This document shows positions 1 to 64,000 of a stretch of 64,000 nucleotides of DNA, piece after piece; the stretch's first letter is position 1, and each line of letters opens with the position of its first letter. The notes under the pieces are model-generated. The model ran no database searches, was not told where the DNA came from, and was given only the letters and a program-made list of their open reading frames with translations. A program made the translations under genes and the position numbers. The stretch covers positions 62,001 to 126,000 of the forward strand of contig NZ_VORX01000006.1 in assembly GCF_007997285.1 (NCBI RefSeq). Direction: 5' to 3'. Source of the DNA: Gelidibacter salicanalis. Lineage in GTDB: Bacteria > Bacteroidota > Bacteroidia > Flavobacteriales > Flavobacteriaceae.

Positions 1-2112
1 GCCAAATTCCATACTCGATTTGAGGATCAATTTATTGGCGACCACATTGGTATACCAATCTCCTTTAAATTTTACTTTATAAAATTCCAACCATTTGTAA
101 CGCTCTTGGTCAATTTCTCCCATACGCGCCAAATCATCAGGATTAGATGGGTTTAGTCCAGCTCTCTCGTCTTTCAATGCCGTATAATCCACATCATTGA
201 GAAGGGAGTAAGGTAAAGACATCTTAGCGGTAACGCCAAAGTTAGAACCACCCGTAGGGTAAATTGGATCTGTACGAGTATCATTTCTACTCAATCCAAT
301 AGTATAGGACAGGTTGTTTGAATACCCATTACCAAAGGTAAAAAGACCCGTGTTGTAGTTTTGTAAATCGTAATGCTGAAAACTTACGGCCTGAGATAAG
401 GTAAAGTAATCATCAGGAACAGTTAAACGCTTGGCAAGACCAACTGTAACACCGGTAATATTAAAACGCTTACTTTTATCAGCATCTCTCGTTATAGGAT
501 TATATAAAAACTGTTTGGTATGGGATAATGACGTTGAGAATTGAATGGGACGTTCGCCACCTAGCCAAGGCTCCGTAAATGAGAAACTATAGGTTTGATA
601 AAAACGAGAGGCCTGTAAACGTAAGGCTAAACTTTGGCCATCTCCAGTTGGTACTGGTTTATAAGCATCTTTTTTAAAAATGTCCTTGATTGCAAAATTG
701 TTAAAAGACAGTCCTAGTGTTCCGATAAAGCCACCGCCACCATAACCTCCTTGCAATTCAATTTGGCTTGATCCTTTTTCAACAACTTCATACTCCATGT
801 CTAAGGTACCGTCATTAGGATTGGCATTTTTAAAGTTAGGACTTAGTTGCTGAGCATCAAAAAATCCTAATTGACCTAGTTCCCTTACCGTTCTTACCAC
901 TGCCGTTTTGCTATACAATTGTCCTGGGCGTGTTCTTAACTCTCTGTAAATAACCCGGTCATTGGTTTTGTCATTTCCAACTACGGTGATATTGTTAAAG
1001 TAGGCTGGTTTACCTTCAGAAATACGGATCTCCATATCGATCACGTTACCATCGGCACTTACTTCAACCGGATTGATGGTTGAAAACAAATAACCACTAT
1101 CCTGATAGAGGTTGGTAATGTCTTGCGCATCTGGTCTTGAGTTGTCAGCAATACGCTTTTTAAGTTCAACACCATTATAAGTATCTCCTTCTTTTAGGCC
1201 CAGCATCACCCCCAATTGTTGGTCGGTAAAAATTGTATTTCCTACGAAGGCAATTTTACCAAACGTATATTTTTCTCCCTCTTCAACATTTACGTTTATA
1301 GATATGGTGCCGTCTTGGTTGCTGTAAATAGATTCAGAAAGGATACGGGCGTCTCTATAACCATTCTCTTTATAGGCATCAACAACACTCACTAAATCTT
1401 CTTTATAACTTGCCTTAACATATTTTGAACGCTTCAGGAATCTCAAGAAATTTTTCTCCTTGGTATTCTTCATAGCTTTTTTAAGCTTTTTATCGCTCAG
1501 TTTTTCATTGCCCACAAAATTGATGTCCTGAACCTTTACTTTAGTGTTTTTCTCGATGTTCACCACCATATTAACCCTGCTTTTCTCGATAGAATCAGTT
1601 ACGGGAGTGGTGGCAACGGTAACCTTCGTGTTATAATAGCCTTCTTTTGTGTATTTGTTAGTCAGGTAGTTTTGAGTTGTTGTGATGAGATTTTCAGTAA
1701 CCTTAACACCTTTATTAAGTTTGTTGTCCTTAATTAGAGCTTCTTTTTTTCCTTTTTTAACCCCGTTGATGACCACGACATTAAGTTCAGGTAAATCTTG
1801 TAGACTAATTTCCAGATAGGCTTGGTCGTCTATTGTTTTGGTAAGATAAATGTCAATATTGCTAAACAGGTTAGAACCCCATAGCTTTTTGAGCGCTTCA
1901 CTAATACGCTCCCCTGGAATGGCGATGACTTCGCCTTTTCTCAGACCTGAATAGGTGACGATTGTTGCTTCGCTAAAGTTGGTATCGCCAGTAACGACAA
2001 TTTCCGCGATTGTATATTTTTTACCTGAATTGTATTGGTTTTCTTGTGCTGTAGCAGCTACTGAAAATATAAGTAAAAAGGCACTGAAAAAGGTATTAAA
2101 TATTGTCTTCAA
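1..2112 (-). CDS. bamA: outer membrane protein assembly factor BamA (partial, C-terminus off the left edge)
   Basis: BamA inserts beta-barrel proteins into the outer membrane. The visible reading frame covers about 704 residues: a signal peptide ending in VAATAQ, serial POTRA repeats (for example the stretch with YTIAEIVVTGDTNFSEATIV and later GKIAFVGNTIFTDQQLG), then the start of the Omp85 barrel (GGYGGGGFIGTLGLSFNNF). The barrel end lies beyond position 1. No ATG fits the N-terminus. I chose TTG at 2110-2112, which gives LKTIFNTFFSAFLLIFSVAATAQ, a good signal peptide; an in-frame GTG at 2137-2139 is the alternative. It starts 10 bases after the uppS stop and is the third gene of the DUF6089-uppS-bamA operon. 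Family call is certain; the start is inferred. Confidence 0.95.
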   Translation of the reverse strand, partial: MKTIFNTFFSAFLLIFSVAATAQENQYNSGKKYTIAEIVVTGDTNFSEATIVTYSGLRKGEVIAIPGERISEALKKLWGSNLFSNIDIYLTKTIDDQAYLEISLQDLPELNVVVINGVKKGKKEALIKDNKLNKGVKVTENLITTTQNYLTNKYTKEGYYNTKVTVATTPVTDSIEKSRVNMVVNIEKNTKVKVQDINFVGNEKLSDKKLKKAMKNTKEKNFLRFLKRSKYVKASYKEDLVSVVDAYKENGYRDARILSESIYSNQDGTISINVNVEEGEKYTFGKIAFVGNTIFTDQQLGVMLGLKEGDTYNGVELKKRIADNSRPDAQDITNLYQDSGYLFSTINPVEVSADGNVIDMEIRISEGKPAYFNNITVVGNDKTNDRVIYRELRTRPGQLYSKTAVVRTVRELGQLGFFDAQQLSPNFKNANPNDGTLDMEYEVVEKGSSQIELQGGYGGGGFIGTLGLSFNNFAIKDIFKKDAYKPVPTGDGQSLALRLQASRFYQTYSFSFTEPWLGGERPIQFSTSLSHTKQFLYNPITRDADKSKRFNITGVTVGLAKRLTVPDDYFTLSQAVSFQHYDLQNYNTGLFTFGNGYSNNLSYTIGLSRNDTRTDPIYPTGGSNFGVTAKMSLPYSLLNDVDYTALKDERAGLNPSNPDDLARMGEIDQERYKWLEFYKVKFKGDWYTNVVANKLILKSSMEFG

Positions 2113-2122
2113 AAGCGTGTTA

Positions 2123-2863
2123 TTAGCTGAGTTGTTCACTTGTTTTTCCAAATCGTCGTTCTCTATTTTGATAGTCTACCAAGGCAGTGTATAAGTCATG
2201 CTTTTTAAAATCAGGCCATAAAATATGGGTGAAATATAATTCGGCATAGGCAATTTGCCATAACAAGAAATTACTGATTCTTTGTTCTCCACTGGTCCTG
2301 ATGAGCAAGTCTACATCTGGCAAATTTTGCGTGTAAAGATGCTTATTAATAATGGATTCGTCAATAGAATCGGGTGAAATTATATTATTTTTAACTTTAT
2401 CAGATATTTTTTTAACCATGTTAATAAGCTCCTCGCGGGAACCGTAACTAAGCGCTAAGGTTAATACCATTTTGTTGTTGGTTTTTGTTTTTTCAATGAC
2501 CTCTAGAAGTTCTTCTTTTGCTTTTTTGGGCAAATCGTCCAAGCATCCTATGGCATTTAGTCTGATATTGTTCTCTTGAAGAGTCTTGATTTCCTTTTTG
2601 AGGGATTTGACCAAAAGTTTCATCAGCGTCTGAACTTCAATCTTGGGACGGTTCCAGTTTTCTGTAGAAAAAGCGTACAAAGTCAGGTGTTTTATACCAA
2701 TTTCAGCACTGGCTTCCACTACTTCCCGTACAGATTTGGTGCCGTTTTCATGGCCAATAACGCGCAAGAAACCTTGTTGTTTAGCCCATCGGCCATTGCC
2801 GTCCATAATTATGGCGAGATGGTTGGGAAGGCGGTCAGTATGTATTTGTTTTTTTAAATCCAC
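2123..2863 (-). CDS. uppS: isoprenyl (di-trans,poly-cis undecaprenyl) diphosphate synthase
   Basis: This enzyme condenses isopentenyl diphosphate onto farnesyl diphosphate to make the C55 carrier lipid for peptidoglycan and LPS. The 246-residue length is normal. The motif MDGNGRWA is at residues 20-27, with the Mg-binding Asp21. STENWNRP follows near residue 66, and the C-terminal region has RTSGEQRISNFLLWQ and the ELYF/WPDF segment typical of cis-prenyltransferases. The start is adjacent to the stop of the upstream DUF6089 gene (2864) and the stop lies 10 bases before the bamA start, so the three genes are almost certainly one envelope-biogenesis transcript. Confidence 0.97.
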   Translation of the reverse strand: MDLKKQIHTDRLPNHLAIIMDGNGRWAKQQGFLRVIGHENGTKSVREVVEASAEIGIKHLTLYAFSTENWNRPKIEVQTLMKLLVKSLKKEIKTLQENNIRLNAIGCLDDLPKKAKEELLEVIEKTKTNNKMVLTLALSYGSREELINMVKKISDKVKNNIISPDSIDESIINKHLYTQNLPDVDLLIRTSGEQRISNFLLWQIAYAELYFTHILWPDFKKHDLYTALVDYQNRERRFGKTSEQLS

Positions 2864-3559
2864 TTAATTAAAGCAATAGCATGGTTTTTCACCAAAGGTG
2901 TAAGTTAAGGTAAACCCAGAAAATACATACCAATCATTGCTATTTAAATTTCCAAAAGCATATGTTTTTCTTCTAGAAGGGGTGTCAGGAAAGCTTCCAT
3001 CAAGATTATCGGAAAAAGTATAGCGTACGCCAATCTCTGCACCTATTATTAAGCCTTCAACAGTGGTGGTTTTAACACCTAAAACCATCGGAATCCCTAA
3101 GGCCCAGCTGTAAGTGTTTTCTGGTAACTGTTCATTGGTATTAGGATCAATGTAAAAGTTTTTATGTCGCGCAGCAGCAATTCCGCTATATAGGTAAGGT
3201 GTAAATTGTTTTCCGGATTTATGGGTGTCAAAATCCCAAAATGTAAATTCCATACCAGTAGAAAATTCCATTAAATTATTTCTAAATGCATAGCCCCGGG
3301 CAATTCGTCTCGGGTCGTCAGAAAGTACATCCTTTGCTTCAAGTTCTGTAATCATTAACGAGGCGCGGAAGGAATGGCGGGGGCTTCGGTTCCATTTGAC
3401 TAAAATTCCTCCGGCAGGTCTCACGGGAGATATGTATTTAGTAGAGCCAACATCACCAATATAATTACTGTTGCCCAAAAAAAATCCAACTTCATAAATC
3501 TGAGCTTGGACGTTTGGGGCAATGTAAATACTAATTAAGAATAAAATGATATACCTCAT
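2864..3559 (-). CDS. DUF6089-type outer-membrane beta-barrel protein
   Basis: The 231-residue protein has a signal peptide cleaved after NVQAQ, then alternating amphipathic strands rich in Gly, Tyr and Phe (YEVGFFLGNSNYIGDVGS, ending WYVFSGFTLTYTFG). This is typical of small porin-like barrels of Bacteroidota, and the sequence resembles the DUF6089 family that usually precedes uppS and bamA in this group. Function is unknown; position suggests a role in, or co-regulation with, outer-membrane assembly. It is the first gene of the operon, with a good promoter just upstream. Two Cys (CYC) sit three residues from the C-terminus, after the last strand, which is unusual for a barrel end. Confidence 0.85.
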   Translation of the reverse strand: MRYIILFLISIYIAPNVQAQIYEVGFFLGNSNYIGDVGSTKYISPVRPAGGILVKWNRSPRHSFRASLMITELEAKDVLSDDPRRIARGYAFRNNLMEFSTGMEFTFWDFDTHKSGKQFTPYLYSGIAAARHKNFYIDPNTNEQLPENTYSWALGIPMVLGVKTTTVEGLIIGAEIGVRYTFSDNLDGSFPDTPSRRKTYAFGNLNSNDWYVFSGFTLTYTFGEKPCYCFN

Positions 3560-3576
3560 AAAATTTTAAAAGTTTG

Positions 3577-3608
3577 CAAATATAATAAATAAGATTAGCC
3601 AATACCAA
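3577..3608 (-). promoter_or_regulatory. Bacteroidota-type promoter for DUF6089-uppS-bamA
   Basis: On the minus strand a -33-like TTGG (3605-3608) is followed after 20 bases by TATATTTG (3577-3584), an exact match to TAnnTTTG. The predicted transcript begins near 3570, about ten bases before the ATG. No other promoter is visible before uppS or bamA. Confidence 0.6.
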
Positions 3609-3657
3609 TTTGAGTCAAATAGTATTCAGATAAACAGTATTTACGAGGTTTTATTGT

Positions 3658-4539
3658 TTAATTGCGTTTATCTTCTCCCCATAGTAGTTTTTTTCTTAAG
3701 GTGTCGATAAAGCTTTCACTTGGGAGTTCGATCATCTTTATTTTGAAGTGCGCTTTTTTTATGGTAACAATAGTAGAATTGTGTAAGGTGGCAATGCGGG
3801 AATCTAAAGAAATTAAGTAGAAATCTTCACGACCGTCTACCTTTAATTGAATTTCTGTATCATCTGGAATGACCAACGGTCTGGCGCTTAAATTATGAGG
3901 AGCAATAGGGGTGATGACAAAATTCTTGGCTTCAGGAGTAATGACCGGGCCGCCACAGCTCAATGAATATCCTGTAGAACCTGTAGGTGTGGACACAATT
4001 AAACCGTCCGCCCAATAGGTCGTTAAGTACTCGCCATTTAAGTGGGTATTTACCGTAATCATAGAAGTCGTGTTCTTTCTACTGACCGCAATTTCATTTA
4101 GGGCAAAATTAAGTTGGGTGAGATCTTTGTTCTTAGGTTCGGTTTCAATACTGAGCAGGCTGCGTTCCGAAATTTTATAATCCCCTTTAAAAATACTGTC
4201 TAAAGCACTTTCAATTTGGTTGTTCTGTATGGTCGCTAAAAACCCCAAACGCCCTGTATTGATCCCGATAATCGGGATAGACCGATCGCTGACATAGGTA
4301 ATGGCTCTTAAAATAGTCCCGTCGCCTCCAATACTAATGAGCAAGTCAAAACTATCATCTAAGGTTTGAAAGGTTTCAAATTCCTTAAAGTTGGTCTTAA
4401 GATCTAAATGTTCATCAATTAGTCTGTAAAACTGATCTTCAATATAAACTTGGGCATCTTTGAGCGCCAGATAATTTAAAAGCACCCCTGCGGATGCTTC
4501 ATTGCCTTTATAATATTGACTAAATATTGCGATTTTCAT
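3658..4539 (-). CDS. nadK: NAD kinase
   Basis: It phosphorylates NAD to NADP with ATP (or polyphosphate in some species) in the cytosol. The 293-residue length is normal. The nucleotide-binding GGDGT motif is at residues 71-75, followed by GINTGRLGFL and the NAD-site segment TPTGSTGYSLSCGGP. It lies 3 bases downstream of the CBS-domain gene, so the two are co-transcribed. The final residues run into about 100 bases of intergenic DNA before the next promoter. Confidence 0.97.
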   Translation of the reverse strand: MKIAIFSQYYKGNEASAGVLLNYLALKDAQVYIEDQFYRLIDEHLDLKTNFKEFETFQTLDDSFDLLISIGGDGTILRAITYVSDRSIPIIGINTGRLGFLATIQNNQIESALDSIFKGDYKISERSLLSIETEPKNKDLTQLNFALNEIAVSRKNTTSMITVNTHLNGEYLTTYWADGLIVSTPTGSTGYSLSCGGPVITPEAKNFVITPIAPHNLSARPLVIPDDTEIQLKVDGREDFYLISLDSRIATLHNSTIVTIKKAHFKIKMIELPSESFIDTLRKKLLWGEDKRN

Positions 4540-4542
4540 GTA

Positions 4543-5199
4543 TTACATATTAAGGTATTTGTTCAAATAGTCTGAACGTTCCTTTAAATTTTCAATATAG
4601 GTATCCTCTTCATGTCCAGAAATAACGTTATAACTGTACCTCCTAAAGGTTTGTATGACATCGTTCAGCCCTGAATCTCCAATTTTAAGGGTCACCTGTA
4701 CCACATCGCCTTCCATTTTAGAGATAAAGGCGCCTAATATTTTAGCGTCGTTTGATTCTACAATCTGACTAATTTCACTGAATGAATAGTCCTGAATACC
4801 CTTTTCGATAATTAAAGTACCGCCCGGTTCAGCAAAAAATGGCGTTTCGTTAAATCGGCCAATAATGTCATTCAATTCATAATAGCCTAAATACGTATTC
4901 TGATGGTCTAAAACGGGCATGATGTTACAGGAATGTTGTGCAAAAGTCTCGAGAACGTCGAGCCAATTTGTATCTGACCTCACAAAAAAGCCTTCTAAAA
5001 CATGGTTGCAGTCGGCAATGGTTTCTTTGCCATCAAAACAATGTACGTCTGTTTCTGATATACAGCCCAAATACACCCCATCATTTTCAATAGGAATATG
5101 GGAATAGGTCAATTCATTAAACATCATTTTAAGGTCACTGACCTTATCATTTATATTTAAGGGCTTAATGTCATTGATGATGTATTCTCTTAACGGCAT
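4543..5199 (-). CDS. CBS-domain protein with C-terminal ACT-like region
   Basis: The 218-residue cytosolic protein has two CBS repeats (about residues 1-60 and 70-120). Motifs such as HIPIEND-GVYLGCISETD and NIMPVLDHQNTYLGYYELNDI are typical of adenine-nucleotide-binding Bateman modules. The C-terminal third (about 135-205) has a DVVQVTLKIGD...FRRYSYNVIS pattern that looks ACT-like. It probably senses a nucleotide, but the target is unknown. It is transcribed just ahead of nadK, which suggests a link to NAD(P) or energy status (inference). It diverges from pdxJ across an 88-base gap. Confidence 0.85.
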   Translation of the reverse strand: MPLREYIINDIKPLNINDKVSDLKMMFNELTYSHIPIENDGVYLGCISETDVHCFDGKETIADCNHVLEGFFVRSDTNWLDVLETFAQHSCNIMPVLDHQNTYLGYYELNDIIGRFNETPFFAEPGGTLIIEKGIQDYSFSEISQIVESNDAKILGAFISKMEGDVVQVTLKIGDSGLNDVIQTFRRYSYNVISGHEEDTYIENLKERSDYLNKYLNM

Positions 5200-5261
5200 G
5201 ATCTAGCATTTTGTTCTTGCAAAATAATTAAAAATAACTACAAATTGCATCATCTACTTCG

Positions 5262-5269
5262 TATTTTTG
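5262..5269 (+). promoter_or_regulatory. -7 element of the pdxJ promoter
   Basis: TATTTTTG matches TAnnTTTG exactly and lies 18 bases before the pdxJ ATG. No good TTTG is seen at the usual upstream distance, so only the -7 box is supported. Confidence 0.4.
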
Positions 5270-5287
5270 TTCAATAAAACAAAAGCT

Positions 5288-6001
5288 ATGACAAAGTTGA
5301 GCGTGAATATTAACAAGATTGCTACCCTAAGAAATTCGCGGGGTGGGGATGTTCCAAATGTGGTTCAATTTGCAAGAGATATTCAAAAGTTTGGTGCCCA
5401 AGGGGTCACCATCCATCCAAGGCCGGATGAACGTCATATCCGCTATCAGGATGTGTATGATTTAAAGCCGGAAGTTTATACAGAATACAATATTGAGGGC
5501 AATCCCATCCGTCAATTTATTGACATGGTTTTGGAAGTCAAACCTACTCAGGTCACTTTAGTGCCAGACGCTGAGGATGCAATTACATCAAATGCAGGTT
5601 GGGACACTATAAAGCACAAAGATTTTTTGGTAGATGTGATTAAGGAGTTTAAACAAAATGGCATCCGAACCTCAATTTTTGTAGATCCACAATTAAAACA
5701 AGTAGAAGGTGCCAAAGCGACAGGTGCTGACAGAATTGAACTATATACGGAAGCGTTTGCCCATAATTATGGCTTGGGTAATAAAATGTCTATCAAACCC
5801 TATACAGAATGTGCCGTCTTGGCAAATGTCTTGGGCTTGGGTATCAACGCCGGTCACGATTTGTCTCTAGATAATATTAAATATTTTAAACAAAACATTC
5901 CTGACTTATTGGAAGTCTCCATCGGACATGCTTTAATCTCAGAGAGTTTGTATCTTGGCATTGAAAATGTCATCAATATGTATTTGAGACAGCTGAAGTA
6001 G
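5288..6001 (+). CDS. pdxJ: pyridoxine 5'-phosphate synthase
   Basis: PdxJ joins 1-deoxyxylulose 5-phosphate and 3-amino-1-hydroxyacetone phosphate to form pyridoxine 5'-phosphate in the DXP-dependent vitamin B6 pathway. The 237-residue TIM barrel shows LSVNINKIATLRNSRGG at the N-terminus, QGVTIHPRPDERHI, TLVPDAEDA (where many homologues have VPE) and the C-terminal GINAGHDLSLDN and EVSIGHALISES loops. I use ATG at 5288 rather than an in-frame TTG at 5267, because the upstream codons overlap the -7 box and the homologous N-terminus begins at MTKLSVNIN. Confidence 0.95.
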   Translation: MTKLSVNINKIATLRNSRGGDVPNVVQFARDIQKFGAQGVTIHPRPDERHIRYQDVYDLKPEVYTEYNIEGNPIRQFIDMVLEVKPTQVTLVPDAEDAITSNAGWDTIKHKDFLVDVIKEFKQNGIRTSIFVDPQLKQVEGAKATGADRIELYTEAFAHNYGLGNKMSIKPYTECAVLANVLGLGINAGHDLSLDNIKYFKQNIPDLLEVSIGHALISESLYLGIENVINMYLRQLK

Positions 6002-6009
6002 GTAAGCGG

Positions 6010-6107
6010 TTTTCAGTTGGCAGTTTTCAGTTGGCAGTATTCAGTGAGCAGTTTTCAGTGAGCAGTTTTCAATTGGCAGTTTTCAGTTGGCAGTTTTCAG
6101 TTGGCAG
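6010..6107 (+). repeat. seven tandem copies of a 14-bp unit
   Basis: Seven contiguous 14-base units, consensus TTTTCAGTTGGCAG, start at 6010, 6024, 6038, 6052, 6066, 6080 and 6094. Units 1, 2, 6 and 7 are identical; units 3 and 4 share TTCAGTGAGCAG; unit 5 has CAATTGG. The array starts 9 bases after the pdxJ stop and lies between two co-directional genes. Confidence 0.9.
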
Positions 6108-6118
6108 TTGGAAACCTT

Positions 6119-6205
6119 CTGTCAACAATCGTTTATCAACAATCAACAACCCGCCCGTACCGAAAAGGCACATTCGGGCGAGTCAACAATCATTATTCAA
6201 CGATC
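6119..6205 (+). repeat. dispersed TCAACAATC copies around a GC-rich inverted repeat
   Basis: After the 14-bp array, the 9-mer TCAACAATC occurs three times, with a partial CAACAA copy and a diverged copy (TCAACGATC). They flank a short inverted repeat, CGCCCG then CGGGCG, with a 17-base loop. No coding potential is visible. It could be degraded repeat DNA or a leader of the downstream hydrolase. Confidence 0.5.
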
Positions 6206-6208
6206 ATC

Positions 6209-6976
6209 ATGAATCTTCATTCAAACATTTTAGGCCAAGGCCAAGTCTTTATTTTTCTCCACGGATTTTTGGGGATGGGTGATAACTGGAAAACCCTAGG
6301 TACGTCATTCAGTGAGGATGGCTATGAGGTGCATCTTATAGATCAGCGGAATCACGGACGCAGTTTTCACAGCGATGAATTTAATTATGAAGTGATGGTG
6401 GAAGACTTGAAGCGCTATTGTGACGCGCATCAGTTGGAAAACATCATCCTATTAGGGCACTCCATGGGCGGGAAAACGGCCATGTTATTTGCTGTAGAAA
6501 ATCCTGATTTGGTTTCCAAATTGATTATTGCCGATATTTCGCCGCGCTATTATCCAACCCATCACGACGCTATTCTTAAAGGTTTATCGGCATTAGATTT
6601 TACAGCTCTTAAAAGTAGAGGGGAAGCAGACAGCGCATTGAAACGCTACGTACCTGATGTAGGTACACGACAGTTTTTATTGAAAAATCTGTATTGGAAA
6701 GACAAAGGAGTGTTGGATTTAAGGATCAATCTTGAGGTTTTAAGTGATCAGGTGAATGAAGTGGGTGAGCCCTTGCCAATGCATACTACGTTTGATAAAG
6801 AAACCTTGTTTTTAAGAGGCGATCGTTCAGAATATATTGCTCTGGCGGATGAAAGTTTAATTTATTCCCATTTTCCTAAAGCTAAAATTGTGACTATTGC
6901 GAATGCAGGCCATTGGTTACACGCTGAAAATCCAGATGATTTTTATAAAGAGGTCAACACGTTCCTAAAAGCGTAA
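6209..6976 (+). CDS. alpha/beta hydrolase (YbfF-like esterase)
   Basis: This 255-residue cytosolic protein is a serine hydrolase of the alpha/beta fold, close in pattern to YbfF esterases. The oxyanion segment HGFLG is at 18-22, the nucleophile elbow GHSMGG puts Ser85 in place, Asp205 lies in RGDRS, and His235 is in GHWLHAENP. The start is ATG 6209: the frame stays open to 6101, but those codons come from repeat DNA and are not protein-like. The natural substrate is unknown. It sits between pdxJ and a small membrane protein with no clear functional tie. Confidence 0.9.
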   Translation: MNLHSNILGQGQVFIFLHGFLGMGDNWKTLGTSFSEDGYEVHLIDQRNHGRSFHSDEFNYEVMVEDLKRYCDAHQLENIILLGHSMGGKTAMLFAVENPDLVSKLIIADISPRYYPTHHDAILKGLSALDFTALKSRGEADSALKRYVPDVGTRQFLLKNLYWKDKGVLDLRINLEVLSDQVNEVGEPLPMHTTFDKETLFLRGDRSEYIALADESLIYSHFPKAKIVTIANAGHWLHAENPDDFYKEVNTFLKA

Positions 6977-7015
6977 TTAACATATTTAAATCTTTAATCT
7001 CCAAAACTTAAAACT

Positions 7016-7363
7016 ATGAATTTGATTATCAAATTATTGATCACTGCAGTTGCTGTGGTAATTTTGGCCAAATTCCTTCCCGGGGTGGAAGTTGCCGGTT
7101 TTCTATCAGCCATTATTTTGGCCATAGTCTTAGGTTTGCTCAACTTATTTTTAAAACCCATTTTGGTCATCTTAACCCTGCCCATAACGGTTTTGACATT
7201 AGGCTTGTTTTTATTGGTAATCAATGCCTGTATCATCCTTTTGGCAGATGAATTTATGGGCGGATTTGAAGTGGACGGATTTTGGATTGCACTGCTTTTT
7301 AGCTTGCTCTTGTCATTTTTACAATCTGTACTTTATTCATTGTTAGACAAAGACAAAAACTAG
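7016..7363 (+). CDS. small integral membrane protein, phage-holin-4/DUF family
   Basis: The protein has 115 residues with about four hydrophobic helices (residues 3-22, 25-45, 50-75, 85-110). The pattern LLNLFLKPILVILTLPITVLTLGLF matches the widespread 'phage holin family protein' (Mycobacterial membrane protein/YvlD-like) group. Despite the family name, nothing phage-like surrounds it. Its role is unknown, possibly membrane or envelope stress related. It lies 39 bases after the hydrolase and may share its transcript. Confidence 0.8.
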   Translation: MNLIIKLLITAVAVVILAKFLPGVEVAGFLSAIILAIVLGLLNLFLKPILVILTLPITVLTLGLFLLVINACIILLADEFMGGFEVDGFWIALLFSLLLSFLQSVLYSLLDKDKN

Positions 7364-7387
7364 TCTATAAATCAAGTGTTTAAAAAC

Positions 7388-7418
7388 TTTGTTGGGATTT
7401 AAAAAATGCTTAATTTTG
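7388..7418 (+). promoter_or_regulatory. promoter of tig
   Basis: TTTG (7388-7391), 19 bases, then TAATTTTG (7411-7418): a full match to the Bacteroidota vegetative promoter. The predicted start, about 7424-7426, coincides with the 5' strand of the leader helix described next. Confidence 0.75.
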
Positions 7419-7423
7419 CATCC

Positions 7424-7525
7424 CGATTTTTGAGTAGTCAAACCCGTGTTTTAGGTACGCCCTTTGGTACGAAATTTGAACTAACTTCCATAGAAAATAG
7501 GAACCCTTGTAGGTTAGAAAAATCG
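7424..7525 (+). ncRNA. structured 5' leader of tig (predicted)
   Basis: CGATTTTT (7424-7431) pairs perfectly with AAAAATCG (7518-7525). Inside, CTAACTTCC (7481-7489) pairs with GGAA (7500-7503) and GTTAG (7513-7517), giving a bulged hairpin stacked directly on the outer helix. GTAC repeats near 7455-7470 may form another arm. The outer helix begins at the predicted transcription start. No known riboswitch class is recognised; it may be an autoregulatory or stress-responsive leader. Structure read by eye. Confidence 0.45.
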
Positions 7526-7562
7526 TTAAACATTAAAACGCCGTAGGCTTTATAATTATAAT

Positions 7563-8885
7563 ATGAATATTACAAGAGAAAACATTGACGCATTAAATGC
7601 TGTTGTAAAAGTAGATATCGCTAAAGAAGACTATAGTGATAAGGTTGAAAAGATTCTTACAGATTATCGTAAATCAGCTAATATTCCAGGATTTAGAAAA
7701 GGTCATGTGCCAATGACCATGGTTAAAAAGCAATATGGAAAAGCCGTTTTGGTTGATGAGGTCAACAAGCTTTTACAAGATGCTCTTAAAAAATACTTAA
7801 CTGAAGAGAAATTGGATGTCTTAGGCAATCCTTTACCTAAAGCTCAAGATGATTTAGATTGGGATGCTGATTCCTTCTCTTTTGAGTTTGAATTAGGTTT
7901 AGCCCCAGAATTTGAGGTGGATCTAAAGGGTAAAAAAGCAATCACGCACTATAAAATTGTCGCTGATGACAAAATGATTGATGGTCAGGTGGAGCATATC
8001 CGTAAGCAATACGGCAAATTGATCTCTCAAGACACCGTTACAAAGGACTCGGAGATTATTGGTGTTTTTGTGAATGAAGAAAAAGAAATTAACAACAATG
8101 CGACGCTTACTTTAGATAAAATCAAAAGTAAAACTGCTGAGAAGGCTTTAATAGGAGCCAAAGTAGGAGATGTGGTAGGCATGAACACTAAAGGATTGTT
8201 CAAGGATGATCATGACCTGATGAACTTCTTAAAGGTAGCTCATGATGATGCGCATGATTTAGATGTTGAGGTGACCTTTATCATTGAAGAAATTAACACA
8301 AGAGAATTGGCCGATTTAGATCAGGAGTTGTTTGATAAATTATTTGGTAAGGATGAGGTGACGTCAGTAACTGAATTGAAAACTAAAATCAAGGAAGATT
8401 CTGAAAAGCAGTTCGGACAACAAGGGGATCAAAAATTCTTGAATGACGTTACGGAACATTTGGTTGAAAATACCAAATTTGACCTTCCAGCAGCCTTCTT
8501 ACAAAAATGGATGCAAACTGCGGGAGAAGATCAATTGGATGCTGACCAGGCTAAGGAAGAGTATGAGAATACTGAAAAAAGCATGCGCTACCAATTAATC
8601 GAAGGCAAATTGATTGAAAAACACAACTTGCAAGTCACCTTTGATGATCTTAAAGCGTTTGCTAAAGACATGATCAAAGTACAAATGGCACAGTTTGGCC
8701 AGATGAATCCTCAAGATAAAGAATTGGAAGATATTGCAGCGCGTATCTTGTCTAACAGAGAAGAAGTAAAGCGTTTGTCAGAGCAACTGATGAGCCAAAA
8801 ATTATTAGAACTTTATAAAAACGAAGCAAATCTTAAGGTTAAAGAAATAACCTATGATGAATTTGTAAAAGAGTTTTACAGCTAA
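7563..8885 (+). CDS. tig: trigger factor (ribosome-associated chaperone)
   Basis: Trigger factor binds the ribosome exit tunnel and assists nascent chains; its middle domain is FKBP-like. The 440 residues are in the normal range. The N-terminal ribosome-binding domain includes IPGFRKGHVPMTMVKKQYGK (residues about 41-60; the homologous signature is GFRxGKxP). The C-terminal chaperone arms are helical and rich in Lys and Glu. The peptidyl-prolyl domain is weakly conserved, as usual in Bacteroidota. It is followed by a strong terminator and then clpP-clpX, the classic protein-quality-control cluster. Confidence 0.95.
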   Translation: MNITRENIDALNAVVKVDIAKEDYSDKVEKILTDYRKSANIPGFRKGHVPMTMVKKQYGKAVLVDEVNKLLQDALKKYLTEEKLDVLGNPLPKAQDDLDWDADSFSFEFELGLAPEFEVDLKGKKAITHYKIVADDKMIDGQVEHIRKQYGKLISQDTVTKDSEIIGVFVNEEKEINNNATLTLDKIKSKTAEKALIGAKVGDVVGMNTKGLFKDDHDLMNFLKVAHDDAHDLDVEVTFIIEEINTRELADLDQELFDKLFGKDEVTSVTELKTKIKEDSEKQFGQQGDQKFLNDVTEHLVENTKFDLPAAFLQKWMQTAGEDQLDADQAKEEYENTEKSMRYQLIEGKLIEKHNLQVTFDDLKAFAKDMIKVQMAQFGQMNPQDKELEDIAARILSNREEVKRLSEQLMSQKLLELYKNEANLKVKEITYDEFVKEFYS

Positions 8886-8913
8886 TAATTATAATTTAAA
8901 TCGTTATATTTAG

Positions 8914-8946
8914 AGCGTAAAACTGTTAGGTTTTACGCTTTTTTTT
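8914..8946 (+). terminator. terminator after tig
   Basis: AGCGTAAAAC, a six-base loop, GTTTTACGCT, then a run of T: a perfect ten-pair stem. It separates tig from clpP, so clpPX expression needs its own start or read-through. Confidence 0.85.
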
Positions 8947-9018
8947 GACTGATGGAGAGTTATCAAATGACCTCAGAATGCTCTGGGGAAACACGAATTT
9001 AAGAACTAAAATATATTT

Positions 9019-9699
9019 ATGGATTACGGAAAAGAATTTGAAAAATTCGCAATAAAAGATCAAGGCATCAGCAGCACCTATTATAATCAAATCATGAACA
9101 GTATGTACCCTGTTGGTTTGACGCCAAATATTATTGAAGAACGTCAAATGAATGCAGTAGCAATGGACGTATTTTCAAGATTGATGATGGATCGTATCAT
9201 TTTTATGGGTACAGCAATCAATGATCAAGTAGCCAACATTATTCAAGCACAATTGTTGTTCTTGGAAAGTACAGATGCGGCTAAAGATATTCAAATCTAT
9301 ATCAACTCACCAGGCGGTAGTGTGTATGCCGGTTTAGGCATTTATGATACCATGCAATTGATTAAACCTGATGTTGCTACCATCTGTACAGGAATGGCCG
9401 CCTCTATGGGTGCTGTTTTATTATGCGCAGGAGAAAAAGGTAAGCGCAGTGGCTTAACCCATTCCCGTGTGATGATCCATCAACCTTTAGGAGGTGCGCA
9501 AGGGCAAGCGAGTGATATTGAAATTACCGCTAGAGAGATTATGACCTTAAAAGAGGAATTGTATAAAATCATTGCGAAACATACTGGTCAAGAGTATGAC
9601 AAGGTGTACAATGATAGTGATCGTGATTATTGGATGAAAGCTGATAAAGCTAAGGAATATGGTATGATTGATGAAGTTTTATCTAGTACTAAAAAATAG
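9019..9699 (+). CDS. clpP: ATP-dependent Clp protease proteolytic subunit
   Basis: ClpP forms the tetradecameric chamber that degrades proteins delivered by ClpX. It has 226 residues with an N-terminal extension relative to E. coli. The catalytic triad is Ser129 in GMAASMGA, His154 in MIHQPLGG, and an Asp near 203 in the DRDYWM segment. The oxyanion/hydrophobic motif INSPGGSV is at about 95-102. It is followed 64 bases later by clpX in the same direction, so the protease and unfoldase are very likely co-transcribed. Confidence 0.97.
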
Positions 9700-9763
9700 T
9701 AATTTCAAAGTTTATCCATCGCGATAAAAGTTGAAATGTATAATATGAGGAATTAAAAGAGTT

Positions 9764-10996
9764 ATGGCAAAGGAAGAATTAGAATGTTCGTTTTGTGGTA
9801 GAAAGAAGCCAGAAACCAGTTTATTAATAGCAGGATTAGATGCACATATTTGTGATAGATGTATTGAGCAAGCCCACGGGATTGTTTTAGAAGAATCCAA
9901 ACAGAGTGATAATGCCGAATTATCTTCAGATTTGATGCTGAAAAAGCCTGTGCAAATTAAAAAGTTTCTTGATGAATATATTATTGGTCAAGAATACAGC
10001 AAGAAAGTAATGTCTGTGGCCGTGTACAATCACTATAAGCGATTGTTGCAACCCGCCACCAATGATGATATTGATATTCAGAAAAGTAATATCATTATGG
10101 TGGGACAAACCGGAACGGGTAAAACCCTAATGGCCAAAACCATTGCAAAAATGCTTAATGTACCGTTAGCTATTGTAGATGCTACAGTATTGACTGAGGC
10201 GGGGTACGTTGGTGAGGATGTTGAAAGTATTTTGACCCGTTTATTGCAGGTAGCCGATTACAATTTGGAAAAAGCCGAAAAGGGGATTGTGTTTATTGAT
10301 GAAATCGATAAAATTGCCCGTAAGAGTGATAATCCATCCATTACTAGAGATGTTTCTGGTGAAGGCGTACAACAGGCCTTATTGAAACTTTTGGAAGGAA
10401 CTACGGTTAATGTACCGCCCAAAGGAGGACGTAAGCATCCAGATCAGAAGTTTATTGAAGTCAACACTGAGCATATCTTATTTATCGCTGGGGGTGCTTT
10501 TGATGGGGTGGAACGTATGATCTCAAAACGCTTGAACATGGCTGCCATTGGTTATAAAGCCGCCGCTCACGATGATGTGATTGATGCTGATAACCTATTG
10601 CAATACATTACACCTAAAGACTTGAAGGACTTCGGTCTGATTCCTGAAATCATCGGGCGTTTGCCGGTGTTGACCTATATGGATCCTTTAGACACCAAAA
10701 CTTTAAGAGCTATTTTAACCCAACCTAAAAATGCGATCATTAAACAATACCAAAAATTGTTTGAAATGGACAACATCAAATTCACCATTACGGATGGCGC
10801 ATTAGATTTTATTGTTGAAAAAGCCATCGAGTATAAATTAGGTGCCAGAGGTTTGAGATCACTTTGTGAAGAAATCCTCACGGATGCGATGTTTGAGTTG
10901 CCAAGTGGCAAGGAAACTAAGCTTCACGTCACCAAAGAGTATGCTGAAGACAAATTAGATAAAACAACTTTAAAGAGATTGAAAGCGGTTTCATAA
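9764..10996 (+). CDS. clpX: ATP-dependent Clp protease ATPase subunit ClpX
   Basis: ClpX is the hexameric AAA+ unfoldase that feeds ClpP. The 410 residues include the N-terminal zinc-binding domain (Cys8, Cys11, Cys30, Cys33), Walker A GQTGTGKT at 114-121, the pore loop GYVG at 147-150, Walker B VFIDEID at 176-182, and sensor residues in GARGLRS near the C-terminus. It ends with an intrinsic terminator. Its neighbours tig and clpP make the assignment secure. Confidence 0.97.
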
Positions 10997-11025
10997 CGCT
11001 TTAAAGATCGTAGTCAAAAAAACAG

Positions 11026-11052
11026 AACCACTCTTTTCAGGGTGGTTTTTTC
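11026..11052 (+). terminator. terminator after clpX
   Basis: AACCACTC, six-base loop, GGGTGGTT, then T-run; eight pairs including one G-T. It closes the tig-clpP-clpX block. Confidence 0.8.
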
Positions 11053-11277
11053 TTGAATTTTAAAAACTAAGTTTGCAGGTACAATGCTTAAATTATAGAG
11101 CTAATAGTATCTTCTTTACGTGGGTCAACAGGCATTTTTAACGGTGTTATTTTAAGTACTACGCTATAAAAACAACCATCAATTTGTTAAAAAAAATATG
11201 GCTCCTACTTTTTATACCTACTTTTATTTATTCTCGTCAAAACTTTTCAAAACATAGTTTTATTCGACAAATGACCA

Positions 11278-12792
11278 CTATTCATTCATTTTTAAGAGAG
11301 CATCCAAATAATGTCGGGTATTGGAAAGTCGCGGCACCTTATGTTGTCCACCTAGTTTATCTTGTTGTTTTAACCAATCGTAGAATAATGAGTGCCGTGC
11401 CACGTGAATTTTCGGGCTATTTAAGGTAATGTTGTTGTAACGCTTGGCCTCATAGTCGGAATTAAGCGATTTTAGAGCGTTGTCAAGCAACTCATTAAAG
11501 TAATCGATATCTTGGGGTGGCGTCTTAAATTCAATCAACCATTCGTGGGCGCCCTTATCCTTACCACTCATAAAAATAGGAGCTGCCGTATATTCTACTA
11601 TCTGGGCGTTCGTCTTCTTGCAGACTTTTTTCAGGGCATCCTCAGCGTTTTCAATAATCAACTCTTCGCCAAAAACATTAATGTGATGCTTAGTGCGGCC
11701 ACTTACCTTAATGCGGTACGGTTGTAAAGAGGTAAAGCGGATGGTATCACCTATCTTATAACGCCAAAGCCCCGCATTGGTGGTGATGACCACGGCATAA
11801 TTTTTATCTTTTTCAACTTCCGCAAGCGGAATAATACGTTGCTCGGGGGTGCCATAGGCATCCATAGGAATGAACTCATAAAAGATGCCGTAGTCTAACA
11901 TGAGCAAAAGCTCGCTAGAACTATTTTGATCTTGAATGGCGAAGAACCCTTCTGAAGCATTGTAAATTTCATAATACCTAAAATCCTTACGCGGCAAGAT
12001 CGCTTTATACTGATCGATGTAAGGCAAGAAACTCACTCCACCGTGAAAATAGACTTCCAAGTTGGGCCAAATTTCAAAAATGCTTTGCTTGTTGGTGGTT
12101 TCGAGAACATTATTCATTAACACCAACATCCAGGAGGGGACACCTGCGAGACTAGTCACATTTTCATTAATGGTTTCATTAACGATCGCCTGCATTTTAT
12201 GCTCCCAGTCGCTCATTAAAGACACTTTGTTACTGGGCGTACTGCTATATTCTGCCCAGAACGGCATGTTGTCAATCAAGATGGCCGATAAGTCTCCGAA
12301 GGCCGTTCCATTTTCCCTATACAATTCCTTACTGCCTCCGAGTCTTAAGCTTTTCCCGGTAAACATCTGTGAGTTTTCATTATTGTTGAGGTACATACAA
12401 AGGAGATCCTTACTCGCTGCATAATGGCAATCTTCTAAGGACTCGTAACTCACTGGAATAAATTTACTTTTGGCATTCGTGGTCCCACTTGATTTTGCAA
12501 ACCACTTGATGGGTGTGGGCCAGAATATATTGTTTTCGCCTAAGCGAGAGCGCTCAATATTCGCCTGATTATCTTCGTAGTTGGTTATCGGAACTCGGTC
12601 AGCAAATGTTCTGTAATTGGTGATGCTCGCAAAATCATAGGTTTTACCAATTTCCGTGTCTTTTGCCGTAATTATGAGATCTTGAAGTAATTCATTCTGT
12701 ACTTCATTCGGGTACTTTAAAAATAATTCGATTTGGTGAAATCGCTTTTTTAAGAACCATGAAGCAATTGAATTTACTAATGGAATTGGCAT
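11278..12792 (-). CDS. GH3-family acyl-adenylate ligase-like protein
   Basis: The 504-residue protein matches the GH3 (auxin-responsive promoter) superfamily common in Flavobacteriia. ATP-site landmarks are KSSGTTNAKSKFIP near the N-terminal third, YNASEGFFAIQDQ (motif 2) and TNAGLWRYKIGDTI (motif 3). Plant GH3 enzymes adenylate carboxylic acids and join them to amino acids; the bacterial substrate is unknown. I use ATG 12792, giving MPIPLVNSIASWFLKKRF; an upstream non-ATG extension would overlap the divergent DUF2797 gene and looks artificial. It is monocistronic, divergent from DUF2797 across 72 AT-rich bases. Confidence 0.88.
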   Translation of the reverse strand: MPIPLVNSIASWFLKKRFHQIELFLKYPNEVQNELLQDLIITAKDTEIGKTYDFASITNYRTFADRVPITNYEDNQANIERSRLGENNIFWPTPIKWFAKSSGTTNAKSKFIPVSYESLEDCHYAASKDLLCMYLNNNENSQMFTGKSLRLGGSKELYRENGTAFGDLSAILIDNMPFWAEYSSTPSNKVSLMSDWEHKMQAIVNETINENVTSLAGVPSWMLVLMNNVLETTNKQSIFEIWPNLEVYFHGGVSFLPYIDQYKAILPRKDFRYYEIYNASEGFFAIQDQNSSSELLLMLDYGIFYEFIPMDAYGTPEQRIIPLAEVEKDKNYAVVITTNAGLWRYKIGDTIRFTSLQPYRIKVSGRTKHHINVFGEELIIENAEDALKKVCKKTNAQIVEYTAAPIFMSGKDKGAHEWLIEFKTPPQDIDYFNELLDNALKSLNSDYEAKRYNNITLNSPKIHVARHSLFYDWLKQQDKLGGQHKVPRLSNTRHYLDALLKMNE

Positions 12793-12864
12793 ATTTGTAG
12801 TATCTTTAAAGACTAAAAATAATACTTTTTTTATATAAATTCTTCTAAATAAAATTTTAAATAA

Positions 12865-13659
12865 ATGACGTACCAAGGGGTCTTGACCAAAATGGCAACG
12901 GAGTTTTCACATCCTATCCAATACTTTCTAATTTTTGAAAATGACTTTATCAATATGAATCAGTTGTTGGATAAAACCATCAGCATTCAATTTGTTGGCT
13001 ACCAATGTTTGAACTGCGCTTTAGATAAGCCAATTTTTAGACAAGGGTTTTGTAAAAGCTGTTTTTTTGAGATCCCACAAGCGGCAGATTGGATTATGAG
13101 ACCCGAGCTGAGTACGGCGCATTTAGATCAAGAAGATCGCGATTTGGACTACGAAAAACGTGTGCAATTGCAACCACATGTCGTCTACCTCGCCAACTCC
13201 AGTAATGTGAAGGTGGGCGTCACCAGAAAAAGTCAGGTCCCGACCCGGTGGATTGACCAAGGCGCACATGAAGCTATTGAGATTGTAGAAGTGCCCAATC
13301 GCTATTTAGCAGGCATCACTGAAGTGGCCTTAAAAGCATTTGTTGCCGATAAAACCAACTGGCGTACCATGCTTAAAAATGAAATTGTTGACGAGAATTT
13401 GGTAGAGTGGCGCGACCGATTGCGAGCTTCTATTCCAGACGAAGCGGCCGAGTACTATATTGCCAGTAACCAAGAAACCCATATCGATTTTCCGGTATTA
13501 AAATATCCTGAAAAACCCAAAAGCCTCAGTCTCATTAAAACGCCCAATTATCAAGGTGTTTTGAAAGGCATTAAAGGGCAATACCTCCTTTTTGAAGATG
13601 ATACCGTCTTCAATATTCGGAGCAACGAAGGGTTTATTGTTGCGTTGACTGTGCACTAG
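12865..13659 (+). CDS. DUF2797 family protein
   Basis: The 264-residue cytosolic protein has a four-cysteine N-terminal knuckle (Cys48, Cys51, Cys63, Cys66) likely to bind zinc. The central block VVYLANSSNVKVGVTRKSQVPTRWIDQGA is the hallmark of DUF2797 and resembles the start of GIY-YIG-like folds. Function is unknown; nuclease or nucleic-acid binding is possible but not shown. ATG 12865 is used; a later ATG at 12955 would also leave the cysteine region intact, so the true start could be shorter. Confidence 0.8.
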   Translation: MTYQGVLTKMATEFSHPIQYFLIFENDFINMNQLLDKTISIQFVGYQCLNCALDKPIFRQGFCKSCFFEIPQAADWIMRPELSTAHLDQEDRDLDYEKRVQLQPHVVYLANSSNVKVGVTRKSQVPTRWIDQGAHEAIEIVEVPNRYLAGITEVALKAFVADKTNWRTMLKNEIVDENLVEWRDRLRASIPDEAAEYYIASNQETHIDFPVLKYPEKPKSLSLIKTPNYQGVLKGIKGQYLLFEDDTVFNIRSNEGFIVALTVH

Positions 13660-13770
13660 GTAGTTCCTCAACATTATTTTATCACCTCAGAATTAGATGG
13701 AAACCATATTTTTTGTAACTTAAGGTAGTCCAATTGGGTGTAGCATCCTTTGATGCATGCCCTACAGAAA

Positions 13771-14025
13771 ATGAACTTAACACAAAAAATTATGAAAGTC
13801 CCGGTCATGTTTTATGTCATTTTAACTACGCTGTTTTTGGTGCTACTAACTATAATGGTAGCGATGGAGTTGCCCTTTAATTGGGTGTTTTATGCTACCT
13901 GTATCGGCCAAGTGTTAGTGGTGATAATGGTGTATAAAGTGTTGAAAAATAAGTACAGCACAACAAAAACATTTGATGATTTTTATGAAGATCATCCTAT
14001 TGGAAAACAAAAAATCACGTCATAA
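13771..14025 (+). CDS. small two-TM membrane protein
   Basis: The predicted protein has about 85 residues with two hydrophobic helices (VMFYVILTTLFLVLLTIMVA and WVFYATCIGQVLVVIMVYKVL) joined by a short ELPF loop, and a charged tail ending FYEDHPIGKQK. I do not recognise a function; the pattern resembles short conserved flavobacterial membrane proteins. The start is uncertain: ATG at 13771 is used, ATG at 13792 (MKVPVMFY) is equally plausible, and one at 13753 is less likely. Its last codons form the left arm of a terminator hairpin. Confidence 0.65.
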   Translation: MNLTQKIMKVPVMFYVILTTLFLVLLTIMVAMELPFNWVFYATCIGQVLVVIMVYKVLKNKYSTTKTFDDFYEDHPIGKQKITS

Positions 14026-14039
14026 GAACGTGATTTTTT
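14011..14039 (+). terminator. terminator overlapping the 3' end of the small membrane gene
   Basis: AAAATCACGT, seven-base loop, ACGTGATTTT plus T-run; ten perfect pairs. The stop codon TAA lies in the loop. It may also work from the minus strand for rpsU (A-run on the left). Confidence 0.85.
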
Positions 14040-14062
14040 GTGGTATAAGGTACTTAAGAAGA

Positions 14063-14257
14063 CTACATTTCTTCTTGATCCCTTAAATTTTGTATATAAG
14101 CAGCTTTTTGCAATTGTCTTCTCTTTTTCACTGAAGGTTTAGTGAAATACTGATTCTCTCTCAAATTCTGCATCACCTTTACATTGCGGTGTTTACGTTT
14201 GTAACGTTTGATGGCGCGTTCGATGTTTTCGCCTTCTTTGATTTCAATTCTTAACAT
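14063..14257 (-). CDS. rpsU: 30S ribosomal protein S21
   Basis: The basic 64-residue protein carries the S21 pattern: IEIKEGENIERAIKRYKRKHRNVKVMQNLREN followed by the KPSVKKRRQLQKA tail. S21 helps base-pairing of mRNA with the 16S 3' end. In Bacteroidota that 3' end is thought to be occluded on the ribosome, consistent with the scarcity of Shine-Dalgarno sites in this window. It lies 33 bases downstream of rpoD on the same strand and is probably co-transcribed, recalling the rpsU-dnaG-rpoD grouping of Proteobacteria with a different order. Confidence 0.95.
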   Translation of the reverse strand: MLRIEIKEGENIERAIKRYKRKHRNVKVMQNLRENQYFTKPSVKKRRQLQKAAYIQNLRDQEEM

Positions 14258-14290
14258 AGATAATTATTAGAGTATATAAAATATTTGAGA

Positions 14291-15154
14291 CTATCCCAAA
14301 TACGTTTTTAAAATTTTACTTTTTGAAGTGTGCTTCAATCTTCTGATTCCTTTCTCTCTGATTTGACGGACACGTTCTCTGGTTAAATCAAAAGTCTTAC
14401 CAATCTCATCCAAGGTCATTGGAGGTTGATTGCTAAGGCCAAAATTCAATCTAATCACATCACTTTCTTTTTGAGAAAGCGTGTTGAGCGCTCTATCAAT
14501 TTCCAAACTTAATGACTCCGTCATTAAATTTCTATCAGGGTTTGGAGAATCACCAGAAGAAACCACATCATATAAACTTGAGGTTTCACCTTCTTTTAAG
14601 GGTGCATCCATTGAAATGTGACGTCCAGAATTCTTCATAGACTGCTTCACATCCTTTACGGTCAAATCTAATTCAGTCGCAATTTCTTCAGCACTAGGCG
14701 GACGTTCATGCGCTTGCTCCAAAAATGAATAGGCTTTATTGATCTTATTGATCGAGCCAATTTTGTTCAAAGGTAATCTAACTATTCGAGATTGTTCTGC
14801 TAAAGCTTGAAGAATTGCTTGACGAATCCACCAAACTGCATAAGAAATAAATTTAAAACCTCTGGTTTCATCAAAACGTTTAGCTGCTTTTACTAGGCCA
14901 GCGTTACCTTCGTTAATTAAATCGGGCAATGTCAGGCCCTGGTTTTGGTATTGTTTAGCGACTGATACGACAAAACGAAGATTGGAGGTGGTCAGCTTAT
15001 CTAAAGCCTCTTGATCTCCTGTTCTAATGCGTTGTGCCAATTCTACTTCTTCATCTGCTGTAATCAATGGCAGTTTACTGATGTCTTGTAAATACTTATC
15101 AAGAGATTTGGATTCTCTGTTAGTAACCTGCTTGGTGATTTTTAATTGCCTCAT
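14291..15154 (-). CDS. rpoD: primary RNA polymerase sigma factor (RpoD/SigA)
   Basis: The 287-residue protein is the short primary sigma factor typical of Bacteroidota, lacking the long region 1.1 and non-conserved insert. Region 1.2 is at about 16-45; region 2 includes [39 protein letters not shown]; region 3 follows; region 4 contains [27 protein letters not shown], the -33 recognition helix-turn-helix. It is the factor expected to recognise the TTTG/TAnnTTTG promoters noted here. Confidence 0.96.
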
Positions 15155-15336
15155 CTAGTCTCTTTTATTTAAATACGTTAACTGTAACTCTACAGTATAA
15201 CTTTTAATTTGACAAAAGCAAATAAACTCACATTACTTTAACATAATTGGGTAATTTTCTTTAAATTGCAGGTTGTTTTCGCTTGTTTCGATCTATTATG
15301 GCCATTTCTGTCCAAACATTCAGTTCCGTTTTCAAT

Positions 15337-18006
15337 TTAATTTACCGTATCTTTTTTCTTGTTTCGAGAATTAAAAATATCTTTTAATGTGTTTTTAATC
15401 ACATCGCTTCCTGTTTTCGTGCTATCCCTCTTAATGCTCGGTGTTTTTACATCAGAATCGGTTTCGGTACGCGTTGTGTCTTTTTTAGTGGTTGGTGCTG
15501 TAGTTTGGTTTTTAGCGCCACCCATAGCTTCGCCAATCAAATCTTTTAGCTTATCGGTACCTTTACCTATGAGTTTCTGTTTTTCAATCTCAATCAGTTG
15601 CTTGGTTAAATTGGCGACACCACTGGTTAAGTCGGTTGACACCTTAGGATTAGAAAAGGTTCCGGAAATATTGGCACTTACCGGAATAAGAATTTTATTG
15701 ACTTCATTGTCGTTAATTTTACCAATCAATCTATTGACCTCGCTTCCCAAATATTTGGCTGGCACATTAAACACCGCATTATAAGCCATCGTATTGTCAA
15801 AGCCATGGGCTCCTGAAACCACGATGCCGATATCTTTATAGGCTAAGTTGAACGGTTTTACCGAAACTTTTCCATTTGCAAACTCTAAATTTGCCTTAAG
15901 ATCATTCAAGTCCAATTCGCCAAAATCGATAAAATTTAAAACACCGCTTAATTGTGATAATAGCGGACTCGCTTTCTCATTAATATCCGTAGTGAGTAAT
16001 TCTGCTATGGCATTTCCTGTGATGGTATTTAAATTGGGCGAAAATTCCTTGTCTAAGGTTCCTGAGATGTTAAGGCTCGTGTTCAATTTACCTTGTAAAG
16101 CTTTAGCAATGGGCGCTAAATTTTGCAATAACTCCAAATCAGTAAATGACTTGGCAATATCAAAGCTGCTCGCATCTAATTTTAAATTAAATGTTGGGGT
16201 ATCGGATTTTGTGCTGACGTCTCCGGAAACAGCCAATATGCCACCAAAAATAGTGGAGCTTAAATTACTGATGGTCGCCTGTTGGTCCTTAATGTATAAA
16301 ACGCCCTTCACATTTTTAAGATTCAAATTGTCATAAATAACCGTGTTGGCATTCGCAATAATGGTACATTCCAAGAACTGTGGGATTTTTAGACCTTCCG
16401 TTACTACGGCTGCTTTTTTAGATGTTGCCGCGGTTGTGCTCTCCGTTTCTGTACTCATAAAATCATTCAGCGCTAGAGTGTTTGAATTCAAATTAAAATT
16501 GCCTTTCAGATTCACCTTTTTGCTCAACATAAAACCAATCAAATTGTTGATCGTTCCCGTAGCTGTAAAATCGCTTTGACCCGTTTTGGCACTAAAGCTG
16601 TTCAAGGTGACTGTAGACGGATTAAAGGTCATGTCAGCCTTAGAGATGTGTAACGGGTGGTTCATCGCATCCGTACTAAATACTAAATTGGTGATGTTGG
16701 CATTTCCGGAGGCCTTTATTCTGTCATACGCACTGGTTTCGATAGCGTTCATGTCAAAAGCAGTGTTTATTTTCGCTTTTAGGATGCCGCTCAGCTCATT
16801 TTCCAACTCCAAAGGATAAGCTTTGGTAAGGTTTGCTAAATTTAAGGTACCGTCAATGTCAGCATTTACCAACATATTTCCGGTAATATTTTTAATTAAT
16901 GCAGACGCTTTAAACACATCGCTATCAATTTTAAAATTCAAGGTGTTAATCGCGAGATAGGTATCGTCTGCGTTTCCCGTCTCATTTATAATTTTAGTGT
17001 CGATCACGATGTTTTCCACACGTTTTGGCAAATCAGGATATTTAAACGATGCATTCTCAGAGGAAATGCTGATGTCTAAGGTTGGAATTGTTGTTTCTGT
17101 AACTTTCCCCTTTATGATCCCATTCACGTTAAAGTTTCCGGTCGTTTCAACATTATCTAGATTCTTGGCGTATACAGCCGGCATCACCGCTAAAAAGTCC
17201 TTAAAAGACGATCCCGTGTTTTTAAATGAAAGATCGATGAGCTGACCTTCTTCGAGGATTTGTACAAAGCCGTCAAAAGTAACCGGGAGCTGATTGATGA
17301 GCGCACTGTTTTTCTTAAACGTATATTTCTGCGCATTTAAATCCAGATCAATCAAAGCGTCCAGGGTCACATGGTTATTGTTCAAATAGTTGATGCTGTC
17401 CAGGGTTAAGCTCACGTTCGCTTCAGATTTTGTGTCCAATTCTGAAATAGCACCAGAAAATGTGCCCTTACCGGTATGGTTCAATTCGGTAACATAAAAT
17501 TGCAGGTCTCCAGGAATATCAATATAGGTTATAGCACTCTTTTTAATGCTGTAGTCTTGAATGTCAAAGGAAAAACTTGAGGTTGAATCCTGCGCGTTTT
17601 CACTTTCTTTTACAATATCGTAATTGATGTTTCCAAAAGCATCTGTTTTTAGGGTCAATAAGGCTTCATTGATATTGATGGAATTTACGATAATCGGGTC
17701 GTCAGAAGTTTTAAAAAGTTCTTTGACGGACATTGTAAAATTGAGATTTTTTGCCGTAGCAAAGGTTTCGTCCTTAAAAGGTTCAAAGTTTGTAATCACT
17801 AAATCGCTGACTTCTACATGGGCCTGTGGAAAACTGCGAAATAAACTTAAGCTCACGTCGCTAAATTCGACGTTCGCATTGAGGTTCTGATTGATAAATT
17901 TTTTAACCATGCCTTTAATCTGCGATTGGAATACAAAAGGAAGGGCAATTAATAACACTATCAGAATTGCTAAGGTGATGCCGGTAATTTTAAAAAACTT
18001 TTTCAT
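15337..18006 (-). CDS. AsmA-like envelope protein
   Basis: The 889-residue protein has an N-terminal membrane anchor (residues about 5-27), then a long periplasmic region of repeated beta-strand modules of the AsmA/TamB-like bridge-protein superfamily. The early SDVSLSLFRSFPQAHVEVSDLVI pattern and C-terminal ANISGTFSNPKVSTDLTSG (the AsmA-2 signature, GTxxxP) support this. Such proteins are thought to carry phospholipids between inner and outer membranes. The last 70 residues are a charged low-complexity tail rich in Thr, Lys and Asp. It stands alone between rpoD and the divergent folK fusion. Confidence 0.9.
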   Translation of the reverse strand: MKKFFKITGITLAILIVLLIALPFVFQSQIKGMVKKFINQNLNANVEFSDVSLSLFRSFPQAHVEVSDLVITNFEPFKDETFATAKNLNFTMSVKELFKTSDDPIIVNSININEALLTLKTDAFGNINYDIVKESENAQDSTSSFSFDIQDYSIKKSAITYIDIPGDLQFYVTELNHTGKGTFSGAISELDTKSEANVSLTLDSINYLNNNHVTLDALIDLDLNAQKYTFKKNSALINQLPVTFDGFVQILEEGQLIDLSFKNTGSSFKDFLAVMPAVYAKNLDNVETTGNFNVNGIIKGKVTETTIPTLDISISSENASFKYPDLPKRVENIVIDTKIINETGNADDTYLAINTLNFKIDSDVFKASALIKNITGNMLVNADIDGTLNLANLTKAYPLELENELSGILKAKINTAFDMNAIETSAYDRIKASGNANITNLVFSTDAMNHPLHISKADMTFNPSTVTLNSFSAKTGQSDFTATGTINNLIGFMLSKKVNLKGNFNLNSNTLALNDFMSTETESTTAATSKKAAVVTEGLKIPQFLECTIIANANTVIYDNLNLKNVKGVLYIKDQQATISNLSSTIFGGILAVSGDVSTKSDTPTFNLKLDASSFDIAKSFTDLELLQNLAPIAKALQGKLNTSLNISGTLDKEFSPNLNTITGNAIAELLTTDINEKASPLLSQLSGVLNFIDFGELDLNDLKANLEFANGKVSVKPFNLAYKDIGIVVSGAHGFDNTMAYNAVFNVPAKYLGSEVNRLIGKINDNEVNKILIPVSANISGTFSNPKVSTDLTSGVANLTKQLIEIEKQKLIGKGTDKLKDLIGEAMGGAKNQTTAPTTKKDTTRTETDSDVKTPSIKRDSTKTGSDVIKNTLKDIFNSRNKKKDTVN

Positions 18007-18404
18007 TGAACACAGTAGTTGAGACTCGCATAAAGCTGAAAGCCGAATAGTTAAGTAGGTATATATACGTAATATTGCTTCTAAAAGATGAAATTGACTT
18101 AAAGTTTAATAAAACTTTAGCGGTTTGTTGTCCGTCAGATTAAGTTGTTTAAAAACCTTAGTTTGTTGTGAAACTAAAATATCTGCAACAGTATGATGGC
18201 TTCAAAACAACAATTGGTGTCGCAATTCCTCTATATCAGTTCCGTCACTACTTTAGAAGCTACAAATATAGTTGAAGTAAACGGCCGTAAAAAAAAATAG
18301 TATTCTAATTTGAAACATTCGCCATAGTTGCTTTTTTAAAAATGATTTTTAAGCCGAAGAATTCTGATAAAAAGCATTTGTTTTCTTTATTTTTGGCGAT
18401 AATT
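18007..18404. other. divergent intergenic region without a recognised element
   Basis: These 398 bases separate asmA (minus) and folK-dNK (plus). I see AT-rich DNA and one short hairpin near 18100-18120 (AAAGTTT, AATA, AAACTTT) without a T-run. The reading frame of folK stays open to about 18342, but those codons are not conserved-looking. Both promoters must lie here; none matches the consensus well. Confidence 0.4.
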
Positions 18405-19559
18405 ATGGACCAACCTCACTCAGTTTACATTGCACTTGGGAGTAACAAAGGCGACAGATTAAAACATCTGCAGGATGCTGTTGACCTCATTTTTAGACAC
18501 ATTGGGAAAATCAATATCATCGCGCGCGTGTACAATACGCCAGCCTTAGATTTTGAAGCCCATAGTACGCCTGAAGATTTTTTAAACACATGTGTGTTTA
18601 TCGAGACGCAATGTTCTGCAGAAGAGGTGATGCGTAAATTACTGTCCATTGAAACTGAACTTGGTCGCATTAGACAAGCTGGCGCAGGTTACGAATCGCG
18701 AACCATTGACTTGGACGTTATTTTTTATGACGATCAGGTCATGGCATCTGAGTTGATAACCACGCCGCATCCGCACATGCACAAACGCAAATTTGTATTG
18801 CAGCCCTTAAGTGATATCGCTTCAAAAGTGATGCATCCTACGTTAGGGAAGTCAGTGTCAGAACTTTTGGATGCAGTTGATGACGATAGTGCCATTGAAC
18901 CCACAAATGTTTGGTTAAAAAACCCCATGAAACGCTATGATTTTGGGTCTTATAATTATATCGCCATTGAAGGAAATATCGGGGCGGGTAAAACAAGTTT
19001 GGCACATCAAATTTCTAATGAGTTTAATGCCAAATTGATTTTAGAACGTTATGCTGACAATCCGTTTTTACCAAAATTTTACGAAGAACCGCAACGTTAC
19101 GCTTTTACTTTAGAGATGTCATTTCTGGCCGACAGGTACCAGCAAATCAGTGACGACCTTTCACAATTAGATTTGTTTAAGGATTTTATGATCAGCGACT
19201 ATGATATTTATAAATCCTTAATTTTCTCGAAGATTACCTTGCCCGAAGATGAATTTCGATTGTACAGAAAATTATTCTATTTGATGTATAAGGATATTGC
19301 CAAGCCCGATTTATACGTCTATCTCTATCAGAATACAGAACGCTTACAGGCCAATATTAAAAAGCGCGGGCGCGATTACGAACAAAATATCGAAAACAAC
19401 TACCTCGAAAAAATTAATGCGGGCTATCTGGAGTTTCTAAAAAACCAAACAGAGCTCAACGTGAAAATTATTGATATTTCAGATCGCGACTTTGTAGACA
19501 AGCGTGAGGATTATTTGTGGGTGTTGGGAGAGATTTGTACGCCGGCTGAGGTTTTGTAG
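18405..19559 (+). CDS. folK: fusion: HPPK (FolK) + deoxynucleoside kinase
   Basis: The 384-residue protein joins two enzymes. Residues 1-165 are 6-hydroxymethyl-7,8-dihydropterin pyrophosphokinase of folate synthesis: ALGSNKGDR at 10-18, RTIDLDVIFYDD at 99-110 with Mg-binding Asp102 and Asp104, and TTPHPHMHKRKF at 119-130. Residues 184-384 are a deoxynucleoside kinase: P-loop GNIGAGKT at 190-197 and LID-like KRGRDYE at 320-326. ATG 18405 begins at the HPPK fold. Such fusions occur in Bacteroidota and link folate and dNTP supply. A separate dNK lies at 53844-54458. Confidence 0.93.
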   Translation: MDQPHSVYIALGSNKGDRLKHLQDAVDLIFRHIGKINIIARVYNTPALDFEAHSTPEDFLNTCVFIETQCSAEEVMRKLLSIETELGRIRQAGAGYESRTIDLDVIFYDDQVMASELITTPHPHMHKRKFVLQPLSDIASKVMHPTLGKSVSELLDAVDDDSAIEPTNVWLKNPMKRYDFGSYNYIAIEGNIGAGKTSLAHQISNEFNAKLILERYADNPFLPKFYEEPQRYAFTLEMSFLADRYQQISDDLSQLDLFKDFMISDYDIYKSLIFSKITLPEDEFRLYRKLFYLMYKDIAKPDLYVYLYQNTERLQANIKKRGRDYEQNIENNYLEKINAGYLEFLKNQTELNVKIIDISDRDFVDKREDYLWVLGEICTPAEVL

Positions 19560-19597
19560 TAGTGAGTATTAAGAATTGAGTATTAAGTATTAAGTAA
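19560..19597 (+). repeat. degenerate tandem repeat GAGTATTAAG
   Basis: GAGTATTAAG, AATT, GAGTATTAAG, TATTAAG, TAAG follow directly after the folK stop, between convergent genes. It is short-period degenerate repeat DNA similar in style to the arrays at 6010 and 36291. Confidence 0.7.
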
Positions 19598-19653
19598 GGT
19601 CTTGTAATATTCACAAGCTCTGGTGTCTTCATTGCTTTCTTGAACCTTATTGC

Positions 19654-20190
19654 TTAGTGTTCTGCACTCATTTTTGCAAAAATATCCCAAACCACCACAC
19701 CACAACTTACGGAGATGTTTAAGGAATGTTTTGTTCCAAATTGCGGAATTTCTAAAATGACATCGCTCGCACTCACCACCTGTTGTGCCACTCCTTTTAC
19801 CTCATTGCCAAAAACTAAGGCATACTTCTGATTGGCTTGAGGTTGGAAATCGTTAAGCATCGTCGCCTGTTCCGCCTGTTCCACTGAAGCCACAATAACC
19901 TTATCAGCCTTTAATTTATCAATTACAGCCATGGTATGTTCTGCGTATTCCCAATCTACCGTATCTGTACTCCCCAAAGCAGTTTTATGAATGTCCTTAT
20001 GAGGTGGTGTTGCGGTAATGCCACATAAATAAATCTTTTCGACCAGAAATGCATCACTCGTTCTAAAGACTGAACCAATATTATTTAAACTTCTAATATT
20101 GTCTAAAACAATTATAAGTGGCGTCTTTTCAGTGGATTTGAATTCGTCCACACTTAAACGGTCCAATTCGCTATTTTTTAGTTTTCGCAT
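19654..20190 (-). CDS. SPOUT-family (TrmH/SpoU) RNA methyltransferase
   Basis: The 178-residue cytosolic enzyme is a knotted SAM-dependent 2'-O-ribose methyltransferase. The three SpoU motifs are clear: NNIGSVFRTSDAF (36-48), ALVFGNEVKG (124-133) and IPQFGTKHSLNISVSCGVV (148-166). There is no extra RNA-binding domain, so it is a minimal TrmH/TrmL-like protein and the exact tRNA or rRNA target cannot be read from sequence. It diverges from mutS. Confidence 0.9.
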   Translation of the reverse strand: MRKLKNSELDRLSVDEFKSTEKTPLIIVLDNIRSLNNIGSVFRTSDAFLVEKIYLCGITATPPHKDIHKTALGSTDTVDWEYAEHTMAVIDKLKADKVIVASVEQAEQATMLNDFQPQANQKYALVFGNEVKGVAQQVVSASDVILEIPQFGTKHSLNISVSCGVVVWDIFAKMSAEH

Positions 20191-20354
20191 GTTGCTTGTG
20201 TTGGCCAGTGCAGGATTAAGGTCATTCTGCCCGGACTTATTTTTTCATTAAATGTAAATAACTATTCAGCCCTGTATTTTACAAAGCCTCAAATTATAAG
20301 TACCTTAGCGGTCCTGATAATTAGGGCAAAAATAGTATTTAAAACAGAAATCCA

Positions 20355-22967
20355 TTGGCAAAGAATATAAAAAAGGAGACCCCGTTAATGAAACAATACA
20401 ATGCCATTAAAGCAAAGTATCCTGATGCTCTTTTGCTTTTTAGAGTGGGCGATTTCTATGAAACCTTTGGAGAAGATGCAGTAAAGGCTTCCAAAATATT
20501 AGATATTATTTTGACCAAACGGGGTGCTGGGAGTGAGAGCGAAATTGAGCTCGCCGGATTTCCGCACCATTCCTTGAACAATTATTTGCCAAAATTAGTA
20601 AAGGCTGGTTGTCGGGTGGCCATTTGCGACCAATTGGAAGATCCGAAGCAAACCAAAACCATTGTAAAGCGCGGTGTCACGGAATTGGTGACGCCCGGTG
20701 TTGCGTTGAATGATGATATTCTGCACTCGAAATCGAACAACTTTTTGGCCGCCGTTTGTTTTGGTAAAAATCAGATTGGGGTTGCATTTTTAGATGTCTC
20801 TACAGGCGAATTTTTGGTCTCTCAAGGCAATGCCGAATATATAGATAAGCTGCTTCAGAACTTTAGACCTAGTGAAGTGTTGGTCTCAAAACCAAAACGT
20901 AACGAATTTAAAAATGTATTTGGTGGCGAGTTTCACACGTTTTATATGGAAGATTGGGTGTTTCAAGATGATTATGCCAATGAAACCTTACTGAAACATT
21001 TTCAAACCAAATCTTTAAAAGGCTTTGGGATTGAGGATCTATTCGAAGGCATTGTGGCGGCGGGTGCTGCCTTGCATTACCTCAGCGAAACGCAGCATCA
21101 CAAATTGCAACACATCACCACCATTCAGCGTGTGACCCAAAATGATCATGTGTGGATGGATCGTTTCACTATAAAAAACTTGGAACTGTACCATTCGTAC
21201 AATCAAAATGCGGTCACCCTGATTGACGTCATTGATCGTACCATTTCGCCTATGGGAGGACGCTTATTAAAACGCTGGTTAGCATTGCCGCTGATTAGTA
21301 TCGATAAAATTAACCAGCGTCATGAAGTGGTCCAATACCTTTATGATGATGCCATTGTGTTGAAAAAAATTCAAAACCAGATCAAACATATTGGCGATAT
21401 TGAACGGCTCATTTCTAAAGTAGCCACGGTTAAAATCTGCCCAAGGGAAGTGGTGCAATTAAAAAATGCTTTAGAGGCAATTGTCCCGATTAAAACACTT
21501 ACCCAAAACACGAATAATAAGGCGTTGCAGCATATAGGTGATAGTCTGGAGCTCTGTGAAGAATTACGTCAGCGTATAAAAGAAACCTTAAACGAAGAGG
21601 CGCCCGTAAATATTTTGAAAGGGAACACGATTGCGTCTGACTTTTCTGCTGAATTGAAAGAATTGCGAGCTTTGTCAACCTCAGGGAAAGATTATTTGGA
21701 TGCCATGTTAGAGCGGGAGAGTAAAATCACCGGCATTACCTCCCTCAAAATAGCTTCCAATAACGTATTTGGATACTATATTGAAGTGCGCCACACCCAT
21801 AAAGATAAGGTGCCGGACCATTGGATCCGCAAACAGACCTTGGTGAGTGCTGAGCGTTACATTACCGAAGAATTAAAAGAATACGAAACAAAAATATTGG
21901 GTGCTGAAGAACGCATTTTGGCCATAGAGCAGCAACTGTTTTCAGAACTGGTCTTGTGGATACAGCAATTTATCAAACCTGTTCAAAAGAATTCTGCCTT
22001 AATTGCGCAATTGGATTGCTTATGCGGGTTTGCACAATTAGCTTCCGAAAACCAGTACACACGTCCTGAGATTAATGAAAGCTATGCGCTAGATATTAAA
22101 AACGGGAGGCACCCGGTTATTGAAAAACAATTGCCACATGGCGAGCCGTACATTGCAAATAACGTGTATTTGGATAGAGAGCAACAGCAAATCATCATGA
22201 TTACCGGTCCCAATATGTCTGGTAAATCGGCAATCCTGCGTCAAACCGCACTGATCGTATTGTTGGCGCAAATGGGAAGTTTTGTGCCCGCGGAAGCTGC
22301 TACCATCGGCTTAACGGATAAAATATTTACCAGGGTAGGAGCGAGTGACAACATTTCAATGGGCGAATCGACGTTTATGGTCGAGATGAATGAAACCGCA
22401 TCCATTTTGAATAACATATCAGATCGGAGTTTGGTGTTATTAGATGAAATTGGCCGTGGTACCAGTACGTATGATGGTATCTCTATCGCTTGGGCCATTA
22501 GCGAGTATCTACATGAACACCCGAGCAAAGCCAAAACCTTATTTGCCACGCATTATCACGAGTTAAATGAAATGACTGAAACTTTTGCGCGCATCAAAAA
22601 TTTTAATGTGTCTGTAAAAGAATTAAAAAATAATGTGCTCTTTTTAAGAAAACTGGTGGAGGGCGGTAGTCAACACAGTTTTGGAATTCACGTGGCAAAA
22701 ATGGCGGGAATGCCACAACAAGTCATCCATCGCGCCAATAAAATCTTAAAGCAACTGGAGAAATCACACAGTAGTGAAGAACTCACCGATAAGGTGCGAA
22801 CGCTCGAAAACGACATGCAATTGAGCTTTTTTAATTTGGATGATCCTCTCTTAGAGCAGATTAAGGAGGAGATTGTCAATATTGATATTGACGTGCTAAC
22901 GCCAGTTGAAGCGCTTATGAAGTTGAATGAAATTAAACGTATGTTGCTGAAAAAGAAACGTGCATAA
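20355..22967 (+). CDS. mutS: DNA mismatch repair protein MutS (TTG start)
   Basis: MutS recognises mismatches and recruits MutL. The 870-residue protein has the mismatch-reading FYE motif (34-36, in [13 protein letters not shown]), connector and lever domains, Walker A GPNMSGKS near residue 616, [14 protein letters not shown], and FATHYHEL. The start is TTG at 20355: an in-frame stop lies five codons upstream, and the TTG restores [15 protein letters not shown], the N-terminus common to flavobacterial MutS, while the first ATG is at residue 12. The C-terminus has the helix-turn-helix/dimer region and a Lys-rich end. Confidence 0.96.
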
Positions 22968-22995
22968 ATATTTTATCTTTTTTTAGCTAAAAGGC

Positions 22996-23025
22996 TTTGC
23001 ATTTCTAAGAAATATATTAAATTTG
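22996..23025 (+). promoter_or_regulatory. promoter of the tRNA-Gly/tRNA-Leu unit
   Basis: TTTG (22996-22999), 18 bases, TAAATTTG (23018-23025). The predicted start lies near 23032, about 48 bases before tRNA-Gly. Confidence 0.65.
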
Positions 23026-23079
23026 CCCTCGCAATCCGATACACGTCGGTTGCTAAGTTCTTAGATTATTGAATACAAC

Positions 23080-23152
23080 GCGAAAATAGCTCAGCTGGTA
23101 GAGCGCCACCTTGCCAAGGTGGAGGTCGCGGGTTCGAATCCCGTTTTTCGCT
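23080..23152 (+). tRNA. tRNA-Gly (GCC)
   Basis: Complete cloverleaf of 73 bases. Acceptor GCGAAAA pairs with TTTTCGC, discriminator T. Anticodon stem CCACC/GGTGG carries loop TTGCCAA, anticodon GCC at 23113-23115. T-arm GCGGG-TTCGAAT-CCCGT. The CCA end is not encoded. Confidence 0.97.
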
Positions 23153-23230
23153 CAATACCAAAAGAAAATTGAAGTATGGATTTCGCTGCTGCGAAACATT
23201 GTTTTTAAGCAATGAATACTTTTTATAGCT

Positions 23231-23314
23231 GCTCAAGTGGTGGAATTGGTAGACACGCCGGACTTAAAATCCTGTGTCCATTAGGACGTGCGGGTTCAAG
23301 TCCCGCCTTGAGTA
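23231..23314 (+). tRNA. tRNA-Leu (TAA)
   Basis: A class II tRNA of 84 bases with a long variable arm. Acceptor GCTCAAG pairs with CTTGAGT (terminal G-T), discriminator A. The anticodon loop CTTAAAA gives TAA at 23265-23267. T-arm GCGGG-TTCAAGT-CCCGC. No encoded CCA. It shares a transcript with the tRNA-Gly 78 bases upstream. Confidence 0.97.
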
Positions 23315-23318
23315 CGAG

Positions 23319-23352
23319 ACCCTGATAATCATATGATTGTCAGGGTTTTTTG
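23319..23352 (+). terminator. terminator of the tRNA unit
   Basis: ACCCTGATAATCAT pairs with ATGATTGTCAGGGT (one T-G), then six T. Begins 4 bases after tRNA-Leu. Confidence 0.9.
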
Positions 23353-23368
23353 TTTTCAATTAGGATCT

Positions 23369-23398
23369 AAAAAAAGACCCAACTAAATGTTAGGTCCT
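23369..23398 (-). terminator. terminator of the small lipoprotein gene
   Basis: On the minus strand GACCTAAC, five-base loop, GTTGGGTC, followed by a T-run (A-run at 23369-23375 on plus). It lies 25 bases past the lipoprotein stop. Confidence 0.75.
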
Positions 23399-23423
23399 TT
23401 TATATATGTAATGTATGCATTAA

Positions 23424-23729
23424 TTAGTTGTCGTCTCCAACAACTTCCTTTGCTGCGCCATCAATTGCTTTACCAGCTTCTTTTACTTCATTTGAGGCGT
23501 TGTCAATCGCTTTACCAGCTTTTTCTAAAGCACCTTCAGTTTCATCAGCAACATCATCAGCTGCGTTATCAATTGCTCTACCAGCATCTTCTAAGTCGTC
23601 TGCAACATCATCAGCAGTGTTTTCAATAGCGTCATTCATATCGTCCGCTTTGTTTTCAGTTTCTCTACATGATGTGAATGATAAGCCAAGGGCTACCACC
23701 AATACAGTACTTAATAATAATTTTTTCAT
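23424..23729 (-). CDS. small repeat-built lipoprotein
   Basis: The 101-residue protein has a lipoprotein signal peptide with lipobox FTSC (Cys21), so it is anchored in a membrane facing the periplasm or cell surface. The mature part is an Ala/Asp/Glu-rich amphipathic helix made of about four repeats of the type A-G-K-A-I-D-N-A-x-x-E-V (AGRAIDNAADDV, AGKAIDNASNEV, AGKAIDGAAKEV, plus an earlier NDAIENTADDV). This periodicity recalls LEA-like or CsbD-like stress helices and the Lpp coiled coil. No enzyme motif is seen. Its own terminator suggests a separate transcript. Confidence 0.8.
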   Translation of the reverse strand: MKKLLLSTVLVVALGLSFTSCRETENKADDMNDAIENTADDVADDLEDAGRAIDNAADDVADETEGALEKAGKAIDNASNEVKEAGKAIDGAAKEVVGDDN

Positions 23730-23831
23730 TGTGATTGTTTTAGTGTTAATTTGAGTACAAATTTATAAAACTTCAGGACGTCTCCAACAAATGCTTTAAC
23801 ATTTTTTTAAGAACACCCTGCGTTCTCGGGT

Positions 23832-25064
23832 TTATTTACGTATGTAGTCCATAATTTGGATGACAGCACCCTGATGAGTTTTTATAAAATCAGCATTTAA
23901 AGTCCCTAATCGCGCTCGTTTCTCAGAGTTATTAATTAACGTGTTAAGCGCGAGTTGTAAGTCGTAACCATTCTCAATGGCTTGTACACCCCCGTGGGCA
24001 ATCATTTGAAAAGCTTCCGGGAATTTAGTGTAGTTTTTGCCGATGATGATGGGCGCCCCGAACACAGCAGGCTCTAAAATGTTATGCAGCCCAGTGCTGC
24101 CCATTGCGCCACCCACATACGCAATATCTGCATAACTATAGATTTTGCTTAAAAGGCCAATGGTGTCAATAATCAGCAACTCATAATCTGCCAGCTGATG
24201 GCCATCTTTTTCTGAAAAAAGCACTGTTTTCTTTTTAAGCTGCGATTTTAAATGGGCTATTTGTGGATCCTTGATGTTATGGGGTGCAATAATCACTTTA
24301 AGATTGACTTGGCTTTTGTTGAGGTATTCAATAAAAAGAGATTCGTCTTCAGGCCAGGAGCTCCCCACGACAATGCATAGCTGATCCGCTTTAAACTGTT
24401 CAATAAATGTTAATGTATTGTCTTGCAGCAGCTGATCGGAAACACGATCATAGCGCGTATCTCCAGCCACCGTGACTTTAGTGAATCCAATCGAGTTTAA
24501 AAGACTTTGTGACGCCTCATGCTGAACAAAAATATGATCAAAACTTCCTAAGGCGTCACGCATGATGCCACCATAAAACTTAAAATAAGGCTGGTCCGCG
24601 CGAAACACGGCAGAAATAAGAATTGTTCTTAAATTATATTGTTTTAAGGCGTTCATATAATTGGGCCACACCTCATACTTCACAAAAATGGTCAACTCCG
24701 GCTTCAGTAGCGTAACAAAACGTTTGGCGTTACTACTGGTGTCCATGGGAAGATAAACAACAACATCTGCGACTGCTGTGTTTTTTCGGATTTCGTATCC
24801 TGAAGGCGAGAAAAAACTCAGGACAATTTTGTGGTTGGGATAATCCGCCCTCAATTTTTTAAAAATTGGTAAACCTTGTTCGTATTCGCCCAACGAGGCG
24901 CAATGGAACCATAAGGTCTTGTCTTCAAGCTTTATTTTTGAAGCTAATAATTTAAAGGTGTCTCCTCGTCCGAGAACTCCTGCTTTGATTTTATCATTAA
25001 AAAGACCTAGTATTTTTAGTAATACTTCGGTAGTATGGAGCGCTATGTTGTAAAGTAATTTCAA
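23832..25064 (-). CDS. waaA: 3-deoxy-D-manno-octulosonic acid (Kdo) transferase
   Basis: WaaA (KdtA) adds Kdo from CMP-Kdo to lipid A precursors on the inner face of the inner membrane. The 410-residue GT30 protein has a short N-terminal hydrophobic anchor, the segment WFHCASLGEYEQGLP at about 52-66 with the catalytic Glu, KYEVWPNYMNAL, and the C-terminal donor site with YVGGAMGSTGLHNILEPAVFGAPI. It diverges from the DegT-galE operon, which also serves surface glycan synthesis. Confidence 0.95.
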   Translation of the reverse strand: MKLLYNIALHTTEVLLKILGLFNDKIKAGVLGRGDTFKLLASKIKLEDKTLWFHCASLGEYEQGLPIFKKLRADYPNHKIVLSFFSPSGYEIRKNTAVADVVVYLPMDTSSNAKRFVTLLKPELTIFVKYEVWPNYMNALKQYNLRTILISAVFRADQPYFKFYGGIMRDALGSFDHIFVQHEASQSLLNSIGFTKVTVAGDTRYDRVSDQLLQDNTLTFIEQFKADQLCIVVGSSWPEDESLFIEYLNKSQVNLKVIIAPHNIKDPQIAHLKSQLKKKTVLFSEKDGHQLADYELLIIDTIGLLSKIYSYADIAYVGGAMGSTGLHNILEPAVFGAPIIIGKNYTKFPEAFQMIAHGGVQAIENGYDLQLALNTLINNSEKRARLGTLNADFIKTHQGAVIQIMDYIRK

Positions 25065-25195
25065 GAAAATTGATTTGTGCTAAAATACATTTCTTTATAA
25101 TAAATTGTCTGAAAAAGAAGCCTGAATATTATTACGATTCAACGATTGAATAATGTAATTTCAGTAGGTTCACGAAATTAAACCTTTAGGAATGA

Positions 25196-25226
25196 TTGGT
25201 ATAAGCGAGGCAATTTCGTAATTTTA
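25196..25226 (+). promoter_or_regulatory. possible promoter of the DegT-galE-amidohydrolase operon
   Basis: TTGG (25196-25199), 19 bases, TAATTTTA (25219-25226), one mismatch to TAnnTTTG. A GAATCC-TGAG-GGATTC hairpin follows in the leader at about 25235-25250. Confidence 0.4.
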
Positions 25227-25277
25227 CGCGTTGATGAATCCTGAGGGATTCAAGTATTCATTCCTACAATTATTTAG

Positions 25278-26417
25278 ATGAAAAACATACAAATGGTTGA
25301 TCTTAAAGGTCAATATCAAAAAATTAAGGACCATGTTGATGCGTCCATTTTTCAAGTGCTCGATACGACAGCTTATATTAACGGGCCTCAAGTACACGAA
25401 TTTCAGAAAAATTTAGAATCCTATCTCGGCGTCAAGCATGTCATTCCTTGTGCCAACGGGACAGATGCTTTGCAAATTGCTATGATGGGCTTGGATTTAA
25501 AACCAGGTGATGAAGTGATTACGGCTGATTTTACTTTTGCCGCTACCGTTGAGGTTATTGCGCTATTGCAATTAACCCCAGTTTTGGTTGATGTAGATCC
25601 AAAAACCTTTAATATTGATGTGGAAGCCATCAAAAAAGCGATTACTCCTAAAACCAAAGCTATTGTACCGGTGCATTTATTTGGACAATGCGCTAATATG
25701 GAAGCCATTATGGGCATTGCCAAAGCGCATAATCTATATGTAATTGAAGATAACGCGCAGGCTATTGGTGCCACTTACACTTATTCGGACGGTACAAAAG
25801 CGAAGGTGGGCACCATTGGTCATGTGGCGTCAACATCTTTTTTCCCATCTAAAAATTTAGGGTGTTATGGTGATGGCGGTGCTATTTTTACGAATGATGG
25901 CGCACTTGCCCATAAACTTAGAGGTATCGTTAATCACGGTATGTATGAGCGTTATCATCATGATGTCGTAGGGGTTAATTCTCGGTTGGATTCTATCCAG
26001 GCGGCTGTTTTAAACACCAAACTCACCCATTTAGAAAGCTATAACGCCGCCCGATTGAAAGCGGCGAATGCTTATGACAAAGCGTTTGAAGGTCATGAGC
26101 ATATTGTAACCCCATTTAGGGAAGGTAGTGTAGATAATCATGTCTTTCATCAATACACTCTAAAAGTGAAAGAGGTGAATAGAGATGCCTTAGTGAAACA
26201 TTTAAATGAAAATGGCATCCCTTGTGGTGTCTATTACCCAATTCCGTTGCATCTTCAAAAAGCGTATAAAGATGTGCGGTATAAAGAGGAGGATTTCACA
26301 GTCACCAATCAATTGGTTAAGGAAGTGATTTCATTGCCAATGCATACAGAGTTAGATGAGGAGCAAATTGAATTCATCACATCTACAGTTATTAATTTTG
26401 TAAATAAAAATTCATAA
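25278..26417 (+). CDS. DegT/DnrJ/EryC1/StrS family sugar aminotransferase
   Basis: The 379-residue PLP enzyme transfers an amino group to a nucleotide-linked keto-sugar. Lys192 in SFFPSKNLGCYGDGGA forms the internal aldimine, Asp158 in VIEDNAQ contacts the pyridine nitrogen, and CANGTDALQIA (58-68) binds phosphate. Close family patterns are of the WlbC/PglE type, used for amino sugars of LPS or other surface glycans; the exact sugar cannot be deduced. Its stop abuts the galE ATG with no gap, so the two are translationally linked. Confidence 0.92.
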   Translation: MKNIQMVDLKGQYQKIKDHVDASIFQVLDTTAYINGPQVHEFQKNLESYLGVKHVIPCANGTDALQIAMMGLDLKPGDEVITADFTFAATVEVIALLQLTPVLVDVDPKTFNIDVEAIKKAITPKTKAIVPVHLFGQCANMEAIMGIAKAHNLYVIEDNAQAIGATYTYSDGTKAKVGTIGHVASTSFFPSKNLGCYGDGGAIFTNDGALAHKLRGIVNHGMYERYHHDVVGVNSRLDSIQAAVLNTKLTHLESYNAARLKAANAYDKAFEGHEHIVTPFREGSVDNHVFHQYTLKVKEVNRDALVKHLNENGIPCGVYYPIPLHLQKAYKDVRYKEEDFTVTNQLVKEVISLPMHTELDEEQIEFITSTVINFVNKNS

Positions 26418-27440
26418 ATGAAAAAAGTTTTAGTTACTGGTGGTTTAGGTTTTATCGGGTCACATACCGTGGTAGAATTACAGGAAAAAGGTTACGAAGT
26501 GGTTATTCTAGATGACCTTTCCAATTCGTCTATTGATGTATTGGCAGGCATAACGGCCATTACGGGAAAAGCACCAATTTTTGAGAAATTGGATTTAAAG
26601 GAAAAATCAAAAGTCGAATCATTTTTTGAACAACATCAAGATATTGTTGGGGTCATCCATTTTGCAGCGAGCAAGGCAGTAGGCGAAAGTGTTGAAAAAC
26701 CTTTATTATACTATGAAAACAACATCAATACCTTGGTGTATGTGTTGAAATCTTTAGTGCAGTTGCCAACCCAAAATTTTATATTTAGTTCTTCTTGTAC
26801 CGTTTATGGCCAGGCCGATGAAATGCCAATTACGGAGTCTGCATCAATTAAATTAGCCGAATCGCCCTACGGAAATACCAAGCAAATTGGAGAGGAAATC
26901 ATTAAGGATACCTGTAAAAGTAATGCGTCACTTAGTGCCATTGCGTTGCGTTATTTCAATCCGATTGGCGCCCATAGTAGTACAAAAATTGGTGAATTAC
27001 CAATCGGTGTACCTCAAAACTTAGTGCCTTTCATTACCCAAACTGCTGCAGGATTGCGTCAAGAATTGTCAGTATTTGGCAATGATTATCCAACCACAGA
27101 TGGCACTTGTGTTAGAGATTATATTCATGTGGTAGATTTGGCCAAAGCGCACGTCATCGCTTTAGAGCGTTTAGTAGGAGGTACAAATGCTGCCAATTAC
27201 GAGACCTTTAACGTAGGAACAGGAACGGGAAGTACGGTGTTGGAGGTGATTCATTCTTTTGAAAAAGTATCTGGTGAGAAATTGAACTACAAGTTTGCTC
27301 CAAGACGTGAAGGAGATGTTATTCAAGCCTACGCGGACACCACCAAGGCGAACACTGATTTGGGTTGGAAAGCGGAACGCAATCTAGATGAAGCCCTATT
27401 ATCAGCTTGGAAATGGGAAAAGCACCTTAGAAATATTTAA
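26418..27440 (+). CDS. galE: UDP-glucose 4-epimerase
   Basis: GalE interconverts UDP-glucose and UDP-galactose (or the GlcNAc forms). The 340-residue short-chain dehydrogenase has the NAD motif GGLGFIG (8-14), catalytic SSSCTVYG with Ser126 region, and Tyr151-x-x-x-Lys155 in SPYGNTKQ. RYFNPIGAHSS and TCVRDYIHVVDLAKAH are typical GalE segments. It supplies sugar nucleotides to the same glycan route as the preceding aminotransferase. An amidohydrolase gene follows 13 bases later. Confidence 0.96.
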   Translation: MKKVLVTGGLGFIGSHTVVELQEKGYEVVILDDLSNSSIDVLAGITAITGKAPIFEKLDLKEKSKVESFFEQHQDIVGVIHFAASKAVGESVEKPLLYYENNINTLVYVLKSLVQLPTQNFIFSSSCTVYGQADEMPITESASIKLAESPYGNTKQIGEEIIKDTCKSNASLSAIALRYFNPIGAHSSTKIGELPIGVPQNLVPFITQTAAGLRQELSVFGNDYPTTDGTCVRDYIHVVDLAKAHVIALERLVGGTNAANYETFNVGTGTGSTVLEVIHSFEKVSGEKLNYKFAPRREGDVIQAYADTTKANTDLGWKAERNLDEALLSAWKWEKHLRNI

Positions 27441-27453
27441 TTCACTATATATT

Positions 27454-28731
27454 ATGAAAACATCCTTCTTTCTTTATTGTCTCCTACTGACCACGGTCAC
27501 ATTTGGACAAAACACCTATCTGCACTGCGGAAAATTGATTGACACCAAAGAGGGAAAGATGTTAACCAATAAAACCATTATTGTTTCCGGACAAAAGATT
27601 TTAGCTATAGAAGATGGCTATTCTTTACCCAAGACGGATCAGGATGTGGTGGTCGATTTGAAGTCTAAAACCGTCATGCCCGGACTGATTGATTTGCACG
27701 TTCATATTGAAGGTGAAACGAATCCGAGAGCGTATCTCGAAAAGTATACACTCAATGACGCTGACATCGCTTTTAACGCGCAGCATTTTGCAAAGGTTAC
27801 TTTGTTGTCTGGTTTTACTACCGTAAGAGATTTAGGCGGATCCGGCGTTAATGTAGCATTGCGAAATGCCGTTAATGCTGGCAAAGTGGACGGTCCGCGC
27901 ATTTTTACTGCGGAAAAATCTTTGGCAACTACAGGTGGACATGCTGATCCAACCAATGGGGCTAAAAAAGGACTTTTAGAGAGTCCAGGGCCGGAAGAAG
28001 GCGTGGTCAATGGTGTTGAAGATGCTAAGAAAGCCGTCCGCCAACGTTATAAAAATGGTGCCGATTGGATTAAAATCACCGCTACTGGGGGCGTATTAAG
28101 CGTCGCTAAAAGTGGTTTAAATCCACAATTTACCGTAGATGAAATTAAAGCCATTTGTGAAACCGCTAAAGATTATGGCATGGACGTCGCCGCACACGCC
28201 CATGGCGATGAAGGCATGCAACGCGCTATTTTAGGTGGCGTTAGAACCATTGAACACGGGACGATGATGAGTGAGGAAACCATGGCACTCATGAAAAAAC
28301 ACGACGTGTACTTGGTGCCGACCATTACCGCTGGAAAATCTGTTTCTGACAAGGCCAAAATTCCAAATTATTACCCTAAAGTTATTGTGGGAAAAGCCTT
28401 AGATATTGGTCCTAAAATTCAGGAAATGTTTGGAAGAGCTTATAAAAGTGGCGTCGGGATTGCTTTTGGTACAGATGCTGCAGTATTTGCTCACGGTGAC
28501 AATACCAAAGAATTTGGCTATATGGTGGAAGCCGGAATGCCTGCCATGAAAGCGATCCAAAGTGCAACACTAACCAATGCCATGCTGTTGAAAATGGAAG
28601 CTCAACTCGGACAATTACAAGCTGGGTATTTGGCAGATATTGTCGCCACCAATGATGACCCAACGGTAAACATTGACACGATGACTGAGGTGGTTTTTGT
28701 AATGAAAGACGGAAAAATTTACAAAAATTAG
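27454..28731 (+). CDS. exported amidohydrolase (imidazolonepropionase-like/prolidase-like)
   Basis: The 425-residue protein begins with a signal peptide (MKTSFFLYCLLLTTVTFGQ), so it acts in the periplasm. The metal-dependent amidohydrolase core shows the HxH motif in GLIDLHVHIEG, the metal-bridging Lys region DWIKITATGG, AAHAHGDEGM, RTIEHGTMM, and the final Asp in AFGTDAAVFAHGDN. The group includes Xaa-Pro dipeptidases and related imidopeptidases; the substrate is not certain. I chose ATG 27454 over an upstream frame-open codon inside galE because it restores the signal peptide. Confidence 0.9.
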   Translation: MKTSFFLYCLLLTTVTFGQNTYLHCGKLIDTKEGKMLTNKTIIVSGQKILAIEDGYSLPKTDQDVVVDLKSKTVMPGLIDLHVHIEGETNPRAYLEKYTLNDADIAFNAQHFAKVTLLSGFTTVRDLGGSGVNVALRNAVNAGKVDGPRIFTAEKSLATTGGHADPTNGAKKGLLESPGPEEGVVNGVEDAKKAVRQRYKNGADWIKITATGGVLSVAKSGLNPQFTVDEIKAICETAKDYGMDVAAHAHGDEGMQRAILGGVRTIEHGTMMSEETMALMKKHDVYLVPTITAGKSVSDKAKIPNYYPKVIVGKALDIGPKIQEMFGRAYKSGVGIAFGTDAAVFAHGDNTKEFGYMVEAGMPAMKAIQSATLTNAMLLKMEAQLGQLQAGYLADIVATNDDPTVNIDTMTEVVFVMKDGKIYKN

Positions 28732-29007
28732 TACTTTTAGCGTTTCGTATCCCCTAATAATAGGCCCTTTCAATTGCGTATCTGATAAGAAAACTATCTA
28801 ATCTTTGAAGGTGTCGTAATTAAGATGTTGATTGACATGGTTTTACATTCTAAAACTTGGATTTCCGCCCTTAAAGTCGTTTCTTTGTAGGTAATGAATC
28901 CTGATACGCCATAGTTGTGAGACCATCGTAGCGTTGGATGGTGTTGAAATAAACACTTCTAAATCGAATCAAATTCATATCACATTAATAAAAAACAGAA
29001 CGGACTT

Positions 29008-29199
29008 ATGAAACTGATTAGTATTAAAAGAGAAACAAAACCAGAAGGAAGATTTACACCAAAAATGGGAGCTTTAGTAACTAATGTAACTTACATTAAG
29101 AAGCAATTTTTAAGTATTCCTTACAAAACCTTGCACAAGTACAGAGAAACCTATTACGGTGAGGTAAAAGATTGTGAAGATTGCAATCTGGCACACTAA
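29008..29199 (+). CDS. small conserved-looking protein of unknown function
   Basis: A basic 63-residue protein with no signal peptide or membrane helix. It carries KMGALVTNVTYIKKQFL and ends with a CxxC pair in KDCEDCNLAH, which could bind metal. The clear ATG, codon use like the neighbours, and a terminator 21 bases after the stop argue for a real gene. I do not recognise the family. It is preceded by 276 bases without other genes and faces lspA convergently. Confidence 0.65.
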   Translation: MKLISIKRETKPEGRFTPKMGALVTNVTYIKKQFLSIPYKTLHKYRETYYGEVKDCEDCNLAH

Positions 29200-29220
29200 T
29201 AATTATAAATAAAATAAGGG

Positions 29221-29247
29221 AAGCCTCAGAATATGAGGCTTTTTTTA
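29221..29247. terminator. shared terminator between the 63-aa gene and lspA
   Basis: AAGCCTCA, five-base loop, TGAGGCTT, then T-run. The hairpin could also stop minus-strand transcripts from lspA, though its A-run side is weaker. Confidence 0.8.
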
Positions 29248-29745
29248 TGCGTTAGCTTTTTCTAATTTTCTCTGTTGAAAGCTGGCTATAACGAGTAGAA
29301 TCATTCCGAAACTTACAGACATGTCTGCCAAGTTAAAGATGCCGGTTCTAAAGACACCTCCCAAATCGATATGAAAAAAGTCAGTTACGGAGCCATACAT
29401 AAATCTGTCAAACACATTAGCAATTCCGCCACCCACGATGCAACAAAAAGCAATGAGGCTCAATCGGTCTAAACTTTTATTAGTCAGGATATAGTATATC
29501 ACACCTCCCAAGACGATTACGGGTAGAATCAGCAGTAAGGCCCATTTTAACAGCGGACTTAAATCACTTCCCATCCCCAAAAAGGCCCCTTCATTTTCCA
29601 CCTTAGTCAAGATAAATGCTTCACCGATAAGTTCAATGACTTCATATTGTGCAATTTTTGCTCGGACGATAAACTTTGAAATTTGATCGATGGCAATATT
29701 TGCCACAATCAATAAGATGATACTGGCAGTTCTGGATAATTTCAT
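29245..29745 (-). CDS. lspA: lipoprotein signal peptidase (signal peptidase II)
   Basis: LspA cleaves signal peptides of diacylated prolipoproteins in the inner membrane. The 166-residue protein has four membrane helices. The catalytic aspartates are Asp113 in NVFDRF and Asp141 in FNLADMS; the N-terminal AIDQISKF and the VENEGAFLG loop are family hallmarks. It starts 3 bases after the fabD stop, so fabD-lspA is an operon. The small lipoproteins in this window would be its substrates. Confidence 0.96.
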   Translation of the reverse strand: MKLSRTASIILLIVANIAIDQISKFIVRAKIAQYEVIELIGEAFILTKVENEGAFLGMGSDLSPLLKWALLLILPVIVLGGVIYYILTNKSLDRLSLIAFCCIVGGGIANVFDRFMYGSVTDFFHIDLGGVFRTGIFNLADMSVSFGMILLVIASFQQRKLEKANA

Positions 29746-29748
29746 TAG

Positions 29749-30642
29749 TTATAAGTTAGGGGTAAATGTTGCGGCGGTTGTCTGCGCTTCTCTATTGATT
29801 TTTTTTACCAATCCTTGAAGCACATTTCCAGGACCAACCTCTGTAAATAAAGTAGCACCATCAGCAATCATTTGCTGCACAGATTGCGTCCAACGTACCG
29901 GAGCGGTCAATTGCAGAATTAAATTCCGTTTGATATCATTTTCGTTGCTCACCGCAAAGGCGGTTACATTTTGATAAATTGGACAACTTGGCGCTTTAAA
30001 CGGGGTGTTTTCAATTGCAGCGGCCAATTCCTCACGAGCGGGTTCCATGAGAGGTGAATGAAACGCACCACCAACAGGTAAAACCAACGCTCGTTTAGCA
30101 CCTGCAGTCTTCATTGCTTCACAAGCGCTATTGATCGCATCCACTTCGCCAGAAATCACCAATTGCCCAGGACAGTTGTAATTTGCGGGTACAACTACCC
30201 CGTCTATCGTTTTACAAACCTGTTCTACCATAGCGTCTTCCAGACCTAATACGGCAGCCATAGTACTCGGTTGCAATTCGCAGGCTTTTTGCATGGCTAA
30301 GGCACGTTTAAATACCAGTTTTAAGCCGTCTTCAAATGATAAAGCTCCATTAGCTACCAAAGCTGAAAATTCGCCTAAAGAATGCCCTGCTACCATATCT
30401 GGTCTGAAGTTATGGCCTAAAGTCTTGGCTAAAATAACCGAATGTAAAAAAATGGCAGGTTGCGTGACTTTGGTTTGCTTTAAATCCTCAGCAGAACCTT
30501 TAAACATCACGTCCGTGATGCAGAAACCCAAAATATCGTTGGCTTCTTCAAAAAGTTTTTGGGCTATGGTCGATTTTTCATAAAGGTCCAATCCCATCCC
30601 TGTAAATTGGGCACCTTGACCTGGAAATATATATGCGTTCAT
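29749..30642 (-). CDS. fabD: malonyl-CoA:ACP transacylase
   Basis: FabD moves malonyl groups from CoA to acyl carrier protein for fatty acid synthesis. The 297-residue enzyme has FPGQGAQFTGMG at 6-17, nucleophile Ser88 in GHSLGEFSA, Arg113 in FKRALAMQ, and the catalytic His in VGGAFHSPLM. It has a recognisable -7 element upstream and leads the fabD-lspA pair. Confidence 0.96.
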   Translation of the reverse strand: MNAYIFPGQGAQFTGMGLDLYEKSTIAQKLFEEANDILGFCITDVMFKGSAEDLKQTKVTQPAIFLHSVILAKTLGHNFRPDMVAGHSLGEFSALVANGALSFEDGLKLVFKRALAMQKACELQPSTMAAVLGLEDAMVEQVCKTIDGVVVPANYNCPGQLVISGEVDAINSACEAMKTAGAKRALVLPVGGAFHSPLMEPAREELAAAIENTPFKAPSCPIYQNVTAFAVSNENDIKRNLILQLTAPVRWTQSVQQMIADGATLFTEVGPGNVLQGLVKKINREAQTTAATFTPNL

Positions 30643-30662
30643 TGTGTATTCAATTTAGGTTG

Positions 30663-30670
30663 CAAAAATA
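30663..30670 (-). promoter_or_regulatory. -7 element of the fabD-lspA promoter
   Basis: TATTTTTG on the minus strand matches TAnnTTTG and lies 20 bases before the fabD ATG. The -33 region is AT-rich but lacks a clear TTTG. Confidence 0.45.
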
Positions 30671-30755
30671 GGAATATTTTTTTAAGGTGGATAAAGGAAC
30701 ATGCGCATACACTTGATCAAACATTATATCTCGATTTTAAAAGGTAACTAACGGA

Positions 30756-32312
30756 TTACAACCCGATAATAGCAGCTTCTGCACAGCGCTCGCCATCCAT
30801 TGCGGCTGAAACAATACCACCAGCATAACCTCCACCTTCCCCACAGGGGTATAAGTTGGAAATTTGAGGATGTTCTAAACGTTCATTTCTGGGAATGCTA
30901 ATTGGAGATGAGGTGCGAGATTCTACACCAATAATATTTGCCTCTTCAGTATAAAATCCTTTCATTTTTTCGCCAAAGGCCTTAAATCCGTTACGTAGGC
31001 GTCCTCCAATTAATTTTGGAAGTAAGGAATGTAAGGGCGCCGATTTTAATCCGGGCTGATAGGAGGTAGGGTTAAGGTCTGCTGACAATGTGCCATTTAC
31101 GAAGTCTGTTAGGCGTTGCGCGGGGGCGACTTGACTTCTGCCGCCTGCGGTAAAGGCCAAACGCTCAAGATCTTCTTGATATTTTAACGCTTTCAGCACA
31201 CCAAAATGCTCGTATTTGTATAAATCTTTATCGGCATTGATTTCCACCACAATTCCGGAATTGGCAAATTGATTATTGCGCTTTGAGGGCGACATGCCGT
31301 TGACCACAACTTCACCATTGGCAGTTGCAGCGGGCACAATAAAGCCCCCTGGGCACATACAGAAAGAATACACGCCGCGTTCATTTACTTGTTCCACCAG
31401 GCTATAAGCCGCAGCGGGAAGTAAAGCGTCGCGCTCACTGCTACAGCTGTATTGAATGGAGTCAATAATATGTTGCGGATGCTCTACCCGCACACCCATG
31501 GCAAAGGATTTTGCTTCGAGAGCAATATTTTTATCGTGTAGTAAATAGTAAATATCACGTGCGGAATGCCCCGTGGCTAAAATAACCCGTTCCACATCCA
31601 TAGTTTGGCCATTTTGAAGGACCAAGGCTTTGATTTCCTCTTTTGAAATGATGAAGTCTGTAACTCGCGTTTCAAAATGTATTTCGCCCCCATTATTGAT
31701 AATAGTTTCCCGGACATTCTGTACCACCTTTGGCAATTTGTTCGTGCCAATATGGGGGTGGGCATCCACTAAGATTTGATCTGTTGCCCCGTGATATACC
31801 AGATTTTCAAACACACGACGCACATCGCCACGTTTTAAACTTCTGGTATATAATTTTCCGTCGCTATAGGTTCCTGCGCCGCCTTCTCCAAAACAATAGT
31901 TCGAATCTTCATTGACAAAATGATCTTGATTTATGGCTTTTAAATCGCGACGTCTATCCTGAACATTTTTGCCCCGCTCCAAAACAATCGGCTTAAAACC
32001 CAATTCAATACAGCGTAGTGCAGCATACATCCCTGCGGGCCCAAACCCGATAATATGAATTGGTTTGTCGTTGGAGACATCCTTATAGTCAAAGTGATAT
32101 TCAGAGGATTCCGGCATCGGTTCATTGATAAACACCGTTACTTTATAATTGAAGACAATTAATTTTTTACGTGCATCAATAGATTTGCGCAACACTTTAA
32201 TTCCGGAGATGTCACCCGAAGAGATTCCAAGAAATTGCGCCGATTTTTTTGTGAGAATATCCGGTTGCTTTTCTTCTGGAAGTGTTACCCGAAGCTGAAT
32301 GTCTTTTATCAT
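30756..32312 (-). CDS. FAD-dependent oxidoreductase (COG2509-like)
   Basis: The 518-residue flavoprotein has an N-terminal region of about 90 residues before the FAD-binding core: dinucleotide motif GFGPAGMYAALRCIELG, ERG segment VLERGKNVQDRRRDL, FGEGGAGTYSDGKLYTR, ATGHSARD and the C-terminal GEGGGYAGGIVSAAMDGERCAEA. This layout matches the COG2509 'FAD-dependent dehydrogenase' group, whose reaction is not established. It stands alone with its own transcription direction toward fabD; the 113-base gap carries the fabD promoter. Confidence 0.88.
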   Translation of the reverse strand: MIKDIQLRVTLPEEKQPDILTKKSAQFLGISSGDISGIKVLRKSIDARKKLIVFNYKVTVFINEPMPESSEYHFDYKDVSNDKPIHIIGFGPAGMYAALRCIELGFKPIVLERGKNVQDRRRDLKAINQDHFVNEDSNYCFGEGGAGTYSDGKLYTRSLKRGDVRRVFENLVYHGATDQILVDAHPHIGTNKLPKVVQNVRETIINNGGEIHFETRVTDFIISKEEIKALVLQNGQTMDVERVILATGHSARDIYYLLHDKNIALEAKSFAMGVRVEHPQHIIDSIQYSCSSERDALLPAAAYSLVEQVNERGVYSFCMCPGGFIVPAATANGEVVVNGMSPSKRNNQFANSGIVVEINADKDLYKYEHFGVLKALKYQEDLERLAFTAGGRSQVAPAQRLTDFVNGTLSADLNPTSYQPGLKSAPLHSLLPKLIGGRLRNGFKAFGEKMKGFYTEEANIIGVESRTSSPISIPRNERLEHPQISNLYPCGEGGGYAGGIVSAAMDGERCAEAAIIGL

Positions 32313-32436
32313 GATGCAATATTACTTAAAAACGGCTAAGAATAAACTTCAGTACATGTAATTATTTGTGGTTTGTAGGTTGCACGGGACATTAAATTCC
32401 TCAATTAATTTTTTCCTAACCAATTGATGTGGTTGC

Positions 32437-33711
32437 TTAATTAGGACTATTTTCCATTTGCGATGAAATAAACGGAATTCTTGGCGCTAAGAAATACCCG
32501 GTCAGACTGGCGAACAGGATGGGGATAAAATAGGTAAAACCGGTGAGGGTGGCCAACAAGATAGTAGTGCTCATGGGCGTCCTGGTGACACAGGCATTTA
32601 TTGCGGCCATACAACTGACAATAGTTAATGACAGACTAATGAATGGAAGAAACTGATGAATGATTAAACCTAAAGTCGCACCACAAAAAAATAAGGGAAT
32701 GATGAAACCACCGCGCCAACCGGAGGTTACGGTAATCGCAATGGCAATAATCTTAAACACCAGAATGGCAATTAGCAACTGTATGGAAAAGTCGCCAACG
32801 AGCAACTTACTGATTTCGTGGTGACCGAAATAGCGGGTGATGGGTAGGTAGAATACGATGATGCCCAACATGATTCCGCCAAGTGTCGTCTTGATGTAAA
32901 TTGGAGTCTTTAATTTCCCGAAAGCCGATTTAAAAAATTTTGTACAAAAAATAAAGAGCCAACCTACGACAGTTGCCGCAATGCCGAAAAGGACTGCATA
33001 TCCAAAATCGAATTTGTCCTGCATTTCATAAGACGGTAAATCCCAAATTGGACCAATGCCGAGATGTACGATAATAGCAAAAATGATATAGCTAAAGGAA
33101 CTGGCGACAAAGGCGGGTATAATGGCTTTATAATATTCCACCGCATGTTTGTGATGTAAAATCTCCAATGAAAATAAACTTCCACCCAGTGGCGCTCCAA
33201 AAAGCGCTGTAAACCCTGAGGCCATTCCGGCAATGCTCATCGAACGAAGTTCCTCACCTTTGAGTCGGAATAGTTTGCCTAGCCAAGTTCCAGTAGATCC
33301 CGTAACCTGAACTAATGGCGCTTCTGGCCCAAGGCTTCCTCCTGAGGCAATACAAAGGAGGGAGGACATCACCATAGACGGGTTGTTTTTAGGGTCGAGT
33401 TTGCCTTTATTAAACCGAATGTTATTAACAATCAGATGGATTTCGCCAGGATCGCCAATAAAATGGATGATCAATCCCGCCAATAAACCACAAATGGCCA
33501 TTGTAGGGATGACGAGCCAGCCTTCAAAAAAAGCGAGCTGATGGGTTAATAATTCTAGAACAATCCAATACACACTGGCAATGATGCCGCCAAAAAGTCC
33601 TAATACAGCCCAAAGAATAAATTTCCTACTAAATACAAAAGGATTAAATTGGATGGGTTGGTCTAAGATGTTAAGATAGGTAACTAACTGTCGTCTTCTT
33701 TTGAGTTTCAC
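32437..33711 (-). CDS. ClC-family chloride channel/transporter with atypical gate motif
   Basis: The 424-residue protein has about ten hydrophobic helices and the ClC hallmark GWRGGFIIPLFFCGATLG. The selectivity/gating loop reads SGGSLGPEAPLVQV, where most ClC proteins have GxEGP; a Glu is present but displaced. A similar GPEAP form occurs in some prokaryotic subgroups. The start is GTG at 33711; an in-frame TAA lies three codons upstream and no ATG is near. It begins 10 bases after the dfr stop, so it is co-transcribed with the 2TM-DHFR gene. Confidence 0.88.
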   Translation of the reverse strand: MKLKRRRQLVTYLNILDQPIQFNPFVFSRKFILWAVLGLFGGIIASVYWIVLELLTHQLAFFEGWLVIPTMAICGLLAGLIIHFIGDPGEIHLIVNNIRFNKGKLDPKNNPSMVMSSLLCIASGGSLGPEAPLVQVTGSTGTWLGKLFRLKGEELRSMSIAGMASGFTALFGAPLGGSLFSLEILHHKHAVEYYKAIIPAFVASSFSYIIFAIIVHLGIGPIWDLPSYEMQDKFDFGYAVLFGIAATVVGWLFIFCTKFFKSAFGKLKTPIYIKTTLGGIMLGIIVFYLPITRYFGHHEISKLLVGDFSIQLLIAILVFKIIAIAITVTSGWRGGFIIPLFFCGATLGLIIHQFLPFISLSLTIVSCMAAINACVTRTPMSTTILLATLTGFTYFIPILFASLTGYFLAPRIPFISSQMENSPN

Positions 33712-33721
33712 TGGTTAAGGT

Positions 33722-34624
33722 TTATCTCCTGTGGTAGGTAATGAATGAAAAAGCATAAGGATGTTGCGCATCTTTTTGGTGTAGTTTGCTTTGCGTTTCG
33801 ATCCATTCTGAAGGATCAATTTTTGGAAAAAATGCATCGCCCTCAAAAGTGTCATGCACTCTGGTCAATTCAATTTTATCCGCATAAGGCAAGGCTTGTC
33901 GGTAAATTTCGCCCCCACCAATAATAAAAGGTTGGGAATCGTTTTTAGCAGCATCTAAAGCATCAGCAAGAGAGTGCACTACAATAACGCCCGTAGGCAC
34001 TGAATACTGCTGTTGTCTGGTGATGATAATATGGGTTCTATTGGGAAGTGGCTTAGAAAAACTTTCAAATGTTTTTCTACCCATAATAATGCAATGATCA
34101 GAGGTGAGCGACTTAAAACGTTTGAGGTCATCGCTAAGGTGCCAAATTAAATCATTATCCTTACCGATAACATTATTTTCTCCTGCAGCGGCAATCAGGG
34201 TCAGATTTTTATGAATTCTCGTTTTTTTTTCAGAAATAACAGGCGTAGCCACCGGTTGTGTATGTTCTACCTGAGTTTTAAGGGTTTCAATTCGCGATTT
34301 TTGTTGGGCCACCAATTTGCTTAATTGTGCCTCTTCCCACTCCTTACCCATAAATTTATGGGTCACAAATACATTGAACAGATGGAAGACAAATAAAAAT
34401 AACCACGCTAAAATGGCAAACACAAACCAATCTAAACCAAAGATTTTTGTGAATTCACCCACCCCTAAAACGGTGTTTAAAATGATTAAGAAAATAGCGC
34501 CAATTAGAAAAATGACAAAGTGAAAATATAATCGCTTCTTTTGCTTTATGCGGCGTTGGGCATTTTCTATCAGCTGTAACTGCTCTTTATCAATTTGGGT
34601 GACTGGTTTCTTCTTTCCAAACAT
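33722..34624 (-). CDS. folA: fusion: N-terminal 2TM domain + dihydrofolate reductase
   Basis: The 300-residue protein joins two parts in one open frame. Residues 1-130 carry basic segments and two membrane helices (about 33-53 and 64-86) followed by a charged helix (98-120), like the '2TM domain' of Bacteroidota. Residues 140-300 are dihydrofolate reductase: LTLIAAAGENNVIG at 141-154, Trp161 and Asp166 (equivalent to E. coli Trp22 and Asp27), GRKTFES (182-188), IIGGGEIY (234-241). It reduces dihydrofolate to tetrahydrofolate, here predicted at the inner membrane. ThyA, which makes dihydrofolate, is encoded nearby. Confidence 0.93.
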   Translation of the reverse strand: MFGKKKPVTQIDKEQLQLIENAQRRIKQKKRLYFHFVIFLIGAIFLIILNTVLGVGEFTKIFGLDWFVFAILAWLFLFVFHLFNVFVTHKFMGKEWEEAQLSKLVAQQKSRIETLKTQVEHTQPVATPVISEKKTRIHKNLTLIAAAGENNVIGKDNDLIWHLSDDLKRFKSLTSDHCIIMGRKTFESFSKPLPNRTHIIITRQQQYSVPTGVIVVHSLADALDAAKNDSQPFIIGGGEIYRQALPYADKIELTRVHDTFEGDAFFPKIDPSEWIETQSKLHQKDAQHPYAFSFITYHRR

Positions 34625-34886
34625 GGTGTTAAAATTTTATGTAAAGTTAGTTTTTTTTGATGACATCTTAAATTTGGATTTTAAAACATTGAACGCAGGC
34701 TGAGGTTGCCTACATATTTGATTGAACCTGTTATAAATCAGCACAAAAGGGTAAGGGTGCTTGTGCTTTATGTAATATTATAGGTATATCATTCTCAAGT
34801 TTAAAAAATTTAGAATCCATAAGTGACAAATTCGTAATTCTTTGATTAGTGGCATATTAATTCCGATAAGCCATTGATTTGTTTTA

Positions 34887-34894
34887 TACATTTG
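34887..34894 (+). promoter_or_regulatory. -7 element of the CBM48-like gene
   Basis: TACATTTG matches TAnnTTTG and lies 24 bases before the ATG at 34919. No clear TTTG occurs at the expected distance upstream. Confidence 0.4.
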
Positions 34895-34918
34895 CTACAA
34901 AATTAATTAATTTCAATT

Positions 34919-35215
34919 ATGGCGATTACAAAACAATACTTAAAAAGTAAACCTATTTGCAAAGTTACCTTCTCAGTGCCTGCTGAAGAAGCAACCAAAG
35001 TGACTGTATTGGGAACTTTCAATGACTGGAATGCAGAGCAAGCGGTAACGCTTAAGAAATTAAAAAACGGAACATTTAGAGGAGCTGTAAATTTAGAAAA
35101 AGATTACTCTTACGAGTTTAGATACTTGGTTGATGATACCTTTGTGAACGATGAACATGCCGATGCCTATACAACAAACGAATATGGGGGTGAAAATGCA
35201 GTTTTACATCTGTAA
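34919..35215 (+). CDS. single-domain CBM48 / isoamylase early-set-like protein
   Basis: The 98-residue cytosolic protein is one immunoglobulin-like carbohydrate-binding module. CKVTFSVPAEEATKVTVLGTFNDWN near the N-terminus (residues 15-39) and YSYEFRYLVDDTFVNDEHADAYTTNEYG (about 62-89) match the glycogen-binding CBM48 family found in AMP-kinase beta subunits and debranching enzymes. It has no catalytic partner domain. Role unknown, perhaps glycan sensing or binding. It ends in a hairpin shared with the convergent thyA. Confidence 0.88.
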   Translation: MAITKQYLKSKPICKVTFSVPAEEATKVTVLGTFNDWNAEQAVTLKKLKNGTFRGAVNLEKDYSYEFRYLVDDTFVNDEHADAYTTNEYGGENAVLHL

Positions 35216-35244
35216 TTCGCAATACCAAATCTTTTAACATTAAA

Positions 35245-35275
35245 AAGCGTTCTCCGGTGGAAAACGCTTATTTTT
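35245..35275. terminator. shared terminator between CBM48-like gene and thyA
   Basis: AAGCGTT and AACGCTT with an inner TCC/GGA form an imperfect hairpin, followed by T-rich DNA on plus and preceded by AAAA (T-run on minus). Confidence 0.65.
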
Positions 35276-35293
35276 ATGTTGATAGGGGTGTTT

Positions 35294-36118
35294 TTAAACC
35301 GCCACGACCCCTTTAATGTGCGGATGTGGGTTATAATCTTCTAAAGTGAAGTCTTCAAACTCAAAATCGAAAATATCGGTGATCTCAGGATTTAAAATCA
35401 TTTTCGGGAGTGGTCTTAAGTCACGAGAAAGTTGAAGTTCCAATTGTTCCATATGGTTATTATAAATATGGGCATCACCAAACGTATGAATAAATTCTCC
35501 AGGTTGATAGCCACATACCTGAGCCATCATCATGGTGAAGAGCGCATAAGACCCGATATTAAAAGGAACGCCTAAAAAGATGTCAGCGCTACGTTGGTAT
35601 AACTGACAGGATAATTTACCATCAGCTACATAAAATTGAAAAAAGGCGTGACAAGGTGGAAGTGCCGCTTTCCCGTTAGCCACATTTTCCGAAAAAGATT
35701 TGGAAGTGTCTGGCAAGACCGATGGGTTCCAAGCCGATACCAACATGCGTCTACTATTTGGGTTGGTTTTTAGAGTCTCTACAATATCCTTAATCTGATC
35801 AATTTCATCAGTATTCCAATTGCGCCATTGGTGGCCGTAAACAGGGCCTAAATCGCCGTTTTCATCCGCCCACTCGTTCCAAATTCTTACACCGTTTTCC
35901 GTAAGATAATTGATATTTGTATCGCCTTTCAAAAACCAAAGCAATTCGTAAATCATCGATTTTAAATGGACTTTTTTGGTGGTCACCATCGGAAAACCTT
36001 CGCTTAAATCGAAGCGCATTTGGTATCCAAATACACTTTTGGTTCCAGTTCCGGTACGGTCTCCTTTTTGAGTTCCGTGTTCTAATACGTGTTTGACGAG
36101 CTCGTGATATTGTTTCAT
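35294..36118 (-). CDS. thyA: thymidylate synthase
   Basis: ThyA methylates dUMP to dTMP with methylene-tetrahydrofolate, releasing dihydrofolate for DHFR. The 274-residue protein has [13 protein letters not shown] at 19-31, [11 protein letters not shown], the catalytic Cys in [12 protein letters not shown], and [17 protein letters not shown]. Length is slightly above the E. coli enzyme. A -7 element lies upstream. It is 0.7 kb from the 2TM-DHFR gene on the same strand, with the CBM48-like gene inserted between on the other strand. Confidence 0.97.
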
Positions 36119-36175
36119 GGCAACTTCCCACGCAAGTGGTATCTCATTAAATTAAACGTTCATTTTCCTTAGATG

Positions 36176-36183
36176 CAAAATTA
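36176..36183 (-). promoter_or_regulatory. -7 element of thyA
   Basis: TAATTTTG on the minus strand matches TAnnTTTG, 57 bases before the thyA ATG. The -33 region (TTCGG) is poor. Confidence 0.45.
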
Positions 36184-36290
36184 AAGAAAGTTGAGAACTT
36201 CCCGAAGGTATATGTGTGTAAAAGTAAATTGTAGCGAAGTTCACTGTATTAAAGGGTAGGACATTACTATCAAATGCACTTTGTGGTAAT

Positions 36291-36321
36291 TCACTACTCA
36301 CTTCTCACTTCTACTCACTTC
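36291..36321 (+). repeat. degenerate CTCACTT repeat
   Basis: TCACTACTCACTTCTCACTTC continues to CTACTCACTTC: overlapping copies of CTCACTT with 5- to 10-base steps, between thyA and the nucleoside transporter. Same style as the arrays at 6010 and 19560. Confidence 0.65.
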
Positions 36322-36371
36322 AAAACCCTACAGAAGTTTCTCCCTAACAAAGCCGAATGACAGCAATTATT

Positions 36372-38081
36372 TTACCCAATGATCATCCCAGCAATAGTAG
36401 CGGACAATAATGAAGCAATCGTTCCACCGATAAGCGCTTTTAAACCAAATTCAGATAAAGTTTTGCGTTGTCCGGGAGCTAAAGATCCAATGCCTCCAAT
36501 TTGAATACCTATCGATGCGAAATTGGCAAACCCGCACAACATATAAGTAGCCATGATGATGGATTTCTCAAATTTTAAATGGGTGGCACTGGCCACGTTT
36601 TTCAGTTCAGCCAATTGAATGTAACCTACAAACTCACTTGCTGCCAATTTAATTCCTAATAACTGTCCCATTAGAGCCATGTCTTCTTTGGCTACTCCAA
36701 TTAGCCACATTAACGGCGAAAAGATATATCCTAAGATAAACTCCAGGGATAAGGCCAAGTAAGGTGTGTTATTGGCAATGAGTGTATTTAAACCGGTAAC
36801 GTTGCCCAATTTTCCGAAACCATAATTAATCATGGCAATAAAAGCAATGAACACCAAAAGCATCGCGCCCACATTGGCCGCCAATTTTAAGCCTTCAGTG
36901 GTACCGTTAGCAATGGCATCTAAAATGTTAGAGCCTATATTTTCTTGTGTAACTTGAATTTCAGAATTGATTTCTTTTTGCTGTGGGTATAACATCTTCG
37001 AAATGACGATAGCTCCAGGTGCTGCCATTACAGATGCAGTTAAGAGGTGCTTTGCGTAAAAAAGTTTTAGGGCTTCATCTTCACCACCCAAAAATCCAAT
37101 ATACGCTGCCAATACACCGCCGGCGACCGTTGCCATCCCACCAATCATTACCAATAGGATCTCTGATTTGGTCATACTCTCTAAATAGGCCTTGATCATC
37201 AATGGTGCTTCGGTTTGACCTAAGAAAATATTCCCAGCGACGCTTAAACTTTCAGCACCAGATATTTTTAATAGTTTAGTCAATACCCAAGCCATTCCTG
37301 CCACTACTTTTTGAATGACCCCTAAATAAAATAATAATGAGGTTAGGGCAGAGAAAAAGATGATGGTTGGCAATACTTGAAAAAGAAAAATAAAGCCAAA
37401 ACTGCTAATGTCCATCATGCCTCCCAGTAGAAATTCACTACCTGCTTGGGTGAATTCAAGAACTTTAACGAACATTTTTCCAACAATTTCAAAAGCCTTT
37501 TGAATGAACGGGATTTTTAAAACACCAATGGCCAATAACAATTGGGCTGCAAGTCCGAACCCGATGGTTTTCCAGTTGATGGCCTTTCTATTTTGACTTA
37601 AAATATAGGAGAGTAATAATAACACAAACATGCCTAGGGCGCCACGCATCAAGCTATTCATAGAAAATCCCTGACTTGGTATAATACCGCTGGTTGCAGC
37701 CTGAGTGACTGCTAAAATTTCTTTTGGAGTGGAGAATATATAATTGACATCCTTTGTGTCCTGAAGTACCAAGGTAGAATCCGTGAGGGTCTCTACGGTA
37801 AAATGTTTGATTTCTTCCGAAGGTGTATCGTAATAAAGAACGAGTAATTTGTTTTGGGTAATATATTTGCCTTCCGTCCGAGTACTGTCTTTTGCAGCTA
37901 AAAAGAAGGTGAAATCGCCGTCTTTAAGAAACAAACCATCCGTGTTTTTATCAATATTATAGAGATTGACGCCTTGCTCATTTTGAACGGCTTCAAACTG
38001 CCACTTATTCTCTATGCTTTGCCCTACTATTGTTGTTAATCCAAAAAAAATAGCCGTAAAAGCTAAAAAGAAATGTTTCAT
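36372..38081 (-). CDS. concentrative nucleoside transporter (NupC/CNT) with N-terminal periplasmic domain
   Basis: The 569-residue protein has a signal peptide (to about residue 20) and an unusual N-terminal domain of about 100 residues (IENKWQFEAVQNEQGVNLYNI... with beta-strand pattern, lipocalin-like). The CNT permease follows from about residue 145. Permease marks are GNIFLGQTEAPLMIKAYL, MATVAGGVLAAYIG and GYIFSPLMWLIGV. CNT carriers import nucleosides with Na+ or H+. The product feeds the deoxynucleoside kinases of this window. It starts 12 bases after the bifunctional nuclease gene. Confidence 0.92.
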   Translation of the reverse strand: MKHFFLAFTAIFFGLTTIVGQSIENKWQFEAVQNEQGVNLYNIDKNTDGLFLKDGDFTFFLAAKDSTRTEGKYITQNKLLVLYYDTPSEEIKHFTVETLTDSTLVLQDTKDVNYIFSTPKEILAVTQAATSGIIPSQGFSMNSLMRGALGMFVLLLLSYILSQNRKAINWKTIGFGLAAQLLLAIGVLKIPFIQKAFEIVGKMFVKVLEFTQAGSEFLLGGMMDISSFGFIFLFQVLPTIIFFSALTSLLFYLGVIQKVVAGMAWVLTKLLKISGAESLSVAGNIFLGQTEAPLMIKAYLESMTKSEILLVMIGGMATVAGGVLAAYIGFLGGEDEALKLFYAKHLLTASVMAAPGAIVISKMLYPQQKEINSEIQVTQENIGSNILDAIANGTTEGLKLAANVGAMLLVFIAFIAMINYGFGKLGNVTGLNTLIANNTPYLALSLEFILGYIFSPLMWLIGVAKEDMALMGQLLGIKLAASEFVGYIQLAELKNVASATHLKFEKSIIMATYMLCGFANFASIGIQIGGIGSLAPGQRKTLSEFGLKALIGGTIASLLSATIAGMIIG

Positions 38082-38093
38082 TAAGTAGATCGA

Positions 38094-38702
38094 TTAGCGT
38101 TTAGAAATTTCATCTCTTATTTTAGCTGCCATCTCATAATCTTCACTTACCACGGCTTGTTCCAATAAAGAATGAAGTTCTTCAAGAGTTTTATTTTTGT
38201 AATTGTCCTGAATGCTAGATTCTATTTCTTCAGCCACCAAATCGTCCAAAAGAATGCTGTCCTGTTGTTCGTCTTCTTTTTGCGGATTGACTTTAAGATA
38301 AATTCCGGCCTTATCCAAAATGTTTTTATAGGTGAATATGGGGGCCTGAAAACGGAGTGCCAAGGCAATGGCATCACTGGTTCTGGCATCAATAATTTCT
38401 TCAATTTTATCCCGCTCACAAATGAGACTGGAGTAAAATACACCGTCTACTAATTTATGAATGATGACTTGTTTGACAATAATATCAAAACGGTCAGCAA
38501 AATTTTTAAAAAGGTCGTGGGTTAAAGGACGCGGAGGGCGGATTTCTTTTTCGAGTGCTATGGCAATAGATTGTGCTTCAAAGGCACCAATTACAATAGG
38601 GAGTTTGCGATCGCCATCTACCTCATTTAAAATTAAGGCATACGCGCCATTTTGGGTTTGGCTATAGGAGATTCCCTTTATGTTTAATCGAACTAAACTC
38701 AT
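38094..38702 (-). CDS. bifunctional nuclease family protein (DUF151) with C-terminal UVR motif
   Basis: The 202-residue protein has a DUF151 domain (about 1-135) with LPIVIGAFEAQSIAIALEKEIRPPRPLTHDL and ARTSDAIALALRFQAPI, the family's conserved blocks. A UVR-type helix pair follows at the C-terminus (LEELHSLLEQAVVSEDYEMAAKIRDEI, as in UvrB/UvrC and McsA). DUF151 proteins have reported RNase/DNase activity in plants and bacteria. It is co-transcribed with the nucleoside transporter, suggesting nucleic-acid turnover and nucleoside use (inference). Confidence 0.92.
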   Translation of the reverse strand: MSLVRLNIKGISYSQTQNGAYALILNEVDGDRKLPIVIGAFEAQSIAIALEKEIRPPRPLTHDLFKNFADRFDIIVKQVIIHKLVDGVFYSSLICERDKIEEIIDARTSDAIALALRFQAPIFTYKNILDKAGIYLKVNPQKEDEQQDSILLDDLVAEEIESSIQDNYKNKTLEELHSLLEQAVVSEDYEMAAKIRDEISKR

Positions 38703-38803
38703 ATTATTTAAAAGGCAAATAACTGTTTAAATTGGGACTTTACCAACTGTGATCCACATAATTTTTGGGAAGGTCCCTCTGGGAAAAAAGATATTGAAAA
38801 TTT

Positions 38804-38857
38804 TTGCCACAAATACATGAATCCCTTATGAGGATTTTAGTCATGTATTTATGGCAA
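38804..38857. repeat. long nested inverted repeat between etfA and the DUF151 gene
   Basis: TTGCCA-c-AAATACATGA pairs with TCATGTATTT-a-TGGCAA (16 pairs, one mismatch), and inside ATCC pairs with GGAT. The 54-base hairpin has no strong T-run on the minus strand. Similar CACAAATACATGAA-type palindromes are, from memory, repeated in other Flavobacteriia genomes; it may act as a terminator or be a dispersed palindromic element. Confidence 0.7.
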
Positions 38858-38901
38858 TAAATTTTTTGCACCCGTCGCATTGCTGCTACAAGTTAAGAAA
38901 T

Positions 38902-39864
38902 TTATGCGTTTTGAGCTTTAAATTCCTTTAATTTTTCTATGAGTTTAGGAACTACTTCAAAAGCATCGCCCACAACGCCGTAGTCCGCTGCTTTAAAAAA
39001 TGGAGCTTCAGGATCGGAGTTAATCACCACTTTAACCTTAGAGGCATTGATGCCCGCTAAATGTTGAATGGCTCCTGAAATACCAATGGCAATATATAAG
39101 TTAGCGGCCACTGGTTTTCCGGTTTGACCCACGTGTTCGCTGTGAGGTCTCCATCCTAAGTCAGATACCGGTTTTGAACATGCCGTTGCAGCACCTAAAA
39201 CTTCGGCTAACTCTTCAACCATGCCCCAGTTTTCTGGACCTTTAAGGCCACGTCCACCAGAAACAACAATTTCAGCATCTGCAATGGTTACGGTGTTTTT
39301 GGCTTTGTCCACAGATTCTACGTGAACGCCATTTTCAGGAATTGATGGCGCAAAATCTTCTGCGGCGGCACTCGCGGAATTTTCTTTCAGCCCGAAGGCA
39401 TTTTTAGAAACACCTACAATTTTCACATCGGTATCGATAGTGGAAAAATTGAATGCTTTATTGGTAAATGCTGTGCGTTTTACGGTAAATGGAGAGGCAC
39501 TGGTTGGCGCTTCTACCACGTTAGATGCATAACCTGCATCTAAACCTACCGCCAATAATGGGGCTAAATATTTACTGTCAGCACTAGAGCTGACCACAAC
39601 TACCTTGGTGCCTTCTTTTTCAGCAGCTTGCTTAATAACGTTGGCGTAGGTTTTGGCGTTAAACATATCCAATTTTGAATCGTTAACTTTTAATACTTTA
39701 TCAACGCCGTAAGTTCCTAATTCTGAAACATCATTGGCATTAATGGTAAGTGCGGTAACCGTCGTTCCCATTTGGTCAGCAACGGCTTTTGCGTAAGAGG
39801 CCACTTCAAAAGCGACTTTCTTAAATTTTCCTTCTTCGGATTCTGTATATACTAAAACTGACAT
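38902..39864 (-). CDS. etfA: electron transfer flavoprotein subunit alpha
   Basis: EtfA binds FAD in the EtfAB heterodimer, which carries electrons from acyl-CoA dehydrogenases to the respiratory chain. The 320-residue protein has the ETF alpha N-terminal domain and the C-terminal FAD domain: VSGGRGLKGPENW, GWRPHSEHVGQTGKPVAANLYIAIGISGAIQHLAG, INSDPEAPFFKAADYGVVGD. It is transcribed after etfB with 108 bases between, which hold a hairpin. Confidence 0.97.
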   Translation of the reverse strand: MSVLVYTESEEGKFKKVAFEVASYAKAVADQMGTTVTALTINANDVSELGTYGVDKVLKVNDSKLDMFNAKTYANVIKQAAEKEGTKVVVVSSSADSKYLAPLLAVGLDAGYASNVVEAPTSASPFTVKRTAFTNKAFNFSTIDTDVKIVGVSKNAFGLKENSASAAAEDFAPSIPENGVHVESVDKAKNTVTIADAEIVVSGGRGLKGPENWGMVEELAEVLGAATACSKPVSDLGWRPHSEHVGQTGKPVAANLYIAIGISGAIQHLAGINASKVKVVINSDPEAPFFKAADYGVVGDAFEVVPKLIEKLKEFKAQNA

Positions 39865-39885
39865 ATAATTTTATTTTTTAAATGT

Positions 39886-39906
39886 TTCCTGACCTTGAGT
39901 CAGGAA
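39886..39906. repeat. hairpin between etfB and etfA
   Basis: TTCCTGAC, loop CTTGA, GTCAGGAA: eight perfect pairs. There is no T-run on the minus strand. It may protect or process the etfBA transcript, or act as a weak attenuator. Confidence 0.6.
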
Positions 39907-39972
39907 CGCATTGTTGATTTCTGATAAATTTTGAAAGATTCCAAACGAGGTCTGGGATGAATTAATCTGCAG

Positions 39973-40719
39973 TTAAATCACCTTCGCTTCGTTGTGAAGT
40001 AAGTTTACCAATTCATCCAGATTATCAGGAGAAATCAATTTTACCGCTCCTTTAGCTTCTGGTTTTTCAAACTTAACCGTCGTTGTTTCTTTAGTGGCAT
40101 CAACTGGTTCTACGACACTTAAAGGTTTTTGACGCGCTTGCATAATCCCTCTCATATTCGGGATGCGTAAATCGCTTTCTTCAACCAATCCTTTTTGTCC
40201 GCCAATAACTAAAGGTAAAGTTGTAGAAACGGTTTCTTTTCCGCCATCAATTTCTCGTACCGCTTTAGCATTTGTGCCATCTACTTCAAGACTGATACAG
40301 TTAGTTACGAAGTTAGCCCCGAGTAATTCGGCTAACATCCCTGGTACCATTCCGCCGTTGTAGTCAATAGACTCTCGGCCGGCAATAATTAAATCGTAGC
40401 CACCGTCTTTAACCACATTGGCCAATTGTTTTGCTACAGCAAAACCATCAGTTGCAGGGGTATTCACACGGATAGCCGTGTCAGCGCCAATAGCTAAAGC
40501 CTTACGTAAGGTAGGCTCTGTTTCAGGGCCGCCAACGTTGATGACATCTACCGTTGCGCCTTGTTTTTCTTTAAACCACATGGCTCGGGTCAAACCAAAC
40601 TCATCATTTGGGTTGATTACAAATTGAACGCCATTGGTGTCAAACTTTGTGTCACCGTCCGTGAAATTAATCTTTGAAGTCGTATCAGGTACGTGACTAA
40701 TACATACAAGTATTTTCAT
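39973..40719 (-). CDS. etfB: electron transfer flavoprotein subunit beta
   Basis: EtfB holds the AMP-binding domain and the dehydrogenase docking face. The 248-residue protein has KILVCISHVPDTTSKI at the N-terminus, VINPNDEFGLTRA, IIAGRESIDYNGGMVPGMLAELLG, and the recognition loop RIPNMRGIMQARQKPL near 190-205. It is the first gene of etfB-etfA. The upstream 221 bases to pdhB (divergent) contain both promoters; no full consensus is visible for etfB. Confidence 0.97.
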   Translation of the reverse strand: MKILVCISHVPDTTSKINFTDGDTKFDTNGVQFVINPNDEFGLTRAMWFKEKQGATVDVINVGGPETEPTLRKALAIGADTAIRVNTPATDGFAVAKQLANVVKDGGYDLIIAGRESIDYNGGMVPGMLAELLGANFVTNCISLEVDGTNAKAVREIDGGKETVSTTLPLVIGGQKGLVEESDLRIPNMRGIMQARQKPLSVVEPVDATKETTTVKFEKPEAKGAVKLISPDNLDELVNLLHNEAKVI

Positions 40720-40910
40720 GTTTTATAATTTATTATATTATTAGTTTTTTAAGTAGAATCTGGATAAATATCAATTTTTAACTCAAACTACCGCTGAAAA
40801 CTGTCTTCTTTTGAATAGGATACGAAGTTAATTATTTTAGATGACATTTTTACTATGCATGCATAATAAATTTTAAATAATTCTTTTCCTTTTAGTTTTT
40901 GATTTATTCT

Positions 40911-40918
40911 TACTTTTG
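40911..40918 (+). promoter_or_regulatory. -7 element of pdhB
   Basis: TACTTTTG matches TAnnTTTG exactly, 22 bases before the pdhB ATG. The -33 box is not clear. Confidence 0.45.
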
Positions 40919-40940
40919 CTAATTGATTTAAATTTTACAA

Positions 40941-41918
40941 ATGAAGACAATTCAATTTAGAGAAGCTATCTGCGAAGCCATGAGCGAAGAAATGCGCCGT
41001 GACGAGACCGTTTATTTAATGGGTGAGGAAGTTGCAGAATATAATGGTGCCTACAAAGCATCTAAAGGAATGTTGGACGAATTTGGAGCCAAACGTGTTA
41101 TCGATACACCAATAGCAGAACTTGGTTTTGCTGGGATTGCTATTGGTTCTACCATGACCGGATGTCGCCCAATTGTAGAGTATATGACCTTCAACTTCTC
41201 TTTAGTAGGGATTGACCAAATTATAAATAACGCGGCAAAAATCAGACAAATGTCGGGTGGGCAGTTCAATTGTCCTATTGTATTTAGAGGACCAACAGGA
41301 TCTGCTGGGCAGTTGGGAGCTACCCATTCTCAAGCTTTTGAGAACTGGTTTGCCAACACACCTGGTTTGAAAGTGGTGGTACCATCAAATCCTTATGACG
41401 CGAAAGGGCTTTTAAAATCTGCTATTCGCGATAACGATCCAGTAATTTTTATGGAGAGTGAGCAAATGTATGGGGATAAAGGTGAAGTGCCAGAAGGAGA
41501 GTATACAATTCCTCTTGGAGTTGCTGAAATTAAGCGTGAAGGTACAGACGTGACCATCGTTTCTTTTGGTAAGATCATCAAAGAAGCCTACAAAGCTGCG
41601 GATGAATTGGAAAAAGAAGGGATTTCTTGTGAAATTATCGATCTGAGAACCGTACGTCCTTTAGATAAGGAAGCGATTTTGAAATCGGTTAAGAAAACCA
41701 ATAGATTGGTGGTGTTGGAAGAAGCGTGGCCATTTGGAAACGTAGCTACTGAGATTACCTACATTGTTCAAGCTGAAGCTTTTGATTATTTAGATGCTCC
41801 AGTGGTTAAGATTAACACTGCAGACACGCCTGCTCCTTATTCTCCAGTTCTGTTGGCAGAATGGTTGCCAAATAGCGACGAAGTTGTTAAAGCTGTCAAA
41901 AAAGTCATGTATAAATAA
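40941..41918 (+). CDS. pdhB: pyruvate dehydrogenase complex E1 component subunit beta
   Basis: The 325-residue protein is the beta half of the thiamine-diphosphate E1 enzyme that decarboxylates pyruvate (or branched 2-oxo acids in close relatives). Features are MGEEVAEYNGAYKASKGM, the cofactor-contacting IDTPIAELGFAGIAIG, EYMTFNFSLVGIDQIINNAAK, GPTGSAGQLGATHSQ and a C-terminal PDH beta domain with RPLDKEAI. The usual E1 alpha (pdhA) and E2 genes are not adjacent, so the complex is encoded at separate loci. Confidence 0.94.
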   Translation: MKTIQFREAICEAMSEEMRRDETVYLMGEEVAEYNGAYKASKGMLDEFGAKRVIDTPIAELGFAGIAIGSTMTGCRPIVEYMTFNFSLVGIDQIINNAAKIRQMSGGQFNCPIVFRGPTGSAGQLGATHSQAFENWFANTPGLKVVVPSNPYDAKGLLKSAIRDNDPVIFMESEQMYGDKGEVPEGEYTIPLGVAEIKREGTDVTIVSFGKIIKEAYKAADELEKEGISCEIIDLRTVRPLDKEAILKSVKKTNRLVVLEEAWPFGNVATEITYIVQAEAFDYLDAPVVKINTADTPAPYSPVLLAEWLPNSDEVVKAVKKVMYK

Positions 41919-41923
41919 ACTAC

Positions 41924-41941
41924 TCCCGATAGCTATCGGGA
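41924..41941. repeat. 18-bp perfect palindrome TCCCGATAGCTATCGGGA
   Basis: A fully self-complementary 18-mer lies 5 bases after the pdhB stop, before the DUF5686 gene. With only a few T residues after it, it could be a weak terminator. The same CCCGATAGCTATCGGG motif is, from memory, a frequent intergenic palindrome in flavobacterial genomes. Confidence 0.75.
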
Positions 41942-41975
41942 TTGCATTATCCAAACTTCATTGGCATTTGTGTTA

Positions 41976-44492
41976 ATGAAGTTTTTTTGTCTTATGAACT
42001 TATCCCTACGAGTCCTGTTTTTTTTCTTCGGAATGTGTTCCGTCCTTGCCCAAACCAAAGTAAGTGGTGTTGTGTTTGATGAAAACAATATTTCGGTGGC
42101 CTACGCCAATGTGCTTTTTAAAGGCTCTACGGAAGGCACCATTACCAATGAAGAAGGTCGATTTTATCTGGAATCTGACAACACCTATGGTACTCTTATC
42201 ATTTCCTTTCTTGGGTACGAAACTTTAGAAATTCCGCTCAGTAAAAAGGTAAATTATGAGTTAAAATTCATCCTAAAGGAAGCTGCCGGCCAACTGGATG
42301 AGGTGTATATCGTAACAGGTAAACAATCAAAGAAAGAGAGCGAAAATCCTGCAATTGCCATTTTAAAGAAAATTTGGGAACGCAAGCGTCAAAACGGATT
42401 GCGTCAGTTTAAGCAATACGAATATGACAAGTACGAAAAAGTTGAGTTTGACATCAATACCATAGACAGTGCCTTAATTAAAAGCCGCTTGTTCAAGGGG
42501 ATGGAATTTGTATTTGACCAAGTAGATACCAGTAAAGTCACCGGAAAAACCTATCTGCCCATCTTTATAAACGAAGCACGGAGCAAAGTGTATGGCGATA
42601 ATTTGAAGAATAAGGAAAAAGCCGATTTAAAAGGTAATAAAAACTCTGGCTTCAGTAATAACCAAATGATCATCGATTTTGTGGATGATCTGTATTCTGA
42701 TTTTGATATTTATGATAATTACCTCAAGTTTTTCGATAAGAGCTTTGTCAGTCCACTCTCAAAAACTGGCGTCAACACTTACAATTATGTGCTTTCTGAC
42801 AGTACTTTCATCGATAACAAGTGGTGTTACAACATTATCTACTATCCACGCCGAAAAAATGAACTGACCTTTAAAGGCGATTTTTGGGTGAATGACACCA
42901 CGTTTGCCATTAAGGAAATCAATTTACAAGCCTCTAAAAGTGCCAACATCAACTGGGTCAAGGAAATTTACATTGAACAGGAATTTGAGGTGCTGAATGA
43001 TTCTATATTTTTAATCAAGCGAGATTATTTTATGTCTGATTTTGCCTTCAACAAAAAGGAAAAATCCCGTGGAATCTATGGAAAACGAACCACGCTCTAC
43101 GACAATTATCTGTTTGATAGGCCGCGAGATGATAAGTTTTACAGTGAAGAGGTCTACAGCTACAATGAAGATGTGTACAATAGGGATGACGAATTCTGGA
43201 ATCAAAACCGAATGGAAGCCCTCAGTCAGGACGAGAAAGGCGTGTATAAAATGTTGGATACCCTGCAAACAGTAAAGAGGTTTAAGCAGTTTTATAATAT
43301 AGGTAGTATTTTAGGCTCTGGCTATGTGGAATTTTCCGAAATTAATTTTGATTACGGACCTATTTTTTCCACATTTGGGTTTAATGAGGTGGAAGGTGTC
43401 CGAATTAGAACTGGGGGAAGAACTTACTTTGGACCTAACGATCTTTGGCGCGTGGAAGGCTTTCTGGCTTACGGATTTAGAGATGATAAATTTAAATATG
43501 GCATCTCAGGGAAATGGTTGATAGATAAGAAGAATCGATTTATTATCTCTGCCGGAAATAGACGCGATGTGGAGCAAATTGGTGCTAATTTAACATCCTC
43601 TACAGATATTTTAGGCCGTAGTTTGGCCTCTTCTTCCCTTATAGGAACAAGTACCAATGATAAGTTGACCAACGTCAGTTTAACCACTGTGGCTATGGAT
43701 TTGGAGCCGGTAAGAAACCTTGTATTGCGGTTGAGTGGCACCTACAGAACCTTGAGTTCAGCATCAGATACGTTTAGCCTGGATTATTATACGGATGCTA
43801 CCCAAACGACTACCGAATCAGAAATACAACAATATGAAAATGCCTTTTCAGTATCCTATTATCCAGGCAGAAAAATGACCGGTTTTGGCGTAGAACGACG
43901 TCTGGCCAATGATGGTTACCCGAGCTTATTTGCACAAGTTACGCGCGGTGATCAATCGATTTTAAATAGCGATTTTGATTATACCAAACTTCAATTTTCA
44001 TACATCCAGCCTTGGCAAGTTGGTGGTTATGGCCGATTGACCACTACTCTTGAAGCCGGAAAGACTTTTGGAGAAGTCCCACTGGGATTGTTGAATGTCG
44101 TGCCTGGGAATCAATCCTATTTTTCAATTTACAACACCTTTTCGCAACTGGATTACTATGAATTTGTGACGGATACCTATGCGTCCCTGCATCTGGAACA
44201 CAATTTTAACGGGCGGCTATTCTCGCGTATCCCATTTCTCAGAAAATTGAACTTACGCGAAATTGTTGGTGTAAGAGGGGTTTGGGGAGATGTGTCACAG
44301 GGTAATCGCGATTTAAACGCTTCTGGATTGGTGTATCTTGCACCTACGGATACCTTGTATTATGAATACAGCGTTGGGGTGGGCAACATCTTTAAGGTTT
44401 TCCGCATCGATTTTAACTTTAGAGGAAATTATTTGGACAATCCAGACGCACGCGCTTTCGGGGTGACGGGAAGTTTTGGATTTAACTTTTAA
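41976..44492 (+). CDS. DUF5686 and carboxypeptidase-regulatory-like domain protein
   Basis: The 838-residue exported protein has a signal peptide ending CSVLAQ, a carboxypeptidase-D regulatory-like beta sandwich (about 22-110, SGVVFDENNISVAYANVLFKGS), then a long DUF5686 region that ends in outer-membrane beta strands, with terminal Phe (GVTGSFGFNF). It is likely an outer-membrane protein; role unknown, related in layout to TonB-dependent receptors but without a plug domain. ATG 41976 is used; ATG 41994 (MNLSLRVLFFFF) would give an equally good signal peptide. Confidence 0.9.
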   Translation: MKFFCLMNLSLRVLFFFFGMCSVLAQTKVSGVVFDENNISVAYANVLFKGSTEGTITNEEGRFYLESDNTYGTLIISFLGYETLEIPLSKKVNYELKFILKEAAGQLDEVYIVTGKQSKKESENPAIAILKKIWERKRQNGLRQFKQYEYDKYEKVEFDINTIDSALIKSRLFKGMEFVFDQVDTSKVTGKTYLPIFINEARSKVYGDNLKNKEKADLKGNKNSGFSNNQMIIDFVDDLYSDFDIYDNYLKFFDKSFVSPLSKTGVNTYNYVLSDSTFIDNKWCYNIIYYPRRKNELTFKGDFWVNDTTFAIKEINLQASKSANINWVKEIYIEQEFEVLNDSIFLIKRDYFMSDFAFNKKEKSRGIYGKRTTLYDNYLFDRPRDDKFYSEEVYSYNEDVYNRDDEFWNQNRMEALSQDEKGVYKMLDTLQTVKRFKQFYNIGSILGSGYVEFSEINFDYGPIFSTFGFNEVEGVRIRTGGRTYFGPNDLWRVEGFLAYGFRDDKFKYGISGKWLIDKKNRFIISAGNRRDVEQIGANLTSSTDILGRSLASSSLIGTSTNDKLTNVSLTTVAMDLEPVRNLVLRLSGTYRTLSSASDTFSLDYYTDATQTTTESEIQQYENAFSVSYYPGRKMTGFGVERRLANDGYPSLFAQVTRGDQSILNSDFDYTKLQFSYIQPWQVGGYGRLTTTLEAGKTFGEVPLGLLNVVPGNQSYFSIYNTFSQLDYYEFVTDTYASLHLEHNFNGRLFSRIPFLRKLNLREIVGVRGVWGDVSQGNRDLNASGLVYLAPTDTLYYEYSVGVGNIFKVFRIDFNFRGNYLDNPDARAFGVTGSFGFNF

Positions 44493-44537
44493 TCTTTTAC
44501 TCGAACTTGATGTGCAGTTTTACGCGGCAGTTTTACA

Positions 44538-45062
44538 TTAATTAGCTACCAGGTAGGTGACATTAACCAGTGACATGGAGGTCGGGGTTTCTACTTCCGG
44601 ATTTAAGGGATATTCTTGGTCAAATGTCAATATACAGCTCGAATTTGCTGCAATCTTGTTACAAGAGATGCTAGCGAGTTTCGAATAATTACCATAGTAT
44701 TCAAAACTGTCTCCAGAAGCTTTGGTGGTTAAGAACGCTAAGCCTTCAACCGAATACCCATTAGGATTATTGAGTTTAATTTCAAACTTTAATTGAGAAG
44801 TCTTTTGGCTCGTATCAGGAATAAAAGTAAAATATATAACTTCATAAGTAAAGTTCTTCAAAGGTAGCGGGCCAGTGGTTTCGGGCGCAACAAAGTCACA
44901 AGCCACCTCTTCCGTGACGTTATACGTCTCAAATTGGTTGTTGACAATCTTATAATGCTCAATAGGCATCATTTTTGTGCAAGGCCCATCATCGGTGGAA
45001 CTACAGCTACTCATGAGACCAAAAACTAATAAAGGCAGGATAAGTGAAAAACTTTTTTTCAT
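44538..45062 (-). CDS. predicted lipoprotein of unknown function
   Basis: The 174-residue protein has a lipobox LMSSC with Cys20 and is predicted to be anchored in a membrane. After a SSTDDGP linker, the mature part is beta-rich with four more cysteines (CTK, ACDF, SCNK, SCIL), which may form disulfides. No family is recognised. It is convergent with the DUF5686 gene (45-base gap) and followed on the same strand by nothing else. Confidence 0.75.
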   Translation of the reverse strand: MKKSFSLILPLLVFGLMSSCSSTDDGPCTKMMPIEHYKIVNNQFETYNVTEEVACDFVAPETTGPLPLKNFTYEVIYFTFIPDTSQKTSQLKFEIKLNNPNGYSVEGLAFLTTKASGDSFEYYGNYSKLASISCNKIAANSSCILTFDQEYPLNPEVETPTSMSLVNVTYLVAN

Positions 45063-45236
45063 AACTTCAGGGATTAGCTACGTTGTATGACGTAGATAGT
45101 GCCGTCTAATGTAGGAAAAAAACCAAATGGTTTTTTAAGTTTTATAGCAGTGAAGATTCTTATTATTGGAGGATGATAACCCCGATTGACGGAAAGGTAT
45201 GTGAATTTTTAGAAAGTAGTGCCGCGACTATTGAGA

Positions 45237-45764
45237 TTATTCGAGACGTTTAGTTTTCATATTTTTCAACAAGCCTTTGCCAAAGTCCTTCAAATTTCCG
45301 GCTAATTTTAAATGTGGACTGGGGATTTTATCAAGGATCATTTCTAACTTTCCTAATGCAGAATCTACGTTCTGTTCATTCAGTTCACTAAGTTTGATGC
45401 GCTCTACAATTTGAATGTGCGGGTCTAAGCTGGGCACCCCTTTAACAAACAAGCGGTAGACGTAGCCAATTTCCACCACTTGACTGTTTTGGAAATAGCC
45501 TTTTTTGCCGTTCAAATTCTTATAAGGTTCTACATGAATGATGAAATCTGATTTTTCAGCCCCAGAAATGTAGCCCTTTTCAAATTCTGTTTGTTTTTCC
45601 ACCCGCATTTGATCTAAAATTTGATTCCTTTCCTTTTCAAATTTGATTTCCTTCGCACTTAAATCGGTCAGGCTTTTTTGTTTTTGATTCGACATGTAGA
45701 TCAACAGGATGATAATCCAAATGAGTGATGCCGCAATAATGCCTGTGCTAGTGTCTTGTGTCAT
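45237..45764 (-). CDS. single-TM protein of unknown function
   Basis: The 175-residue protein has one N-terminal membrane helix (about 8-25, IIAASLIWIIILLIYM), then a Lys/Glu-rich coiled-coil-like stretch (about 34-65, KEIKFEKERNQILDQMR), then a compact region with FIIHVEPYKN-KKGYFQNSQVVEIGYVYRLFVKG. No catalytic motif is seen. It is separated from the neighbouring lipoprotein by 174 bases and diverges from ppa. Confidence 0.7.
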   Translation of the reverse strand: MTQDTSTGIIAASLIWIIILLIYMSNQKQKSLTDLSAKEIKFEKERNQILDQMRVEKQTEFEKGYISGAEKSDFIIHVEPYKNLNGKKGYFQNSQVVEIGYVYRLFVKGVPSLDPHIQIVERIKLSELNEQNVDSALGKLEMILDKIPSPHLKLAGNLKDFGKGLLKNMKTKRLE

Positions 45765-45967
45765 GTGCTAGGTTTAATACGTATAAAATATAATAATTGG
45801 GCAATCCTTCTGTGCAATACTCCGACATTTTCAGAAGAAGATGCATTGCAATGAAGTCCCAATTTATTCCTGTTAACTACCACCAAAATACGATGTTTTA
45901 ATCAATGTCACAATAATGTCTAAAGGCAAATGATACGAGCAACACTTAAATTAGCTTCCGTTAAGGT

Positions 45968-45987
45968 GGTTAAACGCGTGTTTAACC
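45968..45987. promoter_or_regulatory. 20-bp perfect inverted repeat upstream of ppa
   Basis: GGTTAAAC-GCGT-GTTTAACC is fully symmetric, with weaker outer symmetry (AAGG/CCTT). It lies 28 bases upstream of the ppa -33 box. Symmetry and position fit a dimeric regulator's operator; an RNA hairpin is less likely because it precedes the promoter. Confidence 0.5.
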
Positions 45988-46015
45988 GGCCTTTCTAAAA
46001 TAACACAGGCCTAAT

Positions 46016-46046
46016 ATTGCAGATTACAAAGAGTTGCGTATCTTTG
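46016..46046 (+). promoter_or_regulatory. promoter of ppa
   Basis: ATTG (46016-46019), 19 bases, TATCTTTG (46039-46046), an exact -7 match. The predicted start is about 46053, leaving a leader of about 63 bases. Confidence 0.6.
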
Positions 46047-46115
46047 CACGCCGAAAATTTGAATAATACGTAATACAAGCCTCACATAAAAAAGGCTATT
46101 AAAATAAATAATACT

Positions 46116-46643
46116 ATGAGTCCTAAAGGAAAAAAAACCTTTGATGTGTTAATTGAAATACCAAAAGGAAGCCGTAATAAATTTGAATACGATTTTGAAT
46201 TAAAGAAGATCCGTTTTGACCGTTTGTTATTTTCTTCTATGATGTATCCTGCTGACTATGGTTTCATTCCTGAAACTTTAGCTTTAGATGGCGATCCGTT
46301 GGACGTTTTGGTGCTAGGTACTGAGCCTACCTTCCCAATGTGTGTTGTGGAAGTAAAACCAATTGGGGTTTTCCATATGGCCGATGAAAAAGGAAACGAC
46401 GAAAAAGTCATTTGTGTTCCGGTTTCTGATCCTATTTGGAATACGCTTAACGACTTATCTGATGTGAATCCGCATCAAATTAAAGAAATCGAACATTTCT
46501 TTCAAGTTTATAAAGATTTAGAAAAGAAAAAAGTTGATGTAGGTGGATGGGGAGATGCCCAAGAAGCATACGATATTCTTGGTAAATGTGTGGAACGTTA
46601 TGAAAATAGCGAGCACAAAACCAACGGGAATTTCACGATTTAA
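46116..46643 (+). CDS. ppa: inorganic pyrophosphatase (family I, soluble)
   Basis: Ppa hydrolyses pyrophosphate to drive biosynthesis. The 175-residue protein has the family I signature DGDPLDVLVLG with the metal-binding aspartates, preceded by EYDFELKKIRFDRLLFSSMMYPADYGFIP. It is cytosolic. A membrane pyrophosphatase gene follows 122 bases later past a terminator, so the cell carries both a heat-releasing and an energy-conserving route for the same substrate. Confidence 0.96.
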   Translation: MSPKGKKTFDVLIEIPKGSRNKFEYDFELKKIRFDRLLFSSMMYPADYGFIPETLALDGDPLDVLVLGTEPTFPMCVVEVKPIGVFHMADEKGNDEKVICVPVSDPIWNTLNDLSDVNPHQIKEIEHFFQVYKDLEKKKVDVGGWGDAQEAYDILGKCVERYENSEHKTNGNFTI

Positions 46644-46670
46644 AGAAATTCCTTTTTAGTAATTTTTAAG

Positions 46671-46700
46671 AACCTCTTATTTTACATAAGGGGTTTTCTT
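46671..46700 (+). terminator. terminator after ppa
   Basis: AACCTCTTAT, five-base loop, ATAAGGGGTT (one T-G), then TTCTTG. Ten pairs; the T-run is broken. Confidence 0.65.
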
Positions 46701-46765
46701 GTTTATCGGTGTTTTTTTTAATTACTTTAGCAATTGTTTAACACTAATCAATCTAAAATAATTAT

Positions 46766-49195
46766 ATGGGATCACTAATGATTTACATGCCTATCGCCAT
46801 GGCAGCGCTCGGCTTAATTTATATGCTTATTAAAAAGTCTTGGGTAATGAAGCAAGATGCCGGAGATGGTAAAATGAAAGAAATTTCAGATCATATCTAC
46901 GAAGGCGCCCTTGCTTTTTTAAATGCTGAGTATCGTCTGTTAGCTATTTTTGTAGTGATCGTGAGTGTCTTGCTGGCCATCGTTTCAGTAGTGGTGCCAA
47001 CAACGCATTGGCTAATTGTAATTGCTTTTATTTTTGGAGCCATGTTTTCTGCTTTCGCTGGGAATCTTGGAATGAAGATTGCCACCAAAACCAATGTTAG
47101 AACGACACAGGCAGCAAAAACAAGTTTGCCCAATGCCTTAAATGTGTCTTTTGGCGGGGGTACCGTTATGGGACTCGGCGTGGCTGGTCTTGCCGTGTTA
47201 GGACTGACCATCTTTTTCATACTATTCTTTCATTTTTTTATGGGTGGCTTATGGTCCACTGAAATGATAACTTCTAACGGGGAATTGATTAGTCAGGGTA
47301 ATTTTGACATGATCATTGTATTGGAGACTTTGGCTGGTTTTTCACTTGGTGCGGAATCTATCGCACTTTTTGCCCGAGTTGGAGGGGGAATTTATACCAA
47401 AGCAGCTGATGTGGGTGCGGATTTAGTAGGGAAAGTAGAAGCAGGGATTCCTGAAGATGATCCACGTAACCCTGCAACCATTGCAGATAACGTGGGTGAT
47501 AATGTTGGTGACGTTGCCGGTATGGGAGCAGATTTGTTTGGCTCTTATGTGGCCACGGTGCTAGCGGCTATGGTGCTTGGGAATTATGTGATTAAAGATA
47601 TGGGTGGTGTCATTACTGACGATTTTGGAGGTATTGGTCCTATTTTATTGCCAATGGCCATCGCTGGTGTTGGGATTATCATTTCAATTATAGGCACATT
47701 TTTGGTTAAAATTAAAAGTAATGATGCCAAGGAAGCTCAAGTTATGGGCGCCTTAAATCTAGGAAACTGGGTAGCGATCGCTTTGGTGGCCGTTTCCTGT
47801 TTTGCATTGGTAAAATGGATGTTGCCAGAAACAATGCAAATGAATTTCTTTGGTGAAGGACTTCAAGATATTTCCTCTATGCGCGTATTTTATGCCACTC
47901 TAGTGGGCTTGGTTGTAGGTGCAGTAATTTCTTCCATTACCGAATATTATACAGGTTTAGGTAAAAAACCGATCTTAAAAATTGTTCAGCAATCCAGTAC
48001 CGGTGCTGGGACCAATATTATAGCTGGTTTGGCCACGGGGATGATCTCTACCTTTCCATCAGTCTTATTATTTGCTGCAGCGATTTGGACGTCTTATGCC
48101 TTCGCCGGATTCTACGGGGTAGCCTTAGCAGCTTCAGCAATGATGGCGACAACGGCTATGCAGTTGGCGATTGATGCGTTTGGGCCTATTTCTGATAATG
48201 CAGGGGGTATAGCTGAAATGAGTGAACAAGAGCCTATCGTGAGAGAGCGTACGGATATCTTGGATGCAGTTGGTAATACAACGGCAGCTACTGGTAAAGG
48301 ATTTGCTATTGCTTCAGCGGCCTTAACGTCATTGGCGTTATTTGCTGCCTACGTTACTTTTACAGGAATTGACGGTATTAATATCTTTAAAGCGCCGGTG
48401 TTGGCCATGTTATTTGTAGGTGGAATGGTACCTGTAGTATTTTCTGCGCTTGCCATGAACGCTGTAGGTAAAGCAGCCATGCAGATGGTGGAAGAGGTGC
48501 GTCGTCAGTTTCGGGAAATTCCTGGAATTATGGAAGGAACCGGAAAACCAGAATACGATAAATGTGTGGCAATTTCAACCGAGGCGTCTTTAAGGGAAAT
48601 GATGCTTCCAGGCTTATTGACTATTGGATTTCCGATAGTGATCGCTTTTGTTCCAATGATTTTCGGAATGAACAATTTGGCCATTGCTGAAATGTTAGGA
48701 GGCTATATGGCTGGCGTTACCGTAAGTGGAGTGCTTTGGGCTATTTTCCAAAACAACGCTGGTGGCGCTTGGGATAATGCAAAAAAATCTTTTGAGGCGG
48801 GTGTATTGATCAACGGCGAAATGACTTTTAAAGGCTCTGAGGCGCATAAGGCAGCAGTAACTGGCGATACAGTTGGAGATCCATTTAAAGACACGTCAGG
48901 ACCTTCCATGAATATTTTAATTAAGCTCACCTGTTTAATTGGGTTGGTAATTGCCCCAATCTTGGGTGGCCACGCCATTGAAAGTACAGTAACTAGCACC
49001 CAATTTATAGAAGTTACCAATGGGGTGACTGATGCTTTAGATATTGAAATGGTTTCTGTAGATGCTACTAACGCTAAGGCCATCATTACAAAAACCTATA
49101 CTGAAAACGGTAAGGTAATGCAGGAAGAAAGCGTTTTGGAAGGCAGTTTAGAAGAAGTAAAGGCTGCCATTGCCAATCTGAAAAACGATATTTGA
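46766..49195 (+). CDS. hppA: membrane-bound ion-pumping pyrophosphatase (K+-dependent type)
   Basis: The 809-residue integral membrane protein couples pyrophosphate hydrolysis to Na+ or H+ export. About sixteen helices are visible. The catalytic loop [11 protein letters not shown] is followed by [19 protein letters not shown]. The segment [10 protein letters not shown] has Ala at the position where K+-independent pumps carry Lys, pointing to the K+-dependent class; ion choice is not certain. The last 70 residues, after the final helix, are an extra charged domain ([20 protein letters not shown] to NLKNDI), not part of the core family. Confidence 0.95.
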
Positions 49196-49306
49196 TACAC
49201 ATGATCTGTTGTCCTGACTGTCTGGTGGAGATAAGTCAAGTATTTACAACGTGAAACGATTTGGACGCTTTAAATAGTTGTCTATTTTGTAATAAAATTC
49301 TTAATA

Positions 49307-49343
49307 AAGGCTGCAGCTTCATCATGCAGCCTTTTCATTTTTT
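49307..49343 (+). terminator. terminator after hppA
   Basis: AAGGCTGCA, nine-base loop, TGCAGCCTT, then TTCATTTTTT. Nine perfect pairs. Confidence 0.85.
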
Positions 49344-49358
49344 AGTAACTTAGTCCTT

Positions 49359-50624
49359 ATGAATTACGATGATTTAACCACATTGGGGATCGCTTTTGGC
49401 TTGGGCTTGTTGGTGGGCTTACAGCGTCAGAAAAGTAAAAGCGTAATGGCTGGCGTCCGGACATTCACCCTAATTTCTATGTTGGGGGTCATGGCAGGAT
49501 TTCTTTCCCGCGAATATGATAATCCATTTATACTTCCTCTTCTGGGATTATGTGTGGCCGCTATGTTGATGATGGCAAATTATATCAAAGTCAAGAAATT
49601 AGATCAGGCAGATGTGGGTCAGACTACTGAAATTGCTGCACTCCTCATGTTTGCCATTGGAGCTTACTTGGTGATGGGAAGCCAATTGGTTGGGGTTTTT
49701 GTTGGAGCAACCATGGCCGTTTTGCTTTACGTTAAAGAGAAGCTCCACGATTTTATAGACCGTTTAAGCACCAAAGATCTATCGGCTATCATGACCTTGA
49801 CAGGTATAAGTTTGATCGTCCTTCCTATATTGCCAGACCGCACTTTTGGACCGTTAGATGTTATCAATCCTAGAAACATCTGGCTCATGGTTACTCTTAT
49901 TGTGGGAATCAGTGTGGCAGGATATTTTATATATAAATTGGTAGGGAAGAAGGTAGGCATCATTTTTAATGGTATTCTAGGAGGATTGATTAGTAGCACG
50001 GCGACCACGGTTAGTTATGCTCGCAAGACTAAAGATCAAAAATCCATCAGCAAGATGGCTGTATTTATAATCACTACAGCATCTATGGTTTCTATGATCA
50101 GGGTGTTGATTGAAGTTGCGGTGATTGTACCAGAAAAATTAGGTGCGTTATTTTTGCCCATTCTAGCTGAAATCATTGTTGTGGCGGTATTGTCCGTAGC
50201 GCTTTTTTATAGCGTCAATAAAGAGGGTTCTGATGAACAGATGCCTGAGCCAGAAAATCCAGCACAATTTAAAAGCGCCATTATTTTTGGGTTATTGTAT
50301 GGATTTATCCTGTTATTGGTTGCTTTTACCAAGCGACAATTTGGTGACAATGCACTGTATCTAGTATCCATAATTAGTGGTTTGACAGACGTAGACGCCA
50401 TCACCCTGTCCTTATCACAGATGATGAAAGCGGACCGACTTGAAACCGACTTAGGATGGCGGTTAATTTTATTGGCGACAATTTCCAACCTTGTTTTTAA
50501 AGGCGTAATGGCTATTGTCATCGGCGCAAAAGAAATGGCGAAATGGGTTATCATAGTTTTCGGAATAGCCTTAATTTCGGGATTATTAATATTGTGGCTT
50601 TGGCCTGATACTTGGCATTTATAA
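49359..50624 (+). CDS. MgtC/SapB-DUF4010 family membrane protein
   Basis: The 421-residue inner-membrane protein has an MgtC-like N-terminal region (about 1-140: LGIAFGLGLLVGLQRQKSKS, AGVRTFTLISMLGVMAG, TTEIAALLMFAIGAYLV) and a DUF4010 C-terminal half with about six further helices, including GLTDVDAITLSLSQM. The family is often tied to magnesium or phosphate stress, but the transport role is not proven. It is followed after one base by the App1-like gene, so they form an operon. Confidence 0.88.
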   Translation: MNYDDLTTLGIAFGLGLLVGLQRQKSKSVMAGVRTFTLISMLGVMAGFLSREYDNPFILPLLGLCVAAMLMMANYIKVKKLDQADVGQTTEIAALLMFAIGAYLVMGSQLVGVFVGATMAVLLYVKEKLHDFIDRLSTKDLSAIMTLTGISLIVLPILPDRTFGPLDVINPRNIWLMVTLIVGISVAGYFIYKLVGKKVGIIFNGILGGLISSTATTVSYARKTKDQKSISKMAVFIITTASMVSMIRVLIEVAVIVPEKLGALFLPILAEIIVVAVLSVALFYSVNKEGSDEQMPEPENPAQFKSAIIFGLLYGFILLLVAFTKRQFGDNALYLVSIISGLTDVDAITLSLSQMMKADRLETDLGWRLILLATISNLVFKGVMAIVIGAKEMAKWVIIVFGIALISGLLILWLWPDTWHL

Positions 50625-50625
50625 T

Positions 50626-51630
50626 ATGAGTTTATTTAAAGAAGACCCCTTACAGGTCATAGTTTTTCAGAGTTACGGTACCGCATCACATTTATACGTG
50701 CGCGGAAGAGCGTTAGAAGACGAATCTATTGATTTGGAAGGGAAACACCCCATCAAGCTGCTAATCAATGCTTTTAAGCGTTTTGAAACAGACGAAATTA
50801 AACACACGCCCTTACTTTTAAAATTACCCAACGGACGCATTTTTGAAACCAATACGGATGAAGAAGGTTATTTTCTGGTAGATGTGATGGTGGAAGGTTT
50901 GGATGCCTTGACCAATGAAGAAGGTTGGTTATCGTTTGAATTGGCTTATAAAGATTTTACCAATACCCGAATCATTCAATTAGACAATCGGTTTCCGGGA
51001 GAAATGCTTATTCCTTCGGATAAAGTGTCCTTTGGGGTTGCCAGTGATATTGATGATACTATTTTACATACCGGATTGGTTTCCACCCTAAAATGGCGAG
51101 TTATTTATAATACCTTCTTAAAAAGAGCGTCTACACGATCGCCTTTAGAGGGTGCTGCGGAATTTTATCATATGCTGCATCGCGGCAGTTCAGGCGAGGA
51201 AGCAAACCCTATATTTTACGTGAGCCACAGTCCGTGGAATATGTATCGATATCTCGAATTTTTTCTCAAAAAGAATGATTTTCCTAAAGGCCCAATCCTG
51301 CTTCGCGATTTTGGGAATTTCTTAAATCGGAAGAAGAATAAAGAAAAACCTCAAAAACAGCGCGAGATTTTAAACATCCTAAAAACTTACAGCAACTTAA
51401 ATCTCATTTTAATTGGCGATAGCGGCGAGCATGATGCCGATATTTATTTAGAAATTGCTGAGCTGTATCCAGACCGAATTTTGGCAATTTACTTAAGAAG
51501 TGTGAAGCACAAAAAGAAAATGTTACGCGTTAAAAGTTTATACGAAGGTTACAAAACAACCCCAGTGCTTTTGGTGAACAGCAGTAAGGAGGCCATAGAA
51601 CACGCTCGAGAGAATGGTTTTATTGCATAA
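50626..51630 (+). CDS. App1-like phosphatidate phosphatase family protein (DUF2183)
   Basis: The 334-residue protein has an N-terminal beta-rich region (about 1-130) and a DUF2183 catalytic domain of the HAD superfamily. ASDIDDTILHTG supplies the DxDxT nucleophile motif, FYVSHSPWNMYRYLEFFL motif II, and LILIGDSGEHDADIYLEIA the acidic motif. Yeast App1 is a phosphatidate phosphatase; the bacterial substrate is unknown. No signal peptide is seen. It is in an operon with the DUF4010 protein and converges on ppk. Confidence 0.88.
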   Translation: MSLFKEDPLQVIVFQSYGTASHLYVRGRALEDESIDLEGKHPIKLLINAFKRFETDEIKHTPLLLKLPNGRIFETNTDEEGYFLVDVMVEGLDALTNEEGWLSFELAYKDFTNTRIIQLDNRFPGEMLIPSDKVSFGVASDIDDTILHTGLVSTLKWRVIYNTFLKRASTRSPLEGAAEFYHMLHRGSSGEEANPIFYVSHSPWNMYRYLEFFLKKNDFPKGPILLRDFGNFLNRKKNKEKPQKQREILNILKTYSNLNLILIGDSGEHDADIYLEIAELYPDRILAIYLRSVKHKKKMLRVKSLYEGYKTTPVLLVNSSKEAIEHARENGFIA

Positions 51631-51668
51631 AAAAACCTCACAGATTTTATAAATACTGTGAAGTTTTT
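51631..51668. terminator. shared terminator between App1-like gene and ppk
   Basis: AACCTCACAG, loop, CTGTGAAGTT with one mismatch, A-run before and T-run after. It begins at the App1-like stop. Confidence 0.8.
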
Positions 51669-51686
51669 GAAAGTCTAGCGAAAGTA

Positions 51687-53729
51687 TTACTGCTTCAACT
51701 TTTTGAAATACTCATATATGTCATACTGAGAGCGTATTTCCGGTTTTTTACCCAATTTAACGTACTCGTTCTTTTGTTCTGCATCAATAATGCGCGCTTT
51801 TACAGTGTCAGCCATTTGAAGGTCGATCACGTCTCTAATAATCTTGAAATTGTCCGGATCTAAAACTGGCGTGACCACTTCAATACGGTGCGTCAGATTT
51901 CGGGTCATCCAATCGGCTGAGCCAATATACATTTTCTCTTCACCTGCATTACCAAAAATATACACACGACCATGTTCTAAAAAGCGATCTAAAATACTGG
52001 TCACTTTTATGTTTTTGCTCTGGCCTTTAACACCCGGAACCAAGCTGCACATGCCTCGGACCAATAAATCGATTTTCACCCCTTTATTACTGGCTTCATA
52101 GAGTAATTTGATCATTTTTTTGTCCTCTAGGCTGTTCATCTTTAAGATGATGTAGGCTTCCTTGCCGGCTTGCGCCAAATGGATTTCCTTTTCTACCAGA
52201 CTCACAAATTTGTTGCGCATGGTAAATGGAGAAATCAATAATTTTTTCGCTTTAGGAACGATAAAGATGCCTTCCAACACTAAAAAGAGCTTGTTAAGGT
52301 CTTCGGTTATTTTCTCGTTGTTGGTCATCAAACCAAAATCAGTATAGAGTGTAGAGGTGTTTTCGTTAAAGTTGCCCGTGCCAATGTAGCAATAAGAGGT
52401 CAGTTGGTCTCCTACTTGACGTTCAATATACAATATCTTGGAATGCACTTTAATTCCCGGATAACTATAGAGCACTTGCGCCCCATTTTCTTTGAAAATT
52501 TCGCCCCATTTCAAATTGTTATGCTCGTCAAAACGCGCTTTCACTTCAATGAAAATAATGACTTTTTTACCGTTTTTGGCAGCTTTGGCAATGGCGTTGT
52601 TTAAACGCGATTCTTCCGCCACACGGTACAAGGTCATTTTTATAGTAGTTACATCTGGATCTTTGGCCGCTTCTTCCAACAACTTTATGACCGGTTCAAA
52701 AGACTGATACGGATAATGCATCAATTGGTCTTTGGTGTCTATAGCCTCAAACATTGAACTGTTTTTTGTGGTAACCGGATGATCGAGGGGAGGAAGCGGT
52801 TTAAAATAGAGGTCCTTTTCCGTAGGATTTGGAAATTTGAAGAAATCCTTGAAATTATGATAGGTGCCACCTAAAACCACATCTACATGCGACACGTCTA
52901 AAGCTTTCTTAAGCGTATTTTGAAAGTTTTTTGGCATGCGCTGGTCAATTAAAACTCTAGTCGCTTGTCCTGTTTCACGCATTGGAAGGGATTCCTTGAT
53001 CTTTTCCATCAAATTGCCTGAAAACTCATCTTCAATATACAGTTCGGCATCTCTAGAAATCTTTATGGCGTAGTAAGAAATATCGAGTTCTGGCTGCGAT
53101 TTATAAAGATTGTACTTAATGATGTCATCAATAAAGGTGATGTAATGTTGATTGTCTTTTGAATCTGGAAACACAAAAAACCGTGGTTCATCTTTGGGAA
53201 TTCGCACCACCTGAAACGTATCCTCAGAGATGGATGCGGTAATGTATGAACTTTCATTTTCGACAAAAACGGCATCCTTTTTTGAAAACTTAGAATTGTC
53301 GAAATCTATTTTGGTTTTTAAGGTCGATTCAAAATAGGCTTCAGCCACCTTTTTTTGAGCTGCGGAGAAATCTCTATATTTGATTAAATGGATACCTTCC
53401 TTTTTTAGATCAGGAATGATTTCATTTTGAAATAATTGTCCGAATTCTTGCTGCTGTTCATCAACCTGCACTTTAATTTCAGCCAGCACGCGGTTAGGCT
53501 TGGTGACCAGTTTTTTACGCAGTGATTTGTCCAAATCTTTTACTTGCCTGATATCTGAAACCCTTACCCTAAAAAATTCATCTAAATTAGATGAAAAAAT
53601 AGCCATGAACTTGATCCGTTCATAGAGGGGATTTCGTTTATCTGCAACTTCTTGTAAAACGCGGTGGTTAAATCGTAACCACGAAAGATCACGATGGTAA
53701 TACTTAGAATTGTAAAGTGGTGAAGCCAT
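51687..53729 (-). CDS. ppk1: polyphosphate kinase 1
   Basis: PPK1 reversibly polymerises the gamma-phosphate of ATP into inorganic polyphosphate. The 680-residue protein has N-terminal YYHRDLSWLRFNHRVLQEV and FRVRVSDI, and the two catalytic PLD-like lobes. The autophosphorylated His lies in YPGIKVHSKILYIER, followed by CYIGTGNFNENTSTLYTDFGLMT, and the second His in LEHGRVYIFGN. It is monocistronic and converges on the App1-like gene. With Ppa and the membrane pyrophosphatase it completes a local set for energy-rich phosphates. Confidence 0.97.
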   Translation of the reverse strand: MASPLYNSKYYHRDLSWLRFNHRVLQEVADKRNPLYERIKFMAIFSSNLDEFFRVRVSDIRQVKDLDKSLRKKLVTKPNRVLAEIKVQVDEQQQEFGQLFQNEIIPDLKKEGIHLIKYRDFSAAQKKVAEAYFESTLKTKIDFDNSKFSKKDAVFVENESSYITASISEDTFQVVRIPKDEPRFFVFPDSKDNQHYITFIDDIIKYNLYKSQPELDISYYAIKISRDAELYIEDEFSGNLMEKIKESLPMRETGQATRVLIDQRMPKNFQNTLKKALDVSHVDVVLGGTYHNFKDFFKFPNPTEKDLYFKPLPPLDHPVTTKNSSMFEAIDTKDQLMHYPYQSFEPVIKLLEEAAKDPDVTTIKMTLYRVAEESRLNNAIAKAAKNGKKVIIFIEVKARFDEHNNLKWGEIFKENGAQVLYSYPGIKVHSKILYIERQVGDQLTSYCYIGTGNFNENTSTLYTDFGLMTNNEKITEDLNKLFLVLEGIFIVPKAKKLLISPFTMRNKFVSLVEKEIHLAQAGKEAYIILKMNSLEDKKMIKLLYEASNKGVKIDLLVRGMCSLVPGVKGQSKNIKVTSILDRFLEHGRVYIFGNAGEEKMYIGSADWMTRNLTHRIEVVTPVLDPDNFKIIRDVIDLQMADTVKARIIDAEQKNEYVKLGKKPEIRSQYDIYEYFKKLKQ

Positions 53730-53843
53730 AAATTGTGTCTAAAGTCTATCTCCTTTAGCGGAGGTATTAAATTTTTAAAAGAAATTCAAGATGGGAAAAT
53801 TACAATTTTAAGCGTAAAAATATGTTAGAAAAATGATAAGGTC

Positions 53844-54458
53844 TTAAAACAATCCATTAATCTCAGCATCAATTGTGTTGATAATGGTTCCCAAATCTTC
53901 AGGAATGGTTACAAAATCTAAATTATCGACGTCAATGATCAGGAGTTTTCCTTTGTTGTAGCCATGAATCCACGCTTCATACCGTTCATTCAATCGGCTT
54001 AAATAATCAATACTAATGGAGTTTTCATACTCACGGCCACGGCTATGGATTTGTTTGACCAAGTTAGGAATGGAACTGCGTAAGTAAATAAGCAAGTCAG
54101 GACCTTGTACAAAAGATTCCATCAACTCAAATAACGATCGGTAATTTTCAAAATCGCGGTTGGTCATTAAGCCCATAGCATGAAGATTAGGCGCAAAAAT
54201 ATGAGCATCTTCATAAATGGTACGGTCCTGAATGATGTCTTTTCCGCTTTCACGAATCTGTAAGACTTGACGAAAACGACTGTTTAAGAAATACACTTGC
54301 AAATTAAAACTCCAACGTTCCATCTGATTGTAAAAATCGTCCAAATACGGGTTGTCAACAACATCCTCCAATTGGGGTTCCCATCTGTAATGTTTGGCTA
54401 ATAATTTTGTAAGCGTGGTTTTCCCTGCACCAATATTTCCGGCTATTGCAACATGCAT
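53844..54458 (-). CDS. deoxynucleoside kinase (stand-alone)
   Basis: The 204-residue enzyme phosphorylates deoxynucleosides for salvage. The P-loop GNIGAGKT is at 7-14, the substrate-binding EDVVDNPYL and IQDRTIYEDAHIF (DRT motif) follow, and the LID is HSRGREYE (about 150-160). It starts 2 bases after the stop of the beta-propeller-like gene at 54461. It is a paralogue of the dNK half of the folK fusion at 18405-19559; the two may act on different bases, as paired dNKs in other bacteria do (inference). Confidence 0.92.
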   Translation of the reverse strand: MHVAIAGNIGAGKTTLTKLLAKHYRWEPQLEDVVDNPYLDDFYNQMERWSFNLQVYFLNSRFRQVLQIRESGKDIIQDRTIYEDAHIFAPNLHAMGLMTNRDFENYRSLFELMESFVQGPDLLIYLRSSIPNLVKQIHSRGREYENSISIDYLSRLNERYEAWIHGYNKGKLLIIDVDNLDFVTIPEDLGTIINTIDAEINGLF

Positions 54459-54460
54459 AT

Positions 54461-55240
54461 TTATTTTAGTTTTAGTTGGAAGTGATGAAGTGTTTCATCG
54501 GCGTAAATATACAAGCTTTCATTGGTTACTAAAAACTGTTTTATCAACATTTCAGGGAGCTGAATCGGTACGAGTTGGGTAGAATCTTTGGCTAAAAAAT
54601 AAAGTCCATTTGCGGTTTGAATGATCAAATTCCCATTGGTTTCGGCAATTTTAAGAAACTTATCATTTTTAATTTTTGAGAGCGTACTACCAAAGTAATT
54701 ATAAGCGTATAGAAAGTCTTCCGTCAATAACCAGCTATAATTGTAATTGCTTTTTAAGTCCAATACTTTGGATTCTACAGGCAGGGTTACCGCTCTGACC
54801 TGATGTGTTCTCAAATCAAAAAGTTCCAATTGTTGGCTGTCCTGGTTAAAAAGCCAAAGGCTGTTGTCGTAAGCTGAGGCGATATGCGTCACGTTTTTGT
54901 AGGACTGTATGCTATTAAAATCGAATTTAAAGATTTCCGACAGCCGATTGTCTAAGACCACCACGGTATTGAAGTTTTTATAAAACAAATGGATTTTTAG
55001 AGGATTGAAGGCCTCTGCGGAGGTTATATTTCCCAACTGCAAGTTGCTATACGTATAATTGTTTTCGGGATCAGTTTTATAAAACGTATGGTTAATCACA
55101 ACTAAAAGGCTTCCTAAATTTTCCACATGGGCAATGTAATCGACCTTTAAAGGCATCGTTCCTATATGGGTAACTTCAATTTGCGGTTGAGCAAAAAATG
55201 GTGCTGAAATACTAAAGATGAGATAAAAAAACGTCTTCAT
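54461..55240 (-). CDS. exported beta-propeller-like protein of unknown function
   Basis: The 259-residue protein has a signal peptide ending FFAQPQ. The mature region shows repeated strand patterns (LLVVINHTFYKTD, HLFYKNFNTVVVLDN, LWLFNQDSQQLELFDL, WLLTEDFLYAYNYFGS, LYFLAKDSTQLVPIQ, LYIYADETLHHFQLK) that look like blades of a beta-propeller. No enzyme motif is recognised. It precedes the deoxynucleoside kinase with a 2-base gap; the two are co-transcribed although one is exported and one cytosolic. Confidence 0.75.
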   Translation of the reverse strand: MKTFFYLIFSISAPFFAQPQIEVTHIGTMPLKVDYIAHVENLGSLLVVINHTFYKTDPENNYTYSNLQLGNITSAEAFNPLKIHLFYKNFNTVVVLDNRLSEIFKFDFNSIQSYKNVTHIASAYDNSLWLFNQDSQQLELFDLRTHQVRAVTLPVESKVLDLKSNYNYSWLLTEDFLYAYNYFGSTLSKIKNDKFLKIAETNGNLIIQTANGLYFLAKDSTQLVPIQLPEMLIKQFLVTNESLYIYADETLHHFQLKLK

Positions 55241-55442
55241 GGTGGAGGGGAAATTACAAAAATCAAAACATAAACTAACAATTAAAATTACTGCGCAGGT
55301 AAATTATTTAGCTCTGCCTCTTTGGGTGAATAATTTCATTTTAAGATAAATTTAACGTTTAACCGATTGACTATTCAATCTTTTGAGAGTCAAACCGCAA
55401 GGGTATGTCATCTGAACAGCATCCCGATATAAACTTTAAAAT

Positions 55443-56300
55443 ATGAAATCAGTCACAATTACATTTTTTTCGTTACTAATGCTTTTAGGTTCTGCGAGCT
55501 TGATGGCGCAAGAATTTCAGGGAAGGGCACATTACATGTCCAAAACCACCATGGACATGAACAATTTTGGTGGTGACCAAATGAGCGAACAGCAGAAGAA
55601 AATGATTGCGGAACGCATGAAAAATATGCTAGAGAAAACATACATCTTAAGTTTTAACAGAACGGAGTCCATTTATAAAGAAGAAGAAAAATTAGTAACT
55701 CCAGGTGGTGGAGGCGGTGGCCGAATGGGCGGTATGATGGGTAGTTTTACCGCGGGTTCTCAATATAAAAACGTGAAAGATCAACAGCTGATCCAAGATC
55801 AGGAGTTTTTTGGCAAACAGTTTCTGATTAAGGATTCCATCCCTCAACTGGAATGGAAAATGGAAAATGAGTCCAAACAAATTGGGCAGTATTTAAGTTT
55901 TAAGGCAACGGCGATTAAAAAAGGGAATGATTTGGATTTCGGTAATATGAGACGTCGCAATAGAAATAACGAAAGCACAAGGGATTCGACCAAAACGAAT
56001 TCGGGCGATGTCATTGAAGTGCCCAAGGAAATAATAGTTACCGCTTGGTATACGCCACAAATTCCGGTCAACCAAGGCCCTGGCGAGTATTGGGGACTTC
56101 CGGGTCTGATATTGGAAGTCAATGCAGGTCGCACCACAATTTTGTGCACAAAAATTGAAATCAATCCTACAGATAAAGTGGAGATTAAGGCGCCATCAAA
56201 AGGTAAAGAGGTTACCAAAAAGGATTATGAAGCTATCGTAAAAGAAAAAACAGAAGAAATGCGGGAAATGTACGGCGGTAGAGGTCGTGGCCGTAACTAA
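55443..56300 (+). CDS. GLPGLI family protein
   Basis: The 285-residue exported protein has a signal peptide ending SLMAQ and the family-defining motif GLPGLI at about residues 217-222 (EYWGLPGLILEVN). The N-terminal half is Met- and Gln-rich, with a Gly run and GGRMGGMMGSF. The C-terminus is a Lys/Glu helix ending in GRGRGRN. Function of the family is unknown; it is Bacteroidota-specific and normally sits next to an outer-membrane barrel gene, as here (42 bases). Confidence 0.9.
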   Translation: MKSVTITFFSLLMLLGSASLMAQEFQGRAHYMSKTTMDMNNFGGDQMSEQQKKMIAERMKNMLEKTYILSFNRTESIYKEEEKLVTPGGGGGGRMGGMMGSFTAGSQYKNVKDQQLIQDQEFFGKQFLIKDSIPQLEWKMENESKQIGQYLSFKATAIKKGNDLDFGNMRRRNRNNESTRDSTKTNSGDVIEVPKEIIVTAWYTPQIPVNQGPGEYWGLPGLILEVNAGRTTILCTKIEINPTDKVEIKAPSKGKEVTKKDYEAIVKEKTEEMREMYGGRGRGRN

Positions 56301-56342
56301 TTTCACTGATCCAACTTAACTAACCACATCAAAATTTTTAGA

Positions 56343-59099
56343 ATGAAACATTTCATTACACTGGCGCTACTTTTAGTAGTAGGCACGGCTGTTGCTCAAA
56401 TAAAAATAGAAGGCGTTGTAAAAGATAGTATTGGCAACCCATTAGAGCTTGCTAATGTTATCGCCATCAATCAAGAAACCAAGGGTTTGGAGTCTTACGG
56501 GATTTCTAATGCACAGGGCCAATACAAACTTGCTTTGACCAAAAATAACACCTATACCATTCAAGTAAGTTATATAGGGATGAAGACTTTTGAAGAAGTC
56601 TTGACCATTAAAGAGTCGGAGCTCACCAAGAATTTCACCTTAAAAGATGACAATACGCTAGATGCGATTCATCTGACCTATGAAATGCCAGTAACCATTA
56701 AGGGGGATACGCTGACTTACAATGCCGATTCGTTTAATAAAGGCACTGAACGAAAACTAGAAGATGTTTTAAAGAATTTGCCTGGCGTAGAAATTAATGC
56801 CGATGGGAAAATTGAAGTAGAGGGTAAAGTGGTCAATAAATTAATGGTCAACGGGAAGGATTTTTTTGACGGCGATTCAAAATTAGCCACTAAAAACATT
56901 CCATCAAATGCAGTGGATAAAATTCAGGTACTACGCAATTACGCTGAAGTTGGGCAGTTAAGTGGGGTTCAAAATAACCAAGACAATGTGGCCATCAACA
57001 TTAAATTAAAAGAAGGTAAGGAAAATTTTTGGTTTGGTAATGTTACTGTAGGCGGAGGTGTTGCGCCATCGCCCAATGACGAGTTGTATTTGGTGCAGCC
57101 CAAATTATTTTATTACAGTCCTAAATACAGTGTCAATGTGATAGGCGACATCAATAATACTGGAGAAGTGGCACTAACTGGTCGCGATATTCGGAATTTT
57201 GGCGGCGGCTTTAGACGCCCGAGCAGCAACAGCGGTACGAGTATTAATTTAGGTGATAATGGGTTGGGGAGTTTAACCAATTTGGGGAATGCGCAATCTA
57301 TAGAATCTAAATTAGGTGCTTTCAACTTTAGTTACGCACCCAACAAAGCCTTAGATATTAGCGGATTCGCTATCTATAACAGCAATAGATTAAAAACGCG
57401 CCAAGAAAGTTTTGTGCGCTATACCGATTCTGATTTGGGTATTCCTGATGAAGAGAAAATTGAAACGGGTCGTGAAGCCACCAATCAAGGTCTGGGCAAA
57501 TTGAGTCTTCGCTACAAACCCGATGTAAATAATCAGTTGGATTATGATGTGCTGGGACGCATTTCCAATGATTCTGAAGACAATCGTGTTTTTTCCTCAG
57601 TTGTAGGGAATACCAATCAATTGGATGAAGCGAAACCTTTTAGCATCAATCAAAATGTCAGTTATTATTACACTTTAAACGAAAAGAATATTTTTGCATT
57701 TGAAGCCCAACATTTGTTTAAGGACGAGGATCCGTTTTATAATGCCATGTTGGTTAATGATCCTACAAATAACGAGGGACCAATTGATGAACAGGATGCT
57801 TTTGACAATACGGCCGCAGGTTTAGGGCTCAATAGAGATCAATTTGGATACAATTTAAATCAAGAGCGGCGCATCAAGTCTAACCAGTTGGATGCCAAGC
57901 TCGATTATTATTATATCTTGAATGCCAAGAGTAATATCAATTTTACTTTAGGGACGATATTGAGCCATCAACAATTCGATTCTAATATCTTCCAATTTTT
58001 AGACGATGGGTCTTACTTTGATCCGGAAGCAGTGTTAACAGATAGTGACGGGAATGTGCTTCGAAATGAGAACGATACGGAATATGCGTTTAGCGATGTA
58101 TATTTGGGCGTGCATTACAGATTGAAATCGGGAATCTTTACCTTCACACCTGGCTTCTCTTTGCATGAGTATGGTAATAAAAACACCCAATTTGGAGACA
58201 CTTACCAAGATGATTTTTTTAAAATTCTTCCCGATTTTGAAACCTTAATACAATTTAAGAAGAGCGAAAGTTTGACTTTTCGTTATAGCATGCAAAACTC
58301 ATTTACTGATGTTACTAAGTTAGCGGAAGGCTTAATTTTAAATAATTATAACAGCATTCAATACGGGACGCCAGATTTGCAAAATGCCTTATCGCACAAT
58401 TTAAGTTTCCGCTACTTCAGTTTCAATTTGTTTAACTACACCAATATTTTTGCGTCGCTCAACTATAACAAAAATATTGACCAAATCAGGTCTGTCACCC
58501 AATTTGATAATGTCATTAGGACCAGTACCTATTTCAATTCTAACTTTGCTGATGAGAGTGTCTCAGCGTTTGGGCGGATGCAGCGTACTTTTGGCAAGTT
58601 GAGAGCAAGCCTAGGTGTCAATTACAATTACAGCAAAAACAATCAATTTATACAAGGGAGAAGATCGGTTAATGAGAGTTTTTCTCAAAGCTATTCGCCA
58701 GAATTACGAACCAATTTTAAGAAGGCACCTAATTTAACTTTAAGATATCAGTATAGAATCACTGAAAATAATCAAGGTAGTAATGATACCAAATTCATCA
58801 CCAATGCGCCATCTATAGAGTTTGATGCGTATATCTGGAATGCGTTTACTTTACGTACAGATTATTCTTACACCAAACAGACCAGTGATGTCGGCCCGTC
58901 AGATGCTTACCAAACCTGGAATGCCAGTTTGGCCTATCGGAAAGATAAGGATGCGAAATGGGAATACGAGTTAAGGGCGTCCAACTTGTTGAACATTGAT
59001 TCCAACATCAACAACGGTTCAAACAATATTTCAGTTTACAGTACAGAAACTTTTGTGTTACCACGATTTGTAACCTTTAGATTGATCTATACCTTATAA
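56343..59099 (+). CDS. outer-membrane beta-barrel family protein (CarboxypepD-reg + plug-like + barrel)
   Basis: The 918-residue protein resembles TonB-dependent receptors: signal peptide ending VGTAVAQ, carboxypeptidase-regulatory-like domain (about 20-100, GVVKDSIGNPLELANVIAI), a plug-like section (DTLTYNADSFNKGTERKLEDVL to DNVAINIKLKEGK), then a barrel of about 22 strands ending in FVTFRLIYTL. No clear TonB box is visible. It forms an operon with the GLPGLI gene. The cargo is unknown. A strong terminator follows. Confidence 0.92.
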   Translation: MKHFITLALLLVVGTAVAQIKIEGVVKDSIGNPLELANVIAINQETKGLESYGISNAQGQYKLALTKNNTYTIQVSYIGMKTFEEVLTIKESELTKNFTLKDDNTLDAIHLTYEMPVTIKGDTLTYNADSFNKGTERKLEDVLKNLPGVEINADGKIEVEGKVVNKLMVNGKDFFDGDSKLATKNIPSNAVDKIQVLRNYAEVGQLSGVQNNQDNVAINIKLKEGKENFWFGNVTVGGGVAPSPNDELYLVQPKLFYYSPKYSVNVIGDINNTGEVALTGRDIRNFGGGFRRPSSNSGTSINLGDNGLGSLTNLGNAQSIESKLGAFNFSYAPNKALDISGFAIYNSNRLKTRQESFVRYTDSDLGIPDEEKIETGREATNQGLGKLSLRYKPDVNNQLDYDVLGRISNDSEDNRVFSSVVGNTNQLDEAKPFSINQNVSYYYTLNEKNIFAFEAQHLFKDEDPFYNAMLVNDPTNNEGPIDEQDAFDNTAAGLGLNRDQFGYNLNQERRIKSNQLDAKLDYYYILNAKSNINFTLGTILSHQQFDSNIFQFLDDGSYFDPEAVLTDSDGNVLRNENDTEYAFSDVYLGVHYRLKSGIFTFTPGFSLHEYGNKNTQFGDTYQDDFFKILPDFETLIQFKKSESLTFRYSMQNSFTDVTKLAEGLILNNYNSIQYGTPDLQNALSHNLSFRYFSFNLFNYTNIFASLNYNKNIDQIRSVTQFDNVIRTSTYFNSNFADESVSAFGRMQRTFGKLRASLGVNYNYSKNNQFIQGRRSVNESFSQSYSPELRTNFKKAPNLTLRYQYRITENNQGSNDTKFITNAPSIEFDAYIWNAFTLRTDYSYTKQTSDVGPSDAYQTWNASLAYRKDKDAKWEYELRASNLLNIDSNINNGSNNISVYSTETFVLPRFVTFRLIYTL

Positions 59100-59123
59100 G
59101 CAACTTTAAAATTTACAATCTAT

Positions 59124-59155
59124 AAAGGCAATTTCCAGGAGATTGCCTTTTTTTA
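59124..59155 (+). terminator. terminator after the GLPGLI-barrel operon
   Basis: AAAGGCAAT, nine-base loop, ATTGCCTTT, then a T-run. Nine perfect pairs. Confidence 0.9.
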
Positions 59156-59414
59156 TTAGCTTTCAGTTGCTCATGCTATCAATTACGGCCGATACGATCA
59201 TTTGAGGGTTCTTAAGATGCCTAATAGTATCTAGTAATTTCACTTAGCAGCTTATAGACCGCTGGCAGAATTCAAATAATTCAACGTTTATAAATTTTAG
59301 AATATTTCAGACAGTAAAGCACTGTTAATAGTGTTTTGAAAAGTGTTTTCAAGGCTAGTCTGAAATAATAGTTGTATTTTCATACGCTTAATTTACTATT
59401 TAAAACCACTACAA
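59156..59414. other. intergenic region before the M28 peptidase
   Basis: Together with the terminator this is a 315-base gap. The left half is AT-rich without recognised signals; the right half holds the three-way-junction-like element at 59303-59367. Confidence 0.5.
59303..59367 (+). ncRNA. possible three-way-junction leader of the M28 peptidase gene
   Basis: TATTTCAGAC (59303-59312) pairs perfectly with GTCTGAAATA (59358-59367). Inside lie two adjacent hairpins: AAAGCACT/AGTGTTTT (59316-59337, loop GTTAAT, one G-T) and GAAAA/TTTTC (59338-59350, loop GTG). A weak -7-like TAAATTTT sits just upstream (59291-59298). The junction is 47 bases from the ATG. It could be RNA or a DNA operator. No known class is recognised. 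Confidence 0.4.
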
Positions 59415-60962
59415 ATGAAAAGACTTTTTTTGGGCGCATTCCTTTTATGCGCTACACTAACCGTAACGGCACAAGAGAAAAATGCAGTTATTGAGAACAT
59501 GATTAAAGAAGCTACTGAAAATTCCCAGTTGGAGCATTTAGGGCACGAATTATTAGATGTTATCGGTCCACGATTGGTGGGTACACCAGAAATGAAACAA
59601 GCTCATGATTGGGCTGTTGCAACATACGAAAAATGGGGAATTCCTGCAGAAAATCAGCAATATGGCGAGTGGAAAGCTTGGCAACGTGGCATTAGCCATA
59701 TTGATATGGTATCACCACGTGTTCAAAGTTTGAACGGGATGCAATTGGCATGGAGCCCAAGTACAGGCCCTAAAGGTGTAACTGCTGAGGTTATTACGCT
59801 TCCAACGGTAAAAGATTCAATGGCATTTAAAAACTGGTTAAAAAATGCCAAAGGTAAATTCGTCATGATTTCAGAATACCAAATCACTGGACGTCCGGAC
59901 TATAACTGGGAAGAGTTTGCAACGCCAGAATCATTTGAGAAAATGAAAAAGGATCGCGATTCATTATCTAGTGAATTTAGAGAAAATATGAGGAGAACAG
60001 GCTACAATTCTCGTACGATCATTGAAGCTTTGGAAAGTGCAGGTGCTGTAGGTATTGTGTCTTCCAATTGGTCTAAAGGCTTTGGAGCGAATAAAATATT
60101 CTCTTCAAGAACCAAAAAAATTCCAACGATTGATTTAGAATTGGAAGATTATGGAATGTTGTATCGTTTGGTAGAATATGGCGATAAACCACAGATTAAA
60201 GTGGTGGCAGAGTCTAAGGATTTAGGCGTAGCACCAACATTTAATACAGTAGCTCAAATAAAGGGAACCGAAAAACCAGATGAATACGTGATTCTTTCTG
60301 CACATTTTGATTCTTGGGATGGTGCTACCGGAGCCACGGATAACGGAACCGGTACTATTGTAATGATGGAGGCTATGCGTTTGTTAAAAAAGTTTTATCC
60401 TAACCCAAAACGCACCATCTTGGTAGGACATTGGGGTAGTGAGGAGCAAGGTTTAAATGGCTCCCGCGCATTTGTTGAAGATCATCCTGAAATGATTAAA
60501 AACATTCAAGCAGTATTCAATCAGGATAACGGTACAGGACGTGTCGTAACCATGAATGGCGCTGGATTTTTACATTCCTATGACTACTTAACCCGTTGGT
60601 TGAGTGCAGCTCCCAAAGAAATCACCAAACATATTGAAACGAGTTTCCCTGGGTCTCCAAGCGGTGGTGGTTCAGACAACGCCTCTTTTGTTGCGGCTGG
60701 CGCACCGGCGTTTAACTTGAGCTCTTTAAACTGGTCGTATTGGAATTATACTTGGCACACCAACAGAGATACTTATGATAAAATTGTGTTTGACGACGTG
60801 AGAAGCAACGCTATTTTAACAGCTATTTTAGCGTATATGGCGAGTGAGGATGATGCCAAAGTGTCTACTGAAAGAATCATCTTGCCGGTAAGTGACCGTA
60901 CAGGAAAGCAATTAGAATGGCCAACCCAACGTTCTCCAGAGCGTAAAGGTGGATTGGATTAA
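59415..60962 (+). CDS. exported M28 family metallopeptidase (carboxypeptidase Q-like)
   Basis: The 515-residue protein has a signal peptide (to TVTAQ, residue 20). The two-zinc aminopeptidase fold shows ligands His297 (LSAHFDSW), Asp309 (GATDNGTG), Glu343/344 (GSEEQG), Asp371 (NQDNGTG) and His448 (TWHTNRDTYDK). A PA-like insert (about 120-270) precedes the catalytic core, as in plasma glutamate carboxypeptidase. It likely degrades peptides in the periplasm. It is a single gene with its own terminator and a structured upstream region. Confidence 0.94.
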   Translation: MKRLFLGAFLLCATLTVTAQEKNAVIENMIKEATENSQLEHLGHELLDVIGPRLVGTPEMKQAHDWAVATYEKWGIPAENQQYGEWKAWQRGISHIDMVSPRVQSLNGMQLAWSPSTGPKGVTAEVITLPTVKDSMAFKNWLKNAKGKFVMISEYQITGRPDYNWEEFATPESFEKMKKDRDSLSSEFRENMRRTGYNSRTIIEALESAGAVGIVSSNWSKGFGANKIFSSRTKKIPTIDLELEDYGMLYRLVEYGDKPQIKVVAESKDLGVAPTFNTVAQIKGTEKPDEYVILSAHFDSWDGATGATDNGTGTIVMMEAMRLLKKFYPNPKRTILVGHWGSEEQGLNGSRAFVEDHPEMIKNIQAVFNQDNGTGRVVTMNGAGFLHSYDYLTRWLSAAPKEITKHIETSFPGSPSGGGSDNASFVAAGAPAFNLSSLNWSYWNYTWHTNRDTYDKIVFDDVRSNAILTAILAYMASEDDAKVSTERIILPVSDRTGKQLEWPTQRSPERKGGLD

Positions 60963-60983
60963 TTCTTTAAATCCTATAAAAAA

Positions 60984-61016
60984 AACCTTCAGCAGCAATG
61001 TTGAAGGTTTTTTATT
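60984..61016 (+). terminator. terminator after the M28 peptidase
   Basis: AACCTTCAGC, six-base loop, GTTGAAGGTT (one G-T), T-run. Ten pairs. The A-run on the left may make it work for metK as well. Confidence 0.85.
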
Positions 61017-61040
61017 TTCTAAATTTCCAATTTTATTTCT

Positions 61041-61086
61041 AACAGCGCAGCAGTCTTAATTTTAATAACGCAACGGTCTTAATATT
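61041..61086. repeat. two imperfect copies of a 22-bp unit
   Basis: AACAGCGCAGCAGTCTTAATTT and AATAACGCAACGGTCTTAATAT are 22-base near-copies between the M28 peptidase and metK; the second overlaps the metK stop. Confidence 0.5.
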
Positions 61087-62380
61087 ATTCAGAAATCCCA
61101 AATGCTGATCTCACTTTCTCTACATAATCTAATCTCTCCCAAGTAAACAACTCGACATCAAGTGTAACTGATTCGCCATTGAACTGTTCAAAGGTTTTAG
61201 AAACCGTTTCATTAATGCGTCCCATATGTCCATAGGCAGCAGTTTCGCTGTACATTGGTTGACGAAGTTTTAAACGTTTTTCAATTGCAGCAGGTCGCAT
61301 GTCAAAGATTTCTGTTATTTTTTCAGCAATTTCGCCATCTGTTAAATTAAACGGACAGGTACCATACGTATCAACATAAATGGAGGTCGGTTTTACAACG
61401 CCTATAGCGTAACTCACCTGAACCAAAATTTCGTCACACAAACCGGCAGCCACTAAGTTTTTTGCAATATGTCGTGTAGCATATGCGCCACTGCGGTCTA
61501 CCTTACTAGGATCTTTACCGCTAAAAGCCCCACCACCGTGAGCACCTTTACCACCGTAAGTGTCCACAATGATTTTTCGGCCTGTTAATCCCGTATCGCC
61601 GTGTGGCCCACCAATCACAAATTTTCCAGTAGGGTTGATATGGTAAGTGATATCATCGTTAAATAATACCTGAATATGTTCAGGAAGACCTGCCACAACT
61701 CTAGGGATCAAAATTTCAACCATGTCTTTGCGGATTTTCTCCAACATTTTTGTTTCGGCCGCATCAACATCCGATTTTGCGGAAGATTTTGGCTTTAAAA
61801 AATCGTCATGCTGCGTCGATAGTACAATCGCATCAATACGCTGCGGCACGTTGTCATCACTATATTCAATAGTAACCTGACTCTTAGAATCCGGGCGCAA
61901 ATACGTAATGTCTTTTTCCTCTCTGCGCAGGGCAGCCAATTCAATCATCAACCGATGCGATAGATCCAATGCCAAAGGCATGTAATTATCCGTTTCGTTG
62001 GTGGCATAACCAAACATCATCCCTTGGTCTCCTGCACCTTGCTCTTCTTTGTTTGCCCTGTCCACACCTCTGTTGATGTCTTCAGACTGCTCATGGATGG
62101 CGGAAAATACGCCACAAGAATTGCCATCAAACATATAGGCACCTTTCGTGTACCCAATTTTATTGATGGTATCTCTAGCTATCTTTTGAACGTCTATGTA
62201 CGTGTTAGACCTTACTTCTCCTGCCAGCACAACTTGTCCGGTGGTGACCAAGGTTTCACAAGCTACTTTTGAGTCTTTGTCAAAAGCTAAAAAATTATCG
62301 ATGAGAGCATCACTAATTTGATCTGCTACTTTATCAGGGTGTCCTTCAGAAACGCTCTCTGAGGTGAATAAATACGCCAT
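61085..62380 (-). CDS. metK: S-adenosylmethionine synthetase
   Basis: MetK makes SAM from methionine and ATP. The 431-residue protein has [18 protein letters not shown] (8-25), [33 protein letters not shown] and [18 protein letters not shown], all family signatures. It is longer than E. coli MetK by about 45 residues, with extra segments near 170-230, usual in Bacteroidota. Its leader holds a SAM-II-type aptamer, which would let SAM repress its own synthesis. The start at 62380 follows that leader by 60 bases. Confidence 0.97.
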
Positions 62381-62407
62381 ATCCTTTTGTTTATTATAGG
62401 ATTACGG

Positions 62408-62425
62408 AAGATTTGACGTTGCGCG
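62408..62425 (-). promoter_or_regulatory. anti-aptamer segment in the metK leader
   Basis: On the transcript GTCAAATCTT (plus 62417-62408) is perfectly complementary to AAGATTTGAC (plus 62530-62521) in the aptamer loop. Upstream GCAA (near 62418-62422) can pair with TTGC of the same loop. It lies between aptamer and start codon, where an expression platform is expected. Confidence 0.6.
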
Positions 62426-62440
62426 TCGAAGGAAGTTTGC

Positions 62441-62537
62441 ACTGCCTTTAGCATTTTTCATCCCCTACTTGATAGGGAATCTCGTCCTCGGATGTTCCGA
62501 TTCAGAAGAGGTTGCAATCAGTCAAATCTTTCCTCTT
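62441..62537 (-). ncRNA. SAM-II-type riboswitch with long insert (metK leader)
   Basis: The transcript has P1 AAGAGG/CCTCTT (62537-62532 with 62511-62506) enclosing the loop GATTTGACTGATTGCAA, close to the SAM-II core GATTTAACCGTATTGCAA. After an insert of about 45 bases that folds as ATCCCCTAC/GTAGGGGAT-like and CGGA/TCCG hairpins, GAAAAATGCTAAAGG matches the conserved SAM-II 3' strand. Long inserts fit the 'SAM-II long loops' variant described in Bacteroidota. P1 starts about 7 bases after the predicted transcription start. It senses SAM upstream of the SAM synthase gene. Confidence 0.8.
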
Positions 62538-62550
62538 AATTAATATAAGG

Positions 62551-62580
62551 CAAAAGTAAAAAAATTAAACGGATGGCAAA
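62551..62580 (-). promoter_or_regulatory. promoter of metK
   Basis: On the minus strand TTTG (62577-62580), 18 bases, TACTTTTG (62551-62558), an exact consensus match. The predicted start is about 62544, just before P1 of the aptamer. Confidence 0.75.
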
Positions 62581-62788
62581 TCCTTTTAAATCTATTTCAT
62601 TTAAAATTAACTTATAATTTTATTTTCGGATCAATAAAATATGTTGTAACCCTTAGTTAATATGGGCTTAGTGGGTTGTTTTTATCTTGCGATATGAGGC
62701 CGCTTTTAAAATTAAATCCTAAATAATTTGGAATTGTAACATTTGTGTTGCAATATTTGTGCTCACAAAGTTCAAAACTTATTGAAGT

Positions 62789-62907
62789 GTTATCAAGAAA
62801 GGCGGAGGGATTAGACCCGATGAAGCCTTAGCAACCCTCTAGCAATGGAGAAGGTGCTAAATTCTACTTAATTGCTGATTCATTTATCGGCTAATTGGAT
62901 AGATAAC
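62789..62907 (+). ncRNA. SAM-I (S-box) riboswitch
   Basis: P1 GTTATC/GATAAC closes the element. The core reads AGGCGGAGGGATTAGACCCGA, then TGAAGCCTTAGCAACCCTC, then AAGGTGCTAAATTC, all matching the S-box consensus (kink-turn, P2 GAGGG/CCCTC, P3 3' strand). P4 AATTGCTGA pairs with TCGGC-T-AATT. It lies 120 bases upstream of the sulfhydrylase start and should turn that gene off when SAM is plentiful. Confidence 0.92.
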
Positions 62908-62912
62908 TAAAC

Positions 62913-62946
62913 ATAATTACTCATCTGTAATTATAATTTTCTTTTT
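62913..62946 (+). terminator. AT-rich terminator-like hairpin after the S-box
   Basis: ATAATTAC, six-base loop, GTAATTAT, then AATTTTCTTTTT. Eight pairs, all but one or two A-T. It sits just downstream of P1, where the S-box expression platform should be. The stem is weak, so translational control is also possible. Confidence 0.5.
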
Positions 62947-63027
62947 AACATTTTTCTATTTGGTACGTCAGTGATGACGCATTTGGCTTTTGTTTTAATT
63001 CATTTATTAACTCAAAAAACTAGAAAA

Positions 63028-64000
63028 ATGAGTACACACAAATTCGCAACCCAAGCGTTGCACGCCGGACACGATGTTCAAGCAAATGGAGGCACCAGAG
63101 CTGTGCCAATTTACCAATCTACAGCCTATGTTTTTAAAGATTCTGACCATGCTGCAAACTTATTTGCCTTGGCAGAACCGGGAAACATCTACACAAGAAT
63201 CAACAATCCTACCAACGACATTTTAGAGCAGCGTTTAGCAGCACTAGATGGTGGAATTGCAGCCGTGGTAACCGCTTCTGGTACTGCAGCAATTGCTACA
63301 ACTTTATTAACTTTGTTAAGAGCTGGAGATCATATTGTAGCCTCCAGTAGCCTTTACGGTGGAACTTACAATTTATTAAGCGTTACGTTGCCAAGACACG
63401 GCATCACTACAACATTTGTAGATCCTTCCGATCCTGAAAATTTTGATAAAGCCGTTCAGGAAAACACGAGAGTTGTATTTATTGAGTCTTTAGGAAATCC
63501 GAAATTGGATGTCTTAGATATCAAAGGCATTTCAAAAGCCGCAAAAGCGCATAAAATTCCATTAATTGTAGACAATACGATTGCTACTTCATATTTGGTA
63601 AAACCCATTGAACATGGCGCCAATATTGTCATTCATTCCTTAACAAAATACGTTAATGGTAATGGTACCGCTCTTGGGGGTGCTATTATTGACGCGGGAA
63701 CATTTGATTGGACAAATGGAAAATTCCCAGAGTTTACGGAGCCTTCTGCAGGATATCACGGTTTGGTGTATGCTGATGTATTAAAAGAAGCGTCATTTAT
63801 TGCTAAAGTACGTATTGAAGGGTTGCGCGATTATGGTTCAGCTTTGAGTCCGTTTAATGCGTTTCAAATTATTCAAGGATTGGAAACCTTAGAGCTCCGT
63901 ATCAAACAACACAGTAAAAGTGCGTTAGCATTAGCCAAATGGTTGCAAGATCAAAAAGAAGTGACCTGGGTAAATTATCCTGGACTTGACAGCAGTCCGT
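63028..64000 (+). CDS. metY: O-acetylhomoserine aminocarboxypropyltransferase/cysteine synthase (partial)
   Basis: The visible 324 residues belong to the Cys/Met-metabolism PLP family, sulfhydrylase branch. FATQALHAGHDVQANGGTRAVPIYQST is typical of MetY; ASSSLYGGTYNLL and VDNTIATSYL bind cofactor; Lys207 in SLTKYVNGNG forms the Schiff base. It makes homocysteine from O-acetylhomoserine and sulfide. The C-terminal part lies beyond the window. An S-box in the leader places it under SAM control, divergent from metK. Confidence 0.94.
   Translation, partial: MSTHKFATQALHAGHDVQANGGTRAVPIYQSTAYVFKDSDHAANLFALAEPGNIYTRINNPTNDILEQRLAALDGGIAAVVTASGTAAIATTLLTLLRAGDHIVASSSLYGGTYNLLSVTLPRHGITTTFVDPSDPENFDKAVQENTRVVFIESLGNPKLDVLDIKGISKAAKAHKIPLIVDNTIATSYLVKPIEHGANIVIHSLTKYVNGNGTALGGAIIDAGTFDWTNGKFPEFTEPSAGYHGLVYADVLKEASFIAKVRIEGLRDYGSALSPFNAFQIIQGLETLELRIKQHSKSALALAKWLQDQKEVTWVNYPGLDSSP

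Follow-up and report, generated by a model that had tools for sequence, protein, structure and literature searches.

Two Rfam families describe the aptamers that lie closest to the element studied here. RF00521, introduced as the metA element (Corbino et al. 2005, PMC1273637), shares its pseudoknot core logic; that report describes compact elements, many of them followed by putative terminators, and SAM binding by the Agrobacterium copy. RF01726 (Weinberg et al. 2010, PMC2864571) is closer still: its members come from the same phylum and have the same core, P1 stem and 3' strand, the same insert ahead of that strand and the same context of SAM metabolism genes. A 2022 paper (PMC9373788) states that no earlier work had examined how SAM-II riboswitches affect expression. 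The metA riboswitch of Sinorhizobium meliloti described there acts on translation with a start codon far downstream, a mode of action that is likewise proposed for our locus. For Bacteroidota, a search of one open-access library, mostly by title and the start of the abstract and with PMC2864571 taken without its supplement, yielded no account of a SAM-II expression platform.

The locus lies in a 64,000-nucleotide stretch of Gelidibacter salicanalis DNA, hereafter the window, for which the initial annotation had proposed a SAM-II-type aptamer ahead of metK and had named a long-loop variant of that class. The features concerned are the following.

61085..62380, minus strand: metK, S-adenosylmethionine synthetase (TIGR01034, E 1.9e-148, above the cut-off)
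62438..62541, minus strand: SAM-II aptamer RF01726, whole model (1-60) matched by cmscan
62445..62458, minus strand: 3' strand of the pseudoknot, AAAAATGCTAAAGG (RF01726 alignment)
62459..62505, minus strand: inserted segment with hairpins at 62499-62489 and 62480-62460 (predicted folds)
62506..62511, minus strand: 3' strand of P1, CCTCTT (sequence and RF01726 alignment)
62512..62531, minus strand: L1, the conserved loop between the P1 strands, AAAGATTTGACTGATTGCAA, in agreement with the RF01726 consensus
62528-62512, minus strand: the loop string quoted in the initial annotation, GATTTGACTGATTGCAA (sequence)
62532..62537, minus strand: 5' strand of P1, AAGAGG (sequence and RF01726 alignment)
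62551..62580, minus strand: putative promoter, with TTTG at 62580-62577, 18 nt, and TACTTTTG at 62558-62551 (read from the sequence by the Bacteroidota consensus)

When the Infernal comparison with the Rfam models suggested in the initial annotation was run, the long-loop family RF01726 matched the minus strand from 62541 to 62438 with 45.5 bits against a gathering score of 44 (cmscan, 64-kb window). The E-value is 1.8e-5 when the complete window is scanned with 4227 Rfam families and 2.6e-7 for its own genome. In the same scan, the window aptamer did not reach the cut-off of RF00521 and passed that of RF01726 instead. All of the claimed strings are present in their places on the minus strand, and the next gene is metK by TIGR01034, a context that supports the aptamer. 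We are nearly certain that the metK leader aptamer is a SAM-II aptamer of the RF01726 kind. Insert-free members of the family score up to 80 bits (L009), and we attribute the low score of the window copy to its insert. Judged by its sequence, this is a new copy of a known, ordinary kind; no defining difference separates its aptamer from RF01726, and the strand complementary to L1 that is described below falls outside the 60-position model.

The proposed aptamer gains further support from its distribution among relatives. Across the taxonomic family, RF01726 is present in 187 of 199 genomes, corresponding to 186 of 198 genera, and above the cut-off in 182. Within the genus, eight of nine genomes, that of the window counted, carry it above the cut-off; the ninth assembly (G001) gives no ground for claiming riboswitch loss, as it yielded no metK at all. 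Leaders were parsed for 168 of the approximately 196 known matches, and after exclusion of 4 without metK, 164 have the aptamer upstream of metK. Among 80 named metK loci, a pattern search recovered the aptamer ahead of the gene in 36 (e.g., Yeosuana aromativorans and Flavobacterium frigoris); these were kept out of the leader counts because some of them duplicate sampled genomes. RF01726 is missing from 12 family genomes; five of these were inspected, of which four carry metK and one yielded no metK. Among the four metK leaders, one resembles a decayed SAM-II aptamer, and the pattern search found no aptamer within 350 nt upstream of the gene in the other three.

Within P1, the inner pairs are nearly invariant over the 164 leaders, and the first outer pair covaries in the alignment: it is of Watson-Crick type in 96 leaders, against 78.2 +/- 4.7 in shuffles with a maximum of 94 in 1000, which bears out the expectation that P1 pairing is conserved in related metK leaders. 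The second outer pair, which is found in the window, occurs as 42 pairs in the family against 63.8 in shuffles and is thus not a conserved part of P1. Since the 3' strand of the pseudoknot hardly varies and the L1 core is conserved, covariation of the pseudoknot carries no information. Equally uninformative is the fold of the aptamer stretch (z -1.13; 25 of 200 shuffles equally good), given that the folding program does not include pseudoknots.

P1 and the 3' strand had been described as separated by about 45 bases with hairpins of their own, and the gap indeed spans 47 nt (62505-62459; 45 inserted letters as counted by Infernal) with two predicted hairpins. The initial annotation also regarded its length as remarkable; this view is not supported for a family named "long loop", in which both the length and the sequence of the insert vary widely. 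The distance from CCTC to the base that precedes GCTAA ranges from 6 to 83 nt in the 164 leaders, the class of 6-11 nt being insert-free. It is at most 12 nt in 65 leaders, 20-39 nt in 49 and at least 40 nt in 50, counts that do not represent population frequencies because leaders with long inserts were preferentially fetched. Folds of the 80 inserts of at least 30 nt contain mostly one to three hairpins, with no shared sequence discernible by eye. When the arms of the second hairpin are picked by hand, 5 to 7 pairs are kept despite letter changes in six genus leaders, as are 6 of 7 pairs in L048 and 8 of 8 in L058; two further genus members (L004 and L005) have a different, shorter insert. 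We read the insert site as a loop where the aptamer tolerates extra hairpins rather than as a new architecture.

Where a strong promoter had been placed just before P1, a sigma-70 scan of the metK leader detected none, but a Bacteroidota-type TAnnTTTG is present. TAnnTTTG, which we take to be the -7 element of Bacteroidota promoters, occupies 62558-62551 in the window and ends 15 nt ahead of GAGG, with TTTG 18 nt further upstream. Of the 164 leaders, 160 have the element no more than 45 nt from GAGG, compared with a mean of 7.0 and a maximum of 17 in mononucleotide shuffles. Its end lies at a median of 14 nt before GAGG, and a TTG or TTTG box stands at the expected distance upstream of it in only 59 leaders. 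Because TAnnTTTG is so close to P1, the aptamer probably begins close to the 5' end of the metK mRNA.

Between the aptamer and metK, three further segments of the window leader require attention.

62424..62435, minus strand: CTTCCTTCGACG, in which GACG is able to pair with CGTC in the anti-L1 strand, and CCTT with AAGG
62405..62418, minus strand: anti-L1 strand, CGTCAAATCTTCCG, complementary to L1, with GTCAAATCTT at 62417-62408 opposite AAGATTTGAC at 62530-62521
62374..62385, minus strand: AGGATATGGCGT, covering the metK start codon and the bases shortly before it, with 11 of 12 letters pairable with ACGTCAAATCTT when G-U is counted

In the free minimum-energy fold of the window leader (-55.0 kcal/mol), the anti-L1 strand is predicted to pair with L1. 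The same complementarity recurs across the family. In the region from the 3' strand to the metK ATG, GTCAAAT occurs in 77 of the 132 leaders with ATTTGAC in L1, 8 of them from the window's genus, and is lacking in the other 55; dinucleotide shuffles lead one to expect 2.05 of 132, with a maximum of 4 in 40 rounds, and these counts, like all shuffle statistics for the anti-L1 strand, ignore kinship in a sample that, outside the window's genus, is close to one genome per genus. Among the 32 leaders without ATTTGAC in L1, none has GTCAAAT (0.3 expected) and 14 contain GCAATC, the complement of the other half of L1 (0.4 expected), which is also found in 10 of the 132 ATTTGAC leaders (2.2 expected). 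CTTTAG, complementary to the 3' strand, is likewise enriched (25 of 164 leaders; 5.3 expected, maximum 11). Two controls were empty: neither the L1 sequence in the same orientation (0.4 expected) nor the reversed motif (0.8 expected) appears in any of the 132 leaders.

One variable letter beside the core covaries with its downstream partner, forming a Watson-Crick pair in 56 of 77 leaders; shuffles give 45.5 +/- 2.5, and 0 of 2000 reach 56. Loop positions -1 and -3 show no covariation beyond shuffles (399 and 105 of 2000). The best helix between L1 and the downstream region has a mean score of 20.3, compared with 14.8 for shuffles and 18.4 for partners swapped between genomes, and the median swap p is 0.325 because many loops are alike. 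A GCN second codon, present in 68 of 80 leaders with GTCAAA versus 21 of 84 without, was given no weight, since relatedness could explain the association. A strand that tracks the loop and is able to unfold it fits, as we read it, what a riboswitch expression platform would need; the switching strand is probably the anti-L1 strand. The neighboring CTTCCTTCGACG may also take part in switching: CCTTCGAC is invariant in 10 aligned leaders (eight from the genus, L048 and L058), and possible AAGG partners of its CCTT are the 3' strand and the ribosome-binding region.

We propose that, when SAM is plentiful, the SAM-II riboswitch would lower metK expression. Bound SAM would lock L1 and the 3' strand in the pseudoknot; in the absence of SAM, CGTCAAATCTTCCG (62418-62405) would form a helix of at least 10 bp with L1 and so disrupt the aptamer. 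With L1 occupied, the anti-L1 strand of the window would pair with the ribosome-binding region and the metK start codon (AGGAUAUGGCGU), and translation would be blocked. The sequence comparisons show the identity and conservation of the aptamer, its gene context, and the complementary strand with its tracking of L1. We infer that the window aptamer binds SAM, that the pairings of the anti-L1 strand with L1 and with the start codon would be mutually exclusive in vivo, and that the riboswitch would act on translation. The whole model, comprising a SAM-II riboswitch, an anti-L1 switch and a start-codon block in the window, is one that we favor with moderate confidence.

Predicted folds of the window leader are consistent with this arrangement. 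Once the aptamer is made unavailable, ACGTCA and ATCTT are predicted to pair with TGGCGT and AGGAT near the metK start, and the predicted chance of an unpaired AUG drops to 0.21 when the aptamer is occupied, from 0.50 in the free fold, in which the AUG lies partly in a local hairpin. A start codon that is more closed with the aptamer occupied gives the right sign for metK, in that more SAM would mean less SAM synthetase. Pairing with the start region involves 11 of 12 letters in the window and 9 or 10 of 12 in the other seven genus leaders. The -15..+10 region is predicted to be more accessible in the free fold in all eight genus leaders; for -20..+6, three of them (L004, L005 and L006) change in the wrong direction, and 59 of the 164 leaders show no rise. 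The AUG itself is predicted to open by more than 0.1 in L001, L003 and L008, to close by as much in L002 and L007, and to change hardly at all in L004, L005 and L006; among the 164 family leaders, 62 show an opening of the AUG and 23 a closing.

Start-codon sequestration by the anti-L1 strand was rejected as a family-wide rule. The strand scores 11.4 against its own start region and 10.8 against those of swapped genomes, with p <= 0.05 in 15 of 164 leaders, and at least 3 expected pairs with the start region are found in 48 of 164. Within the genus, the swap test gave p < 0.05 only for L001 and L004 among the 7 leaders listed. A second family-wide rule, in which any leader strand may do the pairing, was likewise set aside: the score against the leader's own -18..+3 region is 14.0 versus 12.9 for swapped genomes (p <= 0.05 in 21 of 164), and 16 leaders at p <= 0.02 have a long helix at -18..+3 (e.g., L010, L011, L012, L161 and L174). 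In other lineages, such as those of L010, L161 and L174, different helices may close the start region. Given the mixed figures of the other genus members and the lack of a family-wide rule, we regard start-codon sequestration as a possible but rather doubtful off step. The broader proposal, that metK SAM-II riboswitches of Flavobacteriaceae share a platform in which the anti-L1 strand covaries with the loop and unfolds the aptamer without SAM, and in which the strand has the start codon as its second partner in the window, is tentative and falls a little short of an even chance.

Other outputs have to be weighed against this translational reading. The best surviving of them, which we still consider improbable, is transcription attenuation, intrinsic or Rho-dependent, with the anti-L1 strand on the antiterminator side. 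Terminators follow many proteobacterial SAM-II elements, as two reports describe (PMC2258182, PMC1273637), and in the S. meliloti metA study a Shine-Dalgarno sequence within the aptamer is combined with a terminator (PMC9373788). In the window, by contrast, a terminator scan of the metK strand from the aptamer to metK found no terminator-like site, and the leader has the L1-complementary strand instead. Furthermore, GTCAAAT, where present, begins a median of 31 nt upstream of the ATG, a position that fits a translational element.

Control of initiation at a distance, by hiding the purine-rich AAAGG in the 3' strand as in Sinorhizobium metA, would make the anti-L1 strand unneeded, and it leaves that strand unexplained. 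In its favor, the Shine-Dalgarno sequence of the S. meliloti SAM-II riboswitch is needed for initiation 74 nt downstream (PMC9373788). The window's AAAGG ends 64 nt ahead of the metK ATG, and AAAGG is found in 63 of the 164 leaders; however, 83 have AAAGC and 18 have neither. Moreover, Shine-Dalgarno pairing is rarely used in Bacteroidota. We rate this explanation as less probable than attenuation. A still fainter prospect is that SAM controls a small upstream frame that starts within the pseudoknot.

62454-62326, minus strand: upstream frame of 42 codons, with its AUG in the pseudoknot 3' strand, out of frame with metK and ending inside metK

The 42 codons are open in all eight genus leaders with a constant 74-nt spacing, but the frame remains open beyond the metK start in only 35 of the 150 leaders that share the AUG and is as short as 5 to 19 codons in L038, L048 and L058; in addition, the AUG belongs to the aptamer consensus, and constraint at the RNA level acts on the stretch. 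Finally, it is scarcely credible that the window copy is degenerate and has lost SAM binding: its RF01726 score is a mere 1.5 bits over the cut-off, but the low score accompanies the insert, and ATTTGACTGATTGCAACCTC and AAAAATGCTAAAGGCAGTG are the same in 8 of 8 genus copies and match the consensus bar one extra G.

Apart from its expression platform, the SAM-II riboswitch of the window is set back-to-back with a second, divergent SAM aptamer.

62787..62909, plus strand: SAM-I (S box) aptamer RF00162, divergent (74.0 bits, E 1.8e-15)
63028..63999, plus strand: O-acetylhomoserine aminocarboxypropyltransferase gene (metY type), cut by the window end (TIGR01326, E 5.4e-148)

The metY-type match reaches 493.2 bits against a cut-off of 495.1, its protein being truncated by the window end. 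SAM-II on the minus strand and SAM-I on the plus strand share one intergenic region (62438-62909) and are 245 bp apart. The pair is present in 8 of 8 genus loci and, at no more than 350 bp, in 4 of 32 other scanned loci out of 60 with such flanks. When matched by hand from coordinates, it appears in 13 of 100 family genomes, two of them from the window's genus, and SAM-I occurs in 77 of the same 100. A 2007 survey reported that no species contained both SAM riboswitch classes together (PMC2258182); for Flavobacteriaceae, this statement is outdated.

Several other leaders of the family are of separate interest. About 120 nt upstream of metK in L249 (G145), a leader that fails RF01726 has altered core letters (ATTTGACAGATCGC, ATATCAAAAGG) and retains an anti-L1 strand, CGTCAAATCT, despite the altered aptamer core; its sequence may represent either a decayed aptamer or an aptamer with a changed ligand. 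In L024, the aptamer precedes an O-acetylhomoserine sulfhydrylase-like gene, as read from the frame. Two small genomes (L229 and L231) carry a SAM-II aptamer before queF (Pfam PF14489), an unexpected candidate for SAM control. Reading of the frames places a membrane protein gene after queF in both, resembling the DUF6580 gene of L230, followed by a metH-like (L253) or a sulfhydrylase-like gene (L254). L230 itself, together with L255, has a SAM-II aptamer before a DUF6580 gene (PF20221) and then metH-like genes, again read from frames; from this context, a role of DUF6580 related to cobalamin or methionine may be suspected.

At the level of the aptamer, the element described here is a further copy in a known family. 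What makes the analysis useful is that it offers a testable account of the way in which long-loop SAM-II riboswitches may control their gene, and the anti-L1 strand and the paired SAM-II/SAM-I arrangement are the parts that deserve specialist attention. If the proposal is true, a single strand in the window would choose between the sensor, through L1, and the gene, through the metK start codon.
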